A DNA stretch of 45,252 nt, taken from NCBI GenBank assembly GCA_016788785.1, contig JAEUSM010000015.1:1-45252 (forward strand), read 5' to 3'. The position numbers and the translations under genes are program-made. This DNA comes from Candidatus Kapaibacterium sp. (GTDB taxonomy: Bacteria > Bacteroidota > Ignavibacteria > Kapaibacteriales > JAEUSM01). The notes beneath the pieces were generated by a model. The model saw nothing but the letters and a program-made list of their open reading frames with translations, had not been told where the DNA came from and searched no databases. Shown piece after piece: positions 1 to 45,252 of the stretch (the first letter of the stretch is position 1; each line of letters starts with the position of its first letter).

Positions 1-303
1 ACGTCTCTACGAATGGGGCGAGGGAGATATATTGGTAGGTGGAATGTGTTTCTATAAATATGTGACCACTCCGTGGTCAGAAGAGCAACCCCGCTACTGC
101 GTGACGCCACTCCAAGTGAGGAGAATTATTTTTGTAGGGGCGTATTGCAAACGCCCATTTGTGCAGAATGCCCCCTCACCCCAACCCTCTCCCTCGTGGG
201 GGAGTGGGAGTTTTTTTGTATGTTTATTCATTCTATATTCCATAAAAAAAGCAAGGCTCTTTTGGCAACCTTGCTTTTTTTGGTAATATGATTTATATGT
301 TGA
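1..303. repeat. Intergenic REP-like palindromic repeat tract
   Basis: No credible gene lies here. The tract is GC-richer than its surroundings and is built of short palindromes. A perfect 7-bp stem with a 3-nt loop sits at 63-79 (TGACCAC/GTGGTCA). A GGGCGT/ACGCCC hairpin lies at 138-156, after TTGTAGGG. A pyrimidine/purine hairpin (CTCTCCC/GGGGGAG type) lies at about 188-205. The first 30 bases (CGTCTCTAC, then GGGGCGAGGGAGATAT) resemble parts of the second tract at 30735-30870, so this is probably a dispersed element cut by the window edge. Short ORFs across it have no coding character. Confidence 0.6.
244..281. terminator. Bidirectional intrinsic terminator
   Basis: A perfect 13-bp stem pairs AAAAAAAGCAAGG (244-256) with CCTTGCTTTTTTT (269-281) across a 12-nt loop. 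It has A/T runs on both sides. It lies 22 nt past the stop of the minus-strand TPR gene and probably ends that transcript. Confidence 0.75.
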
Positions 304-1836
304 TTATCGACCGTTTTTGCGAATTGAATCAGCTTTGTTGAAAGAATCTTCAGCCTTTTTCTTTTCATTCAAACGAGCATAGACTGTACCTAATACTTCG
401 TGATATTCAGCTTTTGAACCAAATTCTTCACTCATTTTTTCTAACTTTGTAACGATGACTTTCAATTTCTCTTTTTCATTCATTACATCGTAGATATTGA
501 CAAGTTGTTCGTAGATGACAAAATCATTGTCTTTACCAGGGATTTTAGAATATTGCTCAAAAGCATTTGCAGCTTTCATAAGCAATGGTTTGTAGCTATT
601 AATATCGTGTTTGTACTTTTTGTCTTTATCAGCTTTTGCATTTTCTTCATCTTGTAAGATTTTGGCTTTTGATTTACAAACTGCTGCAAGATTGTAGTAT
701 GCATCTGCAATATCAGGTTTCATTTTGATGACGGTTTCATATTGTTCAATTGCACCGTCATAGTTAGCAATTTTTTCATCGCCATAAAGCATACCCAAAT
801 TCATACGAGCAATAACGTTTTCTGGCTCATCAGCAACCAATTGTTTCAATTCTGTAATTGCTTGATCAACCTTACCTTGTTCTTGGTACATTTGGATTCT
901 CATTCCAGAAACAAATTGGTCATTTGGTTTAAGAATGTCTAAAATGTCAAGATTTTTCGCTACCAAATCATATTTTTTCTCAGCCATATAAATTTCTGCT
1001 AAGGTGTAATATGGCTCAACAGTTAATTGAGAAAACATCATTTTATCATCTTCAGTCCAAGAAGCAGGAGTCAAAGTTCTCCAACCATCAACATTGAAGC
1101 TTTTACCTGATTTTGAAGAAGAAAATAAATAAACGTTCGTTGTATCGATTTGGATTTTATCAGTAATTGAGGAATCGCCACTGGTGAATTTGCTTCCTGC
1201 ATTTTTAACAACTGGTTTGTTGATCGCATTTAATGCAGTATTTCTATCTTGACCAAGGAAGATTTTATTCTTTTTTGCAAATGCAACGGCACTACTTTGT
1301 GATTGAGAAATTACGTTTGATATCTCAATAATTTTGGCAGTGTCTTTTTTTGCTTTGTAGATTTTAGCTAAAAGATTTTCATTTTCAATTTTGTCTGGTC
1401 GAAGTTTTTGAGCTGCAACCATTAATTGTTCTGCTTGAGCAATGGATTTTTCATCAGCACCATCAGAATCATAATATTTATTCAATCCTTCAACAGCAGA
1501 ATTGTAAAAACCTACCCACCCATTGATAGTAAGGAAAGCAGCTTCTTGTTTAAGTTTCGGGTCTTTAAGATGTTTGTTTGCATTAGAAAGTGCATCAACA
1601 GCTTCCAACGTCTTCGGAGGTTGCATGCCCATCATAGCTTGAGAAAGTAGTAACCAAGCTTCACCATTCATGGCGTTTTTAGCTAACTCTTTTTGTAATG
1701 ATTCTTCCGCAGCTTTGTAGTCTTTACGGTTAATAGCAATCTTAGCAGTCGTCATTTCTGGTGAGGCACATTGATATGCCATTTGTGACATACCGAGCAT
1801 CATCAGTGTTAAGAAAATAATACTTAGTTTCTTCAC
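304..1836 (-). CDS. Exported tetratricopeptide repeat protein
   Basis: A 510-residue protein with a hydrophobic N-terminal signal (residues 4-20) and a Cys at 23. The residues before that Cys (AYQ) are a poor lipobox, so lipidation is uncertain. TPR-like helical repeats are visible at about 30-110 and again at 275-390 and 440-505, with phrases such as AEESLQKELAKNAMNGEAW and AIEQYETVIKMKPDIADAYY. The middle (180-260) has no recognisable motif. The start is GTG (1834-1836), placed just before the Lys-Lys of the signal peptide. A TATTTTTG box lies upstream at 1878-1885 and a strong terminator downstream. It is likely a periplasmic or outer-membrane scaffold; its partner cannot be told from sequence. 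Confidence 0.8.
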   Translation of the reverse strand: MKKLSIIFLTLMMLGMSQMAYQCASPEMTTAKIAINRKDYKAAEESLQKELAKNAMNGEAWLLLSQAMMGMQPPKTLEAVDALSNANKHLKDPKLKQEAAFLTINGWVGFYNSAVEGLNKYYDSDGADEKSIAQAEQLMVAAQKLRPDKIENENLLAKIYKAKKDTAKIIEISNVISQSQSSAVAFAKKNKIFLGQDRNTALNAINKPVVKNAGSKFTSGDSSITDKIQIDTTNVYLFSSSKSGKSFNVDGWRTLTPASWTEDDKMMFSQLTVEPYYTLAEIYMAEKKYDLVAKNLDILDILKPNDQFVSGMRIQMYQEQGKVDQAITELKQLVADEPENVIARMNLGMLYGDEKIANYDGAIEQYETVIKMKPDIADAYYNLAAVCKSKAKILQDEENAKADKDKKYKHDINSYKPLLMKAANAFEQYSKIPGKDNDFVIYEQLVNIYDVMNEKEKLKVIVTKLEKMSEEFGSKAEYHEVLGTVYARLNEKKKAEDSFNKADSIRKNGR

Positions 1837-1877
1837 TCTTATGTTCCAATATAATATGAATAGAATGGGAATATTTT

Positions 1878-1885
1878 CAAAAATA
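1878..1885 (-). promoter_or_regulatory. Candidate -7 box of the TPR gene
   Basis: Read on the minus strand this is TATTTTTG, an exact match to the Bacteroidota -7 consensus TAnnTTTG, 41 nt from the GTG start. No good -33 TTTG is seen at the expected distance, so support is partial. Confidence 0.35.
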
Positions 1886-1920
1886 CGAAAATTTTGGCAG
1901 ATTATCGGACTTATTCTACG

Positions 1921-2454
1921 TTATGGTTTGTTTATAACGGTTTTTGACGCTAATTGAGTAAGGTTGAATGTTTGCCAAACAAAGGTCGCTAATGCAGTGA
2001 ATAATGACACAGATACTAATGCAGAATACCATTTGTGATAGGTTCTAAACAGTTCTATTAAGGGAATATCATTTTGTTTGGGGAAATCAAAACTATGGAT
2101 TTTAGCAACTAAATCTTGCATTTGGGAATTGATTCCAAAAGCATAAATGATGAAGACAACAGCAGTAAGGACAAATAAAACGTGAACAAATTGATGCCAA
2201 AATGTCGAAAAATATCGAAGTGACATTAACAAACCAAGTAGTGTAATGGAAAGTCCAACCGCTTGAGTAAGTATAAGTTTGTTCAATATGGTTCTATTCA
2301 CTAATCCAGCAATATCACGAGAGGGAATAGTCTGAAATAATGTAGGTGCTACACCAAACCCAAAAAAAATTGTTGCTCCAATAAAGAGTGTACAACCTAA
2401 ATAAAATAGGAGTGTTGTCCACTGTAAATGTCTATGTTGAATTGTTTGTTGCAT
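1921..2454 (-). CDS. DUF4149-type four-helix membrane protein
   Basis: A 177-residue integral membrane protein with four hydrophobic segments at about 12-35, 58-80, 86-107 and 143-165. The pattern F-x-G-x-x-VAP-x-L-F after helix 1, an AG-containing loop, and a His/Tyr-rich segment before the last helix (RTYHKWYS) fit the DUF4149/TMEM205-like family, which has no established biochemical role. The start is ATG at 2452-2454. A TATTTTTG -7-like box lies at 2476-2483 on the same strand. It is 84 nt from the next minus-strand gene and may be transcribed separately. Confidence 0.65.
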   Translation of the reverse strand: MQQTIQHRHLQWTTLLFYLGCTLFIGATIFFGFGVAPTLFQTIPSRDIAGLVNRTILNKLILTQAVGLSITLLGLLMSLRYFSTFWHQFVHVLFVLTAVVFIIYAFGINSQMQDLVAKIHSFDFPKQNDIPLIELFRTYHKWYSALVSVSLFTALATFVWQTFNLTQLASKTVINKP

Positions 2455-2475
2455 ACCTAAGTGGGTTTATTTTTA

Positions 2476-2483
2476 CAAAAATA
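2476..2483 (-). promoter_or_regulatory. Candidate -7 box of the DUF4149 gene
   Basis: An exact TAnnTTTG match (TATTTTTG on the minus strand) 21 nt upstream of the ATG. No clear -33 element was found. Confidence 0.35.
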
Positions 2484-2583
2484 CACTTTTATTTCGATTT
2501 GTAGTGTTGTTTCAATGAATTTCACAATGATTCGTGTAGAAAATTCAGTTTAGTTTCGATTTTTTAATTTCTAGAGAGTATTT

Positions 2584-3924
2584 ATGATTCAACATATATT
2601 TTCAGGTTTACTGTTTCTTTGTGTCTTAATTGCCCTTACTCAGCCATCATATTCAGAAGTATATGATTTTACTCCGATTGATAGTTTGTTTAAACTTATT
2701 ACAAAGCATAATAAAGGAATGGGTAGTATTGCGATTCGAAAAGATGGCAAATTGCTGTATTCGAATTCTATGGGGTTTTCTTCAGTAAATAGTTCAGTTC
2801 AAAAAAAAGCAAATTCGGAAACAGGTTACAGGATAGGTTCTATCACCAAAATGTTCACTTCTGTATTGATTTTTCAATTGATTGAACAAGGAAAATTGAC
2901 CCTTGAAACACCACTTTCTACGTTTTATCCTACAATTAAGAATGCTAAATCTATAACAATTTCTCATTTGCTTAATCATCGAAGTGGGATTCATAACTAT
3001 ACAGACGATGCTGATTATCAATTCTACATGCAAGCATCAAAATCTAAAAAGGAAATTTTAGAGATAATTACAAAAAAAGGAGTAGACTTTGAGCCTAATG
3101 AAAAGGCTGCTTATAGTAATGCAAATTATATGATTTTGGGGTTTATAGCTGAAGACATCACAAAAAAATCGTATGCTGATTTGATTAAAACTTCTATTTG
3201 CGAGAAAATTGATCTTAAACGTACGTATTTAGGAAAAGGTGTCAAAGAATCTGAAAATGAGGCTCAATCCTATATTTTTTTGAATACTGAATACAACAAA
3301 ACAACGGAAACTCATCCTTCGGTTGCCTATTCTGCTGGTTCAATCGTATCAACTCCAGAAGATGTTACAAAATTTATTGATGCATTATTTCACAATAAAT
3401 TGCTTAAAAAAGAATCTTTGGATAAAATGGTAGAATTAGTAGAAAATTACGGTCGAGGGATTTTTCGATACCCATTTGACAATTCATGGTTGTTTGGGCA
3501 TACTGGAGGCATAGATAATTTTCAATCTATGGTTGCATATGATACGGAAACAGGATTTTCAGTTAGTTACATAGCTAATGCTGTTGCTTATCCAGTCAAT
3601 GATATAGTCATTTTTGTTCTTTCTCAAATTTATAAACGAGGAGTTGTCTATCCAAACTTTGAGACTATGGAAGTTGCTGAGAGTATTTTGAAAACTTATG
3701 AAGGTGAATATACTTCAAAAAAAGTACCTCTAACCTTAAAAGTAATGGTAAAAAAAGGAAAGTTATTTGCTCAAGCTACTGGACAGGATGAATTTCCTTT
3801 GGATGCATTAACAGAAACAAAATTTGAATTCCTACCAGCAAGAATTACTTTGGAATTTGAACCACAAAAAAACGAGATGAAATTCGAACAAGGTGGATTG
3901 AAATATACCTTTATAAGAAAGTAA
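2584..3924 (+). CDS. Exported serine hydrolase, class C beta-lactamase/PBP4 family
   Basis: A 446-residue protein with a signal peptide at about 1-24. The serine hydrolase triad motifs are present: S86-I-T-K89 (SxxK nucleophile and general base), Y177-S-N179 and H306-T-G-G309, which takes the place of KTG. The sequence HLLNHRSGI near 128-136 is also typical of the family. After about residue 350 comes a small beta-rich C-terminal domain (EGEYTSKKVPLTLKV...), as in many esterase or peptidase members. The substrate cannot be assigned: peptidoglycan peptides, D-amino peptides or esters are all possible, and nothing shows that it confers beta-lactam resistance. It is convergent with rlpA and the two share a bidirectional terminator. 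Confidence 0.85.
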   Translation: MIQHIFSGLLFLCVLIALTQPSYSEVYDFTPIDSLFKLITKHNKGMGSIAIRKDGKLLYSNSMGFSSVNSSVQKKANSETGYRIGSITKMFTSVLIFQLIEQGKLTLETPLSTFYPTIKNAKSITISHLLNHRSGIHNYTDDADYQFYMQASKSKKEILEIITKKGVDFEPNEKAAYSNANYMILGFIAEDITKKSYADLIKTSICEKIDLKRTYLGKGVKESENEAQSYIFLNTEYNKTTETHPSVAYSAGSIVSTPEDVTKFIDALFHNKLLKKESLDKMVELVENYGRGIFRYPFDNSWLFGHTGGIDNFQSMVAYDTETGFSVSYIANAVAYPVNDIVIFVLSQIYKRGVVYPNFETMEVAESILKTYEGEYTSKKVPLTLKVMVKKGKLFAQATGQDEFPLDALTETKFEFLPARITLEFEPQKNEMKFEQGGLKYTFIRK

Positions 3925-3941
3925 TCAAGTACGAATGGTAC

Positions 3942-3977
3942 AAAAAAAGGGAACATTCGATGAATGTTCCCTTTTTT
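3942..3977. terminator. Bidirectional terminator between serine hydrolase and rlpA
   Basis: A perfect stem GGGAACATTC (3949-3958) / GAATGTTCCC (3962-3971) with a 3-nt loop, flanked by six paired A/T on each side. It lies between two convergent genes and serves both. Confidence 0.85.
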
Positions 3978-3996
3978 ATTTCTAAAAAAACAAATC

Positions 3997-4815
3997 TTAA
4001 TAGGTTGTTTGATACGATTTCATAGGTTTTTCCATTGAAATTCTGGTATCAGTTTCTTGAAGAGAAACAATTTTGTACGTGAATTGTGGACGTAATTTGT
4101 TTTTTACTTTTTTAGAATTTTCTTTATCGACACCGACTACTAAATAGGCATCTCGAGTGTCATTTGCAATAAGTTCTCTAAAATAGAACATTGCATCTGT
4201 AAAGTTTTTGAACGTTTTCAATGTAGTTCCTTCATTCTCAGGAACACGAAATGCGTCAAAATTTGTAGAAAATGCAAGAGTTTTACCATCAACGTCATTT
4301 TCAATTTGTGAAGGTTTATAACCTTCTAATACTACAGAAGTAACACCAGAATGAAACATTTGTAGTTCTTTAGCTGCTGTAAACGAAAGATCGATGATGC
4401 GTCCTCGTACATACGGACCTCTATCGTTGACCATAACTAATGTAGATTGGTCTTTATTCGTACAAGTAACTTTAACGATTGTACCAAATGGTAAAGATTT
4501 GTGAGCAGATGTATATGCAAATTTATTATATGTCTCACCATTAGCGGTACGTCGTCCATGAAATTGATCACCATACCAAGATGCTTTTCCTTGTTCTTTA
4601 AAATCAGTCTCTAAATCTTCTACAATGACTAAAGGTTCAGGTTCAGGAATTTCAATGGGTTTACTTGCTCCCTGAAACATCGTTGTTGGTTTATCTGTTG
4701 ATCGTATGTCTTGTGCTTGTACTAATATTCCAATTGAAAGTAGTACGATTACACCGACAAAAAATATACTGGCTTTTAAAATACGTTTGCCAATTGTAAA
4801 TGACTGAAGTAACAT
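3997..4815 (-). CDS. rlpA: Septal ring lytic transglycosylase RlpA family protein
   Basis: A 272-residue protein with an N-terminal membrane or signal segment (about 12-34) and a double-psi beta-barrel RlpA domain at about 77-165. The barrel opens with GKASWYG and contains the family's catalytic-site residues: E94 (ANGETYN), H105 (SAHKSLPFGT) and D131 (VNDRGPY). RlpA cleaves peptide-free (denuded) glycan strands during septation. The C-terminal 100 residues form an alpha/beta region in the place where many RlpA proteins carry a SPOR domain, but I cannot assign it confidently. No lipobox Cys is seen, unlike E. coli RlpA, so it is probably anchored by the N-terminal helix or secreted. Confidence 0.88.
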   Translation of the reverse strand: MLLQSFTIGKRILKASIFFVGVIVLLSIGILVQAQDIRSTDKPTTMFQGASKPIEIPEPEPLVIVEDLETDFKEQGKASWYGDQFHGRRTANGETYNKFAYTSAHKSLPFGTIVKVTCTNKDQSTLVMVNDRGPYVRGRIIDLSFTAAKELQMFHSGVTSVVLEGYKPSQIENDVDGKTLAFSTNFDAFRVPENEGTTLKTFKNFTDAMFYFRELIANDTRDAYLVVGVDKENSKKVKNKLRPQFTYKIVSLQETDTRISMEKPMKSYQTTY

Positions 4816-5204
4816 CAGTTTTTACCTTTGTTTGTTTAACAATTACTTTTTTTTTCACGGCAAAGTTGAATGATATCTCACGAGAAATACGGTTCAAACC
4901 TTACTTATTTTGGTTTTTTCCTTTAAAAAATGTTTAGAAAAACGGCGAAATCATTCATAAAAAATTCATTTTTATTTCATAATCAAGCCTAAAAATTACT
5001 CTTATTAGAACTTAGACAGTTGTTGACGGCTCAAAAACTACTTCATTGTCTATTGTTTAGTCTCCAAAAAGAGTGAAATACGTCTAAATATCCTAAAATC
5101 CATTGAATATGAGGATGAAATTACGTATAAATACGTAGAAATAGTTCTATGAGAGAAAAATTAATTATTTTTGAGTTTTATGAACAATATTGCAATGAAT
5201 ATCT
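4816..5204. other. Divergent intergenic region between rlpA and yraN
   Basis: 389 bp of AT-rich sequence with no credible coding region, RNA gene or strong hairpin. It must hold the promoters of rlpA (-) and yraN (+). One exact TAnnTTTG match on the plus strand (TATTTTTG, 5166-5173), 31 nt before the yraN start, is a candidate -7 box but lacks a matching -33 element. Confidence 0.5.
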
Positions 5205-5564
5205 ATGTTTGAAAATTCCAGAGAAAAAGGAGCATTGGCAGAACAAACCGCAAGGTTATACGCCGAAGAATTGGGGTACAAATTCGTTCAAGCCAATTAC
5301 TTTAGTAATGCTGGTGAGATAGATTTAATAGTTCGTGATGGTGAATGTTTGGTATTTATAGAAGTAAAAAGTCGTTGGTCGGATTCGTTCGGAACAGCTG
5401 AATTTGCCGTTAATAAAAGTAAATTGATGAAAATGAAAAAAACTGCACAAGACTTTTTGTACAAAACTAAAACGAAAGCAAAAGAGTTTCGATTTGATAT
5501 GATGGCTCTCAATTGGGTAAATGGTGTACCTACAATCGTTCACTACAAGAATGTTTTACAATAA
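5205..5564 (+). CDS. yraN: YraN (UPF0102) family nuclease-fold protein
   Basis: A 119-residue protein, the usual length for UPF0102. The restriction-endonuclease-like core is clear: G37-E-I-D40-L-I, then V-F-I-E53-V-K55-S-R, the (E)-D-ExK constellation. The N-terminal helix (REKGALAEQTARLYAEELGY) matches the family opening. A YraN homologue acts in DNA uptake or recombination in some bacteria, but the general role is unsettled. It is followed after 56 nt by the TonB receptor gene on the same strand, with a tandem palindromic repeat between them. Confidence 0.9.
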   Translation: MFENSREKGALAEQTARLYAEELGYKFVQANYFSNAGEIDLIVRDGECLVFIEVKSRWSDSFGTAEFAVNKSKLMKMKKTAQDFLYKTKTKAKEFRFDMMALNWVNGVPTIVHYKNVLQ

Positions 5565-5585
5565 TTATGAAAGAGATAAGTCAAA

Positions 5586-5615
5586 TTTAGTCATAACTAA
5601 TTTAGTCATAACTAA
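5586..5615. repeat. Tandem 15-bp palindromic repeat, possible operator
   Basis: Two exact, adjacent copies of TTTAGTCATAACTAA (5586-5600 and 5601-5615). Each contains an inverted repeat TTAGT-n4-ACTAA. They end 5 nt before the ATG of the TonB receptor gene. The spacing and symmetry suggest a repressor site or an mRNA structure that controls receptor expression. This is inference; no known operator was recognised. Confidence 0.6.
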
Positions 5616-5620
5616 AAACA

Positions 5621-7942
5621 ATGCTTCGCTTACATTCTTGTAATAAAAATCGCATCTTTCTACTTATACTTCTTTGTCTACTATTGGTAACTGAGTTATA
5701 TGCTTTAGACCATTCAGTAGTAATAAAGGTTATAGAATTACAAACTTCACTTCCCGTAGAAAATGCAGAAGTGATTGATGTGAACAAAAAAAGAAAGTAT
5801 AAAACTGATATTAGTGGAATAGTGAGTATTTCAACACAACATAATCAATTCACCAAACTTACAATTCGGAAAAAAGAATTTGCATCAATTGATACTACAT
5901 TCATCGAGAATGTTGATGATACTCTTATTGTTACTCTTTCTGAGAAGTTGCATTCAATTGAAAAAGATATTGTTGTTACTGCAACAAGAAGTTCCACATC
6001 AAAAGAAGAATCTCCACTTCGTATTTCTGTTATTGATGCAAAACAATTAGAACAAACTCAATCTGTTACCTTAGCTGAAGGATTACAATTCCAACAAGGA
6101 TTACGGTTGGAAAATAATTGTCAAAATTGTGGTACAACACAAATTCGTATCAATGGTTTAGAAGGACCGTATTCACAAATACTTATTGACAGTAAGCCAA
6201 TATTTTCAACAGTAAGTGGAGTCTATGGTTTAGAACAAATTCCTTCATCAATGATTGAGTCAATTGAAGTGCTTCGTGGGGGTGCATCTTCAATGTACGG
6301 AGGTAATGCCGTAGGAGGAGTCATAAATGTACTAACTAAAGAGCCATTGGCTAATACTGCAGAGTTTTCAACTACAGGGACAAGTTTTGGGAATGGAGCA
6401 TTGGAACTCACCTCACAATTATATGGAACATTAGTGAATGATGATTTTACAAATGGCTTTACATTGTACGGAACGTCACGACAACGAGATCCTATTGATA
6501 TGAATGGTGATAGTTTTTCAGAAATTGCTCGCTTGCGTCAAAATTTTATAGGTACAAAGTTCTACACAAAACCAACGAAAAAATCTACTATTAAATTAGG
6601 ATACTCATTTATTGATGAAGATAGAAGAGGTGGTAATAAATTTGAATTAGAACCTCACCAAGCAGATATAACAGAATGGATATCTTCGTCCACTCATTTT
6701 GGTACCGTTTCATTTGATTACGAACCTACCTCAACATCGACGGTTAGTCTCTATAGTGGGATGAGCATCGTCAATAGAGATAGTTATTATGGAGCAAATC
6801 AGGATACAAATGCGTATGGAACAACTGATAACAACTTATTTCTATTAGGTACTACTTATATTCAAGAAATTTCTACGAAATACTTTGGCGAACATGTAAT
6901 TACTACTGGGATTGAAATACAATATGAAGAATTGAAAGACATTGCTTTAGGATACAATAGAAATCTTCAACAATTTGTTCGACAGCAGGGACTCTATTTT
7001 CAAGATAACTTTCAGTTCTATCCATATCTTGATGCTATAGTTGGAGTAAGAATTGACAAACATTCAATGGTCAACAATTTGATTGTAAATCCAAGAATGA
7101 GTTTAAAATATTCTCCAACTCCAACAATTGCATTAAGAGGTAACTTTTCAACTGGTTATAGAGCTCCACAGGCATTTAATGAGGATTTACATATTCAAGT
7201 AGTCAATGGAGATTTACAAATTCATTTACCCGGCACTAATTTGCGTGAAGAACGTTCAAAATCATATTCATTCAATATTGAACATACATTTACCTCCAAA
7301 GATGTAAATATTACAAGCTCAATAGAAGCTTTTTATACAAGTTTAGATGGAGTATTTGTTTATAACAACATAGGAAAGGATCCTATGGGGAACCAAGTTT
7401 TTGAACGAGTTAATGGCAATAATTCTGTAGTTAAAGGAATAACTGTTGATTTTTCCAGTACTATAAGTGCATTATTTTCTATGAGAGCATCATTTACATC
7501 ACAAAGAAATACTTTTAGCGATGCCGTGGTTTGGAGTGAGCGTGAAGTAGAAATCCCAGGTCAAGGTATTACATTGTTACAACAATCATCAAATCAATAC
7601 TTGCGTACTCCAAATAATTATGGATTCTTTTCATTAAATTTTGGACCCTTTTCAAACTTTGTAACATCTATTTCTGGAGTCTATACAGGTTCTATGTCAG
7701 TTCCATGGTACCAAGAAAATGGGGACATATTGCTACAAACACAAAACTTTTTTGATGTGATGGTAAAAGGGGAATATTCGCTTGAAGCGATTAATGGTAT
7801 CCAAATTTCTGCAGGTATATTTAACATCTTTCAAAGTTATCAACCTGTTTTTGATAGTGGTATCAATAGAGACGCTGGATTCACTTACGGTCCTCTCAAA
7901 CCTCGCAGTATATTTTTTGGTGTTCGCTACTCTTTACTATAA
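5621..7942 (+). CDS. TonB-dependent outer-membrane receptor
   Basis: A 773-residue protein with a signal peptide (about 10-29). It then has a carboxypeptidase-regulatory-like beta domain at about 32-108, a plug domain at about 112-240, and a 22-strand-type barrel running to a C-terminal aromatic/hydrophobic residue (SIFFGVRYSLL). The plug has VVTATR, then NNC167-QNC170-G and RINGLEGPYSQILID, then IEVLRGGASSMYGGNAVGGVINV, all typical of BtuB/colicin-I-receptor-like proteins in Bacteroidota. The substrate is unknown: cobalamin, a siderophore, heme or a metal chelate are all possible. A tandem palindromic repeat just upstream suggests regulation. A TPR protein and an MFS exporter follow on the same strand. 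Confidence 0.9.
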   Translation: MLRLHSCNKNRIFLLILLCLLLVTELYALDHSVVIKVIELQTSLPVENAEVIDVNKKRKYKTDISGIVSISTQHNQFTKLTIRKKEFASIDTTFIENVDDTLIVTLSEKLHSIEKDIVVTATRSSTSKEESPLRISVIDAKQLEQTQSVTLAEGLQFQQGLRLENNCQNCGTTQIRINGLEGPYSQILIDSKPIFSTVSGVYGLEQIPSSMIESIEVLRGGASSMYGGNAVGGVINVLTKEPLANTAEFSTTGTSFGNGALELTSQLYGTLVNDDFTNGFTLYGTSRQRDPIDMNGDSFSEIARLRQNFIGTKFYTKPTKKSTIKLGYSFIDEDRRGGNKFELEPHQADITEWISSSTHFGTVSFDYEPTSTSTVSLYSGMSIVNRDSYYGANQDTNAYGTTDNNLFLLGTTYIQEISTKYFGEHVITTGIEIQYEELKDIALGYNRNLQQFVRQQGLYFQDNFQFYPYLDAIVGVRIDKHSMVNNLIVNPRMSLKYSPTPTIALRGNFSTGYRAPQAFNEDLHIQVVNGDLQIHLPGTNLREERSKSYSFNIEHTFTSKDVNITSSIEAFYTSLDGVFVYNNIGKDPMGNQVFERVNGNNSVVKGITVDFSSTISALFSMRASFTSQRNTFSDAVVWSEREVEIPGQGITLLQQSSNQYLRTPNNYGFFSLNFGPFSNFVTSISGVYTGSMSVPWYQENGDILLQTQNFFDVMVKGEYSLEAINGIQISAGIFNIFQSYQPVFDSGINRDAGFTYGPLKPRSIFFGVRYSLL

Positions 7943-7959
7943 TTCTATAATATTTTTAG

Positions 7960-7967
7960 TATTTTTG
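7960..7967 (+). promoter_or_regulatory. Candidate -7 box of the cytoplasmic TPR gene
   Basis: TATTTTTG, an exact TAnnTTTG match 43 nt upstream of the TTG start at 8011. No convincing -33 element; the upstream region lies in the end of the TonB receptor gene. Confidence 0.3.
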
Positions 7968-8010
7968 TAAATTCAAAGATTAAATCCTTCATTTTTACAT
8001 AAGAATTTCA

Positions 8011-9213
8011 TTGGATTCTAAAGACTATTTAAATACCCGAGACAAAATTTACCTTCTTCGAGATGAAGGAAAATTCCTACAAGCGATAGAAACTGCACAA
8101 TTGTTTTCACAGCAATTACAACAGGACCTTTCTATTACAGATATTAAAGCAACAAAAGAGTTTATTAAAGAATACTTGTGCAGCACTTATTATATTGAAG
8201 GTGCAATGTTACGTCAAATTAGAAATTATTTCCAATCTGATATTGTCCTTTACAAAGGATTAGCAATTGCAGAAGAAATTAAAGATATAAAATTGATTGC
8301 TAGAATTTATAGTGCATTAGCTAATAACAAATTTCAAAATGGGTATTTAGAGCAAACGTTAGAGTTACTACAAAAAGGCTATGAAGTTATCAAAGACTCA
8401 ACGCATTATGTGGAAAAAGTAATGATTCAAGGTAATATCGGTCAAACATTAAATACGTTAGGAGAATTTGACTCTGCTGAACATATCATTTCTACAATGG
8501 TCAGTGAAATTGAAAAATTAGGAATGGTTGAATATTTAGGAAATGCATATCTTTCATTAGGGGAATATAAATTCAATCAAGGGTTATTTAAAGATGCATT
8601 ATTCTGGTATCGAAAATCAATTGAAAACTTCACAGAAATGAAAAAACATCGGAATCTTTATTTTATAACAATACAATTAATTAAAACCTATATTCAGTTG
8701 GGAGAAATAGAAACTGCCGAACAATATATAAATGAGTTAACGAAAATAGAATATGAAGGTAAAGGTGATAAAGAAGAATTAGAAAAACTACTTTTGTTCA
8801 TTTTCATCTTCATAGCAAGAAAAGAATTCACCATTGCAAAATATTCCTTAGATACAATAACAGTAAGTTTGGAAAGTGACGAAATGGTTGAATACAAAGC
8901 ATTGTTTATGTTTCAACGATCTGTGATTCATTGTTTGGAATTTGAATTTGAAAAAACTCTAGAGTTAGTTGACAAAATTAATAAAGAGGAAAAATACAAG
9001 CAATATATAATGTATAAAAGTCAATTGACCTATCTTCAATCATGGTCATTATTGCAATTAAATAGAATAAACGAGACGAAAGAAATTCTCGAAAATTCAT
9101 TTCAAAAATCCAAAGGACGATTATTGGTTGCAGGAATGTTCTATTTACCCAAAGAAATTCTCAATTACTTCAAAAAAGAGCAAATCAAATTCAAAGAAAA
9201 ACAACAATCATAA
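8011..9213 (+). CDS. Cytoplasmic tetratricopeptide repeat protein
   Basis: A 400-residue, almost wholly helical protein with TPR-like repeats over its full length (for example AIETAQLFSQQL, YSALANNKFQNGYLEQTLELL, GNIGQTLNTLGEFDSAEHII, LGEYKFNQGLFKDALFWYRKS). It has no signal peptide and no membrane segment. The frame has no ATG near the start. TTG at 8011 is the best choice, with a stop codon in frame at 7981-7983; ATT or ATA upstream are possible but rare. It resembles the helical repeat part of Bacteroidota TPR regulators, but no output domain is attached. It probably mediates protein contacts. Confidence 0.75.
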   Translation: MDSKDYLNTRDKIYLLRDEGKFLQAIETAQLFSQQLQQDLSITDIKATKEFIKEYLCSTYYIEGAMLRQIRNYFQSDIVLYKGLAIAEEIKDIKLIARIYSALANNKFQNGYLEQTLELLQKGYEVIKDSTHYVEKVMIQGNIGQTLNTLGEFDSAEHIISTMVSEIEKLGMVEYLGNAYLSLGEYKFNQGLFKDALFWYRKSIENFTEMKKHRNLYFITIQLIKTYIQLGEIETAEQYINELTKIEYEGKGDKEELEKLLLFIFIFIARKEFTIAKYSLDTITVSLESDEMVEYKALFMFQRSVIHCLEFEFEKTLELVDKINKEEKYKQYIMYKSQLTYLQSWSLLQLNRINETKEILENSFQKSKGRLLVAGMFYLPKEILNYFKKEQIKFKEKQQS

Positions 9214-9294
9214 ACGCATTTCGTTTCGATTTCACATTGTTAAATATCGAAAGTACTAATTATTCTCAATTTTTCATCTGAAGCATACGCAACA

Positions 9295-10524
9295 TTGCGT
9301 ATAAAAGAGTTTTTGTTTTTTCAAATTACTCGATTTGTTGGAACTATTGCTATCCAAATGAATAATATCATTATGGGATGGCAATTATACCTTCTCACCA
9401 AAGATCCCTTAGTTTTGGGTATGATTGGAATCGCAGAAGCAATTCCAGCGATATCACTTTCATTGTATGGAGGGTATTTAGCAGATAAAAAAAATCGAAA
9501 AACAATTAGTATCCTCAGCTATTGCTGTATTATAGCGATGTATACAGGAATTTGGGTGTTATCTTGGTATATGTACGACCTACCCAAAAATACTGTTACC
9601 TATACAATGTATACCTTCATATTTATTTCTGGTATAGCAAGAGGATTTTTGAATCCATCTATTATTGCACTACGTACTCAAATTGTTCCTCGTCATTTGT
9701 ATGCAAATGCAGCTGCATGGAGTAGTACAGTATGGCAAATTGCATCGATTGTAGGACCAATAGTTGGTGGAATTGCATTGGCGAATATTGGGATTAAAGA
9801 TTCATACCTTATAGTCATTATCTTGATGATTGTCGCTGTTAGTTGTCTGTCATTAATCAAAACAAAACCATTCGAGCCAAGTTCTTCTTCATTGTCCATT
9901 CGCGATAATCTCAAAGAAGGATTACGGTTTGTCTTAAAAAATCAGATTTTCATCAGTGCAATTTCTTTGGATATGTTTGCTGTTCTATTTGGTGGAGCTG
10001 TTGCAATGCTTCCTGCCTTTGCAGATACTGTTCTTATGGTAGGAGAAAAGGGATTAGGCATATTACGTGCTGCACCGGCAATTGGTGCTTCCGTAATGGC
10101 TATTTTTATGGCCTTTTATCCACCAAACCATAATTCGGGTAAAAAACTGTTGTATTCAGTCGCAGGATTTGGAGTGTCAATAGTAGTTTTTGCACTTTCG
10201 AAAAACTTTTATTTATCTGTTTTTATGTTATTTCTTTCTGGTGCATTTGATAGTGTCTCCGTTGTGATTCGTTCAACCATATTGCAAATACTGACACCCA
10301 CGAATTTGATGGGAAGAGTCTCAGCAGTGAATACAATGTTTATTGGTTCATCGAATGAGATAGGAGCTTTTGAATCTGGTGTTGCTGCTAGACTTTTGGG
10401 CTTAGTTCAATCGGTAGTTTTTGGAGGTTCAATGACAATTCTTATTGTTATCGCTACTGCATTCTATGCTCCAAATCTGAGAAAACTTCAAATTAAAGAT
10501 TTACAAACTTCTCCTAATGAATAA
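9295..10524 (+). CDS. MFS transporter, EntS/DHA3-like
   Basis: A 409-residue integral membrane protein with about 12 hydrophobic segments. The loop after the second helix has the MFS motif A region (GGYLADKKNRK). The N-terminus (LFFQITRFVGTIAIQMNNIIMGWQLY) and RGFLNPSIIALRTQIVP in the fourth/fifth helix region fit the MFS_3/EntS-like exporter group. Members export siderophores, drugs or metabolites; the substrate here is unknown. The start is TTG at 9295, because no ATG occurs nearby and the N-terminus begins where family members begin. It lies 81 nt after the TPR gene and ends in a shared bidirectional terminator. Confidence 0.85.
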   Translation: MRIKEFLFFQITRFVGTIAIQMNNIIMGWQLYLLTKDPLVLGMIGIAEAIPAISLSLYGGYLADKKNRKTISILSYCCIIAMYTGIWVLSWYMYDLPKNTVTYTMYTFIFISGIARGFLNPSIIALRTQIVPRHLYANAAAWSSTVWQIASIVGPIVGGIALANIGIKDSYLIVIILMIVAVSCLSLIKTKPFEPSSSSLSIRDNLKEGLRFVLKNQIFISAISLDMFAVLFGGAVAMLPAFADTVLMVGEKGLGILRAAPAIGASVMAIFMAFYPPNHNSGKKLLYSVAGFGVSIVVFALSKNFYLSVFMLFLSGAFDSVSVVIRSTILQILTPTNLMGRVSAVNTMFIGSSNEIGAFESGVAARLLGLVQSVVFGGSMTILIVIATAFYAPNLRKLQIKDLQTSPNE

Positions 10525-10526
10525 AA

Positions 10527-10550
10527 AAACCACTCTTATTTGAGTGGTTT
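10527..10550. terminator. Bidirectional terminator between MFS and lipoprotein genes
   Basis: A perfect 9-bp stem AAACCACTC (10527-10535) / GAGTGGTTT (10542-10550) with a 6-nt loop, preceded by A7 and followed by a T-rich stretch. It overlaps the stop of the minus-strand lipoprotein gene (10536-10538). Confidence 0.75.
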
Positions 10551-11024
10551 CTTATTTCTTTCTTCCATTTCTTTCACCATCTTTTTATATTCAGGATCAT
10601 TTCCAAAGAGAATATGGAGATCGTTGACAGCTTCATTGTAGCGGAACATAGATTCTTGAAAAGCGACAAGATGACTCTTTACTACAGGATTTGTTGAATC
10701 CATTGAGGTAATTGAAGGAAACAAAGAGTCCATCATCCGAAAACGTGGTGTAAACGTTAAAAAAGAATCGTATGATTTTTGCATCAAATCAACAGCTTCC
10801 TTGCTGGTTTTTGCATTCACCATTGCGGTAGAATAATCGTTGAGTGTTTTTGTAAAGTCCGCTAAAATAGTTGTAGATTCTTTGTTGTACCGTTCTTGAT
10901 CCTCTTTTGGTAAAGAAAGAACATTTTGACCCCCTTGTTCAGAAACTGGAACTTTATCGTTCTTTTCAGAACAAGAAGTTATAATTAAGACTATAAAGAG
11001 AAAAAGTAAGATTCTTGTAGACAT
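10536..11024 (-). CDS. Small lipoprotein, member 4 of a four-gene paralogous cluster
   Basis: A 162-residue protein with a lipoprotein signal (hydrophobic 4-16, lipobox ITSC18) followed by a Ser/Glu/Lys linker. The mature part is mainly helical. It shares with its three upstream neighbours a layout of an N-terminal helix with an alanine-rich turn (NAKTSKEAVDLM), then a helix ending in FGNDPEYKKMVKEMEE. The start codon overlaps the stop of the preceding gene by one base (TAATG, 11022-11026), so translation is probably coupled. It is the last gene of the cluster. No known domain is recognised; a periplasmic location is likely. Confidence 0.8.
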   Translation of the reverse strand: MSTRILLFLFIVLIITSCSEKNDKVPVSEQGGQNVLSLPKEDQERYNKESTTILADFTKTLNDYSTAMVNAKTSKEAVDLMQKSYDSFLTFTPRFRMMDSLFPSITSMDSTNPVVKSHLVAFQESMFRYNEAVNDLHILFGNDPEYKKMVKEMEERNKKPLK

Positions 11025-11527
11025 TATTGTTTGTTATCGTTTTGTAATTGTTCTAATGCTTTTTTGAAAATTGGATCATTTTGATGTTTGATAGATACTT
11101 CTGTAACCAATTTCAAATAGTTCGACAATGCATCACCTAAGTTTCTATTTGCTGTTTTCACATCAATATTTGAAGTATCCATTTTATCAACATTTTTGTA
11201 TTTTGCTTGAATACCTTGTACTCTCGCATCAAATGCTTTCATATCAGCAGAACTTGCTATAAGACATTCAGCTGCCACTTTTGCAGATTTCGCCTCTTGC
11301 ATTTTAACTGTGTGAGATTTAATTACTGCTGTCATATCATCGAAGAAAGCGATAATTTCTTTTTGTGCTTGAGGATCAGTTACATCCAATTTACCTTCAT
11401 CTTGTGATTTTGATGCTTTAGCTGTACTATCAGCTTTTGCTTTTTCAGAAGTAGGTTCTTGCTTTTCAGAACATGCCGACACTGATAAAACTATGACAGC
11501 TAATAAAATAGGAAGAAAATGTTTCAT
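11024..11527 (-). CDS. Small lipoprotein, member 3 of the paralogous cluster
   Basis: A 167-residue protein with a signal ending in the lipobox VSAC19, then a low-complexity Glu/Lys/Ser linker (about 20-48) and a helical domain (about 50-165). It shares the cluster pattern AKSAKVAAECLIA in the first helix and KHQNDPIFKKALEQLQND at the C-terminus. It is coupled to member 4 by a TAATG overlap. A TACATTTG -7-like box lies upstream (11554-11561), in a 101-bp gap that separates this pair from the other pair. Function unknown. Confidence 0.8.
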   Translation of the reverse strand: MKHFLPILLAVIVLSVSACSEKQEPTSEKAKADSTAKASKSQDEGKLDVTDPQAQKEIIAFFDDMTAVIKSHTVKMQEAKSAKVAAECLIASSADMKAFDARVQGIQAKYKNVDKMDTSNIDVKTANRNLGDALSNYLKLVTEVSIKHQNDPIFKKALEQLQNDNKQ

Positions 11528-11553
11528 AAGGTGTTATTTTTCGTTGTAAAATA

Positions 11554-11561
11554 CAAATGTA
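11554..11561 (-). promoter_or_regulatory. Candidate -7 box for the second lipoprotein pair
   Basis: TACATTTG on the minus strand matches TAnnTTTG exactly, 26 nt upstream of the member 3 start. No good -33 box was seen. Confidence 0.35.
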
Positions 11562-11628
11562 CGAATTTAAAAAGTAAGTAAAAATTTGGATAAATACTTT
11601 ATGAATTTTCCCGTATTTCTACGTAGAA

Positions 11629-11994
11629 TTACCGTGCAATTGTAGAAAAGTCTTCTAATGCTTTTTGAAAATCTTTATCGTTACCAAATTTAGTTCCAAC
11701 TAACGATACACTTTTTACAAACTCGGTATTAATGACATCAAATTCTTTCGCATATTCGCTGGTTGAAATTGATTCTTTTACTGATGGATATTGCTTATTG
11801 ATTATTGAAATCTCCTTGGCAAAAGCAATTATTGCTTCACCAGCTTCTTTACCTGTTGAGGCGTTTGTTAGTTGCTGCGTAGTCTTTTTTGTTAAATTGA
11901 TAAGCAATTTTTCTGGTGGTTCTTTTGCACAGCCAACAATGACAATTAAGGCAAGAACTATAATTAATGTAAACGATTGTTTCATCAGTGTCAT
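11629..11994 (-). CDS. Small lipoprotein, member 2 of the paralogous cluster
   Basis: A 121-residue protein, the shortest of the four. The signal ends in the lipobox VIVGC22. The mature domain shows the shared pattern: NASTGKEAGEAIIAFAKEI, then NKQYPSV, and FGNDKDFQKALEDFSTIA at the C-terminus. It is closest to member 1, which has NSGKAAGDALLTYARKM and DKQYPKL. The start overlaps the stop of member 1 by one base (TAATG, 11992-11996). An internal ATG at 11983-11985 (MKQS) is an alternative start that would keep the signal peptide. Function unknown. Confidence 0.8.
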   Translation of the reverse strand: MTLMKQSFTLIIVLALIVIVGCAKEPPEKLLINLTKKTTQQLTNASTGKEAGEAIIAFAKEISIINKQYPSVKESISTSEYAKEFDVINTEFVKSVSLVGTKFGNDKDFQKALEDFSTIAR

Positions 11995-12422
11995 TAGTTA
12001 TATAATAATGTTTTGGATACTTTTTCTGACCAAATTCTTTTGAATTCATCTTGTGCCATACGAAATTCGAAGTCGGTACCGTATTTGGTAATTGCATCTG
12101 CTGAAGCTTTTGTAAATTTTTCATAAGAAATTTTAAATTCACTTTCAACTTCTTTAGTTTTGTTTAATTTTGGATATTGTTTGTCCAAAATTCGAACATT
12201 CTCAGCGATTGCTTCCATTTTTCTTGCATAGGTAAGCAACGCATCTCCAGCTGCTTTTCCACTGTTTGCTCGTTTCAAACTTTCTGTTGCTTCATCCAAT
12301 CCTCTATGGATAGAATTCATCAATAATGTATCCTGATCTTCTCCATTAGAGCCAGAACATGCTACAAAACAAGTGCTAATTACAATCAGAAATGATGCTA
12401 AAATTATACGAAAATCTTTCAT
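11994..12422 (-). CDS. Small lipoprotein, member 1 of the paralogous cluster
   Basis: A 142-residue protein whose signal ends in the lipobox FVAC22, followed by SGSNGE. The mature helical domain contains the signature ANSGKAAGDALLTYARKM, then NVRILDKQYPKL, and a C-terminal helix YGTDFEFRMAQDEFKRIW. It starts 67 nt after the thiolase stop on the same strand with no terminator between, so the thiolase and the lipoproteins may share a transcript. No known family was recognised. Confidence 0.8.
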   Translation of the reverse strand: MKDFRIILASFLIVISTCFVACSGSNGEDQDTLLMNSIHRGLDEATESLKRANSGKAAGDALLTYARKMEAIAENVRILDKQYPKLNKTKEVESEFKISYEKFTKASADAITKYGTDFEFRMAQDEFKRIWSEKVSKTLLYN

Positions 12423-12489
12423 TATTGCGTCGATTTTTTATGAGTATTTACTGCAATATAGTTAATTTTATTAACATTTATTCATTTCT

Positions 12490-13698
12490 TTACGAAACGT
12501 TTTCTAAAATTACTGCCAAACCTTGCCCAACACCAATACAAAGCGATGCTGCACCGTATTGGAGTGAATTTCGTTTGAGGCTTCTTGCCAATGAACCAAT
12601 AATACGACCACCACTCATTCCAAGTGGATGACCATAAGAAATTGCACCACCATTGATATTGACTATTTCATTGGCGACACCTAATTCTCGAATACATGCT
12701 ATCGATTGTGCTGCAAATGCTTCATTTAATTCTATTAAAGAAATATCATCTAAATTCAATGATGCTTTTCTTACTGCCATTCGAATTGCATCAACTGGTC
12801 CGATTCCCATGATGCGAGGATCTACTCCAACTACTCCGTGAGAAACCACTTTTGCAATAGGTGACGTTTTTAATGATTTTAATCCCTTTTCGGAAGCCAA
12901 AATCATCACAACTGCACCATCATTGAGCGATGAGGAATTACCAGCGGTAACTGTTCCACCTTTTCTAAAGGCAGGTTTGAGTGTAGCCAACTTTTCGATA
13001 GTTGTGTCAGCACGTGGTTGTTCATCAGTATCTATAATCATATCACCTTTTTTCGAGGCAATTTTTACTGGGACAATTTCTTCTGAGGCATATCCTGCTT
13101 TTTGAGCAGCGATTGTTTTTTGATGGGAAGTAAATGCAAATTGGTCTTGTTCTTCACGTGAAATATTCCAACGTTCTGCGATATTTTCTGCAGTTTCACC
13201 CATTGGCTCCAAAGGGAACATTTTTTCCATCGCAGGATTCGGATATCTCCATCCTAATGCAGTGTCAAATGCAGTAAGATTTCCAAACAGTGCAGCACCA
13301 GTCGCATTTTTAGGGAACGAATACGGAGCTCTGCTCATTGATTCAACGCCACCGACTATAACTACATCATATTCACCAGTTGCAATAGCTCGTGAGCCTT
13401 GTATTACTGCTTCCATAGACGATGCACATAATCTATTGACCGTAACTCCAGGAACTGTATACGGTAAACCTGATAACAGTACTCCCATTCTGGCAATATT
13501 ACGATTGTCTTCACCAGCTTGATTTGCACACCCAATAATCGCATCATCGATTGCAGAAACGTCTGTTACATTGCGTTCAACTAAACTCGCAATGAGACTT
13601 CCAAGCATATCATCAGGTCGAAATGATGCCAAAGAACCTCCATATTTTCCTATTGGAGTACGGATTGGGTCAACTATATAGACAGTGTTTTTATTCAT
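12490..13698 (-). CDS. Acetyl-CoA C-acyltransferase (thiolase), PcaF/FadA-like
   Basis: A 402-residue thiolase, the usual length. The nucleophile C91 lies in NRLCASSMEA, H357 in GHPLGMSG and the second catalytic C387 in SLCIGVGQG. The stretch GCANQAGEDNRNIARM (57-72) is especially like 3-oxoadipyl-CoA thiolases (PcaF), but degradative FadA and biosynthetic types share most of the fold. With EtfAB elsewhere in the window, a role in beta-oxidation or acyl-CoA turnover is plausible; the substrate cannot be fixed from sequence. It is separated from the upstream kgd gene by a strong terminator, so it has its own promoter. Confidence 0.92.
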   Translation of the reverse strand: MNKNTVYIVDPIRTPIGKYGGSLASFRPDDMLGSLIASLVERNVTDVSAIDDAIIGCANQAGEDNRNIARMGVLLSGLPYTVPGVTVNRLCASSMEAVIQGSRAIATGEYDVVIVGGVESMSRAPYSFPKNATGAALFGNLTAFDTALGWRYPNPAMEKMFPLEPMGETAENIAERWNISREEQDQFAFTSHQKTIAAQKAGYASEEIVPVKIASKKGDMIIDTDEQPRADTTIEKLATLKPAFRKGGTVTAGNSSSLNDGAVVMILASEKGLKSLKTSPIAKVVSHGVVGVDPRIMGIGPVDAIRMAVRKASLNLDDISLIELNEAFAAQSIACIRELGVANEIVNINGGAISYGHPLGMSGGRIIGSLARSLKRNSLQYGAASLCIGVGQGLAVILENVS

Positions 13699-13741
13699 GG
13701 GATTTCCTAAGTTGTAAATTTGTATCGATAGGTACGAATAA

Positions 13742-13774
13742 AAAAAGCAGTAAGTGTTTTTCTTACTGCTTTTT
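13742..13774. terminator. Terminator of kgd
   Basis: A perfect 13-bp stem AAAAAGCAGTAAG (13742-13754) / CTTACTGCTTTTT (13762-13774) with a 7-nt loop and T/A runs on both sides. It lies 28 nt past the kgd stop on the minus strand. Confidence 0.85.
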
Positions 13775-13801
13775 ATCGTTTCTTTTCATAGGAAATGAAT
13801 C

Positions 13802-16800
13802 TTATGCTTTCGCAAATGCCTGATCAATGATTGCTCGCTGTTCAGCTTCATGTTTTTTGGAAGAACCTGTAGCAGGTGATGCAGATTCTTTTCTTCCAAC
13901 ATAAGAAAGTTTTTGTTGGATTTTCAAAAGCGATGAAACACGTGGTTGTATAAAGAACCAAGAACCTTGATTTTTCGGTTCTTCTTGCACGTGATATACT
14001 TCTGTGGCAGTTGAATAACGGTCAAGAATTGCTCTCATCATTTCCTCATGAAACGGATAAATTTGTTCAATTCTAACAATTGCTACATCTTCAGCATTCA
14101 ATCGTTTCTTCTCATTCAATAATTCATAATAGATTTTTCCACTACAAAGTAACACGCGAGTAATGTTCTCAGGATTTGTTACATTTGCATCATCAATTAT
14201 CTCTTGGAATGAACCTGTTGACAACTCAGAAAGAACGGAAATTGGCTGACGTAACAAACTTTTCGGAGACATAATAATAAGAGGCATATTGAATTTTCTT
14301 ACTACTTGCCTACGTAATGCGTGGAAATATTGAGCAGGTGTTGTCAAATTACAAACGGACATATTATCTTCTGCACAGTTTTGTAAGAAACGTTCTAAAC
14401 GAGCTGAAGAGTGTTCTGGACCTTGCCCTTCAAAACCATGTGGCAATAACAGGGTCAAATTCGAGGTTTGATTCCATTTAGCCTCAGAACTAGACAAGAA
14501 TTGGTCAATTATAATTTGTGCACCATTCACAAAATCACCAAATTGTGCTTCCCATATTGTCAAACCATTTGGTCGAACGACACTATACCCAAATTCGAAT
14601 CCCATCGCGGCATATTCTGACAATGGACTATCGTAAATGTAAAAATGTTCTTGATTTGGATCAATGCTATTTAGCAATACTATTTCGTTTTCTGTTTCAA
14701 AGTCAGTCAAAGTAGCATGACGATGAGAAAACGTACCACGTCGTACATCTTGACCACATAAACGAACTGGTGCTTTTTCTAAAAGCATAGAACCAATTGC
14801 CAATGCCTCGCCAATTGCCCAATCAATAGACGGTTTATCATTGTCTAAAATCGAAGCACGTTTTGTAATCAAGGTTTGCAATTTCGGATGAGGTTTGAAG
14901 CCATCTGGAATCGTTGAAATGACAGAAGTAATATGCTTCAATTGATGTTCAGCTACAGCAGTATTTACCTTTGCAAAAACGTCTTTATCTATAGGAGTTG
15001 GTTTTGCACTTGGAGTTGCACCATCTCGATTGAATGCATCATTCAAAGAAGCAGTAATTTTCGCATGGATAGCGTCAGCTTCTTCAGATGACAATACTTT
15101 TTCATCGATTAATTGCTCTTTATACAAAGAACGAGCAGGAGTATGGTTTTTGATTTTTTTGTACAACAATGGTTGTGTGTATGTAGGTTCGTCACCTTCA
15201 TTATGACCATATTTTCTATAACAATACATATCAATGATGACATCATCATTAAATTCGGTTCTATACTCATAAGCAAACAACGCTGCTTTACGAACTGCCT
15301 CTGGGTCATCTCCATTTACATGTAATATTGGTACTTGCAACATCTTTGCAACCCCTGAAGCATAAGTAGTCGAACGTGAGTCTATTGGGTTCGTCGTAAA
15401 TCCAATTTGGTTGTTGATGATGATATGAATGGTTCCACCAGTCGTGTACCCTTCCAATTCAGCAAAGTTCAAAGTCTCTGTTACAACTCCTTGACCAGCA
15501 AAAGCAGCATCGCCATGAATAAGGACTGGAAGTACTTTTGTAGATGTTTTGTCTCCAATTGAATCGGCTATACCACGTGCCATTCCTACAACCACTGGGT
15601 CAACTGCTTCTAAGTGTGATGGGTTTGGTGATAATGTAACAGGCAAGGTGAATGTATGTCTTGAAGTATAAATTCCATCTGCTCCTAAGTGGTATTTCAC
15701 ATCGCCAGAGCCTTGATAGCTGTTTGGATCCAGAACTCCTTCGAATTCATCGAAAATTTTTTCTAATGGTTTACCCATTATATTTGCCAATACATTCAAT
15801 CGTCCTCGATGAGCCATTCCAATGACGGTACTATGTGTTTTGTCTTCAGCGGCATTTTCCAAAAGACCATCTAAAAGCACCATCATAGATTCTCCACCTT
15901 CAATTGAAAATCGTTTATTCCCTAAAAAGCGAGTATGGAGAAAGTTTTCGAATGTTTCCGCTTTGGAAAGCATTGTGTAGATATGTTTTTTCTCTTCGTG
16001 AGAAAATTTCAATTTTTTGTAATCAACTTCTAATTTATTGATTATCCATTTTGTTTTTTCAGGGTCTTGATTGTGTGAAAACTCGATACCAATGGTACCA
16101 CAATAGGTATCCCACAATGTATCGGCAATTTCACGTAAGGTAAGATGTTGTTTACCTGCCAATCCACCAGTATCAAATTCGCGGTCTAAATCCCACAATG
16201 TAAATCCATAATACGATAGATTTAACTCGCTAAAGTAAAAAGATTGATACCCAAGTGGATTTATGTCTGCTGCCAAATGACCTCTGTCGCGATAATTCGC
16301 TATCATTTGAACTACTTTTCCTTCTTTTTCAATCGAATCCATTTCGTTCAATGGACCAAATGGATTAACTTGGTTATCCACAGACCACATTGAAGGTTCA
16401 AATGGAATATGTAATGTTGCAAAAATGATATCGTAAAATCTATCATTACCTAACATCATTTTATGCATGTTTGACAAAAATTCTCCAGATTCTGCACCTT
16501 GGATGATTCTATGGTCGTACGTGCTGGTCAACGTTACAACCTTCGATATTGCCATAGTTGACAATACTCCCGGTAGCACTCCATGAAATTCAGGTGGATA
16601 GTCTATCGAGCCAGATGCAACAATCAGACCTTGACCATTCATCAAACGAGGGATTGAAGACAAGGTACCAATTGTTCCCGGATTAGTAAGCGTTACTGTT
16701 GCACCACTCAGATCATCTGGAGTTAATTTATTGTTTCGTGCGGCATTAATAAGTTTATCATATTCAGCACAAAACTCAGCAAAATTCATTTTTTGTGCAT

Positions 16801-17449
16801 CTTTGATACTCGGTACCATTAGCATTCGAGTACCGTCTTTTCGCGTCATATCAACTGCTAAACCAAGATTGATAGAGCCTCGTTTGATTCGGTAATGTTT
16901 TCCATCTACTTGTGAATACGTATCATTCAACGATGGATATTTTTTGATTGCTTGTACAATTGCCCAACCAATAAGGTGAGTAAAACTAATTTTCTTTTTA
17001 CGTCGAGCAACTAAAAATTTATTGATAATTCTTCTATTTTCTTCTAAAACCTTCACAGGCATTGTACGAACACTAGTTGCAGTCGGAACTGTCAATGAAG
17101 TTTGCATATTTTCAGCAATTTTTCCTGAAAGATTCGACATTGCAACTGCCTCATCATTCGGTCCCAAATGTGGTAATCCAGCAACTGGTGCTATAGTCCC
17201 ATTAGAAGAGGCAGGAATTGGTTCTTCGATAACAGCTATTTTAAGTTCTGGAGCTTTTCCATTCGTTGTTGTCCCATTTACCGCTGGGGTTGCCTCAATT
17301 GTGCTTGTTTGAATAGGTGCTATTGGTGCAGTTTCTGGTGAAAATTGTTGCGTTTCAAAAAAAGCTCTCCATTCCAGTGGAACAGAATCTTTATCTCGCA
17401 AATACGAAAAATATAATTCGTCAACAAAGGCGCTGTTAGGCGTTATCAT
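13802..17449 (-). CDS. kgd: Fused 2-oxoglutarate dehydrogenase E2/E1 (Kgd/OdhA type)
   Basis: A 1215-residue protein joining two TCA-cycle activities. Residues 1-35 (NSAFVDELYFSYL) match the E1 (SucA) N-terminal helix. A Pro/Thr/Ala-rich linker spans 36-100. A dihydrolipoyl succinyltransferase catalytic domain spans about 110-345, with H313 in YDHRIIQG. The thiamine-diphosphate E1 part fills 365-1215, with AHRGR (546-550) and the TPP-binding GDA...NNQ motif (646-681). No lipoyl domain or E3-binding domain is present, so lipoyl groups must come in trans, as in actinobacterial OdhA/Kgd. The catalysed step is 2-oxoglutarate to succinyl-CoA. A TAAATTTG promoter-like box lies 35 nt upstream of the start. 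Confidence 0.93.
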   Translation of the reverse strand: MITPNSAFVDELYFSYLRDKDSVPLEWRAFFETQQFSPETAPIAPIQTSTIEATPAVNGTTTNGKAPELKIAVIEEPIPASSNGTIAPVAGLPHLGPNDEAVAMSNLSGKIAENMQTSLTVPTATSVRTMPVKVLEENRRIINKFLVARRKKKISFTHLIGWAIVQAIKKYPSLNDTYSQVDGKHYRIKRGSINLGLAVDMTRKDGTRMLMVPSIKDAQKMNFAEFCAEYDKLINAARNNKLTPDDLSGATVTLTNPGTIGTLSSIPRLMNGQGLIVASGSIDYPPEFHGVLPGVLSTMAISKVVTLTSTYDHRIIQGAESGEFLSNMHKMMLGNDRFYDIIFATLHIPFEPSMWSVDNQVNPFGPLNEMDSIEKEGKVVQMIANYRDRGHLAADINPLGYQSFYFSELNLSYYGFTLWDLDREFDTGGLAGKQHLTLREIADTLWDTYCGTIGIEFSHNQDPEKTKWIINKLEVDYKKLKFSHEEKKHIYTMLSKAETFENFLHTRFLGNKRFSIEGGESMMVLLDGLLENAAEDKTHSTVIGMAHRGRLNVLANIMGKPLEKIFDEFEGVLDPNSYQGSGDVKYHLGADGIYTSRHTFTLPVTLSPNPSHLEAVDPVVVGMARGIADSIGDKTSTKVLPVLIHGDAAFAGQGVVTETLNFAELEGYTTGGTIHIIINNQIGFTTNPIDSRSTTYASGVAKMLQVPILHVNGDDPEAVRKAALFAYEYRTEFNDDVIIDMYCYRKYGHNEGDEPTYTQPLLYKKIKNHTPARSLYKEQLIDEKVLSSEEADAIHAKITASLNDAFNRDGATPSAKPTPIDKDVFAKVNTAVAEHQLKHITSVISTIPDGFKPHPKLQTLITKRASILDNDKPSIDWAIGEALAIGSMLLEKAPVRLCGQDVRRGTFSHRHATLTDFETENEIVLLNSIDPNQEHFYIYDSPLSEYAAMGFEFGYSVVRPNGLTIWEAQFGDFVNGAQIIIDQFLSSSEAKWNQTSNLTLLLPHGFEGQGPEHSSARLERFLQNCAEDNMSVCNLTTPAQYFHALRRQVVRKFNMPLIIMSPKSLLRQPISVLSELSTGSFQEIIDDANVTNPENITRVLLCSGKIYYELLNEKKRLNAEDVAIVRIEQIYPFHEEMMRAILDRYSTATEVYHVQEEPKNQGSWFFIQPRVSSLLKIQQKLSYVGRKESASPATGSSKKHEAEQRAIIDQAFAKA

Positions 17450-17483
17450 AGAGTAAAATTAGATGTAAAAAAAAGATTATGTG

Positions 17484-17513
17484 CAAATTTACAATAATTT
17501 ATCCAAAGACGAA
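17484..17513 (-). promoter_or_regulatory. Candidate kgd promoter
   Basis: Read on the minus strand: TTCG (17510-17513), an 18-nt spacer, then TAAATTTG (17484-17491). The -7 box matches TAnnTTTG exactly and the -33 box matches TTTG in 3 of 4 positions. It lies 35-64 nt from the kgd start. Confidence 0.45.
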
Positions 17514-17525
17514 CCGAAACGTTCT

Positions 17526-19025
17526 TTAGTTCGTGAGAACTCCCTCTGATTTTGCGACGACAATGGTCGTTGCAATGTCCCCAGTTACGTTATTGATTGT
17601 TCTGCACATATCCAAGATTCTATCAACTCCCATAATGAGTGCAATCCCCTCGACTGGTACGTGAACTGAACGTAAGATGATAATGAGCATTACTAACCCT
17701 ACGCCTGGAACTGGTGCAGTACCGATGGATGCTAACACTGCTGTAAACACAACCGTCAGTTGTTGTGTGAAATCCAAGTGAAGTCCAAAAACTTGTGCTA
17801 TAAAGAGCGTTGCAACACCTTGATAGAGAGCAGTTCCATCCATATTGATAGTTGCACCCAATGGAAGGACGAATCGAGAAATAGAACCTGGTACTTTCAT
17901 CTTGTTTTCGACTGTGTCTATGGTAACAGGTAAGGTTGCAGCTGATGAACTTGTTCCGAATGCCACTGCTTGAACTTCGTGGATGGAAGAGAAGAAGGTT
18001 TTGAATGGAATTCCTCCGTAGTATCGAACCATCGGTGCATACACAAATAGAATCAGAATCAACAAGCCAGAAAGTACAGTAATCATATACCACGCTAAGG
18101 TGGATACAATTTCAAAGCCAAAGTCTGAAACAGTTGCTGCTAAAAGTGCAAACACTCCAATAGGGGCAAAATTCATTATGATTTCCACCATTTTGATGAG
18201 CGTCGATGAAATTCCGTCAAATACTCCAATGACCTTTTCCGATTGTTCTTTCGGAATCATCGTCAATGCAACTCCAAAGAAAATGGCAATAAACACAATT
18301 TGAATCATTTCTCCTTTTGCCATTGCATCAATAGGATTTTTCGGGACAATTGACACCACAAAATCCACTAAATCTATCGACAAATTTTGTTGCATTTTCT
18401 CTGATAGTGATGCCGATGATGAGGCTTCCAACATTTGAGTTTTTAGTTCTGGGGAAAGTGTCAAACCGGGTTGAATGGTGTTAGCAAGTGCTAAACCGAT
18501 TGCAATAGCAAGGGTAGTCGTTACCATAAAAATTGTGAGCGTTTTCAGCCCAATTCTTCCGACTTGTTTGATGTCTTTCAGCGATGCTGCACCGACAATT
18601 AATGAACATAGGACTAATGGAACTGCCACAAATCCTAATAGCCGTAAAAACATATCTCCAAGTGGTTTTATGTACGAAACTATGGATGGTGTTTTTTTAA
18701 TATCAGCGACTGAAGCATAGGTTGCATAGCCACCATTGTTATAGTACACAAATAAATTTGGATAGTATTGCGAAGGAACAATCTTCGTTTTGACATATTT
18801 AATGAGTAAACCTGCATCTACTGGTTTAAATTCTCGAGAATCTTTTGCATTGTTTTGAATTGCTATCAAATTCCATTCTTGTAATCTCAGGGAATTTCCG
18901 TCTACAAAACTTATGGTTATGTCATTTGAAGGTACTTTGAAGAGTACACCAAAAGCAATCCCTACTATCATCCCTATGGCGATATACCAATGTTTTGGCA
19001 AGGTTCGAAAGAAATTTTTCTTCAT
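17526..19025 (-). CDS. gltP: Dicarboxylate/glutamate:cation symporter (DAACS family)
   Basis: A 499-residue membrane transporter. The two hairpin-loop signatures are clear: AFGTSSSAATLPVTID (serine-rich HP1) and NMDGTALYQGVATLFIAQ (TM7, NMDGT motif). VVAKSEG near the end is also typical. A polar insert of about 75 residues follows the first helix, longer than in GltP or GltPh. The ATG at 19023-19025 (MKKNFF) is preferred to an upstream in-frame TTG because it places the basic residues directly before helix 1. It imports glutamate, aspartate or C4-dicarboxylates. It lies 76 nt upstream of kgd on the same strand, a fitting neighbour for 2-oxoglutarate metabolism, but kgd seems to have its own promoter. 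Confidence 0.9.
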   Translation of the reverse strand: MKKNFFRTLPKHWYIAIGMIVGIAFGVLFKVPSNDITISFVDGNSLRLQEWNLIAIQNNAKDSREFKPVDAGLLIKYVKTKIVPSQYYPNLFVYYNNGGYATYASVADIKKTPSIVSYIKPLGDMFLRLLGFVAVPLVLCSLIVGAASLKDIKQVGRIGLKTLTIFMVTTTLAIAIGLALANTIQPGLTLSPELKTQMLEASSSASLSEKMQQNLSIDLVDFVVSIVPKNPIDAMAKGEMIQIVFIAIFFGVALTMIPKEQSEKVIGVFDGISSTLIKMVEIIMNFAPIGVFALLAATVSDFGFEIVSTLAWYMITVLSGLLILILFVYAPMVRYYGGIPFKTFFSSIHEVQAVAFGTSSSAATLPVTIDTVENKMKVPGSISRFVLPLGATINMDGTALYQGVATLFIAQVFGLHLDFTQQLTVVFTAVLASIGTAPVPGVGLVMLIIILRSVHVPVEGIALIMGVDRILDMCRTINNVTGDIATTIVVAKSEGVLTN

Positions 19026-19125
19026 TTTCGTGTCAATTTTGTGTAAATTTGAAGTAAGATAAGAAAATACTGCGAACAATTCGTATATTCGCTGTAGATT
19101 TTGAAATTTTTATAGGTGAAATTAT

Positions 19126-19353
19126 ATGGACGGAAACAGAAAATATTCGAATGAGGATATTACGGTTTTGTGGCAACCGAAAAAATGTACACATTCTGCG
19201 AATTGTGTTCGGTCATTACGCCAAGTCTTTGACCCAACGAAATCTCCGTGGATTGAAATGGATAATGCAACAACGGAAGAGATAATTAACACTGTGAATA
19301 ATTGCCCTTCTGGAGCATTATCGTTTACGTTCAACGCTGAGAATCAAGCGTAA
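19126..19353 (+). CDS. yjdI: YjdI-type (4Fe-4S) mono-cluster protein
   Basis: A 75-residue protein matching the divergent 4Fe-4S domain (Fer4_19/YjdI). Cysteines lie at C21 and C27 (KKCTHSANC) and C60 (NNCPSGAL), with the family phrase FDP...SPWIEMD between them. The role is probably electron transfer; no partner is known. The gene is alone on the plus strand. Its 3' end overlaps the convergent rluE-like gene by 23 bp, so antisense effects on either mRNA end are possible. A TAAATTTG at 19044-19051 is a weak promoter candidate about 75 nt upstream. Confidence 0.88.
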   Translation: MDGNRKYSNEDITVLWQPKKCTHSANCVRSLRQVFDPTKSPWIEMDNATTEEIINTVNNCPSGALSFTFNAENQA

Positions 19354-19957
19354 TAGACATCTGTTTAGCGATATTGTTCGCATCGGAAAGTGAAATAGGA
19401 ACAAAAAGCGATTGTTGTTCGGTAGGAGTTATTGGTCTGAATGTAACTATCGGAATTGATGGCAAGGTCAACGAACCAATGGCTATACGAATAAGCCTGA
19501 GTGTTGGTTTTCCAACCGATGCGGTCATTTTGCGAACTTGACGGTTTTTTCCTTCCGTCAATTGCAATATCAACATTGTCGTTGGAATGGAAAGCCGTTT
19601 TCGTATGGGAACAGAACGTTCGGGTAATGTAATATCAGGAGCTATCATGCACAAAGCTGGAGCAGTTTTGTGTCCTTGGATAATCACTCCACGCTCCAGC
19701 TGCTCAATTTCCGCTTCACCAACTTCACCTTCCACTTGCACCAAATACGTACGCTGATGCCCTTTTTTGGGGTCTAAGAGCGTATTAACGATCTTCCGTT
19801 CATCACCCAAAAGCAGTAAACCTTCACTTGTCGCATCTAACCGCCCAATAGGATACACACCCTTCGGAAAACCGAAATCAGCCAACGTACCAAATTCTTC
19901 ACTTTCCTTTGTAAACTGCGACACTATCCCATACGGCTTGTTAAATGCGTAGATCAT
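19331..19957 (-). CDS. rluE: rRNA pseudouridine synthase, RluE-like (RsuA family)
   Basis: A 208-residue protein. The RsuA/RluE catalytic motif is GRLD41-ATSEGLLLL, with D41 the expected nucleophile. It starts directly with the catalytic domain (NKPYG...) and lacks an S4 RNA-binding domain, as in E. coli RluE (U2457 of 23S rRNA). K-x-RQVRKM at about 150-157 is the second conserved block. It overlaps the convergent 4Fe-4S gene by 23 bp. The exact target uridine is inferred from the domain arrangement only. Confidence 0.88.
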   Translation of the reverse strand: MIYAFNKPYGIVSQFTKESEEFGTLADFGFPKGVYPIGRLDATSEGLLLLGDERKIVNTLLDPKKGHQRTYLVQVEGEVGEAEIEQLERGVIIQGHKTAPALCMIAPDITLPERSVPIRKRLSIPTTMLILQLTEGKNRQVRKMTASVGKPTLRLIRIAIGSLTLPSIPIVTFRPITPTEQQSLFVPISLSDANNIAKQMSITLDSQR

Positions 19958-19969
19958 TTTTTGGGGTGG

Positions 19970-20452
19970 TTATCTTCCTTTTCTATTTTCTAAGGTTTTG
20001 GATTTTGTAGGGTTATTTTTTCGAGCTTCGTAGCGTTTTTGAAAAGCTTGTCTTTTCTCATTGTATTTTCTATTGCGTTCAGCTTTTGCTTGTTCTCTTG
20101 CTGCTTTTTTTTCGGCTTTCAATCGCTCTTTTTCTTCTTTGCTATATTTGCCGTAAGCATATCCTCTGCCTCTATTATTTTTCCCTTTTTGGTTGTTGTT
20201 ATCATTATCAACGATAATTCTTTTGTCATTTGATCTTTTCGTCTCATATTCCAACGTTTTTTGTCGTTGTGGGTTTGTTTCTGGATTTTTAGAAGGTATT
20301 GATGTTTTCGTTTGTGTCGGTAATTGCTTAGTCGTTGGCAATGTTTTTGGATTATCCAATGTTTTGCCAGTTTGAGCAAAGCTGGTGCTTATCATCACAG
20401 CACTAACAACCACAATCACAAGAAATGGAAGGAATTTTTTTGACGTTTTCAT
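19970..20452 (-). CDS. Exported basic, highly charged protein
   Basis: A 160-residue protein with a clear signal peptide (hydrophobic 8-23, cleavage after SFAQ). The mature part is low-complexity: a Thr/Pro/Lys/Gln segment (28-65), an Asn/Asp run with GKNNRGRGYAYGKY (about 82-103), then a long Lys/Glu/Ala/Arg helix (about 104-145), strongly basic overall. No known domain is recognised. It lies 36 nt downstream of an exported nuclease gene in the same direction and could be co-expressed with it. The mature protein could bind nucleic acid or acidic polymers in the envelope, which is inference only. Confidence 0.65.
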   Translation of the reverse strand: MKTSKKFLPFLVIVVVSAVMISTSFAQTGKTLDNPKTLPTTKQLPTQTKTSIPSKNPETNPQRQKTLEYETKRSNDKRIIVDNDNNNQKGKNNRGRGYAYGKYSKEEKERLKAEKKAAREQAKAERNRKYNEKRQAFQKRYEARKNNPTKSKTLENRKGR

Positions 20453-20488
20453 AACAATTCTCCAAAAATTAGAAAGGATGAATAGAAA

Positions 20489-21298
20489 TTATTTTGTACC
20501 GTTCTTTTTAGACTTTTTTGTGCATTTAGAATTGCATAATCCCCAAAATTTTTCATCAATTTGGGATTCTATTTGTTCTTCGTATTGGTCGTTTACTCTG
20601 TGAAAAAAATCGAGTGTGGTCAGTGCTTCTACGGAATCAATAGTAACAGCATAGGAGCATAAACATGACAAAATGGTGTCATTGGGAATAACATAACCAA
20701 TTGCCTTTTTATCATTCTCATTATTGACTAAAATGACTTTGTAGTATAATTTTGGAATAGAAACCTTTTTGTTCAAGCGTCTATCGTACTTTTTGACATT
20801 CGAGCCTGTAGTGATGTAAATTTTTCCGTGTTTTTTTGCCCAATTGGTGCATTTAGTTTCTAATGTTTTCCAAACGCCACGATTCAATTCCTTTTTTTGT
20901 GGGGTGATATTAGTGAAATAACTTGATTCGAGGATGGTTTGTGGGGAATAGGCGAGATGTTTGTGTGGAGCTTGATGTCCACGGTCAAATATATTGGAGT
21001 TGAAATCAGAATCTTTGAATACAGTAGAGACTTTTGGATCATTTCTGTACGTTTTTCGAGGAGGAGTTTTACCTTGAACATGTTCCGCTTTGAGCTGATA
21101 CGCAACCCATCTAGAGACCTTGAAATCATTCGAAAACAAAAACCGATATCCAGTATGTTTTACTACTTCTTCATTTTTCCCAACAACATATTTGGGAACT
21201 TCGTAAGCAACTGTATTCTTTTGAGCAAAACTCTTTTGACTTACAAGCCAAAAGAGTATTACAAAACAAAAGACTACGAAGTTACTTTTCATTATCAT
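20489..21298 (-). CDS. Exported DNA/RNA non-specific endonuclease (NUC1/EndoG family)
   Basis: A 269-residue protein with a signal peptide (hydrophobic 8-20, SFAQ at 23-26). The beta-beta-alpha-metal active site is D105-R-G-H108 (FDRGHQAPHKH), where H108 is the general base. N130 in YFTNITPQ and N139 in ELNRGVW complete the Mg2+ site. The C-terminus adds a Cys/Lys-rich tail (CNSKCTKKSKKNGTK). Such nucleases degrade extracellular nucleic acids for nutrition or act periplasmically. An alternative ATG at 21290-21292 would shorten it by two residues. It overlaps the end of the upstream glycosyltransferase gene, which implies an operon. Confidence 0.88.
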   Translation of the reverse strand: MIMKSNFVVFCFVILFWLVSQKSFAQKNTVAYEVPKYVVGKNEEVVKHTGYRFLFSNDFKVSRWVAYQLKAEHVQGKTPPRKTYRNDPKVSTVFKDSDFNSNIFDRGHQAPHKHLAYSPQTILESSYFTNITPQKKELNRGVWKTLETKCTNWAKKHGKIYITTGSNVKKYDRRLNKKVSIPKLYYKVILVNNENDKKAIGYVIPNDTILSCLCSYAVTIDSVEALTTLDFFHRVNDQYEEQIESQIDEKFWGLCNSKCTKKSKKNGTK

Positions 21299-22031
21299 AA
21301 ATAGAAAATGATGCTACTCCAATACGTTGGAGGAAATGTTTGAAGGAAGTTGAGAGAACTCCGAATCCATACGTTACGGAACGTTTGAAATTGATGGAAG
21401 AAGCATCATCGAAATATTTCGTTGGGCAGGTTATCTCGCCAATAGGAAAGCGTTTGTAAATGATTTGCGAAAGCATTTGGTTGTCAAAGATAAAATCATC
21501 GGAATTTTTATGTAATGGAATTGATTCCAAGACTTGCTTCGAAAATGCTCGATATCCTGTGTGGTATTCGGATAGTTTTTGGTTGACCAACAGATTTTGC
21601 GTTAGGGTCAAAAAACGATTTGCAATGTATTTGTACAATGGCATTCCACCTGCTAAAGCACCATTTCCCAAAATTCTCGAACCCAAAACAACTGGAAACA
21701 CCTCATTTGCAATCAAATGCACCATCGACGGAATGAGTGCAGGAGTGTATTGATAATCAGGGTGAAGCATTATCACAATGTCGGCACCAATTTCTAAGGC
21801 TTTTTTGTAACACGTTTTCTGATTTCCGCCATAACCTTTGTTTTGTTCATGTCGAATGATATGATGAATGCCTAATTTGTGAGCCACCTCGACAGTCGTG
21901 TCCTTACTCGCATCATCGACCAAGACCACTTCGTCAACGATATCAAATGGAATTTCACTATAGGTTTGCTCCAATGTTTTTGCTGCATTATAGGCAGGTA
22001 GCACCACCACTACTTTTTTATTATTTATCAT
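21282..22031 (-). CDS. Family 2 glycosyltransferase (polyprenyl-phosphate sugar type)
   Basis: A 249-residue GT-A fold protein. It opens with VVVLPAYNAAKTLEQTY, the GT2 nucleotide-sugar strand, then LVDDASKDTT and a metal/acceptor-site segment MLHPDYQY in the place of DxD. No membrane anchor is seen, as in soluble dolichol- or undecaprenyl-phosphate sugar transferases. The ATG at 22029-22031 is preferred to an upstream TTG. It overlaps rsmI by 11 nt and the downstream nuclease gene by 17 nt, which is tight operon packing. Donor and acceptor are unknown; an envelope glycan role is likely. Confidence 0.85.
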   Translation of the reverse strand: MINNKKVVVVLPAYNAAKTLEQTYSEIPFDIVDEVVLVDDASKDTTVEVAHKLGIHHIIRHEQNKGYGGNQKTCYKKALEIGADIVIMLHPDYQYTPALIPSMVHLIANEVFPVVLGSRILGNGALAGGMPLYKYIANRFLTLTQNLLVNQKLSEYHTGYRAFSKQVLESIPLHKNSDDFIFDNQMLSQIIYKRFPIGEITCPTKYFDDASSINFKRSVTYGFGVLSTSFKHFLQRIGVASFSIYDNEK

Positions 22032-22728
22032 TGTTACCTTCAATTACAACCACAAATTCGCCTTTGATTGATTGTGTGTCTTTGTTTACTTGCACAAGAC
22101 ACTCCGAAACTGTACCACGAATACTTTCTTCAAATTTTTTTGTTAGTTCACGGCAAATACTCACCATTCTTGTTGGTTCAATACCAGCAATTTCTTCTAA
22201 TAACGAAACAATTCTATGGGTTGATTCATATAAAATCACTGTTTCTTCTTTTTGTAAAAGTGAAGTGAGAATAGAAGAACGACCTTTTTTTGGCAAAAAC
22301 CCATAGAAGTAAAATCGGCTTGTATCAAAACCTGAGATTTGAATCGCTGGGACAAATGCTGTAGCTCCCGGAAGTGCGATTACTTGAATTTGATGTTCTA
22401 TCATAGAAGTAACCAACCACGAACCTGGGTCTGAAATACACGGACTTCCAGCATCAGACACATAAATAACAGGATTTCCTTGCTGAATGAGAGAACGAAT
22501 ATATGATGATTTTTCCGCTTGTTGTTGTTCAGGACAAGGAATAAAATGTTTATTAGCAATGCCGTACATTTTGAGCAATTGTCCTGTTGTACGGGTATCC
22601 TCACAAGCAATGTATTGCACTTGCTGTAAGAGCTTCAAGCTACGAATTGTGATATCTTCTTTATTTCCAATGGGAGTTGAAACAAGGTACAATGCAGGTT
22701 CGATAGTGGGTAGTTGTTGAGAATCCAT
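22021..22728 (-). CDS. rsmI: 16S rRNA (cytidine(1402)-2'-O)-methyltransferase
   Basis: A 235-residue tetrapyrrole-methylase-fold enzyme. Family hallmarks are YLVSTPIGNKEDIT at the N-terminus, then ACEDTRTT, YVSDAGSPCISDPG (SAM-binding), LPGATAFVPAIQISGF and ESTHRI. RsmI uses SAM to 2'-O-methylate C1402 in the ribosomal P site. The ATG at 22726-22728 (MDSQQ) is preferred to a TTG two codons earlier. It lies 11 nt downstream of the Nudix-TadA gene, so a run of translation-fidelity functions shares one transcript. Confidence 0.93.
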   Translation of the reverse strand: MDSQQLPTIEPALYLVSTPIGNKEDITIRSLKLLQQVQYIACEDTRTTGQLLKMYGIANKHFIPCPEQQQAEKSSYIRSLIQQGNPVIYVSDAGSPCISDPGSWLVTSMIEHQIQVIALPGATAFVPAIQISGFDTSRFYFYGFLPKKGRSSILTSLLQKEETVILYESTHRIVSLLEEIAGIEPTRMVSICRELTKKFEESIRGTVSECLVQVNKDTQSIKGEFVVVIEGNNDK

Positions 22729-22739
22729 AATCAAAGCAA

Positions 22740-23594
22740 TTAGGCATCTTTTCGAAGATTAGCAAAGAATTGTTTGAGAATGAATCCACATTCAAAATTC
22801 AAAACACTTCTCGTAATGGAGCATTGATGATTGAGCCGAGTGTCCGAAAGTATATTGTTGATGGAAACAACTCCACCTGTTTTTGGATCATCGGCACCAA
22901 ATACAACTCTTGGGATTCGTGCCAAAACAATCGCACCAGCACACATTGAGCAAGGCTCCAAAGTAACGTACATCGTACATTCCAATAAGCGTTTATGACC
23001 AATAGTTTCAGATGCCATGCGAATAGCATTTAATTCTGCATGATTGAGCACATTTTGTGTTTGCTCTATAGTATTATGACCTTTACCAACAATTTCACCA
23101 TTGCGAACGATGACTGCACCGACAGGTACTTCACCTTGAGAGGCTGCAATTTCGGCTTCATTCAATGCCAAATACATATAATGTTCATCATTTGCTTGAG
23201 CAATCAGTCGTGGTAATTCTTTACAGATGGTACGATTACCCTCTAAAACATCATAGTTTTTGACATCATTAATGTGAACCCATTGAAAATCTTCAAAAAC
23301 ATTATTAGTGAGTTCACCTTTTATATCACGAACTATATAATAATAGACTCGAAATAATCCTCCATCTGCGTAATCAGCTCGATTGGTACAAACACATGAA
23401 TCAATTTTTGCTTCAATCGACAATTCTTCTTGTAATTCTCTTCGAAGAGCTTGTTCGGGAGTTTCACCGTCTTCGACCTTACCACCAGGAAACTCCCATT
23501 TCAGAGCATGTGAGGATGTTTTACTTCGTTGACAAAGTAAGATCATGTCACCTCGAAGAATAAGGCCAGTAGCAACTTCTAAACGTTTGCTCAT
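22740..23594 (-). CDS. Nudix hydrolase-tRNA adenosine(34) deaminase fusion
   Basis: A 284-residue protein with two complete enzymes in one frame. Residues 1-130 form a MutT-like Nudix domain with a perfect Nudix box from G38 to I60 (G-x5-E44-x7-R52-E-L-x-E56-E57). Residues 137-284 form a TadA-type deaminase with zinc ligands H185-A-E187 and P214-C215-S-M-C218, and the tRNA-loop motif GAIVLARIPRVVFGADDPKTGG. TadA converts A34 to inosine in tRNA-Arg(ACG); MutT-like domains hydrolyse oxidised nucleotides such as 8-oxo-dGTP. The domains meet at about 131-136 without a long linker. No stop or frameshift is seen at the junction. Confidence 0.9.
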   Translation of the reverse strand: MSKRLEVATGLILRGDMILLCQRSKTSSHALKWEFPGGKVEDGETPEQALRRELQEELSIEAKIDSCVCTNRADYADGGLFRVYYYIVRDIKGELTNNVFEDFQWVHINDVKNYDVLEGNRTICKELPRLIAQANDEHYMYLALNEAEIAASQGEVPVGAVIVRNGEIVGKGHNTIEQTQNVLNHAELNAIRMASETIGHKRLLECTMYVTLEPCSMCAGAIVLARIPRVVFGADDPKTGGVVSINNILSDTRLNHQCSITRSVLNFECGFILKQFFANLRKDA

Positions 23595-23688
23595 ACAAAA
23601 GAATTATCTATTATGATTGAAATTGGTGTCAACAAAGATACGGCTTTTTTTGAAATAGAAAAAAATGAAATGTTGATAGGAAATAAAA

Positions 23689-23713
23689 AAGGTATTTCGC
23701 AGTGAAATACCTT
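23689..23713. terminator. Terminator of rplS
   Basis: A perfect 10-bp stem AAGGTATTTC (23689-23698) / GAAATACCTT (23704-23713) with a 5-nt loop. A-rich sequence before it on the plus strand gives the U-run on the minus-strand transcript. It lies 31 nt past the rplS stop. Confidence 0.8.
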
Positions 23714-23744
23714 AGAAAATTTTCAATGGGAGAATCAAACCAAT

Positions 23745-24125
23745 TTAGCTCAATTTCGCTCTCATTTTCTTGTCAGAAATTCCTCGTAGGTAGTACAATT
23801 TCGCACGACGTACAGAACCTCTACGAAGAACTTCAACGCTTTGAATCATTGGTGAATGTACTAAGAAAATACGCTCAACACCAACACCATTTGAATTTTT
23901 ACGTACACGGAATGTTTCGTTAACTCCAGAACCTTTGCGAGCAATAACGACACCTTGAAATTTTTGAATACGCTCTTTTTCGCCTTCAACTACGCGTACG
24001 GCTACAACAACAGTGTCACCAGGACGAAATGGTTTCATTTCTACGTAGTTTTCACCGTCTTTATTTTTACGTAGCTCATTTGCGCGAGCTATCGTCATTG
24101 AGTCAATTAATTGTAATACTGACAT
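23745..24125 (-). CDS. rplS: 50S ribosomal protein L19
   Basis: A 126-residue protein of typical L19 length. Conserved blocks are [47 protein letters not shown] and [15 protein letters not shown]19 sits at the 30S-50S interface. It is monocistronic here: a promoter with both boxes matching the Bacteroidota consensus lies upstream and a strong terminator downstream. rimM and trmD, its usual partners, are not adjacent in this window. Confidence 0.97.
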
Positions 24126-24158
24126 GATAGTTCTTTCAGTTAAATTAGAATAGGATTA

Positions 24159-24189
24159 CAAAATTACGATATTTTTTCCACTTATCAAA
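24159..24189 (-). promoter_or_regulatory. Bacteroidota-type sigma promoter of rplS
   Basis: On the minus strand the sequence reads TTTG (24186-24189), a 19-nt spacer, then TAATTTTG (24159-24166). Both boxes and the spacing match the known Bacteroidota consensus TTTG-N19-TAnnTTTG exactly. The start codon is 33 nt downstream of the -7 box. It is the best promoter match found in the window. Confidence 0.7.
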
Positions 24190-24197
24190 ATATATTC

Positions 24198-25394
24198 TCA
24201 TTCAACTGTAACTTTTTCAACTTTTTTCTTTCTCATTGATTGAAATAGTACGGCTATCACACCCAACAACGCTAATTCTATTGCAGCTATTAAAGCTCTG
24301 TAAAGGAATGTATTGACTGTATTTATAGTGGGCAATTGTATTTTTGTAGTGAAAGGATTATTAGAATATCGAAAAACGGGATTAAGAAAATACGTTGTAA
24401 CTGAATCCACATATACTTCTGTTCGAATGTACGTATCGTTTTTTAAAAGCGGAATGGTTGCATGATTGGTATTAGAAAATACTTCTTTGACAATCCCATG
24501 TTGATGAATAAATCGAATAGAATCGACAGAAGTTTTCATCGAAACAGAAAGAGAGTCATTGTTTATAGAAACTGCTTCTAATTTGTTACCATTCTTTGCA
24601 TCAATTCCTCGAACGCCGTAGGCATTTCCTTTTTTGAGCGATGAATACACCGAAGAAGGTGATCGATCTTTTGCATAAATCATTGTCCAATATGCCCCAC
24701 ATTGTCCTTTTGCATCCAAATGTTTTGTATCATCATTAGAAACTATCATTGCACTTATTCCAGCACTCAAAGCCGAATCCCAATGTGGGAAAGAAGTTCT
24801 GTAATGATTGAGAACTTCCATCAAATCATAGTTTTTTAATTGGGAAAAATCAGATGCATCAAAACCATTGGAAAAAGATGGGTGATTGATAGTCAAAACA
24901 GAACATGTAGGAGCAATGTGATTGAGCATATACTGTTTATGATGAAGTGTTTGGAGAAATACAAAATCCAACCACACAATCGATGATGCCCCTAAGGGTT
25001 GATGATGTCTTTTTTTTACATTGTAACCATGTTCATACGTAGGAATATAAATACTAGATGTATCATGTTTTCCTGTAGTATCAATTTGGTGATAGTTAGA
25101 AATTGTGGGAATGTCATATCCTAAATGTTTAAATTGAGAATGAACTTCCTCAGGAGTATGATGTCCATTAGTAAGTTTTCCCCAAGCAAACGTGTGAGAA
25201 TGAAAATTTGCCTTCAATAATATCGAATCTTTTGCTAAATAGGGATTAAACCATGAAGTACCTGAGAAGGTAGAATTTGGACGAAAATCATACATTTCTG
25301 CGTGGAAATAGGGCAAAATTGCTAGAAAAAGCAAAAAAATTACGGAAATTGCGAAAATTTTTGTTGGATAAATTAATTTTTTCACTATTTTCAT
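24198..25394 (-). CDS. Membrane-anchored PHP-domain phosphoesterase-like protein
   Basis: A 398-residue protein with an N-terminal membrane segment (about 13-30) and a C-terminal one (about 365-385). Between them, about 58-250, lies a PHP-type metal site: H65-S-H67 in ANFHSHT, H102 in SNYHQ, E121, H130-H131, H171-P, E193 and D221-D222...H225. The order matches PHP phosphoesterases, but the usual second motif (TDHN) is SNYHQ here. The domain would face the periplasm. The last third (260-360) is beta-rich. GTG at 25418 would add eight residues; the ATG at 25392-25394 gives a more normal signal anchor. The substrate is unknown. Confidence 0.72.
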   Translation of the reverse strand: MKIVKKLIYPTKIFAISVIFLLFLAILPYFHAEMYDFRPNSTFSGTSWFNPYLAKDSILLKANFHSHTFAWGKLTNGHHTPEEVHSQFKHLGYDIPTISNYHQIDTTGKHDTSSIYIPTYEHGYNVKKRHHQPLGASSIVWLDFVFLQTLHHKQYMLNHIAPTCSVLTINHPSFSNGFDASDFSQLKNYDLMEVLNHYRTSFPHWDSALSAGISAMIVSNDDTKHLDAKGQCGAYWTMIYAKDRSPSSVYSSLKKGNAYGVRGIDAKNGNKLEAVSINNDSLSVSMKTSVDSIRFIHQHGIVKEVFSNTNHATIPLLKNDTYIRTEVYVDSVTTYFLNPVFRYSNNPFTTKIQLPTINTVNTFLYRALIAAIELALLGVIAVLFQSMRKKKVEKVTVE

Positions 25395-25513
25395 ACGTAT
25401 TCGAAAAGTTTTATGCACAATTTGTATGACTAAACGAATCGAATACGATAATGTTTCAAGAGTATTTTTCGAACAATAATATATATTTTTTCTGTTTATT
25501 CCATGGATGTTTT

Positions 25514-25807
25514 ATGACAAAAAACGAATTAGTTTCTAGAATTCGCTCTTCAGAATCACTGAAAGGTGTTAAAATTACTGATGATCAAATTCGATGTGTT
25601 TTAGACGGTTTAACTGATACCGTAACTCAATGTCTTGTTAGTGGAGACAAAGTTGAATTACGTGGTTTTGGAATTTTCTCAACCAAAGTTCGCAAAGCTA
25701 GAAAATTCATTGATTTTCAAACGAAGAAAGAAATTACATCTGTTGAAACCAGAGTGCCACAATTTAAGGCATCATCTGTTTTATCTTCAGCTGTTAAAGG
25801 GGAATAA
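25514..25807 (+). CDS. HU/IHF family DNA-binding protein
   Basis: A 97-residue histone-like protein. It begins MTKNELVSRI and has the dimer-core phrase VELRGFGIFSTKVRKARK, with the beta-arm and return (TKKEI...VPQFKAS). The ATG at 25514 is preferred to one 63 nt upstream because it matches the family N-terminus. The DNA-intercalating arm Pro usually found after the arm Arg/Asn residues is not obvious (RKFIDFQTKKEI), so the degree of DNA bending is uncertain. It is divergent from the PHP gene and is followed after 20 nt by a TPR gene, probably in one operon. Confidence 0.88.
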   Translation: MTKNELVSRIRSSESLKGVKITDDQIRCVLDGLTDTVTQCLVSGDKVELRGFGIFSTKVRKARKFIDFQTKKEITSVETRVPQFKASSVLSSAVKGE

Positions 25808-25827
25808 TTGGTACTTTATCCCAAGTT

Positions 25828-26433
25828 ATGACTAAAAACATTTCAGCAAGTATAATAGCTCTTTCGAGTGCTGTGATACTTGCGACTGGCTCGTTTTTTT
25901 TAACACGTGCACTAACAATTACTTCGCCTGTACAACAAAATACAGGCGAATTCGTTCGTAGCACGGATTCTTCGAAATCTTCCTCGTCAGATACAAAACA
26001 TCTACGAGAACGTGCTATTGCTGTTCTATCGAAACTTCAAGATTCGTTAGATGCAAATCCTCAGAATAAAGTACTGACCCTCCAATTGGCGAATCTTTAT
26101 TATGACGTACAAATGTATCCAAATGCTCAACAACTTTACAAAAAGTATTTGGATGTATTTAATCAAAAAGACACATCTGTAATGATTGATTATGGATATG
26201 CTCTTTTCAAATCAGGTGATCAGTCGGGTGGTATTGATGCAACCAAAAAAGTATTAACTCTAAACCCAAAACACCCAATAGCTATATTTAATATAGCAGT
26301 TATGTATTACGAACAGAATAATGTTGAAGAAACTGTCCGTTGGCTGAAAAAATGTGTCGAAGTAGCACCGACATCTGACGTAGGTAAAAAATCGAAAGAA
26401 TTTTTAGAAACACTTTCGAAAACTCTGTCATAA
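25828..26433 (+). CDS. Membrane-anchored TPR protein
   Basis: A 201-residue protein with one N-terminal hydrophobic segment (about 8-28) and no lipobox. A Ser/Thr/Asp linker (36-58) follows, then about three TPR units: LSKLQDSLDANPQNKVLTLQLANLYYD, YPNAQQLYKKYLDVF, and NPKHPIAIFNIAVMYYEQ with VRWLKKCVEVAP. The TPR part probably faces the periplasm. It lies between the HU gene (20 nt) and the tiny ribosomal protein gene (33 nt) on one strand. No specific function can be assigned. Confidence 0.8.
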   Translation: MTKNISASIIALSSAVILATGSFFLTRALTITSPVQQNTGEFVRSTDSSKSSSSDTKHLRERAIAVLSKLQDSLDANPQNKVLTLQLANLYYDVQMYPNAQQLYKKYLDVFNQKDTSVMIDYGYALFKSGDQSGGIDATKKVLTLNPKHPIAIFNIAVMYYEQNNVEETVRWLKKCVEVAPTSDVGKKSKEFLETLSKTLS

Positions 26434-26466
26434 TTGTAATTTTATTTATTTATAAGGTACTTGTCA

Positions 26467-26562
26467 ATGCCGTGCGGTAAAAAAAGAAAACGCCATAAAA
26501 TGGCGACCCACAAGCGCAAAAAACGTTTGCGGAAAAATAGACATAAGAAAAAGAATCGGTAG
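26467..26562 (+). CDS. AURKAIP1/COX24-type small ribosomal protein (mS38/bS22-like)
   Basis: A 31-residue, extremely basic protein starting MPCGKKRKRHKMATHKRKKR and ending KKKNR, with a TAG stop at 26560-26562. It matches the AURKAIP1/COX24 domain proteins found across Bacteroidota, which are related to mitochondrial mS38 and bind the small ribosomal subunit near helix 44. It is one third Lys and about a quarter Arg, with three His and one Cys. Its shortness makes it easy to miss in gene calling. It sits in a 228-bp gap between the TPR and subtilase genes. An AT-only hairpin at 26567-26587 follows and could be a weak terminator. Confidence 0.85.
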   Translation: MPCGKKRKRHKMATHKRKKRLRKNRHKKKNR

Positions 26563-26661
26563 GTTTACAAAATTTTTCTTATTTTGTGGTGTCTTTGTTA
26601 TTAAACATAGGCACCATTCTTTTTTTATAGCAATAGATAATTCCCATATATCGAGGATTAT

Positions 26662-29600
26662 ATGAAAATTTACATTACTTCTTTGGTTTTTGTCACACTG
26701 TTTTTCGTTTCTTTTGAGCAAGGAACTTCACAAGTTTTTTCCTTGCAACAGTTGAATAGTTTGGCAAATCAATTTTTGTTACAAGAACTTCAACAACAAC
26801 GGGAAATAGACTCGTTAGCTTCACTTTATAACATACCTTTGAGAAAACAGTTTTCAGATGGTAGAATAGTTGAATTGCAAGGTTTTGAGAATGGAATCCC
26901 AACCTATTATACAACCACAAGTAATGTAGTATCTGCTGCAACTATATCATCCAATAAAGTTCACCCCGGTGGAGGTGCTGGACTTTCATTAAATGGAAAT
27001 GGTGTTTTATTAGGTATGTGGGATGGTGGTAGAACCCGTCTTACTCATCAGGAATTTAATGGACGAGTTTCTCAAATGGATGCAGCAATTGATTTGTCAG
27101 ATCACGCAACTCACGTTGCTGGTACAATGGTTGCTACAGGTACGAGTGCAAGTGCAAAAGGTATGTCATTTGATGCAAGCTTAAATGCCTACGATTGGAA
27201 TAGTGATAATTCTGAAATGACAACTGCTGCTGCAAATGGATTGTTAGTTTCCAATCACTCTTATGGAACCATAACCGGTTGGATTTATAATTTCCGTGGA
27301 GATGACAAATGGGTATGGTTTGGTGATACTGCAGCATCATTAATAGAAGACAGAAACTTTGGGGCATATAATTCGCAAGCTCGTTCTTGGGATGTTATCG
27401 CTCGAAATGCACCTAATTATTTAATCGTCAAATCTGCTGGAAATGATCGTGGTGAAGGTCCTGGTGCTCAACCAGTGGATCATTGGATTTTTAAAAATTC
27501 ACAATGGGTTTTGACAAATACACAAAGAAATAGAGATGGTAATTCGTTAGGATATGATTGTATAACCACTTCTGGAAATGCTAAAAACATTCTTACAGTC
27601 GGTGCAGTTGATGATATTCCAGGTGGATATTCCCAACCTACTGATGTCGTTATGAGTTCTTTCTCTGGGTATGGTCCTACTGATGATGGAAGAATAAAAC
27701 CAGATATTGTAGCAAATGGAATCGGACTGTTTTCCCCTACGGCTTCGACAAACTCCTCCTACCAGTCGTATTCCGGTACTTCAATGTCTGCACCAAGTAT
27801 TTCTGGTTCTTTAGGTTTGTTGTTACAACATCAAAAAAACTTACACCCTACCAAAATCTTACTTTCATCTACGCTGAAAGCGATAGTATTGCATACAGCA
27901 GATGAAGCTGGTTCTGCAAATGGACCTGACTACAGATTTGGTTGGGGATTGATGAATACGAAAAAAGCTACAGATTTGATGACACTCAATTCTACACGAG
28001 GAGCAAATGGTTTTGATATTCAAGAACTTACGTTAAATAACAATGATTCAGTTGTTATTCCAATTCAATCGAATGGTAATCAACCACTCCGTGCTACCAT
28101 TGTCTGGAATGATGTACAAGGTACCACTTCTACAAATACTCTAAATCCTACAACTCTACGTTTAGTGAATGATGTAGATTTGAGAATCCGCAGTGCTGCC
28201 AATCAAACGTTTAATCCATGGGTATTAGACCCTGCTAATCCAGCTAATGCTGCTACAACTGGCGATAACATTCGTGATAATGTCGAACAAGTACATATTC
28301 AATCCCCAGTAGCCAGTCAATATACACTTGTTATTCGACACAAAGGAAGTATAAATGGTGGTTCTCAAGTTGTGTCTTTGGCACTTTCTGGAGCAGAACC
28401 TGCATCTACACCGATAACACCTTCTTTGCTTCTACCTTCTGTAAACGAAAACTCTGCAGCACCGCCTATAGTACATAAATGGAGAGCAATTAATGGGGCA
28501 ACGTACACTTTCCAAGTAGCAACAGACACGTTGTTTAACAATATTGTTGCTCAGGGTATTCAAACAGATACTTCATTTACTTTTTCCAATGCATTGCCAA
28601 ATACAAAATATTTTTGGCGTGTTAATGCAATTATTGGTCCTGATCCAACAGCTTGGAATACACGTTCTTATCAAACATTATCTACAGCTTCAACTAATTG
28701 GTTACTCAAACCAGATTCTCTTTCGACTGTAACTACATTGAGACCAAACTTTAGCTGGAAAAAGCAAACCGAAAATGGATATAGATTATTGGTTTCGACT
28801 AATTCAAACTTATCAAATCCTATTGTTAATACTTCTCAAGGTGATACCAATCGTACAATTGTTGAATACTTAAACTTTAATACGCAATATTATTGGAATG
28901 CTTCAGGAATTTCTATGGGACCATCTTATAATCCTTCCATAACGTGGTCTTTTGTAACCTATAATCCGATTGTACAACCTTTACTGCCATCTAATGGATT
29001 TGTTGCATCAACAATGCCACCAATTATGCAATGGAATAGTGCTGAGAATATTAATCAATATAATATTCAAGTTTCGACAAATCCTGCATTTACTTCTAAT
29101 GTAGTCATTAACGAAAATGCTATCAGTGATACAACATTCCCAACTTCTTCATTACTCAAAAATAAGTTGTATCATTGGAGAATCCAACCCCAATTTGGGC
29201 CAAAAAGTGGAGCATGGTCAACTGCTTGGACATTTTCAGTGCCTGATAATAACTTACGAAAAATCTTTCCTGATTCTTCATCTGCAATTGGAAATACAAA
29301 CGTAACATTACGATGGAGAAAATTAGAAGGCACGAATAAATATACGGTCACATTAGCAAGTAATCCTCAGTTTATTACCCCAATAGTAAGTAATTCTAAT
29401 GTCACTGATACAACATTAGCAGTTCCAAACCTACAAACAAATACGCCGTATTATTGGACTGTAAGTGCTACGACTGATTTGGGTGAAGTTCAATCATCGA
29501 CATGGCAATTTATCATTGTTTCTAAACCACAATTGGTTGCTCCCGATGATAAAAGTACGAATTCAGACAAGTTAATTACCTTCCGTTGGAGAAAACTTGG

Positions 29601-30660
29601 TGGATTGAATGCTTCATCATTTTTACGAGTATCTGATAAAGTAAATTTTTCTACAACCTTAGAAGAAGTTGATGGACTGTTGGATACTACCTATGTTTTT
29701 GACGGCTCTACAGCTCTTAAACAAAATACTACTTATTATTGGCAGGTGCGACAGTTGATTGGTCAAGATACTACGTTGTGGTCAGATCCATGGTCGTTTA
29801 CAACAAAAGCACTTCCAATGATAACACAACAATACCCAGATTCTAATGCGATAGGTGTTCCAATTGATACAACATTTTACTGGAATAGTGCAACAGATGT
29901 AGACGGATATACAGTTCGAGTGTCAACAGTTCCAACCTTTGCTTCAACAGTTTTAGAACGCTCACCGTTAATAGGCGAAGCACAAACTTCAGTAACTGGG
30001 TTAGAAAATAATAAAAAATATTATTGGCAAACAAGAACAAGAAAAGAAGGTGAATTTTCTGCTTGGTCAAATGCTTGGCCATTTTTAACGATACTTTCTA
30101 AACCAAATTTGTTATTACCAGCTAATGAGGCAAATATCCCACAAACGGAAATTACCTTTACATGGCAAGCTGTCGCTGGAGCAGAAAGTTACGATTTGCG
30201 AGTTTCAACTGACTCTACATTTGCTACGACAGTCGTTAGTGAAGAAGGATTAGTCCCAACAACCTATGAATATAAAGCATTAGTTGCTAATACAAAATAT
30301 TTCTGGCAAGTAGAATCAAAATCAACAAAAAATGCGGGTCAGTGGTCAGCTATACGAAACTTTACTACCCAACCTATTAGTTCAGTTGGAGCTACGGAAC
30401 ATATTGGCGTTGAAATTATACCAAATCCTGTGAGCAATATCGCTCGAATCCGAATAAGCACACAAAACAATGAAATTATACGTAGCATTACAATTCGAAA
30501 TATGATAGGAGAAACAGTCGCAACGGTAGACGTTCCTCATACTGTTCAAAACTATCTTGAGTTTGACTACATTGCTACATCGGTTGCAAATGGAATATAT
30601 ATGCTCGATATCTCTACCACAAAACGAAAATCCAGCTATCCTCTCGTGATAGTACGCTAA
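26662..30660 (+). CDS. T9SS-secreted subtilisin-like protease with FN3-like repeats
   Basis: A 1332-residue S8 family protease. It has a signal peptide (1-23), a short propeptide region, and a subtilase domain at about 105-435 with D121 (GMWDGG), H148 (DHATHVAGT) and S374 (GTSMSAPS). A jelly-roll-like domain follows (about 440-575). Seven fibronectin-III-like units of about 90-95 residues fill 585-1240, each with a W or Y strand, a Y-x-x-x-V-S core and a YYW-x-V strand. The C-terminal 85 residues (IIPNPVSNIARI ... YPLVIVR) are a type A type IX secretion sorting domain. It is probably exported and surface-attached or released. A strong terminator follows. Confidence 0.92.
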   Translation: MKIYITSLVFVTLFFVSFEQGTSQVFSLQQLNSLANQFLLQELQQQREIDSLASLYNIPLRKQFSDGRIVELQGFENGIPTYYTTTSNVVSAATISSNKVHPGGGAGLSLNGNGVLLGMWDGGRTRLTHQEFNGRVSQMDAAIDLSDHATHVAGTMVATGTSASAKGMSFDASLNAYDWNSDNSEMTTAAANGLLVSNHSYGTITGWIYNFRGDDKWVWFGDTAASLIEDRNFGAYNSQARSWDVIARNAPNYLIVKSAGNDRGEGPGAQPVDHWIFKNSQWVLTNTQRNRDGNSLGYDCITTSGNAKNILTVGAVDDIPGGYSQPTDVVMSSFSGYGPTDDGRIKPDIVANGIGLFSPTASTNSSYQSYSGTSMSAPSISGSLGLLLQHQKNLHPTKILLSSTLKAIVLHTADEAGSANGPDYRFGWGLMNTKKATDLMTLNSTRGANGFDIQELTLNNNDSVVIPIQSNGNQPLRATIVWNDVQGTTSTNTLNPTTLRLVNDVDLRIRSAANQTFNPWVLDPANPANAATTGDNIRDNVEQVHIQSPVASQYTLVIRHKGSINGGSQVVSLALSGAEPASTPITPSLLLPSVNENSAAPPIVHKWRAINGATYTFQVATDTLFNNIVAQGIQTDTSFTFSNALPNTKYFWRVNAIIGPDPTAWNTRSYQTLSTASTNWLLKPDSLSTVTTLRPNFSWKKQTENGYRLLVSTNSNLSNPIVNTSQGDTNRTIVEYLNFNTQYYWNASGISMGPSYNPSITWSFVTYNPIVQPLLPSNGFVASTMPPIMQWNSAENINQYNIQVSTNPAFTSNVVINENAISDTTFPTSSLLKNKLYHWRIQPQFGPKSGAWSTAWTFSVPDNNLRKIFPDSSSAIGNTNVTLRWRKLEGTNKYTVTLASNPQFITPIVSNSNVTDTTLAVPNLQTNTPYYWTVSATTDLGEVQSSTWQFIIVSKPQLVAPDDKSTNSDKLITFRWRKLGGLNASSFLRVSDKVNFSTTLEEVDGLLDTTYVFDGSTALKQNTTYYWQVRQLIGQDTTLWSDPWSFTTKALPMITQQYPDSNAIGVPIDTTFYWNSATDVDGYTVRVSTVPTFASTVLERSPLIGEAQTSVTGLENNKKYYWQTRTRKEGEFSAWSNAWPFLTILSKPNLLLPANEANIPQTEITFTWQAVAGAESYDLRVSTDSTFATTVVSEEGLVPTTYEYKALVANTKYFWQVESKSTKNAGQWSAIRNFTTQPISSVGATEHIGVEIIPNPVSNIARIRISTQNNEIIRSITIRNMIGETVATVDVPHTVQNYLEFDYIATSVANGIYMLDISTTKRKSSYPLVIVR

Positions 30661-30661
30661 C

Positions 30662-30690
30662 AAAAAAGCCCATCGATGATGGGCTTTTTT
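30662..30690 (+). terminator. Terminator of the subtilase gene
   Basis: A perfect stem AAAAAAGCCCATC (30662-30674) / GATGGGCTTTTTT (30678-30690) with a 3-nt loop, starting one base after the stop codon. It is symmetrical and could also act on the other strand. Confidence 0.9.
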
Positions 30691-30734
30691 GTTTATATAC
30701 ATCAAATTTCTACCCCTAATTTAGTTGAGGAATT

Positions 30735-30870
30735 TGATTTTGTAGGGGCAGACCTATGTGTTTGCTCATTGATGCATAATGACCCCTCACCCCTTACCCT
30801 CTCCCCAATGGGGAGAGGGAGATATCATGTTTTTGTAGGGGCAAAATTATGCGTCTCTACAGATTGGTTT
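30735..30870. repeat. REP-like palindromic repeat tract, second copy
   Basis: A GC-rich tract between the subtilase and polA. It has two direct copies of TTTGTAGGGGCA about 94 bp apart and a perfect 10-bp hairpin CCCTCTCCCC (30797-30806) / GGGGAGAGGG (30810-30819) with loop AAT. It ends with GCGTCTCTAC. These modules (TTGTAGGGGC, CCCCTCACCCC, ACCCTCTCCC, GAGGGAGATAT, CGTCTCTAC) recur at 1-210. No coding capacity is evident. It is probably a dispersed non-autonomous element. Confidence 0.65.
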
Positions 30871-30890
30871 ATTTCAAAACAATGTTTTGA

Positions 30891-33713
30891 TTAATGGGCT
30901 TCGTACCAACTATTGCCTATTCCTGATTCTGCAACGACAGGTACGTGTGGCAGAGGAAATGCAGATTCCATAATGGATTTGATGAGTATTGGTAATGTGT
31001 CTAATTCATCAGGAACAACTTCAAATACTAATTCGTCATGGACTTGAAGCATTAATTTTGATTTGATGTTTTGCTCTTTCATTGTGTTGTGAATTTTTAT
31101 CATTGCTACCTTCATCATATCGGCAGCAGTTCCTTGAATAGGCATATTCACTGCAGCACGTTCTGTAGCAGTTCGAATAGTATGATTTTGGGAGTTGATA
31201 TCTGGAAAATATCGTCGACGACCTGCTAAGGTTTCTGCATAACCATGTTGCTTTGTAGAAGCTACAGTCGATTCGATAAACTTTTTGATGTTTGGATATT
31301 TTTCAAAATAGGTATCAATGATAGATTTTGCTTCATTTCTTGGTATTTCTAATTGAGCAGCAAGACCAAAAGCACCTTGTCCATACATTATGCCGAAATT
31401 AACTGTTTTCGCAACACGACGCATATCTGAAGTAACATCACCTGTTGCAACTCCATACAGCATTGCAGCTGTTGCTTTATGAATATCTTCTCCGTTGACA
31501 AAAGCTTGAATGAGCGTTGGGTCTTCACACATTGACGCCATAATCCGAAGTTCAATTTGGGAGTAATCAACAGATAGAATTTTCATTTCTTCATATTGTG
31601 GAATGAATGCTTTTCGAACCTCTCGACCAAGTTCAGTTTTTATAGGAATATTTTGCAAATTTGGATCGAATGATGCCAAGCGTCCTGTTCCTGCAGTGGT
31701 TTGAGAATAGGTAGTATGTACTCTTTTGGTATGAGGATTTACCATTTTTGGAAGTGCATCGACATAGGTTGATTTTAACTTCACCAAGGAACGATATTCT
31801 AACAAATGTTGAGCGATTGGATGGACATTTACTAAATCTCGTAATACTACTTCATCTGTGCTAAATCCAGTTTTATTTTTCTTTGCAGATGGGAGGTTCA
31901 AATGAACAAACAGTACATCAGCAAGTTGTTTTGGAGAGTTGAGATTAAAAGACATTCCAGCCAAATCGATAACTTTTGCTTCATGTTCTTTTGCCATAGC
32001 ATCTATTTTAACAGATAGGTCTTTCAATAATGGAATATCGATTGCGATTCCATTATATTCCATCTGGGTTAAAACCTCCATCAATGGAAACTCGATTGTT
32101 TTTGCAACAGAAGCGAGTTTTTCTTCTTTCTCTAATTCTTTTTTGAGAATTGAACACAACTGAAAGGTAACATCAGCATCTTCGGCAGCATACGTACTCA
32201 CTTTATCGATGGAAACACTTCGTAATGTGCGTTTTTTGAGTTCTTTTTCAGGTACAAGTGAAGTAAACTTTATAGTATCATATTTAAGCCATTGGATAGC
32301 CAAAGCGTCCATTCCATGTTTAGAATCTGTATTCAAAATAAACGAACTAAGCATTGAGTCCACACTCATTGGGGAGACTGTAATACCATATCGTTTTAGA
32401 ATAACAGCGTCAAATTTTCCATTTTGTGACCATTTTTCGACTTTTGGAGATTCAAGCAATGGTTTTACAATTTCAATAACTTTTGCTGTATCAAGATTGT
32501 GATATTTCGGAGTTTCTTCCATTGACTCTGTTGTAAAGAGTGGACTTTCGTCAATTTCCGTTTCGCTAATAATTGGAATATAGATTCCTTCTCCAGCCTT
32601 TGAAGATAATGCAATTCCCACAATATCACAAAGCATTGTATCAATACCAGTAGTTTCCAAATCAAAGGCAACTGCTGGTTGTTGTGCGAGTGTATCCACA
32701 ATGGATTGTAACTGTTCGTAAGATTGAACTGTGGTGTAATTATGTTCGGTTGTATTGATGTTTTTGAGTGTTGGGCTTTGTGATTCAAATGCCTTAGGTA
32801 CTGATACACTTATCGTTTTTATCTCACCAGAAGAAGGAGAATGCAAACGTGCAGCCCATTTTTTTCGAAGCTGCACCATACTCATTTCTGCAAAAAAATC
32901 GTCTAATTGCGTGCTTGGTTTTTCTTGTAATACAAAATCTTGAATACCAAAATTGATTGGAACATCAGTATCAATTGTAACAAGTTGTTTGGAAAGCATC
33001 GCCATTTCTTTGTTTATAGCAAACTTTTCTTTGATGGATTTGCTTGCAATCTCATCCAAATGTTCATAAATTTTTTCTATACTCCCATATTGCTGAACCA
33101 ATGGTATTGCTCCTTTTGGTCCAACGCCTTTCACTCCTGGTATGTTGTCAGAGGAGTCGCCCATAATAGCCAAAACGTCAATCACTTGTTTTGGACTAAC
33201 ACCAAATTTTTCTAAAACATACTCTTCGCCCAATTCTTCGAATATAGACTCATCTTTTCCAGGTTTGATCAATCGAACATTATTCGAAACTAATTGACAA
33301 TAATCTTTGTCGGAAGTGATGCAATACACAGTGGTATCATCTTTGCCAAATCTGTGGCAAAATGTTCCAACAATATCATCTGCTTCATAGCCATTTAACT
33401 CAATTCGAGGTATTCCAGCCAAATCGATAAATCGCTTTATTTCAGGAACTTGTGGTATGAGTTCTTCAGGAAACGCTTGTCTGTTTGCTTTGTATTCAGG
33501 ATACATTTTATGTCGAAAGGTTGGTTCTGAAGTATCAAAAACAACAGCCATGTGGGTTGGTTTTCGAAGTTCTATGAAGGAAGTAAGAGTGTTTGCAAAA
33601 CCGTATAAAGCACCGATAGGGATTTGAGTAGGTGAATAAAGATTTGCACGAGACATTGCATGGAATGCACGAAAGATTATACCGAAACCATCAAAAAGAT
33701 ATAGTTTTTCCAT
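30891..33713 (-). CDS. polA: DNA polymerase I
   Basis: A 940-residue protein with all three PolA domains. First is the 5'-3' exonuclease/flap domain (LFDGFGIIFRAFHAM ... YEADDIVGTF ... GVKGVGPKGA, about 1-290). Next is a 3'-5' exonuclease (about 320-520) in which the acidic metal ligands are kept (FDLETTG, NGKFDAV, AAEDADV), so proofreading is probably active. Last is the polymerase domain with DYSQIELRIMA, RRVAKTVNFGIMYG and QVHDELVFE. The ATG at 33711-33713 is preferred to a TTG three codons earlier. A TAGTTTTG -7-like box lies upstream at 33741-33748. Confidence 0.97.
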   Translation of the reverse strand: MEKLYLFDGFGIIFRAFHAMSRANLYSPTQIPIGALYGFANTLTSFIELRKPTHMAVVFDTSEPTFRHKMYPEYKANRQAFPEELIPQVPEIKRFIDLAGIPRIELNGYEADDIVGTFCHRFGKDDTTVYCITSDKDYCQLVSNNVRLIKPGKDESIFEELGEEYVLEKFGVSPKQVIDVLAIMGDSSDNIPGVKGVGPKGAIPLVQQYGSIEKIYEHLDEIASKSIKEKFAINKEMAMLSKQLVTIDTDVPINFGIQDFVLQEKPSTQLDDFFAEMSMVQLRKKWAARLHSPSSGEIKTISVSVPKAFESQSPTLKNINTTEHNYTTVQSYEQLQSIVDTLAQQPAVAFDLETTGIDTMLCDIVGIALSSKAGEGIYIPIISETEIDESPLFTTESMEETPKYHNLDTAKVIEIVKPLLESPKVEKWSQNGKFDAVILKRYGITVSPMSVDSMLSSFILNTDSKHGMDALAIQWLKYDTIKFTSLVPEKELKKRTLRSVSIDKVSTYAAEDADVTFQLCSILKKELEKEEKLASVAKTIEFPLMEVLTQMEYNGIAIDIPLLKDLSVKIDAMAKEHEAKVIDLAGMSFNLNSPKQLADVLFVHLNLPSAKKNKTGFSTDEVVLRDLVNVHPIAQHLLEYRSLVKLKSTYVDALPKMVNPHTKRVHTTYSQTTAGTGRLASFDPNLQNIPIKTELGREVRKAFIPQYEEMKILSVDYSQIELRIMASMCEDPTLIQAFVNGEDIHKATAAMLYGVATGDVTSDMRRVAKTVNFGIMYGQGAFGLAAQLEIPRNEAKSIIDTYFEKYPNIKKFIESTVASTKQHGYAETLAGRRRYFPDINSQNHTIRTATERAAVNMPIQGTAADMMKVAMIKIHNTMKEQNIKSKLMLQVHDELVFEVVPDELDTLPILIKSIMESAFPLPHVPVVAESGIGNSWYEAH

Positions 33714-33740
33714 AAGAGTCAATAAATGAAGAATGAGCTA

Positions 33741-33748
33741 CAAAACTA
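33741..33748 (-). promoter_or_regulatory. Candidate -7 box of polA
   Basis: TAGTTTTG on the minus strand matches TAnnTTTG exactly, 27 nt before the ATG. A TTTG lies only 12 nt further upstream, too close for the usual -33 element. Confidence 0.35.
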
Positions 33749-33798
33749 TGAAAATTTCTGCAAAGTGAGGCAGTATCATAAAGTTTTGAAGACAAAAA

Positions 33799-33830
33799 AA
33801 AGTTCCTTCCAATTGCTTGAAAGGAACTTT
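33799..33830 (-). terminator. Terminator of the Cys-repeat protein gene
   Basis: A 10-bp stem AAAGTTCCTT (33799-33808) / AAGGAACTTT (33821-33830) with a 12-nt loop. On the minus-strand transcript it is followed by a U-rich run. It lies 20 nt past the stop of the Cys-repeat gene and separates it from polA. Confidence 0.8.
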
Positions 33831-33850
33831 GAATGAAATTCAAAAATCAA

Positions 33851-34363
33851 TTATGATTTTTTTGACGGTGTACACGCATCACAATCGCCGCAATCAGTGC
33901 AGTCAACTGGGCAACATCCATCACATTCACAATCCAAAGAAGCTGATTCTTTTACAGCTTTTTTAACAGATTTTTTTGAAGGTGTACATGCAACACAATC
34001 GCCGCAATCAGTGCAGTCAACTGGGCAACATCCATCACATTCGCAATCCAAAGAAGCTGATTCTTTTACAGCTTTTTTAACAGATTTTTTTACTTTTGTA
34101 TTTTTCGCTTTTTTACCACAATCACATTTGTCACAAGATGCACCTGGGCAAGCATCACCGCATTCGCAAGATTTTGCTGCTTTTTTTACTTTTGTTTTGC
34201 TACCGCAATCACATTTAGTACAAGAAGCACCTGGACATGCGTCACCACATTTACATTTTACAACAACATGAGTAGGAGTTGCAACTGATGTAGAAGTTGT
34301 TGCAACAAAAGAAAATACCACGAAAAGTGCAGTTAAAACACTGCCTAAAATTGAATTCAACAT
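33851..34363 (-). CDS. Exported metallothionein-like Cys-repeat protein
   Basis: A 170-residue protein with a signal peptide (about 1-28) and 28 cysteines. Two copies of CxCGDACPGASCxKCDCG (about 37-54 and 67-84) are joined by Lys-rich linkers. Two 38-residue units follow, each with a Lys/Ala/Ser segment and an 8-Cys core, DCECDGCCPVDCTDCGDC plus AC. The CxC, CC and CxxC spacing suggests thiolate metal clusters as in metallothioneins, but an exported location is unusual for those. No known family was recognised. The ATG at 34361-34363 is chosen because it starts the signal peptide; an upstream ATG would add ten residues. The upstream neighbour encodes another Cys-rich exported protein. Confidence 0.8.
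   Translation of the reverse strand: MLNSILGSVLTALFVVFSFVATTSTSVATPTHVVVKCKCGDACPGASCTKCDCGSKTKVKKAAKSCECGDACPGASCDKCDCGKKAKNTKVKKSVKKAVKESASLDCECDGCCPVDCTDCGDCVACTPSKKSVKKAVKESASLDCECDGCCPVDCTDCGDCDACTPSKKS
33855..34082. repeat. 114-bp in-frame tandem duplication
   Basis: Two adjacent 114-bp units (33855-33968 and 33969-34082) differ at only four positions by eye. Each encodes one 38-residue Cys-rich unit. A fragment of a third unit boundary (GATTTTTTT at 34083) follows. The near identity at synonymous positions points to a recent duplication or ongoing gene conversion. Confidence 0.9.
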
Positions 34364-34403
34364 TGAAATTCTCCAAATATAAAATAAATACATAAAATTA
34401 TTT

Positions 34404-34426
34404 GCCTACATAATACAAGTGTAGGC
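34404..34426. promoter_or_regulatory. Intercistronic hairpin between the two Cys-rich genes
   Basis: A perfect 7-bp stem GCCTACA (34404-34410) / TGTAGGC (34420-34426) with a 9-nt loop, 11 nt past the stop of the Cys/His-rich gene. The minus-strand transcript has no proper U-run after it (AAATAATTTTATG), so it may be a weak terminator, a processing site or an attenuator. A TATATTTG match to the -7 consensus lies at 34374-34381, but only 10 nt from the next ATG. Confidence 0.5.
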
Positions 34427-34437
34427 GTCAGGTCGAG

Positions 34438-34854
34438 TTATGCTACCGACTGACTATTTGGAGGGTGAAAGGGTTTAGAGATAAGTAAAAGTGTAAAAAA
34501 GGAATTCAAATCACCGGGATGCAAATTTGTTTTGATACCAACTTCTTTGAAAGTTACTACGATTGGTCCCACTAAGTTTTTCGTAATGGTACAACATTGA
34601 CAAATATGATCTTCGTGATGTGATTTTTTATGTTCTTTTTCTTCTTCGTCGGAATGAGATGTCTGGCAGCAATCAGATTCTTTTTTTGTTGTTTCCTCTT
34701 TCTTTGGAGTACAACAAGAAGTTATTTCATTGTCGGCACAAGGATTTTCAACATCACAAAGTTGCTCAGCTTTGAGTCCAAAAGACCCAAGCAAAAACAA
34801 CACTGCAACAGCGCAATGAGTACAAACAGTTAAATAATGACGAATCGATTTCAT
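34438..34854 (-). CDS. Exported Cys/His-rich protein, putative metal binder
   Basis: A 138-residue protein with an N-terminal hydrophobic segment (about 8-28). The mature part has nine cysteines, including three CC pairs (C47-C48, C62-C63, C87-C88), plus C33, C39 and C85. Between C63 and C85 lies an acidic His-rich stretch (H67, H75, H79, H80, H83 among Asp/Glu/Lys). This composition suggests binding of soft or transition metals. The C-terminal 45 residues include a hydrophobic segment (LNSFFTLLLISKPF). No known family was recognised. The gene starts 27 nt downstream of the phytochrome-like kinase gene and 74 nt upstream of the Cys-repeat gene, all on one strand. Confidence 0.75.
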   Translation of the reverse strand: MKSIRHYLTVCTHCAVAVLFLLGSFGLKAEQLCDVENPCADNEITSCCTPKKEETTKKESDCCQTSHSDEEEKEHKKSHHEDHICQCCTITKNLVGPIVVTFKEVGIKTNLHPGDLNSFFTLLLISKPFHPPNSQSVA

Positions 34855-34881
34855 AGTACAACTAACGATGCGAATTCTAAC

Positions 34882-37764
34882 TTATTGCACAACTTCAGGA
34901 GAAGATTGTAACATTTTCTTTACAATTGACTGTAAATCATCTCGTGTAAATGGTTTTGCTAAATAATCTGAAAACCCATGAGAGAGAAATTTTTCTCTAT
35001 CACCTTCCATTGCATACGCAGTTATAGCAACACAAGGTACTTCAGAATACACAGGATTCTGACGAATTCGATGGAAGGTCTCAACGCCATCCATTCCCGA
35101 ATCTCCAAGATTAATATCCATCAACACTAATTTATAAAATTTTTCTTGTGCAAGATGTATACCCTCTTGACCATTTTCTGCGTGATCAACAACACAAATG
35201 TTTTTAAGTAACAATTTTGTTAAAATTGCATTTTCTTTGTTATCTTCTACTAACAATATCTGCGGTAGTTGCTTTTGAGAGCCATTCGTTTCAATTTTTT
35301 TGTATTCTTTCGGTATAGTAACGGTTGGAACTTCCACTGGATTTGGAACAAAAGAATGTGTTGGTATTGGACGATTCTGATCTTTTGAATTTGGAACATA
35401 CAGTGGGAACATAACACGAATGGTTGTTCCGATATTTTTTTCGGTCTCCACATGGAGTTTTCCGCCCATTAACTCAACATAACGTTTTGCCATAGAAAGT
35501 CCCAAACCAGCTCCTTCAAATTTTCGAGCATTTCCAGTACTTTCCTGAACAAATGGCGTGAATAACTTTGGAATAAAGGATTTATCCATACCGACGCCGG
35601 TATCAGCAACACTAACATACGACCATTCTTTTTCGTTATCCAACATTGCTGTACCAATACGAATGGTAATTCCACCTTGTTTGGTGAATTTAATCGCATT
35701 TCCAATGATATTTACTAAGATGTTTTCTAACAGTTTGCCGTCCAAAAGTGCTAAAGAATGTTCGTTGCTAAATTGCTCTTGGATATAGAGATTTTTTTCT
35801 TCAGCAAGATGTCGTAATGATGATAAAACTGAATTAGAACATTCTTGTAATGAACAAACGGCAATTTGTAGCTCCATTTTCTGTGATTCAGAGCGAGACA
35901 TTTCCAAAAGACTATTGAGCAAGGTCATAAGTCTTGTTCCAGATTTTTGAATCATTGAAGAAAATGACCGCATATCATCGGATTCAGCTTGTTTGTATAT
36001 TATCTGCGAAAATCCTAAAATACTATTGAGAGGTGTACGAATTTCATGCGACATATTAGCCAAAAAATTCGATTTTAGTCGATTCATTTCCTCAGCTAAT
36101 TCTTTCGAGTGACGCAATGCACGTTCGATTTTCTTGCGTTCTGCAATTTCCACCTTCAATTGTTTGTTTGCTCGAGTAATTTCGTCAGTACGCTCCTCAA
36201 CTCGTTGTTCCAATTCACCCTTAATTTGTTCTAATTCTAAAGAGAATGTCTTTGCAACTTGTGTTGTAATCGAATGTAATATTGACAACCTATTGTGAAG
36301 TGATTGAGCCAATTCAACTTCAATATGGGAAAATAAAGTATTGACAGGAATGGAAATCTTTTCTAAAGTATATGTTTTATGAACAATTTCATTGTGTGTT
36401 GGTGATATCCGCTCTACAAATCCATCTTCAATAAGAGAAACTGTTTTATTTTTGACATTTTGTACCCAAATGATAAATGTTGGATTTTCATGAACAATTG
36501 AACAAGCTAAAACAGCTTGAATAGGAGAATGTTCTAATGAATATTCATTAAATGTTTCTTTATAATTTGCAGTTGTAAAGACAGAATGCTCTTGTAATGA
36601 TGAAGCACATAATTGAATCAACTCATTTGTTTGCGACTCAGATAGTTCTGTATCCTGTAAAAATACAGAACCATTGGAAACTATAATTACCCCATCTGAA
36701 GAAATACAATCTGTGAGAAGTTTTTGAGAGCGAACTAAACCGTCAAAAAGCGATGGGTTTTGAATGACATTTTTAAACACATCTTCAATTACCTGATGTC
36801 CATATAAAAGAGTGGTGCGGTTGTTGCTTTCAATAATGTGTTTATAACGTTGTGCAAATGCTTTACAAAGTGATAAACAATCGTTAATTTGATGGATATG
36901 TAATCGTTCTTCTTGATAATGTACAGCCTCTACATAACCAAAATGAATACCATTATAGACCAAAGGTATTCGTAAAATAGAAGTTGCGTCAGTAATTTGA
37001 AAATGTTTTTTCAAATCAGAAGAAAACGAATGTAAAATCGAATAACAACAGTCAAATTTTTCTAATCCTTCATTAGGAAAGAGCTGAATTGTTGGAATAG
37101 CTGTATTAAGAACGAAGGTATAATCGTACAAATAAGGAACAGAATCTTCATTGGTAAATAAGTGTGACGGAAGATGAAGATTTGAATACGAATCTAACCA
37201 TGGTTTTTTACTTTCCGCAACGACTGAATAGAAATTGTCAGAACTTGGAACATAAACTGAAACCCGGTCGAAATTAGTGATTTCTCGAATCGCTATGGTT
37301 AAAGTGTCCAAACAATTTTCTGTTGTCTCACATTGTAAATTTTCTTGTAAAAACGTAATTACTTTTGATTGAAGCTCAACATTATTTCCTGTCGTCGTTA
37401 AGGTTGGAACAATATCCACCAATATAAATTCAACGCTTGGTTTGTGAATGGTGGCAGTAATTGGAAATTCTTGACCTGTAGGTTTTTTCCAAATAAGCTC
37501 AAAGGTTGTATGTGGAAACGAAGCAATTTCACTCCATCCCAAAAATTTATTTGCAATTGATTCTGGGAAGAATGACAATGCAGAAATACCCACTAATTGT
37601 TGTGGATTTATGCCTAAAATTTCTTCAGAATTTTCGCTGGTATGAGAGATAATCAGCGAATCGGAGTCGACGACTAATACGACGCCAAAGGCTTGTAAAT
37701 TTGTTGAGCAGATGGTACGATTCGATGAGGAAACCCAGTTCGGATTGTTCAAATATTGTTCCAT
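34882..37764 (-). CDS. Phytochrome-architecture hybrid histidine kinase, chromophore site degenerate
   Basis: A 960-residue protein. A PAS_2-like domain (about 19-122, FGVVLVVDSDSLIISHTSEN), a GAF domain (about 135-300, FDRVSVY ... VVAESKKPWLDSYSNLHLPS) and a PHY-like domain (about 330-500) precede a coiled coil. HisKA follows with H573 (NMSHEIRTPLNS), then HATPase_c, then a receiver with D883 (LMDINLGDSG) and KPFTRDDL. The order is that of bacteriophytochromes. Bilin-binding features look lost: no Cys at the usual N-terminal place, DIP replaced by HLF, the SPxH/CH site replaced by SSDL, and no PRxSF tongue. It probably senses something other than light through bilin. The ATG at 37764 is preferred to a TTG at 37812. 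Confidence 0.85.
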   Translation of the reverse strand: MEQYLNNPNWVSSSNRTICSTNLQAFGVVLVVDSDSLIISHTSENSEEILGINPQQLVGISALSFFPESIANKFLGWSEIASFPHTTFELIWKKPTGQEFPITATIHKPSVEFILVDIVPTLTTTGNNVELQSKVITFLQENLQCETTENCLDTLTIAIREITNFDRVSVYVPSSDNFYSVVAESKKPWLDSYSNLHLPSHLFTNEDSVPYLYDYTFVLNTAIPTIQLFPNEGLEKFDCCYSILHSFSSDLKKHFQITDATSILRIPLVYNGIHFGYVEAVHYQEERLHIHQINDCLSLCKAFAQRYKHIIESNNRTTLLYGHQVIEDVFKNVIQNPSLFDGLVRSQKLLTDCISSDGVIIVSNGSVFLQDTELSESQTNELIQLCASSLQEHSVFTTANYKETFNEYSLEHSPIQAVLACSIVHENPTFIIWVQNVKNKTVSLIEDGFVERISPTHNEIVHKTYTLEKISIPVNTLFSHIEVELAQSLHNRLSILHSITTQVAKTFSLELEQIKGELEQRVEERTDEITRANKQLKVEIAERKKIERALRHSKELAEEMNRLKSNFLANMSHEIRTPLNSILGFSQIIYKQAESDDMRSFSSMIQKSGTRLMTLLNSLLEMSRSESQKMELQIAVCSLQECSNSVLSSLRHLAEEKNLYIQEQFSNEHSLALLDGKLLENILVNIIGNAIKFTKQGGITIRIGTAMLDNEKEWSYVSVADTGVGMDKSFIPKLFTPFVQESTGNARKFEGAGLGLSMAKRYVELMGGKLHVETEKNIGTTIRVMFPLYVPNSKDQNRPIPTHSFVPNPVEVPTVTIPKEYKKIETNGSQKQLPQILLVEDNKENAILTKLLLKNICVVDHAENGQEGIHLAQEKFYKLVLMDINLGDSGMDGVETFHRIRQNPVYSEVPCVAITAYAMEGDREKFLSHGFSDYLAKPFTRDDLQSIVKKMLQSSPEVVQ

Positions 37765-37818
37765 TTTGTTGGTACGTTGGTCAAAAATCCAATATGGGAT
37801 TGTAAAATACAACTTTTT

Positions 37819-39762
37819 TTATGAAATTGCAATTTTTTTTACATTTTCTAACCATTGTTGTACCGTTGCATCAGATGGCATTCGAAGATCTCCTCGAGGT
37901 GATACTGCTACGGAGCCGATTTTTGGGGAGTCAGGCAAACATGATCGTTTGAATTGTGATGAAAAAAATCTTTGATAGAAAATTTTCAACCAATGAAGAA
38001 TTTCTTGATGTGAATATGAATTTTTAAAGGCAATTGTTGCTAAGTAAAAAATCACTTCCGGTTTCTTTTTTTGACGTAACATATAGTATAAAAAGAAGTC
38101 GTGAAGTATATAGGGACCAACTACATCCTCAGTTTTTTGTGCTATAGTACCCTCTTCAGTTGGTGGCAATAATTCAGGTGAAATTGGAGTATCTGCAATA
38201 TCATTCAATATACTTTGTATTTGTTTATTTTGAGTTAAAGCGAACGTTTGAATGTAATATCGCACTAATGATTTGGGAACCCCAGCATTGATGCCATACA
38301 TTGACATATGATCTGCATTATACGTACACCAACCTAAGGCAAGTTCAGACAAATCACCAGTTCCTAGAACAATTCCACCAATGGAATTTGCGAAATCCAT
38401 CAAAACCTGTGTTCGTTCACGAGCTTGAGCATTTTCATACGTTATAGAATAATCATCAAGTGGATGCTGGATGTCTTCCAAATGTTGAGTTACTGCTTTG
38501 TGGATTGGAATTTCTTTGTATGTGACACCATACGCTTCAGCAAGTAACGCTGCATTGTTTTTGGTTCGTGAGGTCGTTCCAAATCCGGGCATTGAGATAG
38601 CAGTAATTTTGGAAAGTGGAATTTGTTGTTTTGTGAATGCATCTACAGCAACCAATAACGCTAATGTTGAATCCAAACCACCACTCAGTCCAATGACAAT
38701 AGGAGCATTGTTTATATGACGCATCCGAGTTTGTAATGCTGTTGATTGTATTTGTAAAATTTCGCCACAAATTTCTTTCCTACTGTTTTCAGAGCTAGGT
38801 ACGAAAGGAGTTTGTGAAATTTGTCGTTCTAAAGTACATTTGGTATTATAATAACCAGAATTATACACAGAGTGAATAATATACGAACCTGAAATTGGAT
38901 TTTGTGCATAAGAAGTATTCAAAAGACGTTCAGTTCGAATTTTGTCAATGTCAATATCAGCATACAGAATCTGAGATGTAAATTCAAATCGTCTACTTTC
39001 AGCTAAAAGAATACCATTTTCAGCTATTAGAGAATGACCAGAAAAGACAAGGTCAGTAGAAGATTCATTGGGACCTGAAGAAGCGTATGCGTACGCACAA
39101 ATTGCTCGAGCTGACTGAGAGGTTACTAATGAACGACGGTAGTCTGCTTTCCCTAACGTTTCGTTGGATGCTGATAAATTTACAATAACTTCTGCTCCAG
39201 CTAAACATGCTGAAAGTGATGGAGGTATCACAGACCATAAATCTTCGCAAAGTTCTACGCCAAACGTACAACAATTTGGAGTGATATTGAATAGTTGGTT
39301 CACACCAATTGGAACATCCTGTTTGCAAATGGTTACAACTGCATTTGTCGGTAGAATATTCGCAGAAGAAAACCAGCGTTGTTCATAAAACTCTGCGGTA
39401 TTGGGTATAAATGTTTTCGGAATAATTCCGTGAATCTGCCCGTTGGAAATTACGACGCCACAATTGAACAAGTGAGATTTGTAACGAATTGGAGCACCAA
39501 TAACAACAGCTATATCGAGAGTATGCGGTAAGATGCTTTCGATAGCAGATTCAACTGAATCAAGGAGTAATGAATCGTAAAACAAATCCGCAATAGTATA
39601 TCCAGTTATACACAATTCAGGGAAAGTCAATAAAGAAATTCCTTGTTCAGAGGCAATGGAAATTTGTTTGATTATCTCTTGTGTGTTGAAATCACAATCA
39701 GCCAAGCGTAGTTCTGGGGTGCAAACGCCTATACGAAAAAAACCTGCATCCCGAAAGTTCAT
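37819..39762 (-). CDS. nadE: Glutamine-dependent NAD+ synthase
   Basis: A 647-residue two-domain enzyme. The N-terminal nitrilase-type glutaminase has the catalytic triad E49 (FPELCITGY), K116 (IPKTFIP) and C172 (GVELCEDLW). The C-terminal ATP-pyrophosphatase domain has the P-loop S361-G-G-L-D-S366. It amidates nicotinic acid adenine dinucleotide to NAD+, using ammonia channelled from glutamine. The ATG at 39760-39762 (MNFRDAGFFRIGV) is the start. The frame continues upstream to another ATG, but that would run into the tRNA gene at 39812-39885. The stop is 54 nt before the phytochrome-like kinase start. Confidence 0.95.
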   Translation of the reverse strand: MNFRDAGFFRIGVCTPELRLADCDFNTQEIIKQISIASEQGISLLTFPELCITGYTIADLFYDSLLLDSVESAIESILPHTLDIAVVIGAPIRYKSHLFNCGVVISNGQIHGIIPKTFIPNTAEFYEQRWFSSANILPTNAVVTICKQDVPIGVNQLFNITPNCCTFGVELCEDLWSVIPPSLSACLAGAEVIVNLSASNETLGKADYRRSLVTSQSARAICAYAYASSGPNESSTDLVFSGHSLIAENGILLAESRRFEFTSQILYADIDIDKIRTERLLNTSYAQNPISGSYIIHSVYNSGYYNTKCTLERQISQTPFVPSSENSRKEICGEILQIQSTALQTRMRHINNAPIVIGLSGGLDSTLALLVAVDAFTKQQIPLSKITAISMPGFGTTSRTKNNAALLAEAYGVTYKEIPIHKAVTQHLEDIQHPLDDYSITYENAQARERTQVLMDFANSIGGIVLGTGDLSELALGWCTYNADHMSMYGINAGVPKSLVRYYIQTFALTQNKQIQSILNDIADTPISPELLPPTEEGTIAQKTEDVVGPYILHDFFLYYMLRQKKKPEVIFYLATIAFKNSYSHQEILHWLKIFYQRFFSSQFKRSCLPDSPKIGSVAVSPRGDLRMPSDATVQQWLENVKKIAIS

Positions 39763-39811
39763 AACCACCCTTTGCAGAGTAAAAAAGGAATAGTAACAGA
39801 AGTGAGAAGAG

Positions 39812-39885
39812 TACCAGGAGAGGGACTTGAACCCCCGACCCATGGATTATGATTCCATTGCTCTAACCGGCTGAGCTACCCTGGC
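39812..39885 (-). tRNA. tRNA-Met (CAT)
   Basis: The minus strand folds as a full cloverleaf. The acceptor stem pairs GCCAGGG with TCCTGGT (terminal G-T pairs) plus discriminator A. The D arm is GCTC...GAGC, the anticodon stem ATGGA/TCCAT with loop ATCATAA (anticodon CAT), and the T arm GGGGG-TTCAAGT-CCCTC. CCA is not encoded. The anticodon stem lacks the three G-C pairs of initiator tRNA, so it is elongator Met or, less likely, the lysidine-modified tRNA-Ile. It lies 49 nt upstream of nadE. Confidence 0.93.
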
Positions 39886-39959
39886 ATCGAAAATCGATAT
39901 AAGAGTACAAAAATACTACTTTTTTTCTTCACTACCAAATAATGACGTCATATCAGTTA

Positions 39960-40484
39960 TTAGACAGTCACGAGGTTTAGCGGATTTTCGGCAGTTATTG
40001 GTAGTTCTGCATTGTCAACGAATGAATCTTGCAAGATATTTGCCCAAGTTTCTAAATACAGAATTACATCTTCTCGTTTACGATATTGAAAATTCTTTTT
40101 TCTTTCAAGGGGAATTCTTGCTAAAATTTTAGGATGAGATAGTTTTTCTAAATGATACAAATCATCTAAAGTAAAACCTCTTTCAAGGATACTTTGCATG
40201 ATATGTTCTACTGTCAACCCAGTCATCGAACAAACGTCTATACTGTCTCTATAAAACTCCTCAGCTTCAACAACAGTGGAAAATTCTCTGACATGGTCTT
40301 GCCATTCACCATATCGATCTATTGCAAGAGCATGAATTTCTGCAGATGATTTTTTCGTTACTGTTTGTGCCAAATGCCCACAATTGCAAGAACCTTGATG
40401 ACACCAATTGTATGTTGCGCCATCTGATAGTCGTTGTGCTGTTTCTCGTAAAATTGTAATTGTTTCTACTGTTGCTACTGCCAT
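39960..40484 (-). CDS. Conserved Bacteroidota protein with WCHxGSCNCG motif
   Basis: A 174-residue, soluble, mainly helical protein. The N-terminal half carries W27-C-H-Q-G-S-C33-N-C35-G-H-L-A-Q, followed by a KSSAEIHALAIDRYGEW helix. The C-terminal half has FTLDDLYHLEKLSHPKILARIP and EDVILYLETWANIL. From memory, proteins with a W-x-H-x-G-S-C-N-C-G segment and this order are common in Bacteroidota and uncharacterised. The clustered Cys/His could bind a metal or act in redox. No signal peptide is seen. It is the last gene before the tRNA, and a terminator lies between it and the DUF151 gene upstream. Confidence 0.75.
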   Translation of the reverse strand: MAVATVETITILRETAQRLSDGATYNWCHQGSCNCGHLAQTVTKKSSAEIHALAIDRYGEWQDHVREFSTVVEAEEFYRDSIDVCSMTGLTVEHIMQSILERGFTLDDLYHLEKLSHPKILARIPLERKKNFQYRKREDVILYLETWANILQDSFVDNAELPITAENPLNLVTV

Positions 40485-40554
40485 AAAAATAATCCTTTCT
40501 TGTATGATAGAAATAGAACAAATTTTGAATGATGAAGGTTCTCACATTAATAAA

Positions 40555-40578
40555 AAAGCCGAGATAACACTCGGCTTT
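40555..40578 (-). terminator. Terminator of the etfBA-DUF151 transcript
   Basis: A perfect 9-bp stem AAAGCCGAG (40555-40563) / CTCGGCTTT (40570-40578) with a 6-nt loop; the minus-strand transcript continues in a U-run. It lies 4 nt past the DUF151 stop. Confidence 0.85.
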
Positions 40579-40582
40579 ATAC

Positions 40583-41257
40583 TTAGGAATTTAGGATTTT
40601 TGTTAATTCATCTCGAATTCTTGCTGCTCGTTCATAATCTTCATGCGAAATTGCATGGTCAAGTTCTTGATTGAGTAAGGCTACTTTTGATAAAACATCT
40701 GATTGAACTCCTGTTGGGAGAATATTCGAAACAGTATGTTGGATTTCAGCCTCAGCTTCATCTTCTGTTGATTTACTTTTTAGACCTTCCAAAAGTTCGT
40801 CTCGTTCATCTTCTTCTTCGCTGAAAGAGACATCTTCCAAAAAGTTGTTATCATCGTCAGGTAAAAATCCACCATCTTCAAGAACTTCTTCTGAAACATA
40901 CATTGGTACGTTGCACCGAACTGCAAGAGCAATTGCATCCGATGGGCGAGCGTCAATTTCCGAATTTGCTGTATCAAAAATAAGCTTTGCAAAGAACGTA
41001 CTATCTTTTAAGTCGGTAATCCAAATTTCCAACAACGAAACACCAATGGAATCTAACACATTTTTAATCAAATCATGTGTCAAAGGGCGTTCTGGTTTAA
41101 AACCTTGCAATTCCAAATAAATAGCATGAGCCTCGTAAGCACCAATCACTATTGGTAAACGACGCTTGCCTTCTACCTCCTTGAGGATAAGTGCATGAGC
41201 ACCATTACTCGAAGGATTTGCAGAAATCGCAAGTATTTCCATTTGAACTTTTTGCAT
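40583..41257 (-). CDS. Bifunctional nuclease (DUF151/BFN) family protein with UVR motif
   Basis: A 224-residue protein. The DUF151 domain fills about 1-140 (LPIVIGAYEAHAIYLEL, RPLTHDLIKNVL, SEIDARPSDAIALAVRCNVPMYVSE). A variable acidic linker with Glu/Asp runs spans about 140-180. A UvrB/UvrC-type UVR motif (about 187-222, LNQELDHAISHEDYERAARIRDEL) ends the protein. This DUF151-UVR arrangement is normal in Chlorobiota and Bacteroidota. Plant and archaeal relatives have reported nuclease activity; the bacterial role is unclear. It lies 24 nt after etfA and is probably co-transcribed with etfBA. Confidence 0.88.
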   Translation of the reverse strand: MQKVQMEILAISANPSSNGAHALILKEVEGKRRLPIVIGAYEAHAIYLELQGFKPERPLTHDLIKNVLDSIGVSLLEIWITDLKDSTFFAKLIFDTANSEIDARPSDAIALAVRCNVPMYVSEEVLEDGGFLPDDDNNFLEDVSFSEEEDERDELLEGLKSKSTEDEAEAEIQHTVSNILPTGVQSDVLSKVALLNQELDHAISHEDYERAARIRDELTKILNS

Positions 41258-41281
41258 AGGTTGTATTTTTGGTATGAAATA

Positions 41282-42232
41282 TTATTTGATAGATTGAAGT
41301 TTTGCTGTTAATTTTGGCAATATATCAAAAACATCACCAACTAAACCATAATCAGCAACTTTGAAAATTGGAGCGTCTTTGTCTTTGTTAATTGCAACAA
41401 TTACTTTTGACGACGACATACCTGCCAAATGTTGCACTGCTCCAGAAATACCACACGCAACATACAGATTTGGAGAAACAGTTTTTCCTGTTTGACCAAC
41501 TTGCTCTCCATGAGGTCTCCAACCAGCATCGACAACTGCACGAGATGCACCAACTGCTCCACCAAATGCAGATGCAAGCTCTTCTACAAGATGAAAATGT
41601 TCAGGAGCTTTCAATCCACGTCCACCGGATACAATGATATCAGCTTCCAATACATCCAATTTCCCTTCATTACGAATGGTGTTTTTTACGGTTGAAGTTG
41701 TACCAACAGAAATAGAAACGTTTTTCGATTCTACAGTAAGAGATGTTGGTGCTTTCGTAGCAGTAAAAATATTTGGACGTAATGAAAATACTTTTTTCTC
41801 CGTTGAAATTGTAATAGTTTCTACGGCTTTTCCAGCATAAATAGGTCTTTTCGCAGTAATTTGACCACTTGCATTATCTAATGCAATACAATCAGAGGCG
41901 TATCCAGCATTGAAAAGAACTGCAACATACGGAGCTAATTCTTTACCATGAGCAGTAGCGGAAAAAATGATTGTTGAGGCATTGGAAGAATTTGCAACTT
42001 CCGTAATTGCTTTTGCGTAAGCAACAGTTGAGTAGGAAGAAACTTCTGCATTTGTTACGTTGCTAACCTTAGCAAGTCCGTATTCACCTGCAACTGAAAG
42101 TGTTTGTTCTGAAAGATTGAATGCTACGCCAATTACAGATGATGAAACTGATTTTGCAGCAGTAATTGCTTCCAAGGAAGCTCTTCGCAAATTCGAACCT
42201 TGAGATTCTAATACGACTAAAATTGTTGACAT
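41282..42232 (-). CDS. etfA: Electron transfer flavoprotein subunit alpha
   Basis: A 316-residue protein of normal length. The FAD-binding C-terminal domain shows VSGGRGLKAPEHF, VGASRAVVDAGW, QVGQTGKTVSPNLYVACGISGAVQHLAGM and VAINKDKDAPIFKVADYGLVGD. With EtfB it carries electrons from acyl-CoA dehydrogenases to the quinone pool. It lies 27 nt downstream of etfB. It is fairly rich in small and Ser/Thr residues in the N-terminal half, but no domain is missing. Confidence 0.96.
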   Translation of the reverse strand: MSTILVVLESQGSNLRRASLEAITAAKSVSSSVIGVAFNLSEQTLSVAGEYGLAKVSNVTNAEVSSYSTVAYAKAITEVANSSNASTIIFSATAHGKELAPYVAVLFNAGYASDCIALDNASGQITAKRPIYAGKAVETITISTEKKVFSLRPNIFTATKAPTSLTVESKNVSISVGTTSTVKNTIRNEGKLDVLEADIIVSGGRGLKAPEHFHLVEELASAFGGAVGASRAVVDAGWRPHGEQVGQTGKTVSPNLYVACGISGAVQHLAGMSSSKVIVAINKDKDAPIFKVADYGLVGDVFDILPKLTAKLQSIK

Positions 42233-42259
42233 ATATATTTTCCTTTTTTTGCTAATTGA

Positions 42260-43003
42260 TTAGATAACTTTAGATTCTTCGTGAAGCAAACGTACTAATT
42301 CTGAAATATCAGCATCGCTATCACCTAAGATAATTCCTGCTCTTTTTGACGATGGTAATTCAATCGAAACAGTAGAAACTCTCGAAGCAACATTCACTGA
42401 TGAACGTTCAATAATCGTACGTTTTTTCGCTTTCATAATATCCGGAAGTTTTGGATAACGTGGACTATTGATACCTTTTTGCACGCTAATCACACATGGA
42501 AGTGAGGTTTCAACAACTTCTTTTCCACCTTCTACATCACGTTCAGTTGAAACGGAAGTTCCAGAAATTGTCAATGATGAAACCATTGTTACAATTGGTT
42601 GTTCTAATAAACCAGCAACGGTAGATGCCATTTGGAATGAATCGAAGTCAATACTTTGTCTTCCAAACAAAATAAGATCAATTGAAAGAGCTTTTGCTGC
42701 ATCTACTATATCATTTGCAACAGAGAAGGCATCTTTAGAGTCAGAAAGAACGTGAACAGCTTCGTCAACTCCCATTGCTAAAGCAGTACGGAGAATTTCT
42801 TGAGAACTTACGTTTCCAACGGTAATGGCTGTAACTGTTCCTCCAAGTTTTTCGCGTAATTGTAATCCTTCTTCAATAGTATATTCATCATAAGGATTCA
42901 GGATAAATTTCACTCCTTGAGGATTAATCGAATTTCCATTGTCAGCAACAGTAATCTTTGTTGTTGTATCAGGAACTTGTGAAATACAAACCAAAATATT
43001 CAT
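42260..43003 (-). CDS. etfB: Electron transfer flavoprotein subunit beta
   Basis: A 247-residue protein starting MNILVCISQVPDTTTKI, the usual EtfB N-terminus. The frame is open further upstream, but the extra 32 residues have no family match, so the ATG at 43001-43003 is used. NPYDEYTIEEGLQLRE, ALAMGVDEAVHV and SIDFDSFQMASTVAGLL are family blocks of the AMP/NADH-binding fold. It forms an operon with etfA and probably the DUF151 gene. A TATTTTTG -7-like box lies at 43060-43067. Confidence 0.95.
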   Translation of the reverse strand: MNILVCISQVPDTTTKITVADNGNSINPQGVKFILNPYDEYTIEEGLQLREKLGGTVTAITVGNVSSQEILRTALAMGVDEAVHVLSDSKDAFSVANDIVDAAKALSIDLILFGRQSIDFDSFQMASTVAGLLEQPIVTMVSSLTISGTSVSTERDVEGGKEVVETSLPCVISVQKGINSPRYPKLPDIMKAKKRTIIERSSVNVASRVSTVSIELPSSKRAGIILGDSDADISELVRLLHEESKVI

Positions 43004-43059
43004 GCAAGGTTTCCTATAGTTTAATTTATAAAGTGGTATATTTTTCTTAAATTTCGGTA

Positions 43060-43067
43060 CAAAAATA
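43060..43067 (-). promoter_or_regulatory. Candidate -7 box of etfBA
   Basis: TATTTTTG on the minus strand matches TAnnTTTG exactly, 56 nt before the etfB ATG. No -33 element at 17-20 nt was found. Confidence 0.35.
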
Positions 43068-43134
43068 CAAAATACGTAGCAAATAGACGTCATTGCCATA
43101 AAATTAAGTACATTCTCCGTAAAATCATCGATAA

Positions 43135-44034
43135 ATGAAGAACATAATCTCTTCCATTATTACTGCACTTTTTCGATTGTTAGGTGTCATAAGTTGTAAA
43201 AGTTCACCCAAATTTCGCCAAACTCTTGGAAAATCTATTGGTTTGTTGCTGTTGATGATTAGCAAAAAACGTAGAATGGTAACCTATGAAAATATACGAT
43301 ACGCATATCCTGAAAAATCTATTGAAGAACGATATTCTATTGTTCGTGCTGCATACGAAAATTTGGGAATAACGTTGGTAGAACTATTGGCATTTCCAAC
43401 GTATTCTTCACTCGAATTAGAACAATTAATTTCTGTAAAAAATTCACATTTTCTTACGGAACAACACAAAAAAGGTGAAAGTATGTTGTTGCTTTCTGGT
43501 CATTATGGAAATTGGGAATTATTAGCCTATGGTGTTGCTGCAATATTGGATATACCATTTGCTATTGTTGTGAAACAGCAACAGAATTCTTCGTCAGACA
43601 AAATTCTTAATGCTTATAGAATATTAAAAAACAATTCTGTGATTCCAATGCATTCCGCAGCAAGAAGTATTATTGAACATATTAAAAAAGGAAAAGCAAT
43701 TGCAATGCTGACAGACCAAGCAGCTGACCCACATAAGGATATTTTTGTAGATTTTTTTGGAAGACCTGCAGTAACATACGAAGCTCCTGCTTACTTGTCA
43801 ATCAAATATCAGATTCCAATTATATTTGGAGTTGCGAAACGTTTGCAAAGTGGTAAATATGAAGTAATTTTACACAAAATTGAACCACCGACAACCGAGA
43901 TAACGCCAAAATCTGTTCGTGAATTAACACAACAACATACAACACTTTTGGAACAAATAATTCGTGAAGATCCAACGCAATGGTCTTGGCAACATAAACG
44001 TTGGAAATATAATCCAAAAGATTATAAAAAATGA
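43135..44034 (+). CDS. LpxL/HtrB-type lipid A acyltransferase family protein
   Basis: A 299-residue protein of the lysophospholipid/lauroyl acyltransferase family. The catalytic HX4E motif is H123-Y-G-N-W-E128 (LLLSGHYGNWELLAYG). A second block is MLTDQAADPHKDIFVDFFGRPA. A hydrophobic segment at about 4-20 and another near 33-42 fit inner-membrane attachment. Family members add a secondary acyl chain to lipid A or a related lipid. It is divergent from etfB and convergent with ruvB, with only 2 nt between the stops. Confidence 0.88.
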   Translation: MKNIISSIITALFRLLGVISCKSSPKFRQTLGKSIGLLLLMISKKRRMVTYENIRYAYPEKSIEERYSIVRAAYENLGITLVELLAFPTYSSLELEQLISVKNSHFLTEQHKKGESMLLLSGHYGNWELLAYGVAAILDIPFAIVVKQQQNSSSDKILNAYRILKNNSVIPMHSAARSIIEHIKKGKAIAMLTDQAADPHKDIFVDFFGRPAVTYEAPAYLSIKYQIPIIFGVAKRLQSGKYEVILHKIEPPTTEITPKSVRELTQQHTTLLEQIIREDPTQWSWQHKRWKYNPKDYKK

Positions 44035-44036
44035 GA

Positions 44037-45059
44037 CTAAAACAATGAGTCAGGTTTCGTTGTGCGAAAACCTAAATGTTCGTAAGCCAAATTGGTAGCT
44101 TCTCGTCCAGTTTTTGTTCTTTTCAGAAAACCTTGTTGAATCAGAAATGGTTCATAAACTTCTTCGATAGTACCAGACTCTTCACCAATCGCAACCGCAA
44201 TAGTATTTAATCCAACTGGTCCACCATTGAACTTTTCGACAATGGTCAAAAGAATTCGTTTATCCATCTCATCCAAACCAAATTCGTCAACTTCCAAGGC
44301 AGTGAGTGCAAGTTGAGCAATGTCTTTTGTAATAACTCCTTTACCTTTAATGTCTGCAAAATCTCGAGTACGTCGAAGTAATCTATTCGCTATTCGAGGG
44401 GTGCCTCTTGCACGTTTAGCAATTTCGAACGAACCTGTTTCTTCAATTGGTACGTTCAAAAGTGAAGCAGAACGTTTGATAACTGTATTCAAATCTTCCG
44501 GTGAGTAATAGTCTAATCGATTGTTGATGCCAAATCGCGAACGTAACGGAGCAGTTAAAGAACCAGAACGAGTTGTAGCACCAATCAACGTAAATCGTGG
44601 AATTGAGATTTGAATCGACCGTGCTGATGGACCGGAATCAATCATTATATCCAATCGAAAATCTTCCATTGCTGAATAAAGATATTCTTCTACAACAGGA
44701 GAAAGTCTATGAATTTCATCTATAAAAAGTACATCATTTTCACTAAGATTTGTCAGTAGACCTGCCAAATCACCTGGTTTTTCCAAAACTGGACCTGAAG
44801 TGATTTTTATTTCAGCATTCATCTCTCGAGCGATGATATGTGATAGGGTCGTTTTGCCTAATCCGGGAGGTCCTGTCAAAAGAACATGATCTAATGCTTC
44901 TTTGCGATTTTTCGCAGCTTCAATGAAAATTTTTAAGTTTTCTACGATGCGAGGTTGACCGATAAATTCATCAAAATGAGTAGGTCTTAGACTTAAATCT
45001 TTATCATCTTCTTCATATGGCAAAGAAGATAGCGTGCCACGATTAGCATCCAAACTCAT
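44037..45059 (-). CDS. ruvB: Holliday junction branch migration helicase RuvB
   Basis: A 340-residue AAA+ ATPase. It has the Walker A motif GPPGLGKTT (63-71), Walker B FIDEIHRL, sensor motif GATTRSG, the arginine-finger region LRSRFGI and the C-terminal winged helix ([19 protein letters not shown]). RuvB forms hexamers on RuvA-bound junctions and drives branch migration. The start overlaps the stop of the upstream gene by one base (TAATG, 45057-45061), so the two are probably translationally coupled. Confidence 0.97.
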
Positions 45060-45247
45060 TATTCGTGGTCTCCAAAGTGCATTTCGTCCTCAACGTCTTC
45101 GCAATCATATTCACGTGGTGGAATGCGAGAGTTTTTCTTTGAAGATTGTTCGCCTTTTTTGAGTGAAGACATTGCTTTTTGTTCTAAAAACTGACGAATA
45201 GCAGTATCTCGATTTTTCAATTGTTGATCATAGAAAATATCAAACAT
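45059..45247 (-). CDS. Short acidic protein upstream of ruvB, possibly truncated by the window
   Basis: 62 residues from the ATG at 45245-45247 ([17 protein letters not shown]). The frame is still open at the window edge through a TTG, so the real start may lie outside. The sequence has a charged helix, a Lys/Ser linker, and a C-terminal acidic tail ([16 protein letters not shown]). No family is recognised. It ends inside the ruvB start codon (TAATG). Confidence 0.55.
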
Positions 45248-45252
45248 CAATG

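Follow-up and report, generated by a model that had tools for sequence, protein, structure and literature searches.

A minus-strand gene (34882..37764) within the window—the whole stretch of 45,252 nucleotides analysed—encodes a 960-aa phytochrome-like hybrid histidine kinase, recognized by its open reading frame and by Pfam and phmmer matches, that has kept the phytochrome fold and the signalling motifs and has lost nearly all residues anchoring the chromophore. The protein is probably a soluble hybrid histidine kinase of bacteriophytochrome descent, or one built on a shared sensor scaffold, that no longer acts as a bilin photoreceptor; it would carry no bilin and would signal independently of light. 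Phytochromes are usually regarded as obligate bilin proteins. If the proposed reading is true, the kinase would help to distinguish the signalling role of the scaffold from the role of the chromophore and would constitute one more of the very few phytochromes with a changed input.

The reading frame is intact, running from an ATG at 37764 to a stop codon that ends at 34882; an alternative TTG start at 37812 would add 16 residues. Its domain order is PAS_2-GAF-PHY-HisKA-HATPase_c-Response_reg, all coordinates being on the minus strand. PAS_2 (residues 22–118, 37411..37701; PF08446, E 9.4e-9) scores above the cut-off, and the GAF domain with its replaced bilin anchors (residues 149–288, 36901..37320), whose Pfam match is weak alone (E 0.014), is also supported by phmmer and fold matches to phytochromes. 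The PHY domain (residues 325–442, 36439..36792; Pfam E 1.2e-5) lies just under the cut-off of 27 bits in the protein search (25.2 bits) and over it in a profile search of the genome (28.4 bits), in which the kinase locus is the single match. Among solved structures, the best sequence matches are the cyanobacterial phytochromes FiDCB (phmmer, 5.1e-12, residues 23–442) and Cph1 (2.6e-11, residues 23–437), both of which carry bilin-binding residues that are absent in the present kinase. Profiles, phmmer, and fold comparison place residues 20–500 in the PAS-GAF-PHY module that a preliminary description of this DNA had recognized by eye, and a generic PAS/GAF kinase devoid of PHY was not what the searches returned. 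The transmitter consists of HisKA (residues 564–627, 35884..36075; E 6.8e-17) and HATPase_c (residues 675–788, 35401..35742; E 3e-25), followed by a receiver (Response_reg, residues 836–948, 34921..35259; E 1.8e-22). With these three domains, their motifs intact, and both phospho-acceptors, H573 and D883, in place and correctly numbered in the preliminary description, the protein is a hybrid histidine kinase.

An AlphaFold2 model of residues 1–520 reached a mean pLDDT of 84.3 and a pTM of 0.79. Foldseek returned PsBphP as its top match (E 2.6e-33), and VIA-align 2 superposed it on two DrBphP structures: 461 residues of the photosensory module 4q0j align with an rmsd of 3.4 (Z 34.0), and 295 residues of PAS-GAF 2o9c with one of 2.2 (Z 33.4). 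This agreement in fold is not independent of sequence homology, since canonical phytochromes were contained in the input alignment of the model. The overlay on DrBphP proposed at the outset matched a phytochrome fold. Confidence is low (pLDDT below 50) at the N-terminus (residues 1–17) and in the PHY tongue region (residues 446–474, 36343..36429), in which model and alignment show neither WxG nor PRxSF. As a control, a canonical Hymenobacter protein (L079) was predicted with the same sequence set: its tongue blocks reached pLDDT 57–73 as opposed to 37–47 in blocks 441–470 of the kinase, and its DIP block reached 86 as opposed to 60 in block 201–210 of the kinase.

The pocket was examined in an alignment of 112 homologue rows, representing 109 distinct canonical proteins, with positions given in what we take to be DrBphP numbering; the mutant names D207A, H260A, Y263F, and H290T in structure titles agree with it. 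By column alignment, L202-F203-T204 (37153..37161) replaces the Asp-Ile-Pro motif D207-I208-P209, S248-S249-D250-L251 (37012..37023) replaces SPxH, and V281 (36922..36924) replaces His290. Residue by residue, Phe/Tyr203, Asp207, Ile208, and Pro209 have become L198, L202, F203, and T204; the propionate arginines Arg222 and Arg254 have become F217 and H245; and His260, Tyr263, Ser272, Ser274, and His290 have become L251, H254, I263, R265, and V281. Asp207 and His260 are the pyrrole-water residues. Asp207, Ile208, Arg222, and Tyr263 are invariant in 109/109 homologues, and all four are changed in the kinase, while Tyr176 (Y171), Tyr216 (Y211), and Ser257 (S248) are kept. The PRxSF tongue motif, the partner of Asp207 in phytochromes, is absent, ISPTHNE standing instead. 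Across the columns conserved at 95% or more, the kinase retains 11/31 (Q24, G27, D166, R167, Y171, V181, E184, P199, D238, G276, and G358), compared with a lowest value of 84% and a mean of 98% among the homologues. This column pattern fits a sensor selected for its fold rather than for bilin.

Much of this had been foreseen in the preliminary description, which reported that SPxH reads SSDL, that PRxSF is missing, and that the canonical PAS cysteine is gone; the alignment agrees on each count. In 104/112 rows that cysteine precedes the Q of QPHG by 12 residues; the kinase has none at this position. The reported loss of DIP likewise stands; its letters do not, since the column-true replacement is LFT rather than HLF, with H201 falling on the preceding Ser/Thr. 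The argument that FG in place of HG marks a loss was rejected, for Phe is common in canonical phytochromes: the His position of PHG is occupied by H in 54, F in 34, and Y in 16 of the 112 canonical rows. The changes at Tyr/Phe203 (to L), Arg222 (to F), Arg254 (to H), Tyr263 (to H), and His290 (to V) had not been listed before. No alignment restores equivalents of Asp207, His260, or His290 in the pocket, and from these anchor losses we infer, in line with the earlier suggestion, that bilin binding has been lost.

Cysteines are unusually frequent in the sensor. Residues 24–445 contain nine, a number reached or exceeded in 1/109 homologues (canonical mean 4.0) and to be compared with 2.8 expected from the window genes (Poisson P 0.002). 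This doubled count hints at redox or metals as a cue. New histidines occupy the Arg254 and Tyr263 positions (H245 and H254), and H201 lies beside the former Asp207; three histidines among the 20 lost conserved columns represent a weak enrichment (P about 0.04).

Bilin loss in a phytochrome kinase is already known, so that the present protein represents a new, extreme variant: RpBphP4 of Rhodopseudomonas palustris is called a phytochrome turned redox sensor in a title cited in PMC6879726. Both are PAS-GAF-PHY histidine kinases that have retained signalling without a bilin chromophore, its absence being our inference for the present one. The present protein differs in having lost the tongue motif and almost every pocket anchor, in carrying a fused receiver, and in sharing about 20% identity with any canonical phytochrome. 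Hymenobacter bacteriophytochrome kinases share the order of sensor domains and give the best sequence scores; however, kinases of this type keep Cys-EPIHIPG, DIP, SPIH, CHH, and PRxSF and often adjoin a heme oxygenase, neither of which holds for the present kinase. No orthologue with the same substitutions emerged from 149 relatives, 395 genomes of the phylum, 391 genomes of the class (searched with the PHY profile), or GTDB contigs (searched with query peptides), so the homologue survey initially recommended yielded no sequence sharing them; the patterns used to collect homologues favour canonical motifs, and this set therefore cannot exclude degenerate relatives elsewhere. Plasmid relatives are 20–24% identical to the kinase. 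Going by kinship labels, the source organism probably belongs to the phylum that includes Hymenobacter and Flavobacterium-type relatives, and to a different class from theirs. Text searches of the literature retrieved no survey of degenerate phytochromes.

Retention of both the signalling helices and the PAS-GAF-PHY fold makes it most likely that the sensor still communicates with the transmitter. The signal would travel along the PHY helix and a coiled coil (about 480–560) to H573, and from there to the intramolecular receiver at D883 and into an onward phosphorelay. The bilin pocket appears dismantled, its polar anchors having mostly given way to the apolar residues L198, L202, F203, F217, L251, I263, and V281. 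With the PRxSF tongue gone as well, the switch is probably thrown by a cue other than light. Redox state or thiol/metal chemistry would be the most likely one, judging from the doubled cysteine count and by analogy with RpBphP4, which Vuillet et al. reportedly described in 2007 as a phytochrome turned redox sensor; some other ligand may also provide the input. According to PMC8292422, the DrBphP apoprotein shows Pr-like activity and is light-blind.

A pocket that still binds biliverdin—non-covalently or via C19 in a rearranged form—would make the kinase an atypical photoreceptor, supplied by the heme oxygenase of the genome. The search for bphO suggested in the preliminary description uncovered one heme oxygenase in the 2.97-Mb genome, a BphO-type enzyme of 204 aa with the proximal His and GSTLGG (L002:1480-2094, corresponding to G000:C18:115590-116156, minus strand), and biliverdin may therefore be made; the genome yielded no ferredoxin bilin reductase. 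The enzyme scores best against phytochrome-adjacent Paenibacillus and Hymenobacter enzymes and against those of family f7, a resemblance that, like its retention, speaks for biliverdin binding. It is, however, an orphan, lying between other genes on contig C18 and unlinked to the kinase or to any phytochrome, whereas many canonical loci have both genes adjacent. Nine others among the 149 relatives possess a heme oxygenase; a phytochrome sensor, with the N-terminal Cys and Asp207 kept and the heme oxygenase close by, was found in 2/9 (G009 and G036) and went undetected in 7/9, where the enzyme probably has other uses. Members of family f7 of this order commonly have a heme oxygenase with no phytochrome detected, and the presence of the enzyme is therefore no proof that the kinase binds biliverdin. 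Of four GAF matches in the genome, the three inspected by eye look like ordinary GAF/PAS proteins rather than bilin-type ones. C19 itself, in a T-x-C context, lies five residues before the Q equivalent to that of QPHG, the EPIHIPG segment being missing, and MAFFT pairs it with the canonical cysteine only given a deletion of these seven residues. The kept equivalents of Tyr176, Tyr216, and Ser257 would also suit a functional pocket, and DrBphP variants D207A, H260A, Y263F, and H290T have, according to structure titles, been crystallized as phytochromes, so single anchor losses need not abolish the holoprotein. In the kinase, however, Arg222, Arg254, Asp207, His260, Tyr263, and His290 are all gone, and a biliverdin-binding photoreceptor seems very unlikely.

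It is possible, if less than probable, that a former light receptor has become a chemosensor kinase, its pocket now remodelled to accept another ligand such as heme, a metal ion, or a small apolar molecule. H245, H254, and H201, the apolar replacements elsewhere in the pocket, and the adjacent Cys/His-rich small proteins would suit such a conversion; on the other hand, the histidine enrichment is weak, no orthologue shows that the new residues are conserved, and the small neighbours match no metal family. That the kinase instead stems from an early-diverging lineage without any bilin-binding ancestor would accord with a tree that sets it apart from every canonical sequence, its own branch being extremely long (about six changes per column). 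This placement was rejected as a long-branch artefact; midpoint rooting on such a branch says nothing about polarity, so that the tree does not polarize loss against original absence, and the orphan BphO-type heme oxygenase together with the PHY domain suggests a phytochrome past, which renders a bilin-free origin rather unlikely. Extreme divergence and the lack of a detected orthologue might also be expected of a decaying, functionless gene. An open frame of 960 codons in which every kinase and receiver motif is preserved, and the retention of fold-level residues while pocket residues were lost, make decay highly improbable, and a signalling kinase that no longer serves as a bilin photoreceptor remains the preferred explanation.

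Upstream of the kinase lies a glutamine-dependent NAD synthetase (37819..39843, minus strand; Pfam NAD_synthase and CN_hydrolase), separated from it by 6 bp if the TTG start is used or by 54 bp with the ATG start. Downstream follow a 138-aa Cys/His-rich protein (34438..34854, minus) after 27 bp, a 180-aa Cys-repeat protein (33851-34393, minus), and DNA polymerase I. Both small reading frames have signal-like N-termini and no Pfam or NCBIfam match, and the 138-aa protein has one weak relative among the 149 genomes. Cotranscription of the kinase with its neighbours is possible, as is a role of the 138-aa protein as operon partner. One of these two small Cys/His-rich proteins (33851-34393, 34438-34854) contains tandem CECDGCCPVDCTDCGDC units. 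Elsewhere in the window, two minus-strand reading frames, 24198-25418 (406 aa) and 39960-40484 (174 aa), have no Pfam match. The window also encodes a 2-oxoglutarate dehydrogenase of the OdhA/Kgd type (13802-17449, minus), in which an E2 acyltransferase domain is fused to E1, and a subtilase of 1332 aa (26662-30660, plus) that carries a type IX secretion tail in addition to fibronectin-like domains.
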